Below, piece after piece: positions 1 through 16,717 of a stretch of 16,717 bases of DNA. The stretch is taken from NCBI GenBank assembly GCA_017384185.1, contig JAFNUH010000066.1:1-16717 (forward strand). The letters are read 5' to 3'. The notes below the pieces were generated by a model. The model ran no database searches, had not been told where the DNA came from, and worked only from the letters and a program-made list of their open reading frames with translations. The stretch comes from Alistipes sp. (GTDB taxonomy: Bacteria; Bacteroidota; Bacteroidia; Bacteroidales; Rikenellaceae). Every line of letters begins with the position of its first letter. Position 1 is the stretch's first letter. The translations under genes were made by a program, and so were the position numbers.

Positions 1-1
1 G

Positions 2-949
2 GGTTTGGTTATCATCTGCTGTGAACTTATTGAGGATAATGGCTCTACGCTGAAGGAGTATGTCTTGCGCCACGCTCGGCATAACGCTCTTGAGGCGGAG
101 TTTATTGATTGGGTGGAGCATAGTTGCCACTTCTGTGATTCGCTTGTTGACCGCATCGTGTCCGGATTCCCGCACGACCGTGCTGACGAGATAAAGCAGG
201 AGATAGGTTATGATGATAACGCTATCGTTATGGGCGAGTTGTATCACCTGTGGATTATCGGCGGTGAAGGCTACCTAAAGGCTAAAGAGGTGTTACCACT
301 CGATGAGGCTGGGCTGGATGTGATATTTATTCCATCGGTTAAGGCATTCAGAGATAAGAAGGTACGTATCCTTAACGGCTCGCATACGGGTATGGTTGCT
401 ATGTCACTATTGATGGGATGCCAAACGGTGCTCGATGCCTTCAATACGCCCGACATTGAGCGATTTGTAAAGAAGATGGTCTTCGAGGAGGTTATACCTA
501 TGATTGATGGCGATAAGCAGGTGCTGAATCGTTTTGCGGCGAGCATCCTGGAGCGATTCTACAACCCCTATATCAAACATATGTTAAAATCTATTTCGCT
601 CAACTCGCTTTCGAAGTGGGAGACACGTAACTACCCTACGCTAAAAGATAATTGGGAGCGTTTGGGTATGACTGCCGATTGTGAGTGTATGACCTTTGCT
701 GCGCTCTTGGCATATTATAGTCCAAAGAGTGGATATGAGCCTGATGATGCGCCCGAGCACGTAGCATTTATAAGAGAGAATTGGGACTCAGATGACCTCT
801 ACACTACCGTTGCGAAGATTGTGCAGAGTGGAGGTATATTTACGGAGGATTTCTCGCAGGTGGCAGGATTTATACCTAAGGTTGCGATGTATCTTGGTAA
901 TATCGAGAAGATGGGTATGGCGGCAGCTTTGCGTAAGTTCTTAGGATAG
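2..949 (+). CDS. uxaB: Tagaturonate reductase (altronate oxidoreductase), 5' end cut by window edge
   Basis: UxaB interconverts D-tagaturonate and D-altronate with NAD(H), the second reaction of cytoplasmic D-galacturonate breakdown. The reading frame is open to the left edge, so the TTG at position 5 is not the real start. E. coli UxaB is about 480 residues, so roughly the first third (the Rossmann NAD domain) lies outside. Visible family marks of the long-chain mannitol dehydrogenase type are CELIEDNG near the left end and KVRILNGSHT (codons from about 359), carrying the conserved Lys, Asn and His of the active site. The C-terminal helical domain is complete and ends in a TAG. The next gene begins 11 bases later and performs the next reaction, which strongly supports the call and an operon. 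Other mannitol/fructuronate dehydrogenases (UxuB) are related, but the uxaA neighbour favours UxaB. Confidence 0.9.
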   Translation, partial: GLVIICCELIEDNGSTLKEYVLRHARHNALEAEFIDWVEHSCHFCDSLVDRIVSGFPHDRADEIKQEIGYDDNAIVMGELYHLWIIGGEGYLKAKEVLPLDEAGLDVIFIPSVKAFRDKKVRILNGSHTGMVAMSLLMGCQTVLDAFNTPDIERFVKKMVFEEVIPMIDGDKQVLNRFAASILERFYNPYIKHMLKSISLNSLSKWETRNYPTLKDNWERLGMTADCECMTFAALLAYYSPKSGYEPDDAPEHVAFIRENWDSDDLYTTVAKIVQSGGIFTEDFSQVAGFIPKVAMYLGNIEKMGMAAALRKFLG

Positions 950-960
950 GGTGGTTGCGT

Positions 961-2454
961 ATGAATAGGTGTATGAAGATTAGCGCCTCGGACAATGTTG
1001 CCGTAGTTGTCTGCGAGGGTGTGCGTTCGGGCGATGTCGTAGAGATTGATGGTTGCGAGATTGCTCTGCGAGAGGATGTGGCACGTGGTCATAAGTTTGC
1101 CCTGAAGGATATGTCGGCGGGCGAGAAGGTCATTAAATATGGCTATCCGATAGGTCATCTAACGCAGTCGGTGCGCTCGGGCGAGTGGATTCATACGCAT
1201 AACCTAAGTAGCGACTTGTCCGAGAATTTAGAATATATATATTCGCCTACATCATATTCTATTGACCATCAGCGTGATGATGGGTTACGAGTGATGGGAT
1301 TCCTGCGCAAAAATGGCGAGATGGGTATTCGCAATGAGTTGTGGATTGTGCCTACGGTCGGCTGCGTAAATGGACAGGCGCAAGCCATTGCCGAGAGGTT
1401 GAGACGAGAGTGTGACTGCTCTTTTTTGGACGATGTGAGAGTATATACCCACAACTATGGATGTTCGCAGTTGGGCGATGACCACCTCAACACGCAACGG
1501 GCATTGGCATCACTTATAAAACACCCCAATGCGGGCGGAGTATTGGTTTTGGGACTTGGTTGCGAGAATAATCAAATTGCATCGTTGCAGGAGGTTATTG
1601 GTGAGTGGGACGAAGAGAGAGTCCGCTTCCTTGTTGCCCAAAGTGTTGAGGATGAGGTAGAGGCTGGCGTTGCGATATGTCGTGAGCTGGTCGAGAAGAT
1701 GCGTGAGGATCGGCGTGAGCCGTTGTCGCTCAGCCTCCTGCGTGTAGGACTGAAGTGCGGAGGTTCGGATGGTCTTTCGGGTATCACGGCAAATCCTTTG
1801 GTTGGGGCGTTCTCCGATTGGTTGATTGCGCAGGGCGGTACGACAATTCTAACGGAGGTGCCCGAGATGTTTGGTGCCGAGACAATCTTGATGAACAGAG
1901 CCGTAAATGAACAGGTATTTGATGATACGGTGCAACTGATAAATAACTTTAAGGAGTATTTCCGTTCGTGCGACCAGCCGATATATGAAAACCCATCGCC
2001 AGGAAATAAGCAGGGCGGAATAACAACGTTGGAGGAGAAATCGTTGGGCTGCGTTCAGAAGGGCGGTTATCAGCCTGTTGTCGGAGTGCTTGACTATTGT
2101 CAGCGAGCAGAACAACGAGGTCTTAATCTGTTAAAGGCTCCGGGAAATGACCTTGTGGCGACATCGGCATTGGCTCTGTCGGGGTGTCAGTTGGTATTGT
2201 TTACGACTGGGCGAGGAACACCATTTGGCTCGTTTGTGCCGACGATGAAGCTCTCGACAAATACGCCACTTGCGCAGTTTAAGAGTAATTGGATTGATTT
2301 CGATGCAGGCGTGCTGCTCGATGGCGTAACACAACAGGAGGCGTTGCAAAGGCTTATCGAAAAAGTGTTATCTACGGCAAATGGCGAGCATCTGAAGCAC
2401 GAGCAGGCGGGTTTTAAGGAGTTGGCGATAATTAAGAGTGGAGTAACGTTATAA
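961..2454 (+). CDS. uxaA: Altronate dehydratase
   Basis: UxaA removes water from D-altronate to give 2-keto-3-deoxygluconate, following UxaB in galacturonate catabolism. The protein has about 497 residues, matching E. coli UxaA (495). Its N-terminal 90 residues form the SAF-type domain (DNVAVVV, then EDVARGHKFAL and VIKYGYPIGH); the rest is the galactarate dehydratase/altronate hydrolase core. Family-conserved motifs seen are GCVNGQ (about 135), NYGCSQLGDD (165-174), GLGCENNQ (198-205), KCGGSDGLSGITANP (265-279), EVPEMFGAE (299-307) and TTGRGTPFGSFVPT near the C terminus; the cysteines fit its iron dependence. I chose the ATG at 961; the ATG at 973 also fits homologues, while the in-frame TTG at 955 is less likely. 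It lies 11 bases after uxaB and is probably co-transcribed from a promoter outside the window. The operon ends in a repeat and a terminator. Confidence 0.95.
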   Translation: MNRCMKISASDNVAVVVCEGVRSGDVVEIDGCEIALREDVARGHKFALKDMSAGEKVIKYGYPIGHLTQSVRSGEWIHTHNLSSDLSENLEYIYSPTSYSIDHQRDDGLRVMGFLRKNGEMGIRNELWIVPTVGCVNGQAQAIAERLRRECDCSFLDDVRVYTHNYGCSQLGDDHLNTQRALASLIKHPNAGGVLVLGLGCENNQIASLQEVIGEWDEERVRFLVAQSVEDEVEAGVAICRELVEKMREDRREPLSLSLLRVGLKCGGSDGLSGITANPLVGAFSDWLIAQGGTTILTEVPEMFGAETILMNRAVNEQVFDDTVQLINNFKEYFRSCDQPIYENPSPGNKQGGITTLEEKSLGCVQKGGYQPVVGVLDYCQRAEQRGLNLLKAPGNDLVATSALALSGCQLVLFTTGRGTPFGSFVPTMKLSTNTPLAQFKSNWIDFDAGVLLDGVTQQEALQRLIEKVLSTANGEHLKHEQAGFKELAIIKSGVTL

Positions 2455-2466
2455 AAATAATGAAAC

Positions 2467-2590
2467 TGTCTAACAAGGCTCTTTCGGCATCTGACTTGCC
2501 CTCGAAATGCTCATTTACGCTCGGTAAACTGCGCTTTCTCGGACTGCGATCAGCTTCGAAATAGCTCTTGTTATACAATTTCTCAAAATA
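2467..2590 (+). repeat. Intergenic 124-bp repeat, copy 1 (MITE/REP-like)
   Basis: This block matches 7897-8020 in the same orientation without gaps, at a constant offset of 5430 bases and with about 11 differences. Its two ends are imperfect inverted repeats: TAACAAGGCTC on the left and a right end whose complement reads TAACAAGAGCT, continuing for about 30 bases. A small internal stem TTTAC-GCTCG-GTAAA sits near the centre. The whole element should fold into one long hairpin as RNA or single-stranded DNA. It starts 12 bases after uxaA ends and runs up to a terminator. No convincing reading frame is present. The pattern resembles a non-autonomous mobile element or REP-type repeat; I cannot see target duplications. 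Confidence 0.85.
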
Positions 2591-2591
2591 T

Positions 2592-2630
2592 GAGGGTGTT
2601 AACTTGATTTGTTAGACACCCTCTTTATTT
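2592..2630 (+). terminator. Rho-independent terminator of uxaBA
   Basis: The left arm GAGGGTGTTAAC (2592-2603) pairs with the right arm GTTAGACACCCTC (2611-2623), with one bulged base and a 7-base loop. A T-rich run to about 2632 follows. It lies between the converging uxaA and GH106 genes and serves the plus strand. The minus-strand side has only a weak T-rich tail, so it may be less effective for the glycosidase gene, whose stop codon is only a few bases away. Confidence 0.85.
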
Positions 2631-5600
2631 TTAATATTTCAGACTTACAGGTCCCATCAAACCAGTCGCACGCAATGGCGCAGTTGCTCTTGGTCCGTGC
2701 AGAGTCCACGTTTTGCGCTCAGCTTCGGGTTGCGATGCGTCGTAAACAAGGCGATTAAACCAAGTGCTTGTAACCTCTACTTGCAACGTATTCTCACCCG
2801 TCTTGATATACTCTGCGATGTCGGCAGCGTAGGGTTTACACCACATAGGACGTAGCTTGTGACCGTTTATGGTAACCTCCGCAATCATATCCACCTTACC
2901 CAGGTCGAGCAATACGCTCTCGCCGACCTTGTCCAACTCGAAAGTTGTTGTATATGTAGCGCTACCCGAGAATGCCTTACCCTCATCCGAGATAGAGAGT
3001 TCGCACCAGGGCTTCAACTCCGTAATCTTAACCTCGGCAGGGGCACCCCAACCCTCGGGGAATTGCAGGCTCCACTCGCCGTTGATTGCCTTCGATGCGA
3101 TATACTGCGGTGTCTCCACACTCTGCTGCTTGCCGCTATGGTTAAATACCACGAAACAAGAGCCAGCCTTGGGCATATCGAGCTGTACGACGGCGTAGTC
3201 GCCACGTCGCTCCACATTCAGCGGCGTTGTCTCGCCCGTTACGGGATTCCACAACTCGGCAGCTCCTTTGGCAAGGAACTCCACCTCGCCAGAGAATGAT
3301 GAGAGCTTCTCTGGTGTTACGAAGTACCAATCGGCACCCTTCACATTACGATGCAACCAGCGTACATCACCCTTAACGTCGGACATAATGTTGAGCATCT
3401 TAAGTGCCTCTTCGATAGTTACGTCGCTGAGCAATCGACCCTTGCCAATGGTGGTTATCTCGCCACTCTTTGCTGTACCCCAAATAGCCTTTACTGCGTT
3501 GTCAAAACGCTGCTGTGTCTGCTCACCTCCAACCAATGTCGCTAACGAACGAGGTGCAGAGGCTACAACCGTAGCGCCCTGCTCGATGAGCGAGTGCAGA
3601 CGCTCCAAGGTCTCGGGACGCATACGCTTATTCTCAGGAATCCATATAAAGCGGTATGACAAACCCTCGGGAGTTACCACCTTGCCATCCGTAACGCTTA
3701 GGCGGTTAAGCAGCACATCGGGGTTGCAGTAGTCGTATTTATATCCTGCGGGGAAGTCGTACTCCTGGTCTGGTTTGTGGCTAATCTCGTCGCCCAAGTA
3801 CCATAATACGTCTGACACAGAGTGACCACGCTCAAGCATATAGCTGCATCGAGCCAAGTATGTTGTGAACTCACGCATATAGCGCCACCACGTCTGACCA
3901 CGCAGGAATGGTGTGCCGATAGCTGCACCCATAGATGTACCAGGGGGTAGGAAGCCAATCTGCGGGTTGTGCGTGTATGTGTGGAATACGTTGTGCGTAA
4001 CGCCCTCAATGAAGTGGTAGTCGGCATACTCCTTGAGCATCTCCATATGCTCGTCCCACGTGAGCGAGAACGATGTGAATGACTCGGCTGCCACACGAGG
4101 TTTGCCATATAGGCGAGCTGCCGAAGCAGTCGGCTTTACAGGCTTAAAGTTGAGCGAGCCTACATAACCTGTGCTATATGGATGCCAGAACTCGCACATA
4201 GGCACGTCGGCATACTTGAAGTACTCCATAATATCTGCGGGGAATACATCTCCTCCAGCCGTCTCGTAGATAACATCAAGACCCTGCTCGTGACCCAGCT
4301 CAGCCATACGGCGATAGAACTTGTTGGCAAACAGATTGCCTACAACGCTACGCCAGTCAAGCAGGAAGCGGGTGGTAGTCTCAGGTGAGTCAATCGTATA
4401 TCCGAGCAGCGCAGGCATCCATCTGCGCAGGTCGTATCCGTTGTATTCCTTGAACTCCTGCTCCATCTTCATTGTCCACATCTGCGTGCGACACTCCCAA
4501 CTGTCGAGTAGCAGGCTGTTGAGCTTACCGCCCTGCAAAACGCCACCCGTCAGGCGACCGATATAACCTGCATAGTGTACCTCGGGACCCTCCGTCGAGA
4601 GCTTGTCGCACTCCCAACCCGTACCCTCCTTGGGCGCAGGACCATTCTCCTCGCCAGCATTCACATTACCAATGCGCAGGATAGTCCATTTGCCACTCTT
4701 GGGGGCACTCCACGTAAGCTCTCCCTCTGCGGTCATATATTGTGAGATGTCAACAACCTCCTCGCCCTTTACATACGCCTGAGGGTTATGTGTCACATCA
4801 TCTGCCGTGCGCTCGAAGCTACGAAGTGTCCAGCCTGCCTCCGACTCCCAGCTATTCTTGCGGGCTGCCGACCAGATGTTCACCGCAGCGAGGTTCATAC
4901 TATATTTATTTTGGAACTCTACACGGCAACCAATAGCCTCGCCAACCTCCGGGCAGGCGAACGTTATCGGCTTATTGTCCTGCCAGCTACTCTGTGGTAG
5001 GTCGGCATCGACAATCTTCTCCATCTTTCCATTGTGCAGCAGTGCATACGCCGTAATGTGAACATTTGGCTCGAAGGACATATTATGATTAAGAGTCTGC
5101 ACCGACGGAATCTCCACGGCACGCACCACGGCAGGTTTTGTAAATCGCATCTCCACCCAGTGGGGCTCATCTTTTGCGGGAGGGAAGTTGATTCTATCCT
5201 TCTTGCCCGTCATCAAATCGCTCCACTCAAATTTGCCGTCACCCTTTACGCTCTTTAGTTCAAGCGGCTTGCCCGTATCGCCCTCTGCTGTCGGGAATGC
5301 CAAAACAGCTATATCACGATAGTCTCGCCACTCCTCTTGGCTCGGCTGAGGCTTTGGGAGCGTTACATTAATATCTCCGCCCTCAATATCCGTGCGGCTG
5401 TGGACAATAGTACGCATAGCATTCTCGGGCTTAATCCACGGACCTCCCGACATTGCCCAGCCGGCGCAGTTCTGCATTGTGAAGCGAAGCCCCAAGCGGC
5501 GACACTCCTCGGCAGTATGCTTTACCGCCTCATCCCAATTCTTACTTAGGCACTCAATATTATCAGTTGTGGCGGGCCACTGACCACCAAACTGACCGTG

Positions 5601-5873
5601 AAAGAGCTGTACGCCCGATATTCCTGCTCCTGCGATAGCCTCAAGGTCGGCAGTGATACCCTCGTGCGACACGTTGCCGCCAATGTAGTGGAACCACGTC
5701 TGGGGGGCGTGTACCTTGTCGGGTTGTGCAAAAGCCTTGTAGTCGTGGCGACCAAATGGGCGTTGCATCTTCTCCGCAGATGGCACTACATCGACTATTT
5801 GATTAGTCTTAGATGTGCACGACGCTAAAGCAGTGATTGTTAAAAGGATTAATGGTAGAAAAAATCTCTTCAT
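2631..5873 (-). CDS. GH106-like alpha-L-rhamnosidase, lipoprotein
   Basis: This 1080-residue protein is a predicted glycoside hydrolase that would release alpha-L-rhamnose from pectic glycans such as rhamnogalacturonan. The start has a lipoprotein signal: KRFF, a hydrophobic stretch, then L-A-S-C with the lipidated cysteine at residue 19, so it is membrane-anchored outside the cytoplasm. The catalytic region has the family-like opening WFHYIGGNVSHEGITADLEA (60-79) and AGISGVQLF, then LGLRFTMQNCAGWAMSGGPW (127-146). Candidate catalytic acids are Glu460 in DSWE, Glu561 in CEFW and Glu597 in AAESFTS; from memory the GH106 enzyme BT0986 uses two Glu at closely similar positions. The last 150 residues look like a beta-sandwich carbohydrate-binding domain (DLGKVDMIAEVTINGHKL). 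It ends against uxaBA, which would consume galacturonate from the same polymers. Substrate is inferred; GH106 membership is probable rather than proven. Confidence 0.82.
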   Translation of the reverse strand: MKRFFLPLILLTITALASCTSKTNQIVDVVPSAEKMQRPFGRHDYKAFAQPDKVHAPQTWFHYIGGNVSHEGITADLEAIAGAGISGVQLFHGQFGGQWPATTDNIECLSKNWDEAVKHTAEECRRLGLRFTMQNCAGWAMSGGPWIKPENAMRTIVHSRTDIEGGDINVTLPKPQPSQEEWRDYRDIAVLAFPTAEGDTGKPLELKSVKGDGKFEWSDLMTGKKDRINFPPAKDEPHWVEMRFTKPAVVRAVEIPSVQTLNHNMSFEPNVHITAYALLHNGKMEKIVDADLPQSSWQDNKPITFACPEVGEAIGCRVEFQNKYSMNLAAVNIWSAARKNSWESEAGWTLRSFERTADDVTHNPQAYVKGEEVVDISQYMTAEGELTWSAPKSGKWTILRIGNVNAGEENGPAPKEGTGWECDKLSTEGPEVHYAGYIGRLTGGVLQGGKLNSLLLDSWECRTQMWTMKMEQEFKEYNGYDLRRWMPALLGYTIDSPETTTRFLLDWRSVVGNLFANKFYRRMAELGHEQGLDVIYETAGGDVFPADIMEYFKYADVPMCEFWHPYSTGYVGSLNFKPVKPTASAARLYGKPRVAAESFTSFSLTWDEHMEMLKEYADYHFIEGVTHNVFHTYTHNPQIGFLPPGTSMGAAIGTPFLRGQTWWRYMREFTTYLARCSYMLERGHSVSDVLWYLGDEISHKPDQEYDFPAGYKYDYCNPDVLLNRLSVTDGKVVTPEGLSYRFIWIPENKRMRPETLERLHSLIEQGATVVASAPRSLATLVGGEQTQQRFDNAVKAIWGTAKSGEITTIGKGRLLSDVTIEEALKMLNIMSDVKGDVRWLHRNVKGADWYFVTPEKLSSFSGEVEFLAKGAAELWNPVTGETTPLNVERRGDYAVVQLDMPKAGSCFVVFNHSGKQQSVETPQYIASKAINGEWSLQFPEGWGAPAEVKITELKPWCELSISDEGKAFSGSATYTTTFELDKVGESVLLDLGKVDMIAEVTINGHKLRPMWCKPYAADIAEYIKTGENTLQVEVTSTWFNRLVYDASQPEAERKTWTLHGPRATAPLRATGLMGPVSLKY

Positions 5874-5911
5874 AATTATATTTGGTATTTAATATGCTTG
5901 GGATGAAAGCT

Positions 5912-5948
5912 ATAACACAAAATTAGCAAAAAATGTCTATTGTCCAAA
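5912..5948 (-). promoter_or_regulatory. Bacteroidetes-type promoter of the GH106 gene
   Basis: On the minus strand a -33 box TTTG (plus-strand CAAA at 5945-5948) is followed after exactly 19 bases by a -7 box TAATTTTG (plus-strand CAAAATTA at 5918-5925). This is a perfect match to TTTG-N19-TAnnTTTG. Transcription would begin near 5912, giving a leader of about 40 bases before the ATG at 5873. Confidence 0.8.
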
Positions 5949-6021
5949 TTTATCAGAAGCTAATTGCTATTATGTACGTATGACGTTTTGTGTGAGAAAG
6001 TGGAAAAATCGTCCCACACGG

Positions 6022-6059
6022 TGTGAATTTGAGTTGAAATTTTATACCTTTGACATAAA
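6022..6059 (+). promoter_or_regulatory. Promoter of the patatin operon
   Basis: A perfect -7 box TACCTTTG lies at 6045-6052. Nineteen bases upstream is TGTG (6022-6025), a three-of-four match to the -33 box. The start point would fall around 6059, only about 10 bases before the ATG at 6069. The -33 box overlaps the small palindrome CACAC-G-GTGTG (6015-6025), a possible repressor site. Confidence 0.65.
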
Positions 6060-6068
6060 TTTTTACCA

Positions 6069-6920
6069 ATGAGCAAATATATATTGACGGCAAAGTCGGG
6101 TCTTATACTCGAAGGTGGAGGTATGCGTGGCGTTTTTACCTGCGGCGTACTGGATAATCTGATGGATAGGGGAGTGCGTTTTCCCTATACTATCGGTGTG
6201 AGTGCGGGAGCGTGTAACGGTCTGTCGTATATGTCGGGGCAGCGTGGGCGAGGCAAGTTTAGCAATATAGATTTGTTGGAGAAGTATCGTTATATCGGTA
6301 TAAAGCAACTTCTGCTCAAGGGTAATATTATGGATTTCGAGCTTCTGTTTCACACCTTTCCCGAGCAGATAATCCCATATCACTATGATGTGCTGGCTCA
6401 ATGTGAGGAGCACTTCGAGATGGTTACCACGGATTGCCGTACGGGACGTGCCTGCTATTTTGAGGAGAAACATAACCCGAAACGTGTTATAGATATTGTT
6501 AAGGCGTCGAGTAGTCTGCCTTTCGTCTCGCCGATAAGTTATGTCGATGGGGTGCCGATGCTCGATGGAGGTATTGCCGATTCTATTCCACTGTTACGTG
6601 CTCGGGAGTTGGGGTATGATAATAATCTTGTAGTGTTGACACGAAACAAGGGCTATCGTAAGCCACATAAGCCTACGACCGTGCCACCGTTTTTCTATCG
6701 CAAATATCCTTATCTGCGTGAGGCTATACGCCAGCGCAATGCTCTCTATAACGAGCAGGTTGATATGGTCGAACGCCTTGAGGCAGAGGGTAAATTGACG
6801 GTTATTCGCCCCATAAAGCCAATAACGGTTGACCGTATGGAGCGTGATACAGATAAACTTCTCGACCTTTATAACGAGGGTTATAACTGCGCAGCTGAGA
6901 TTGATTTTATAAAAGGGTAG
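6069..6920 (+). CDS. Patatin-like phospholipase / acyl hydrolase (YjjU type)
   Basis: This 283-residue protein is a cytoplasmic patatin-family serine hydrolase, expected to cleave acyl esters of phospholipids or related lipids. All three family signatures are visible. GGGMRG (16-21) forms the oxyanion loop, GVSAG (43-47) carries the nucleophile Ser45, and DGG (166-168) carries Asp166 of the Ser-Asp dyad. There is no signal peptide or membrane segment. The opening LILEGGGMRGVFTCGVLD and the length fit the bacterial YjjU/RssA-like branch rather than secreted toxins such as ExoU. It is the first gene of a three-gene plus-strand run; the next ATG comes 3 bases after its stop. Its natural substrate cannot be read from sequence. 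Confidence 0.9.
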   Translation: MSKYILTAKSGLILEGGGMRGVFTCGVLDNLMDRGVRFPYTIGVSAGACNGLSYMSGQRGRGKFSNIDLLEKYRYIGIKQLLLKGNIMDFELLFHTFPEQIIPYHYDVLAQCEEHFEMVTTDCRTGRACYFEEKHNPKRVIDIVKASSSLPFVSPISYVDGVPMLDGGIADSIPLLRARELGYDNNLVVLTRNKGYRKPHKPTTVPPFFYRKYPYLREAIRQRNALYNEQVDMVERLEAEGKLTVIRPIKPITVDRMERDTDKLLDLYNEGYNCAAEIDFIKG

Positions 6921-6923
6921 TAT

Positions 6924-7229
6924 ATGAAACGAGTAAAGATAACGGTTATGCGTATGGCGTGCTACACCGACTTGATGGCGCAGTACGAGAATCCTATCGA
7001 ACACGCCTGCGATATGCAGCTCGGGCAGGTGTTTATCTCCGAAGCGGGTGAACGACCCGAGGGTATGTGCCAGAGTGCGTGGGAGAGTATGGAGCAGTTC
7101 GTTAGGGAGCTTGCTGCGGGAGGAGGTAACTTCTTCGATGGCTGGATGCGCAACCCGCACTCGGCTATGATTTCGTGTAACGATGGGTTTCGTCCGGTGA
7201 GTTTCTATCTCGAGGTTATTGAGGAGTAG
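6924..7229 (+). CDS. TIGR04076 family protein, function unknown
   Basis: This 101-residue protein starts with KRVKITVMR and ends with CNDGFRPVSFYLEVIEE (85-101). It also contains GQVFISEAGERPEGMCQSAW (34-53) and a GGGNFFDGWMRNP segment (66-78). This order of motifs matches the TIGR04076 family of small, roughly 90-residue proteins found in anaerobic bacteria and archaea, for which I know no established function. It carries several cysteines (13, 29, 49, 85) that could bind a metal or be redox-active, but spacing alone does not show this. No signal peptide is seen. It begins 3 bases after the patatin gene and 44 bases before the nitroreductase gene, so it is very likely translated from the same transcript. 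Confidence 0.85.
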   Translation: MKRVKITVMRMACYTDLMAQYENPIEHACDMQLGQVFISEAGERPEGMCQSAWESMEQFVRELAAGGGNFFDGWMRNPHSAMISCNDGFRPVSFYLEVIEE

Positions 7230-7252
7230 CGCAGAGAGTTTGGCGATGTTTT

Positions 7253-7278
7253 TGCATTGAAAAGGTAAAATCAATGCA
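7253..7278 (+). promoter_or_regulatory. Hairpin covering the nitroreductase start codon
   Basis: TGCATTGA (7253-7260) and TCAATGCA (7271-7278) are perfect 8-base inverted repeats around a 10-base loop, AAAGGTAAAA. The pairing extends by a wobble and an A-T pair. The right arm contains the ATG at 7274, and the second in-frame ATG at 7280 sits at the base of the stem. In mRNA this could hide the start region and tune or couple translation of the third gene. Confidence 0.5.
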
Positions 7279-7903
7279 GATGAAAAGAGATTTTATTGAA
7301 GCAATAAAGCATCGTCGCACGTACTACGATATTGGCGATAGTATGCTTACGACCCGCCAGCGAGTTGTAGATATTGTCGATACGGCACTGCTGAATGTCC
7401 CCTCGGCATTTAATGTTCAGTCGGCACGCATAATTATTCTTTTTGACACGCATCACGACAAGTTGTGGGAGATAACAAAGGGCGTTTTGCGGGAGATTGT
7501 ACCAGCAAAATCTTTTGAGCGAACCGAGCAGAAGATTGATAACTCTTTTGCGGCTGGTTGTGGTACAATTCTCTTCTTTGAGGATACCGAGGCGGTGGAT
7601 GCCCAGAAACGGGAGATGCCGACCTATGCAGAGGTTTTTGATGTATATTCAGCTCAGGGCTCGGCGATGTGTCAGTTTGCAATATGGACTATGTTGTGCG
7701 ATGCGGGGTATGGAGCTTCGTTGCAACACTATAATCCATTGATAGATAAGCTTGTCGCTGAGCAGTGGAACGTGCCGAGTACGTGGAGGCTGATGGCGCA
7801 GATGCCGTTTGGTAATCCGTTGAAAACACCGCCCGCAAAGGTGCAACACAAGGCATTGGATGAGCGACGAATTGTTTTTGATGATATAAAAGAAATTGTC
7901 TAA
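7274..7903 (+). CDS. Nitroreductase family protein (Frm2/Hbn1-like)
   Basis: This protein of 209 residues is a predicted FMN-dependent, NAD(P)H-using cytoplasmic reductase. The start RRDF-like segment FIEAIKHRRTYYDIGD (residues 8-23) has the two arginines that contact FMN in the family. ALLNVPSAFNVQSARIIILF has the S-x-x-N-x-Q pattern typical of nitroreductases, and the GYGASLQHYNP segment matches the second FMN-contact region. RRTYY and the missing long C-terminal extension place it near the Frm2/Hbn1/YdgI branch, which acts on nitroaromatics or is linked to lipid and redox stress. The start is either the ATG at 7274 or that at 7280; the first lies in a hairpin. Oddly, the stop codon TAA (7901-7903) lies inside the copy-2 repeat, so the last two codons come from the repeat. 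The substrate is unknown. Confidence 0.88.
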   Translation: MQMKRDFIEAIKHRRTYYDIGDSMLTTRQRVVDIVDTALLNVPSAFNVQSARIIILFDTHHDKLWEITKGVLREIVPAKSFERTEQKIDNSFAAGCGTILFFEDTEAVDAQKREMPTYAEVFDVYSAQGSAMCQFAIWTMLCDAGYGASLQHYNPLIDKLVAEQWNVPSTWRLMAQMPFGNPLKTPPAKVQHKALDERRIVFDDIKEIV

Positions 7904-8020
7904 CAAGGCTCTTTTGGCAGCTGGCTTGTCCTCGAAATGCTCATTTACGCTCGGTAAACTGCACTTTCTCGCTCTGCGACCAGCTTCAAAATAGCTCTTG
8001 TTATACAATTCCTCAAAAAA
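7897..8020 (+). repeat. Intergenic 124-bp repeat, copy 2 (MITE/REP-like)
   Basis: This is the second copy of the block at 2467-2590, same strand, about 91% identical without gaps. It begins TGTCTAACAAGGCTC and carries the same imperfect terminal inverted repeats and the same central TTTAC-GCTCG-GTAAA stem. In this copy the two ends match even better (left ATTGTCTAACAAG, complement of right ATTGTATAACAAG). It overlaps the end of the nitroreductase gene and supplies its stop codon. It runs directly into the next terminator. Together the two copies flank 5.3 kb holding the GH106 gene and the patatin operon. Confidence 0.85.
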
Positions 8021-8050
8021 ATAGGGTGCTGTTTAGCACCCTATTTTTTT
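8014..8050. terminator. Bidirectional terminator between the patatin operon and the serine dehydratase operon
   Basis: ATAGGGTGCT (8021-8030) pairs perfectly with AGCACCCTAT (8035-8044) across a 4-base GTTT loop. It has a run of A on the left and seven T on the right, so it can act in both directions. The T run touches the stop codon of the minus-strand TIM-barrel gene (8049-8051). Confidence 0.9.
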
Positions 8051-8879
8051 ACTTCGTAGCATCCGCCACACCTCGCAGATAACCAATCGACTCGGCTACA
8101 CCCGGGTGGGGATTATTGCCATTCTTCTCGAACTCAAGTGATACAACACCCTTGTACTTAATCTGGCGCAAAACCTTCATAATGGGGCGGAAGTCCATAA
8201 CGCCACGACCCATCTCCCAAGTCTTACCAGCCTTCGAAGCCTCGCTCTCGTCCTTGATGTGGATGTCGTAAATCCAAGCCTTATACTTCTTTATATCCTT
8301 CACGATATCCTCGCCCATACGAACCGAGTGCCCCAGGTCCATACAACATCCGATACCCAATGAGGGGTCTTTGTAAATCTCGGCAACCTTCTGGATGTTG
8401 GGGAAAGGTGCGCCATCAGGACCGTGAGTGTGGATAGCCACCTTGATGCCTGTATCCTTTACCTTCTTGATAACATAGTCGGTAAGCTCGTAGTTGGGAA
8501 CACCGATAAATACATCCGAGCCATAACGCTCAGCATAAGCAAACGCACGGTCAACCTCAGCCTCCGAACGCATATAGATAGGACCAAGGATATATGGCTC
8601 AACGTCGTACTCACGACACTTTACCTTGAAAGCATCCATCTGCTCCTTTGTTGAGTCGAGTGGTAACCACCAATCCTTAACCGACATATAGTGCACCTCC
8701 ATACTCTTCAGGAATGCCAATGTCTGGTCGATGTCGTACGAACGATAGGTGTAACCTGCAACGCCAATCTTAAAATCCTCATAACCACGAGGACCCTCGA
8801 TAAGCTGTGCCTGAGCAGGCTTAGCAAGCATAACAAATGCTGCCAATGTTAAAATGTGAAAAAGTCTCTTCATATTCAT
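8049..8879 (-). CDS. Exported sugar-phosphate isomerase/epimerase-like TIM-barrel protein
   Basis: This 276-residue protein belongs to the xylose-isomerase-like/AP-endonuclease-2 TIM-barrel superfamily. A Sec signal peptide is clear: MKRLFH, a hydrophobic core, then AQA with cleavage expected after residue 24, so it acts in the periplasm. Candidate metal ligands of the superfamily are present in order: His149/His151 in IHTHGPD, Asp181/His184 in MDLGH, His207 and Asp210 in IHIKD, and Glu249/Glu251 in LEFE. Export argues against a cytoplasmic phosphosugar role. Related exported Bacteroidetes proteins act on free or glycosidic sugars, possibly keto-sugars, but that is inference. It is the last gene of the minus-strand run, starting 14 bases after the serine dehydratase stop and ending at the terminator at 8021-8044. 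The start could be the ATG at 8879 or, two codons later, at 8873. Confidence 0.85.
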   Translation of the reverse strand: MNMKRLFHILTLAAFVMLAKPAQAQLIEGPRGYEDFKIGVAGYTYRSYDIDQTLAFLKSMEVHYMSVKDWWLPLDSTKEQMDAFKVKCREYDVEPYILGPIYMRSEAEVDRAFAYAERYGSDVFIGVPNYELTDYVIKKVKDTGIKVAIHTHGPDGAPFPNIQKVAEIYKDPSLGIGCCMDLGHSVRMGEDIVKDIKKYKAWIYDIHIKDESEASKAGKTWEMGRGVMDFRPIMKVLRQIKYKGVVSLEFEKNGNNPHPGVAESIGYLRGVADATK

Positions 8880-8893
8880 TCGGTTTTTGTTGT

Positions 8894-10099
8894 TTATTCC
8901 TGACTTCTGTAATGTTTTGCCAAACCACCCTCGGCTGTCTCACGATAGAGGCTCGGCAGGTTGTGTCCCGTCTCCTTCATTACTGCCACAACGTGGTCGT
9001 ATGTTACACGGTGCTTGCCGTCCGAGAGGATGGCGAACGTTGCCGAGTCGATGGCTCGTGCTGCCGCCACGGCATTACGCTCGATGCAGGGAATCTGCAC
9101 AAGTCCGCATACGGGGTCGCACGTCAGACCCAAGTGGTGCTCCAGAGCCATCTCTGCTGCATACTCAATCTGAGCAGGTGTGCCACCCATAAGCTGACAA
9201 GCTGCCGCCGCCGCCATAGCGCACGCAACGCCAATCTCACCCTGGCAACCTACCTCAGCACCGGAAATCGAGGCGTTTGTCTTAGCAATGTTGCCAAATA
9301 CGCCAGCCGTAGCCAAGGCTCTTACGATACGGATTGGACGGTAGTTATTTACATCAGCCAAGTGGTATATCACGGCAGGCAGTACGCCACACGAGCCGCA
9401 GGTGGGTGCTGTTACAACCTCTCCGCCCGAGGCATTCTCTTCGGCAGTAGCCAATGCGTAGGCATATACACGTGAGCGATTGCTAATCGAAGGACCATAC
9501 TCCTTCGACTTTACCCAGTAGGTACAAGCCTTACGAGCCACCTTCAAGCCTCCAGGTAGTACGCCGTCGTTATTCAGACCGTTGTCGATGGTTTTACACA
9601 TCGTTTCCCATATATGCTCTAGATATGGCCATATCTCCTCCGACTCGCTATCCTGCACATACTCCCAAAAGGTTTTACCCTCACGGTCGCACCAGCGAAG
9701 AATCTCCTCGGCAGTGCTTAGCGGGTATATCTTTTCGCCAGAGAGTTGTGGCATATCGGGACTTGCGATATTTCCTCCGCCAACGCTGTATATAGTCCAG
9801 TCGTCAACGACCTTGTCGCCCTTCAATGCCTCGAAGTACATACCGTTGGTGTGAAACTCCTTGACAATCTCAGGCTTCCAGATAATCTCCGTGGGTGCGC
9901 ACTTCTCGAGCACCTCACGAATGGCAGTATCGGTAAGGTGACCCTTACCCGTTGCTGCCAACGAGCCATAGAGTGTTACACGAAAGGCATCAACAGAGTC
10001 GTTCTTTGCTAAGAACATCTCGGCTGCCTTGCGTGGTCCCATAGTGTGGCTACTCGAGGGTCCGTGCCCCACCTTATATAATAATTTAAGTGATTCCAT
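8894..10099 (-). CDS. sdaA: L-serine ammonia-lyase (L-serine dehydratase), single-chain iron-sulfur type
   Basis: The enzyme deaminates L-serine to pyruvate and ammonia in the cytoplasm with a [4Fe-4S] cluster. The 401-residue chain has the beta domain first (GPSSSHTMGP, residues 13-22) and then the alpha domain (TAPTCGSCGVLPA from 230). Cys285 (in GCQGEIG), Cys327 and Cys338 (in CDPVCGLVQIPC) have spacings of 42 and 11 residues, matching the cluster cysteines I recall for the Legionella enzyme. The chain ends without the C-terminal cysteine that closes the active site there. The reading frame is open to 10204, but those extra codons overlap the pyrophosphatase end; the ATG at 10099 gives the proper N terminus and lies 10 bases after the upstream stop. 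It is the third gene of a four-gene run. Confidence 0.95.
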   Translation of the reverse strand: MESLKLLYKVGHGPSSSHTMGPRKAAEMFLAKNDSVDAFRVTLYGSLAATGKGHLTDTAIREVLEKCAPTEIIWKPEIVKEFHTNGMYFEALKGDKVVDDWTIYSVGGGNIASPDMPQLSGEKIYPLSTAEEILRWCDREGKTFWEYVQDSESEEIWPYLEHIWETMCKTIDNGLNNDGVLPGGLKVARKACTYWVKSKEYGPSISNRSRVYAYALATAEENASGGEVVTAPTCGSCGVLPAVIYHLADVNNYRPIRIVRALATAGVFGNIAKTNASISGAEVGCQGEIGVACAMAAAAACQLMGGTPAQIEYAAEMALEHHLGLTCDPVCGLVQIPCIERNAVAAARAIDSATFAILSDGKHRVTYDHVVAVMKETGHNLPSLYRETAEGGLAKHYRSQE

Positions 10100-10109
10100 A
10101 TTCGTTTTA

Positions 10110-10799
10110 CTATACGTGTCGCAAAATCTCCTCCAAACTGTTGAAGTGGCTCTTGTAATCCTCCAATGAGCAGCGAATAACCTCGTAAGCCTCCTCACGA
10201 CCATAAGTGGCTACAATATCAACCTTGCGGGGACGCTCAATGTTGAGGTCCGATGCGGGCATATCCTTATATGTGAGGAAGTAGTGCTTCAGACGGTCAA
10301 CAACCACGTGAGGCAATTCCTCGATGTCGTTATATCCACGATATGTTGCATCGTTGCGCAGCACGGCAATAATCTTATCGTCTGCCTCGTCGCCATCCAG
10401 CATACGGAAACCGCCGATAGGCTTCACCGATGCGATAATATCTCCGTGGGCGATGTTGCGCTCTGTCAAAACGCAAATATCCAACGGGTCGCCGTCGCCC
10501 TTAATATCCTTGCGACCACTGCGCTCCATACAGAAATCTGCCACAGAGTCACCGCAATAGCTCTGCGGGATGAAGCCATAGAGGGCAGGAACTACGTTTG
10601 AGTACTTCTGCGGGCGGTCGATGCGGATATATCCGCTAACCTTGTCCAACTCGTACTTTACGGTATCGGTCGGAACCATCTCGATAAATGCTGTTACCAC
10701 CTCAGGAGCATCGTCGCCAACCTCCAAACCGTGCCACGGGTGTGACTTGTAGCGGAGTCCCATAAGTCGAGCGATAGGGTCGTTGATTTTATTTCCCAT
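10110..10799 (-). CDS. ppa: Inorganic pyrophosphatase, family I
   Basis: This enzyme hydrolyses pyrophosphate to two phosphates in the cytoplasm, driving biosynthetic reactions. The protein has 229 residues, longer than the roughly 175 of E. coli Ppa owing to N- and C-terminal extensions, which is common in Bacteroidetes. The diagnostic signature D-G-D-P-L-D (102-107) holds metal-binding aspartates. Other active-site parts are the YGFIPQSY segment (74-81), the DGDEADDKIIAV segment (135-146) and the LKHYFLTYKD segment (170-179). The ATG at 10799 gives a natural N terminus. The gene lies 33 bases after the acyltransferase stop and 10 bases before the serine dehydratase start, all on the minus strand. 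I see no promoter in either gap, so it is probably co-transcribed with them. Confidence 0.95.
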   Translation of the reverse strand: MGNKINDPIARLMGLRYKSHPWHGLEVGDDAPEVVTAFIEMVPTDTVKYELDKVSGYIRIDRPQKYSNVVPALYGFIPQSYCGDSVADFCMERSGRKDIKGDGDPLDICVLTERNIAHGDIIASVKPIGGFRMLDGDEADDKIIAVLRNDATYRGYNDIEELPHVVVDRLKHYFLTYKDMPASDLNIERPRKVDIVATYGREEAYEVIRCSLEDYKSHFNSLEEILRHV

Positions 10800-10832
10800 A
10801 GTATCTAAGTTTTAATTATTGTTTCAAAAGTT

Positions 10833-11963
10833 TTATCCTACGATATATCGTGCCGCACGAGGCATAATCTTGTATATTGCCGATGTGAGTGCCCAGCAGA
10901 TTGCAAAGACAATCAGAACGGTGGCAATTACGCATAATGGTGTAGGCAATCCCAACGGCTGCAAGAGGATAATGACAGGACCAAGGAAGATGTAGTGCAT
11001 AAGATATGCGCCGAAGCTACACTTGGTAATGTTGGCAAGTACCTTCTGCGTGCGTGGCGACGAAATCTTAATACGTTGTACGGCAAGGAACATACCCAAA
11101 GCCATCAGCACCACATTGGGCGAGCAGAACTGCCAGAACATCTCCAGCAGGTCGGGAGCCTCCTCGTAGCTGTATTGTGCGATGAGCGTAGCGAAGCCCG
11201 TGTATGTTATGATGTAGCCTGCGAAGTAGAGCATCGCTCCCATAGCAATAATCTTGCGAGAGGGGAGGGGGTTGCCCTTGCCAAGCAGGTATCCTAATAG
11301 CAGGTAACCCGTAAATCCCGCAAAGTAGTAGAATGTGCCAAACTGATTCCAGGCACATACGCCAAATAGATTGGGTGATATAATCTGCGAGAGGTATGGC
11401 AACAGAAGCGAACAGCACCACATAATGATATATGTGCGTACCAACGTTCTATCGTTGTGCTCGACCCACGCTGAGAAGAAGGGCATTATAAGGTACAAGC
11501 CGATGAGCATATATAGATACCACATATGTGTTGTGTAGCCGTTGAAGGTAAATGGTATCATCGCAATGTTGTGTACGGCATCGCCCCACTCCTGCGAGGG
11601 TGAGAACTCGAAGGGGAAGAGTGTCGAGATAACCGACTTATCGAGTCCAATGACACCCGTAAACCACGGAATAAGGTAATATACCGCCGACCAGAATAAC
11701 ATCGGAATCAATACACGAGGTATGCGGCGGCGATAAAACTCCGATGCGGGCATACGCACCGGCAGAAGTAACAGACCTGTCATCATAGCAAACAGGGGCA
11801 CACTCGGGCGCATAAGCGAGCCGATGAAGGCACCCCAAAATCCATTCATTGGGTCGTCCTGAGGTGTGGCATTGTATATATCGACGCTATGACCAGCGAT
11901 GACCATCAACATCGCCATCAGACGTAGCACGTCAACCCATACGATACGAGAGTTGTTGTTCAT
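10833..11963 (-). CDS. Acyltransferase family 3 membrane protein
   Basis: This is a multi-pass inner-membrane acyltransferase of the type that adds acetyl or other acyl groups to surface sugars or lipids. It has about 376 residues and around ten hydrophobic segments. The first helix has the family mark W-V-D-V-L-R-L with Asp11, Arg14 and the likely catalytic His25 (VIAGHS). A PLFAMMTGLLLLP segment and RRRIPRVLIPMLFW follow, both typical of the family. The reading frame extends to an ATG at 12005, but the ATG at 11963 places MNNNSRIVWVDVLRL at the N terminus as in relatives, and a possible -7 box lies at 12003-12010. It is the first gene of the minus-strand run with ppa, sdaA and the TIM-barrel gene. 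The acyl acceptor is unknown. Confidence 0.88.
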   Translation of the reverse strand: MNNNSRIVWVDVLRLMAMLMVIAGHSVDIYNATPQDDPMNGFWGAFIGSLMRPSVPLFAMMTGLLLLPVRMPASEFYRRRIPRVLIPMLFWSAVYYLIPWFTGVIGLDKSVISTLFPFEFSPSQEWGDAVHNIAMIPFTFNGYTTHMWYLYMLIGLYLIMPFFSAWVEHNDRTLVRTYIIMWCCSLLLPYLSQIISPNLFGVCAWNQFGTFYYFAGFTGYLLLGYLLGKGNPLPSRKIIAMGAMLYFAGYIITYTGFATLIAQYSYEEAPDLLEMFWQFCSPNVVLMALGMFLAVQRIKISSPRTQKVLANITKCSFGAYLMHYIFLGPVIILLQPLGLPTPLCVIATVLIVFAICWALTSAIYKIMPRAARYIVG

Positions 11964-11992
11964 TTTAGAGTAAGTTTTTCGGTCGGAATAAA

Positions 11993-12010
11993 GTTTATCA
12001 AACAAATATA
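11993..12010 (-). promoter_or_regulatory. Possible promoter of the acyltransferase-ppa-sdaA run
   Basis: On the minus strand TATATTTG (plus-strand CAAATATA at 12003-12010) matches the -7 consensus TAnnTTTG. No good -33 box is found 19-21 bases upstream. The location, about 40 bases before the ATG at 11963, is right for a promoter, so I list it with low confidence. Confidence 0.4.
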
Positions 12011-12112
12011 CAAATAAAATCTGTCAATGTGTAATTTTCGCCATAAAAAAGCGGTGTGATATTGCTGTCGGTGGGTGTAATTTATTGTGTGGTGCAAGTT
12101 TCGGGCGAAAGA

Positions 12113-12150
12113 GTTGTTTTTTTTGATGGAATTTCATATCTTTGGGTTTA
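12113..12150 (+). promoter_or_regulatory. Promoter of the OPA-family transporter gene
   Basis: TATCTTTG (12137-12144) is a perfect -7 box. GTTG at 12113-12116, 20 bases upstream, matches the -33 box in three of four positions. The start point would be about 12150, giving a leader of about 45 bases before the ATG at 12195. This also argues that in-frame codons before 12150 are not translated. Confidence 0.65.
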
Positions 12151-12194
12151 ATTGGAGTAGGAATACGAAAATTCATAACCAAAATTTATACAAA

Positions 12195-13568
12195 ATGTTC
12201 AAAAAGTTTATCAACTTCTACAAGACAAGCTCTCCCGCTAAGCCGCTCGAGATAAGCGACGAGGCGAAGGATAAGCTCTACAAGAAGCTGCGCTTTCAGG
12301 CATTTGCGGCAGGTACGATTGGTTATAGCCTCTATTACGTGTGCCGTACAAGTTTGAACGTGGTGAAGAAGCCTATCCTCGATAGTGGAGCGCTCGATGC
12401 TACGCAGTTGGGTATTATTGGCTCATCACTGCTCTTTGCTTACGCTATTGGTAAGTTTGTAAACGGTTTCTTGGCCGATTACAGCAACATTAAGCGTTTT
12501 ATGGCTACGGGTCTTGCAATCTCGGCTGTGGCTAACCTGTTGATGGGTGTGCTGGGTATGGCTTCGGGAGCGGTAATCTCGTCGGCTGTGCTCTTTATCG
12601 CAATGTCAATTATGTGGGCTATCAACGGATGGTCGCAGGCTATGGGTTCACCCCCTGCCGTTATCGCCCTTTCACGTTGGTATCCGCTCAATAAGCGTGG
12701 TACGTACTACGGTTTCTTCTCGGCGAGCCACAATATCGGCGAGTTCTTCTCATTCCTCTTCGTAGGTAGCTTGGTTGCTACGGCAGGTTGGCAGTGGGGA
12801 TTCTTCGGTTCGACTATTGCGGGTGTGCTGGGTGTGATTTTTATCATTATCTTTATGCACGACACTCCCGAGAGCAAGGGTCTGCCCCCTATCAGCGTTT
12901 TGACGAACGAGGGCGAGAAGAAGACCGACACACAGTCTGTAAAGGATGTGCAGAAGTTGGCTTTGCGTACACCTGCGGTGTGGATTCTGGCTTTGGCAAG
13001 TGCATTTATGTATATCAGCCGTTATGCTATTAACGGTTGGGGTGTACTCTACTTGCAGGAGGCTAAGGGCTTCGACCTGGTGGATGCAACACAGATTATC
13101 TCTGTTAATGCTCTCTTGGGTATTATCGGTACTGTATTCTCAGGCTGGATCTCTGACCGCTTCTTCAAGGGTAGCCGTAACATCCCCGCATTGTTTGCCG
13201 GTGTGTTGAATACAATTGGTCTTATCCTCTTCGTATATGGCGGTAATAGCTGGTTTGTGAATGTCTTGAGTATGGTTATCTTCGGTATCGCTGTCGGTGT
13301 GCTCATCAGCTTCCTTGGTGGTTTGATGGCTGTAGATGTTGTGCCTCGTAACGCTACGGGCGCCGCTCTGGGTGTTGTGGGTATGGCAAGCTACGCAGCA
13401 GCAGGTATTCAGGATGTTGTCAGCGGTGCGCTTATCGATGCAGGTAAGACAGTTGTTGATGGTGTTACTACCTATGACTTCAGTACTGCCGCTATCTTCT
13501 GGATTGCAGCATCAATCATATCATTTATGTTGCCCATCCTCAACTGGCGACGTAAGGTTCAGGAGTAA
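12195..13568 (+). CDS. MFS transporter, organophosphate:phosphate antiporter family (GlpT/UhpT-like)
   Basis: This is a 12-helix inner-membrane carrier of about 457 residues that would exchange an organic phosphate such as glycerol-3-phosphate or a hexose phosphate for inorganic phosphate. GlpT-like landmarks are Arg51 in VCRTSLN, His179 in FSASHNIGE and Arg276 in ISRYAINGW, which line up with the substrate-site Arg45, His165 and Arg269 of E. coli GlpT. The segments LADYSNIKRFMATGL, WSQAMGSPPAV and HDTPESKGLPPI also match the family. I chose the ATG at 12195 (MFKKFINFYK) because the promoter lies downstream of the earlier in-frame starts. The gene stands alone between divergent and convergent neighbours, ending at a strong terminator. 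The exact substrate cannot be read from the sequence, so I give no symbol. Confidence 0.88.
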   Translation: MFKKFINFYKTSSPAKPLEISDEAKDKLYKKLRFQAFAAGTIGYSLYYVCRTSLNVVKKPILDSGALDATQLGIIGSSLLFAYAIGKFVNGFLADYSNIKRFMATGLAISAVANLLMGVLGMASGAVISSAVLFIAMSIMWAINGWSQAMGSPPAVIALSRWYPLNKRGTYYGFFSASHNIGEFFSFLFVGSLVATAGWQWGFFGSTIAGVLGVIFIIIFMHDTPESKGLPPISVLTNEGEKKTDTQSVKDVQKLALRTPAVWILALASAFMYISRYAINGWGVLYLQEAKGFDLVDATQIISVNALLGIIGTVFSGWISDRFFKGSRNIPALFAGVLNTIGLILFVYGGNSWFVNVLSMVIFGIAVGVLISFLGGLMAVDVVPRNATGAALGVVGMASYAAAGIQDVVSGALIDAGKTVVDGVTTYDFSTAAIFWIAASIISFMLPILNWRRKVQE

Positions 13569-13586
13569 TCCTGCGATAAAAAGATT

Positions 13587-13627
13587 AAGGAGGTGTCTAA
13601 CAAAAACGTTAGACACCTCCTTTTTAT
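13587..13627. terminator. Strong terminator shared by the transporter and DUF1349 genes
   Basis: A perfect 15-base stem is formed by AAGGAGGTGTCTAAC (13587-13601) and GTTAGACACCTCCTT (13608-13622), with the loop AAAAAC. A T-rich run follows on the plus strand. The minus-strand side has A/T-rich sequence but a poorer T run. It lies between two converging genes. Confidence 0.9.
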
Positions 13628-13641
13628 TATAGTGGGGTGAT

Positions 13642-14292
13642 TTATTCTTTATTCTTCTCCAACCACTCCAAACGGCGCTGGTCGGGCAGATGTTTAATCT
13701 TAAACTCCTCAAATGTAGCCGTGAAGCCATTACCATCGGGGCAGGCTGCCATCATACCCACCATTACAGGAGTGTTGTCTTCGAGCCAGCAGTTGCGCAT
13801 CATAGTATAGTGTTTGTCGTCAAACGAGTAGAAAATCTCCACGGCATCGAGACGACGCACAGCCTTTATCCAAACAAAATCCACTGGTTTATCCAGCTCG
13901 ATAACGCTCCAGTCGCTGGTGTGGTGTGTAACAACAGCACTAAGATTGTACTTGCCATCGACGTACTCAATACCGGTCTTGATGTAGTTCTCCTTGTCGA
14001 TTCGAAGCATAAGCCCTGCTTGGTCGAAACGCACCTTGTAGTCGCCAGAAATCTTTACTTTAACCTCGAACTCACCACCTCGTACCGTGTAGAGAAATGG
14101 CGCATCGTCAACAGTAAAGCCGTAGTGAGATATTCGCCAATAGTCGCTCTGCGGTGTAACATCCATCATAAGGCGACCATCCTTTATCTCCCAACTCTCG
14201 GGTTCGTTGAACCACTGCATATTCTCTAGTGTCTGCGCATATATGCACATCGTGCCACAAAGGCACAGAAGAGTTAAAAATAGCTTTTTCAT
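13642..14292 (-). CDS. Exported DUF1349 protein (concanavalin A-like fold)
   Basis: This protein of about 216 residues has a Sec signal peptide, MKKLFLTLLC and onward, with likely cleavage after IYA (residue 19), placing it in the periplasm or outside. The mature part matches the DUF1349 family, whose members have a concanavalin A-like beta-sandwich fold. Visible marks are W-x-I-x-DGRL-M near the start, TVRGGEFEVKVKISGDYKVRFDQ in the middle, then DQAGLMLRIDKENYIKTGIEYVDG and TVVTHHTSDWSVI-like strands. The family has been linked to carbohydrate-related roles, but no reaction is established. The ATG at 14292 is preferred; the frame is open to 14328, but those 12 codons would spoil the signal peptide. 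It stands alone, converging on the transporter gene and diverging from the TPR regulator gene. Confidence 0.85.
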   Translation of the reverse strand: MKKLFLTLLCLCGTMCIYAQTLENMQWFNEPESWEIKDGRLMMDVTPQSDYWRISHYGFTVDDAPFLYTVRGGEFEVKVKISGDYKVRFDQAGLMLRIDKENYIKTGIEYVDGKYNLSAVVTHHTSDWSVIELDKPVDFVWIKAVRRLDAVEIFYSFDDKHYTMMRNCWLEDNTPVMVGMMAACPDGNGFTATFEEFKIKHLPDQRRLEWLEKNKE

Positions 14293-14309
14293 AGATTGTG
14301 ATTTAATTA

Positions 14310-14335
14310 TATCTACAAAATTAATCAATTTTGTG
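14310..14335 (-). promoter_or_regulatory. Possible promoter and inverted repeat upstream of the DUF1349 gene
   Basis: On the minus strand TAATTTTG (plus-strand CAAAATTA at 14316-14323) fits the -7 box, but I see no TTTG at the right distance. The same bases form an inverted repeat CAAAATT-AATC-AATTTTG (14316-14333), which might be an operator. The rest of the 305-base gap between 14293 and 14597 holds the promoter region of the next gene, A/T-rich sequence, and no supportable gene. Confidence 0.4.
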
Positions 14336-14515
14336 TTACAGCATTAGCCTTGTGCAAATTTGTTTTGACAATTAATCGTATTAGACTCTATAAGTCTCTG
14401 CATGATGAGGTAATACTATGTGATATATATGTTTATATTACTCTTGAAGCATCAAATAACAGTATCCTACATTTTTACCTATACGAAGTATGAAAACCAT
14501 ACAAAAACAGCAAAT

Positions 14516-14533
14516 GTAAATCGAAATGTAAAC
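14516..14533 (+). promoter_or_regulatory. Putative operator upstream of the TPR/HTH regulator gene
   Basis: GTAAATCGAAATGTAAAC is a direct repeat of GTAAA(C/T) with a 12-base period. The same 18-base block occurs at 16657-16674 with 16 identical bases. In both places its last base is 33 bases before the first base of the -7 box. It also overlaps the palindrome TAAACA-TTAG-TGTTTA (14529-14544). It is a candidate binding site for the regulator encoded just downstream. Confidence 0.6.
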
Positions 14534-14540
14534 ATTAGTG

Positions 14541-14580
14541 TTTAGGTCACCACGTGTAATTTGTATACTTTTGTAGTCAG
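14541..14580 (+). promoter_or_regulatory. Promoter of the TPR/HTH regulator gene
   Basis: TACTTTTG (14566-14573) is a perfect -7 box. The -33 region is weak: TTTA at 14541-14544 with a 21-base spacer is the best match. A weak -33 box beside the direct repeat at 14516-14533 fits an activated promoter. The start of transcription should be near 14580, about 18 bases before the ATG at 14598. Confidence 0.7.
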
Positions 14581-14597
14581 GAATAAAAGACACAACA

Positions 14598-16556
14598 ATG
14601 ATGAAAAAGAATATTTGTATATCGCTTTGTAGCAAAAAAATATTACTCTCCTTTACATTTATTCTGGCATACTGCGCCGCCAGCGTTGCCAGCGATAATC
14701 TCTTCGAACAAGCGAGGATGTTGCAACGTGACGGGAAGTACGATGAGGCTATCGATACTTATAAAGCATACCTGTTGCAACCGATTAACGAGGATGAGTT
14801 TACCAAGCAGCAGATGGTTGTGTACACCGATGCGCTGGTGCAACTGATGAATACCTACCAGAGCAAGGGAGAGCCCGAGGCTTGTATCACAACTCTTCAA
14901 GAGCTCTTCAATGCATCCCCCATTTTGCAAAAGCAATGTTTGAGAGATTACTACTCAGTGATGGGCTACGCCTTGTCACGTACCGAGAGGATGGAGGAGG
15001 CAGAAGAGATTACTATGAGAGTATTCTCGATCCCGCTTCGTCACGCCACTCCTGAACGTTATTTCCGTGATTATGCTTACGCCGCAGCAGTATTTTACAG
15101 CAATCCTAATTACCAGAGAGAGGTTATGGATTGGTGCCAAGAGGCTTTGCTTCAAGCTGAGCAATGTGGGAATACACAACGCAAGCAGTGGGTTACGGCT
15201 ATGTTAGGCTCGCTTTACAAGCGAAACGGACGTATTAACAAAGCGCTGGAGCTTTTTCAGCAGAGTAAAGTTGAGGCACAGGAGAGAAATGATGATTTGG
15301 GTGTGCTCAACAGCCTGCATATGTTAATTGATCTCTTCCTCTATTGGGATGTGCCCGAATATGCCAACTTGTATGCTTCGGAAGCCATCGATGTGGAAAA
15401 ACGTATGACGGCGAAGAACCCAATGGTCTCGGCACAAACTTACATAAATAAAGGGCGTGCGTTGCAGCAACTTGGAGAGGCTGATTCTGTGACTATCTAT
15501 ACCGAAAAGGCAAGAGAGCTATGTCAGTCATTGCCATACAATAGCGGTATGGTCGATGTCGATCTTCTGCACGGCATCTACTTGACCGAGAAGGGCGGAG
15601 ACTCTCTGAATTTAGGTATTCACGAACTACAGCAGGTGGCTCGCCAGGGAACAGCCGTGAACCGAGCAAGGGCATATCACCAGCTGGCGCAGACCTATTT
15701 GAAAAACGAGAAGAACGATATGGCGGAGACAGCGCTGGACAGTATGTATATGTTGCTGAATCAAACCGATTCTCCTATCTATATCCACGTGGATTATAAG
15801 CCTATTATAAATCACTACCTAAAATATAGGAATCAGCCCAAGGTTGAGCAATATACCCGAATGATGCTCCAAGAGCAGCAGGCATTGAAGGAGAAGCGTC
15901 TAAACTTTAATCTTATTGATGCCATCACCGATTTGCATACCGAGCAGCAGCAAAAGGAGCTGAAGATTATGCAACTCGAGCAGACCAACCAGCGCCTTTG
16001 GTTTTTAGTTTGTGTAGCCTTGTCCGTAATAATTATTTCTGTGATTGTTGCGCTCCTTTTCCGCCAAAAGAAGCAACATAAACTACAGATGAAGCAGGCG
16101 GATGATAAGCTCGCAATGTTGGTTGACGAGCTAAATCAGACAAATGCCGAGAAGGAGATGATATCGCAGGAGATTGACGACATAATGAACGATAAGGACA
16201 ACCGCCAGGAGTTGGAGACCTTGACCCCCTCTATCCTCCTTAAAAATGGCGAGCCTAAGTTCCGCCAACGCTTTGAGTTGCTGTATCCTCTTTTTCTTCC
16301 TCGACTACGAGAGCGAGTACCGTCGATTACCCGTCGTGAGGAGTTGCTCTCGATGCTTATTGTCCTGAAGCAGGATAACAAGGAGATAGCCGAGTTGTTG
16401 GCAATTGCACCACGAAGCGTCTTGATGCTTCGCCATCGCTTCCGCCAAAAGATAGGAATGGCTGTCGATAGTTCGTTGGAAGATTTTATCGAAGATATAC
16501 TGAAGCTTCCCAAAAACAGCGCAAATTCGTATATAAGTCGCACAGAACAGCCATAA
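14598..16556 (+). CDS. Membrane-spanning TPR regulator with C-terminal LuxR-like helix-turn-helix
   Basis: This 652-residue protein looks like a one-component transmembrane transcription regulator. A signal peptide or first anchor (about 3-31) precedes a long helical region of tetratricopeptide-like repeats (about 34-425), for example DNLFEQARMLQRDGKYDEAI and GSLYKRNGRINKALELF. A single membrane segment follows at 467-488 (LWFLVCVALSV onward), then a cytoplasmic coiled coil (489-540) and a C-terminal helix-turn-helix (about 577-622; TRREELLSMLIVLKQDNKEI, then APRSVLMLRHRFRQKIG). TPRs would sit in the periplasm, sensing a partner, and the HTH would touch DNA in the cytoplasm. Similar proteins are common in Bacteroidales, often beside surface-polysaccharide or fimbrial loci. 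The start may be the ATG at 14598 or the next codon. A shared 18-base block before this gene and before the right-edge promoter suggests its targets. The ligand is unknown. Confidence 0.8.
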   Translation: MMKKNICISLCSKKILLSFTFILAYCAASVASDNLFEQARMLQRDGKYDEAIDTYKAYLLQPINEDEFTKQQMVVYTDALVQLMNTYQSKGEPEACITTLQELFNASPILQKQCLRDYYSVMGYALSRTERMEEAEEITMRVFSIPLRHATPERYFRDYAYAAAVFYSNPNYQREVMDWCQEALLQAEQCGNTQRKQWVTAMLGSLYKRNGRINKALELFQQSKVEAQERNDDLGVLNSLHMLIDLFLYWDVPEYANLYASEAIDVEKRMTAKNPMVSAQTYINKGRALQQLGEADSVTIYTEKARELCQSLPYNSGMVDVDLLHGIYLTEKGGDSLNLGIHELQQVARQGTAVNRARAYHQLAQTYLKNEKNDMAETALDSMYMLLNQTDSPIYIHVDYKPIINHYLKYRNQPKVEQYTRMMLQEQQALKEKRLNFNLIDAITDLHTEQQQKELKIMQLEQTNQRLWFLVCVALSVIIISVIVALLFRQKKQHKLQMKQADDKLAMLVDELNQTNAEKEMISQEIDDIMNDKDNRQELETLTPSILLKNGEPKFRQRFELLYPLFLPRLRERVPSITRREELLSMLIVLKQDNKEIAELLAIAPRSVLMLRHRFRQKIGMAVDSSLEDFIEDILKLPKNSANSYISRTEQP

Positions 16557-16656
16557 ATAGCCTTTGGAAATATGGGCGATTACGATTATGGCTATTGTCG
16601 ATAGTTAATATATATTCATATTTACCGCCTGTGGGTTTATTGTGTAAACAGATGTG

Positions 16657-16674
16657 GTAAACCAAAATGTAAAC
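16657..16674 (+). promoter_or_regulatory. Putative operator at the right edge
   Basis: GTAAACCAAAATGTAAAC matches the block at 14516-14533 in 16 of 18 bases. A third GTAAAC lies 13 bases further upstream (16644-16649), where it is also one arm of GTTTA-TTGTG-TAAAC. The block lies just upstream of a promoter-like pair of boxes, with the same spacing as in the first copy. The 161 bases from 16557 to the edge contain no supportable gene and no clear terminator for the regulator gene. Confidence 0.6.
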
Positions 16675-16683
16675 AGCCCTTTT

Positions 16684-16714
16684 TTTGTACAAATATTATA
16701 ATTTCGCAGTTTTG
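16684..16714 (+). promoter_or_regulatory. Putative promoter for a gene beyond the right edge
   Basis: TTTG at 16684-16687 is followed after exactly 19 bases by CAGTTTTG (16707-16714), which differs from TAnnTTTG only at its first base. Transcription would start just outside the window, on the plus strand. The matching position of the upstream direct repeat strengthens the call. Confidence 0.55.
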
Positions 16715-16717
16715 CAA

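Follow-up and report, generated by a model that had tools for sequence, protein, structure and literature searches.

SusR-like regulators of Bacteroides starch/dextran PULs are described as membrane proteins unique to Bacteroidetes, with a periplasmic sensor and a cytoplasmic C-terminal DNA-binding part, and in their predicted direct-repeat operators the distance between centres is 67 or 77 bases (PMC3878776). For the hybrid two-component systems (HTCS) of Bacteroides direct-repeat operators on one DNA face were also predicted, with sites averaging 21 bases apart (PMC3878776). BT_3442 of B. thetaiotaomicron is a TPR protein whose cluster includes lipoproteins and potential pore-forming proteins, and it is not called a regulator in the excerpts of its description (PMC2954219).

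The regulator gene analyzed here resembles the SusR-like regulators, known here by description, in its predicted membrane layout (sensor outside, DNA-binding tail) and in its candidate direct-repeat operators. It differs in the repeat period, which is 12 bases in 28/28 loci in contrast to the much wider SusR-like spacing. Among the Pfam-named neighbours, i.e. genes beside the locus, neither SusC nor SusD was found. With the HTCS the protein shares the predicted fusion of a membrane sensor to a DNA-binding domain. Unlike in the HTCS, no histidine kinase or receiver domain was among the 13 Pfam families matched at E ≤ 0.01. The BT3442 family (NF053779) also contains TPRs and matched residues 562–626 weakly (model positions 488–554 of 563, E 0.0043), but a score of 15.8 bits against a cut-off of 940 shows that the regulator is not a member. 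MalT, a soluble ATPase whose operators are direct-repeat boxes, likewise combines a TPR sensor with a LuxR-like C-terminal HTH, and TPR_MalT matched residues 176–390 below the cut-off. In contrast to MalT, the protein has a predicted transmembrane helix and no ATPase match. A literature search by title and abstract, with most subscription journals outside its reach, found no description of the regulator or the operator.

Features of the locus and the encoded protein

The window, i.e. the whole stretch of DNA that was analyzed, is one complete contig of 16,717 bases (contig C91 of genome G000). The source genome comprises 1.77 Mb in 408 contigs and is 74.5% complete. The following features were assigned:

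13642..14292, minus strand: divergent gene, DUF1349 (PF07081; Pfam 2.9e-66); start 14292 chosen here, the open reading frame list starting at a TTG at 14328
14465..14483, minus strand: candidate operator 3 (R-type), TATAGGTAAAAATGTAGGA, back-to-back with operator 1 (R-type site in 28/28 loci)
14515..14533, plus strand: candidate operator 1 (F-type), TGTAAATCGAAATGTAAAC, direct repeat of period 12 (pattern search; kept in 28/28 loci)
14541..14546, plus strand: weak -33-like element TTTAGG (column counts around TTT(A/G)G, 28 loci)
14566..14573, plus strand: -7 box TACTTTTG of the regulator promoter (TAnnTTTG spacing kept, 28/28 loci)
14598..16556, plus strand: regulator gene, 652 amino acids (open reading frame; Pfam TPR and weak GerE; AlphaFold2 model)
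15996..16061, plus strand: predicted transmembrane helix, residues 467–488 (Kyte-Doolittle)
16326..16460, plus strand: HTH region, residues 577–621, LuxR/GerE-like (weak GerE matches; LLAIAPRSVLMLRHRFRQK invariant)
16657..16674, plus strand: candidate operator 2 (F-type), GTAAACCAAAATGTAAAC, after the regulator gene (second F-type sites in 4/29 loci)
16707..16714, plus strand: -7-like box CAGTTTTG, without the TA, of a putative promoter for the gene beyond the right edge

The first-pass annotation had reported two sites sharing 16 of 18 bases, each a direct repeat with a 12-base period. The sequence bears this out. GTAAATCGAAATGTAAAC (14516–14533) and operator 2 differ at 2/18 positions, and both consist of GTAAA(C/T) repeated with period 12. 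Equally correct was the claim of equal spacing: the -7-like boxes at 14566 and 16707 each start 33 bases past the last base of their own site, i.e. with 32 bases between. Below, an offset is the number of intervening bases, which is 32 for the box TAnnTTTG and 33 for its part ANNTTTG. The consensus sequences TAnnTTTG at -7 and TTTG at -33 were taken from PMC7366714; a review gives the former as TANNTTTGY (PMC12632263). The weak -33 box recorded earlier at the first promoter was recovered as TTTAGG. However, the repeats are not exactly one helical turn apart, as had been stated, since 12 bases correspond to approximately 1.14 turns. The minus-strand operator at 14465–14483 is absent from the earlier account.

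It had also been asked whether the same block occurs at random across the genome. This is not the case: the degenerate pattern GTAAAYCRAAATGTAAAC was found exactly twice in the 1.77-Mb genome, both times at this locus, and its reversed form not at all. With GTAAACCAAAATGTAAAC at up to 3 mismatches 5 matches were obtained versus 3 for the reversed control. The repeat pair of the window is not a product of chance.

The regulator starts with a hydrophobic N-terminus (signal peptide or transmembrane start), followed by TPR repeats (Pfam), a predicted transmembrane segment, a long helix and a putative C-terminal HTH with a weak GerE match. The Kyte-Doolittle maximum of 3.24 was reached in windows covering residues 469–488, and the stretch 467–488 is the one strong hydrophobic stretch. 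The AlphaFold2 model exhibits a TPR solenoid at residues ~48–409 (blocks mostly near 90 pLDDT), a long helix (413–530) that runs through the hydrophobic stretch, and at 553–635 a small domain of helices. The predicted topology is a periplasmic TPR sensor, one transmembrane helix and a cytoplasmic LuxR-like HTH. A search with the full model, judged on 50 of 1484 fold matches listed, gave mainly TPR-type solenoid proteins and no DNA-binding regulator of like build. The TPR fold resembles, among many eukaryotic TPR proteins, the Rap-type peptide receptors; from this we would guess that the signal is a peptide or protein partner.

The HTH was assigned to the LuxR class tentatively, from weak scores. 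With GerE (PF00196) as the model the score was 16.3 bits with the whole protein and 19.7 bits with the C-terminal part, both below the gathering cut-off of 23.5, and matched 22/22 aligned members at E ≤ 0.1 (best 1.3e-4). The GerE fold consists of four helices; the C-terminal model is helical with a mean pLDDT of 75.1. Foldseek returned 8 matches for this model, with VraR, FixJ, CviR and LiaR at ranks 1–3 and 6, all at E > 1, and no PDB fold match at E < 1. When the PDB sequences were searched, the C-terminal part matched, among others, EsrB, FixJ and GerE at E 0.1–0.36, after a hypothetical protein at 0.029; with the whole protein nothing was found. The putative recognition helix LLAIAPRSVLMLRHRFRQK is invariant in 22/22 aligned members, which fits a nearly invariant operator.

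Conservation and distribution of the forward site

Orthologs of the regulator were collected from a genome-contig search (22 loci), from 12 of 151 genomes of the same genus (at least 60% identity) and from 3 of 393 genomes of the order (E ≤ 1e-30). In 20 further genus genomes the regulator matches were weak and mostly partial. After removal of duplicates (G113 = L021; G379/G170 = L025; G108, G036, G073 and G143 = L009, L012, L014 and L016, respectively) and of one locus lacking sequence upstream, the set comprised 28 distinct loci, among them the window. L022, with 29 bases upstream only, was left out of the upstream counts. Upstream of each ortholog, up to 1.5–2 kb was scanned for the best site.

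All 28 loci contain a site that deviates from GTAAACCRAAATGTAAAC at no more than 5 positions, and in 23/28 the deviation is 2 positions or fewer. The mismatch counts were 0 in 13 loci, 1 in 9, 2 and 3 in one each, 4 in 3 and 5 in one; L019, L021, L131 and L132 are the loci with 4–5. Conservation of the repeat beside orthologous regulators, proposed earlier as a check, was thus observed throughout, in 28 loci which are related and hence not 28 independent tests. The site precedes the regulator, or a small operon containing it, in every locus, for G144 by inference across two contigs (site on C13, regulator on C17). One gene, DUF3667, lies between site and regulator in L015 (Pfam) and L019 (resemblance). 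The box TAnnTTTG follows in 28/28 loci, 32 bases on in 25 and 31 in 3. Mean pairwise identity over the 28 loci is 0.87 for the site and 0.45 for the next 32 bases. Since the intervening bases have diverged to this extent while the sites are kept, descent or chance alone can hardly account for the site. At up to 3 mismatches the F-type site occurred in 0/2294 control windows (overlapping, AT-rich, 159 bases long, from 15 of the loci).

The exact pattern was present in 5/151 same-genus genomes, all of them within the 12 with an ortholog (Fisher p 1.3e-6; a second Fisher test gave 4e-13, kinship being ignored in both). Within the order GTAAACCRAAATGTAAAC was found exactly in 2/393 genomes, both within the 3 with the regulator gene, and with a single mismatch in 12 further genomes. 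When up to 2 mismatches were allowed, the bare site had 50 matches in 28 distinct carrier genomes (entered as 33) versus 26 for the reversed control; therefore, little weight can be given to loose matches outside the locus.

A composite of site and promoter, TGTAWAC-N5-TGTAWAC-N28-38-ANNTTTG, was then sought in two sets of genomes, 29 carriers and, as non-carriers, the first 51 of the same genus that lack an ortholog; a few of the latter contain weak matches to the regulator protein. It gave 23 matches in 21/29 carriers, 0/51 in the non-carriers and none in the reversed control. The gap was always 32 or 33, though 28–38 was permitted. The regulator locus accounts for all 23 matches, with 21 in its promoter (that of G144 by the same inference) and 2 behind the gene (G151, G171). 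The 8 carriers missed were G000, G016, G035, G074, G103, G163, G164 and G167; in G000, the genome of the window, the sites read TGTAAATC and GGTAAACC. Co-occurrence of site and gene is partly trivial because the site lies within the gene's own promoter, and the argument rests on the absence of the site elsewhere. With a candidate site in the regulator's own promoter, these comparisons make autoregulation likely.

The reverse site, neighbouring genes and candidate targets

On the opposite strand of the same intergenic regions an R-type repeat, TRTARACYRAAATGTAGGA, was found with up to 5 mismatches in 28/28 loci and up to 4 in 26, compared to 0/2294 control windows at up to 4, the R consensus being biased in its own favour as it was drawn from the same loci. 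In 25 loci its left end precedes site 1 by 48–51 bases, counted to the start of that site; in the remaining three the distance is 56 (L024), 58 (L011) and 71 (L025) bases. Its own -7 box was detected as ANNTTTG at an offset of 32–34 in 19/28 loci and as ANNTT(T/C)G at 31–34 in 23/28. The resulting layout is that of two outward-pointing operators, each at a fixed distance from its own promoter. Operators 1 and 3 would form a single two-way control region for the regulator gene and the divergent gene. In the window the expected -7 box of operator 3 is absent, so that the divergent promoter may be dead or lost there.

Alternatively, operator 1 alone might belong to the regulator, the R-type sequence being the site of a separate factor or an element of its own promoter. 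Its proximal half-site reads TGTAGGA instead of TGTAAAC, which would allow binding of a second factor, and the R-type promoter carries a conserved TTATTTG block which the forward promoter lacks. We regard this as rather unlikely, because both types have the common core AAATGTA, an equal 12-base period and an equal distance to the -7 box, because the distance to operator 1 is fixed in 25/28 loci and because in L128 an R-type promoter stands in place of the downstream second site.

With a shared regulator for both site types as the preferred reading, the neighbouring genes become candidate targets. The divergent gene was named, or naming was tried, for 21/28 loci; none was named in L006, L015, L018, L019, L128, L100 and G144. 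Pfam identified LRR_5 giants of the BspA type (771–2342 amino acids) in L007, L017, L020, L023, L024 and L025, DUF3667 in L009, L012, L014, L016 and L135, DUF3575 in L021, L131, L132 and L133 (with adjoining DUF3868, examined in L021 alone), DUF4252 in L011 and NusG (a NusG-like antiterminator) in L010, besides the DUF1349 of the window. A CarboxypepD_reg-like domain below the cut-off was seen in L008 and L026, and L013 gave no match. Behind the site of G144 lies DUF3667, by sequence resemblance alone.

Second F-type sites behind the regulator, sought over 161 bases in the window and 400 in the other loci, were found in 4/29 loci (the window, L006, L013 and L096), each with ANNTTTG at offset 33. 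The site of L006 precedes DUF3667. Those of L013 and L096 precede a STAS-APH fusion and a Y_phosphatase3-type gene (Pfam in L013, resemblance in L096), and in L013 NMT1 and Cache-HAMP-SpoIIE genes come next. Operator 2 would have been added in some lineages for the downstream operon. The first-pass annotation had the regulator controlling itself and a downstream target operon. The first part agrees with the site in 28/28 loci, and the second applies only sometimes (F-type in the 4 loci above, R-type in L128 as a fifth). From the sequence comparison, the commoner second target is predicted to be the divergent gene with its minus-strand operator rather than the downstream operon. The regulator likely controls itself and whichever neighbour adjoins, often a predicted surface protein. 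More tentatively, the regulator and its back-to-back operators may constitute a portable two-way switch, in which unrelated divergent genes are swapped while the control region stays near-fixed to the base.

As the gene past the right edge of the window, the DUF3667 gene of the same genome (contig C255) was rejected: no exact overlap of at least 15 bases with the window end was found, an LRR gene precedes it and the best upstream match has 7 mismatches. Since the contig end cuts this LRR gene, C255 may yet be the continuation of the window, with the start of the LRR gene missing in between.

Elsewhere in the genomes, GTAAACYACAATGTAAAC starts ~45 bases before the start codon of LMW-PTP in G000, G035, G103 and G167 and is found exactly in 3/151 genus genomes, all three carriers. 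LMW-PTP was nevertheless rejected as a trans-target. The gene is present in 133/151 genomes, the repeat occurs at up to 1 mismatch in only 3 of 11 carriers examined, and repeats with up to 5 mismatches lie at -45 to -47 in 5 of the 27 best-scoring non-carrier LMW-PTP loci listed, which are not a random draw.

A trans-regulon was sought in the carrier G545 (~2.1 Mb; 1,907,266 bases in 121 stretches scanned), the one genome searched throughout for R-type sites. Away from the locus one F-type composite (L260, 3 mismatches) precedes a gene with an OMP_b-brl match below the cut-off, and R-type composites were found at L261 (2 mismatches; lipoprotein-like by eye) and L288 (4 mismatches). Composites with up to 5 mismatches, locus included, numbered 5 for F and 7 for R (some sites in both) versus 1 and 3 for the reversed patterns. 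From these counts perhaps 2–3 trans-targets exist in G545; any trans-regulon would be small at most and is weakly supported.

Mode of control

The repeats are probably operators of the predicted membrane-anchored one-component regulator, which would activate the promoters of adjacent genes as well as its own. The regulator protein itself would be the binder of the sites, which it may occupy as a head-to-tail dimer, and the bound form would contact RNA polymerase. We infer activation from the constant orientation of the site and its constant distance of 31–32 bases to the -7 box, both of which fit RNA polymerase contact, a fixed spacing being also compatible with repression.

Autoregulators often repress. 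The regulator might thus limit its own level by negative feedback and keep its neighbours off until a signal arrives, and the -33 element of the forward promoters is close enough to TTTG that these might fire unaided. Sites that act by blocking more often extend into the promoter and differ in their position. Here, in contrast, no part of the operator reaches the -33 element, upstream of which it sits with one orientation and one spacing in 28/28 loci and in 4/4 second sites, and repression appears unlikely.

A different transcription factor, encoded elsewhere, might bind the sites and control the locus, as the half-site TGTAAACC with period 12 before the start codon of the listed non-carrier LMW-PTP genes could indicate. 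A broader factor should leave composites elsewhere and in non-carriers, but the 51 non-carriers had none and 23/23 matches were at the locus, which makes such a factor quite improbable. That the repeats have no function and owe their conservation to common descent or chance, as related loci and AT-rich repeats might suggest, can hardly be true in view of the divergence between site and box and of the control windows, none of which came within 3 mismatches of F or 4 of R.

Activation of its own and adjacent promoters by the membrane-anchored regulator is therefore the reading we prefer. Many membrane proteins of the Bacteroidales pair a TPR sensor with an HTH tail and have no assigned targets. 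One such TPR-HTH family now gains a predicted operator, a promoter geometry and adjacent candidate targets, and the motif can be used to find targets of related regulators. If the portable switch is real, one membrane sensor would at once govern any new surface cargo. The turnover of neighbours suggests a way in which Bacteroidales may place new surface proteins under existing control.

Genes behind second operators

The 652-aa TPR-TM-HTH regulator is predicted to be membrane-anchored and to bind 18-base direct repeats of period 12, its putative operators. L013 and L096 are among the regulator loci that carry a second operator behind the regulator gene.

L013:10063-15005, genes behind the second operator: STAS-APH fusion, Y_phosphatase3, NMT1 and Cache-HAMP-SpoIIE

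These L013 genes are reminiscent of a partner-switching signalling cassette, and L096 resembles their first two members (STAS-APH fusion and Y_phosphatase3). In the window's own genome, contig G000:C255 (L127) may carry the sequence on past operator 2. The start of this contig falls inside a BspA-type LRR gene; DUF3667 comes next, then a DUF4252-like gene whose DUF4252 match lies slightly under the cut-off.

Candidate trans-targets and a transporter

Three candidate trans-target sites in the regulator-carrying genome G545 kept the operator-promoter geometry:

L260:6404, before an outer-membrane beta-barrel-like gene
L261:6607, minus strand, before a lipoprotein-like gene
L288:14964, before a secreted-protein-like gene

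Within the window, one gene encodes a transporter.

12195-13568, MFS transporter gene

Its product closely resembles transporters of phosphoglycerate, glycerol-3-phosphate and hexose-phosphate, with matches to TIGR00881, GlpT and UhpC that each fall under their own cut-off.

Similar repeats elsewhere

L090, site at 3677 (G103:C18:84307), period-12 repeat GTAAACCATAGTGTAAAC
L098, site at 1430 (G160:C81:104048), period-12 repeat GTAAACCGTAGTGTAAAC
G429:C63:45787-45828 (L136), 12-base unit TGTAAACCAAGA repeated in tandem
G000:C80:658-675 (L003, L107), repeat associated with LMW protein tyrosine phosphatase
L100, L101, L102, L139, L142, L145, L150 and L154, further loci of this phosphatase-associated repeat

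The repeats in L090 and L098 are placed at, or just upstream of, ORF starts; judged by eye, these ORFs look like phage-type integrases. Three overlapping single-mismatch operator matches in L136 stem from the tandem array. In some genomes a TGTAAACC-N5-TGTAAACC-like repeat precedes the start of the phosphatase gene by ~45-47 bases. This repeat was found in genomes both with and without the regulator, and may represent a different factor or element than the regulator's operators.
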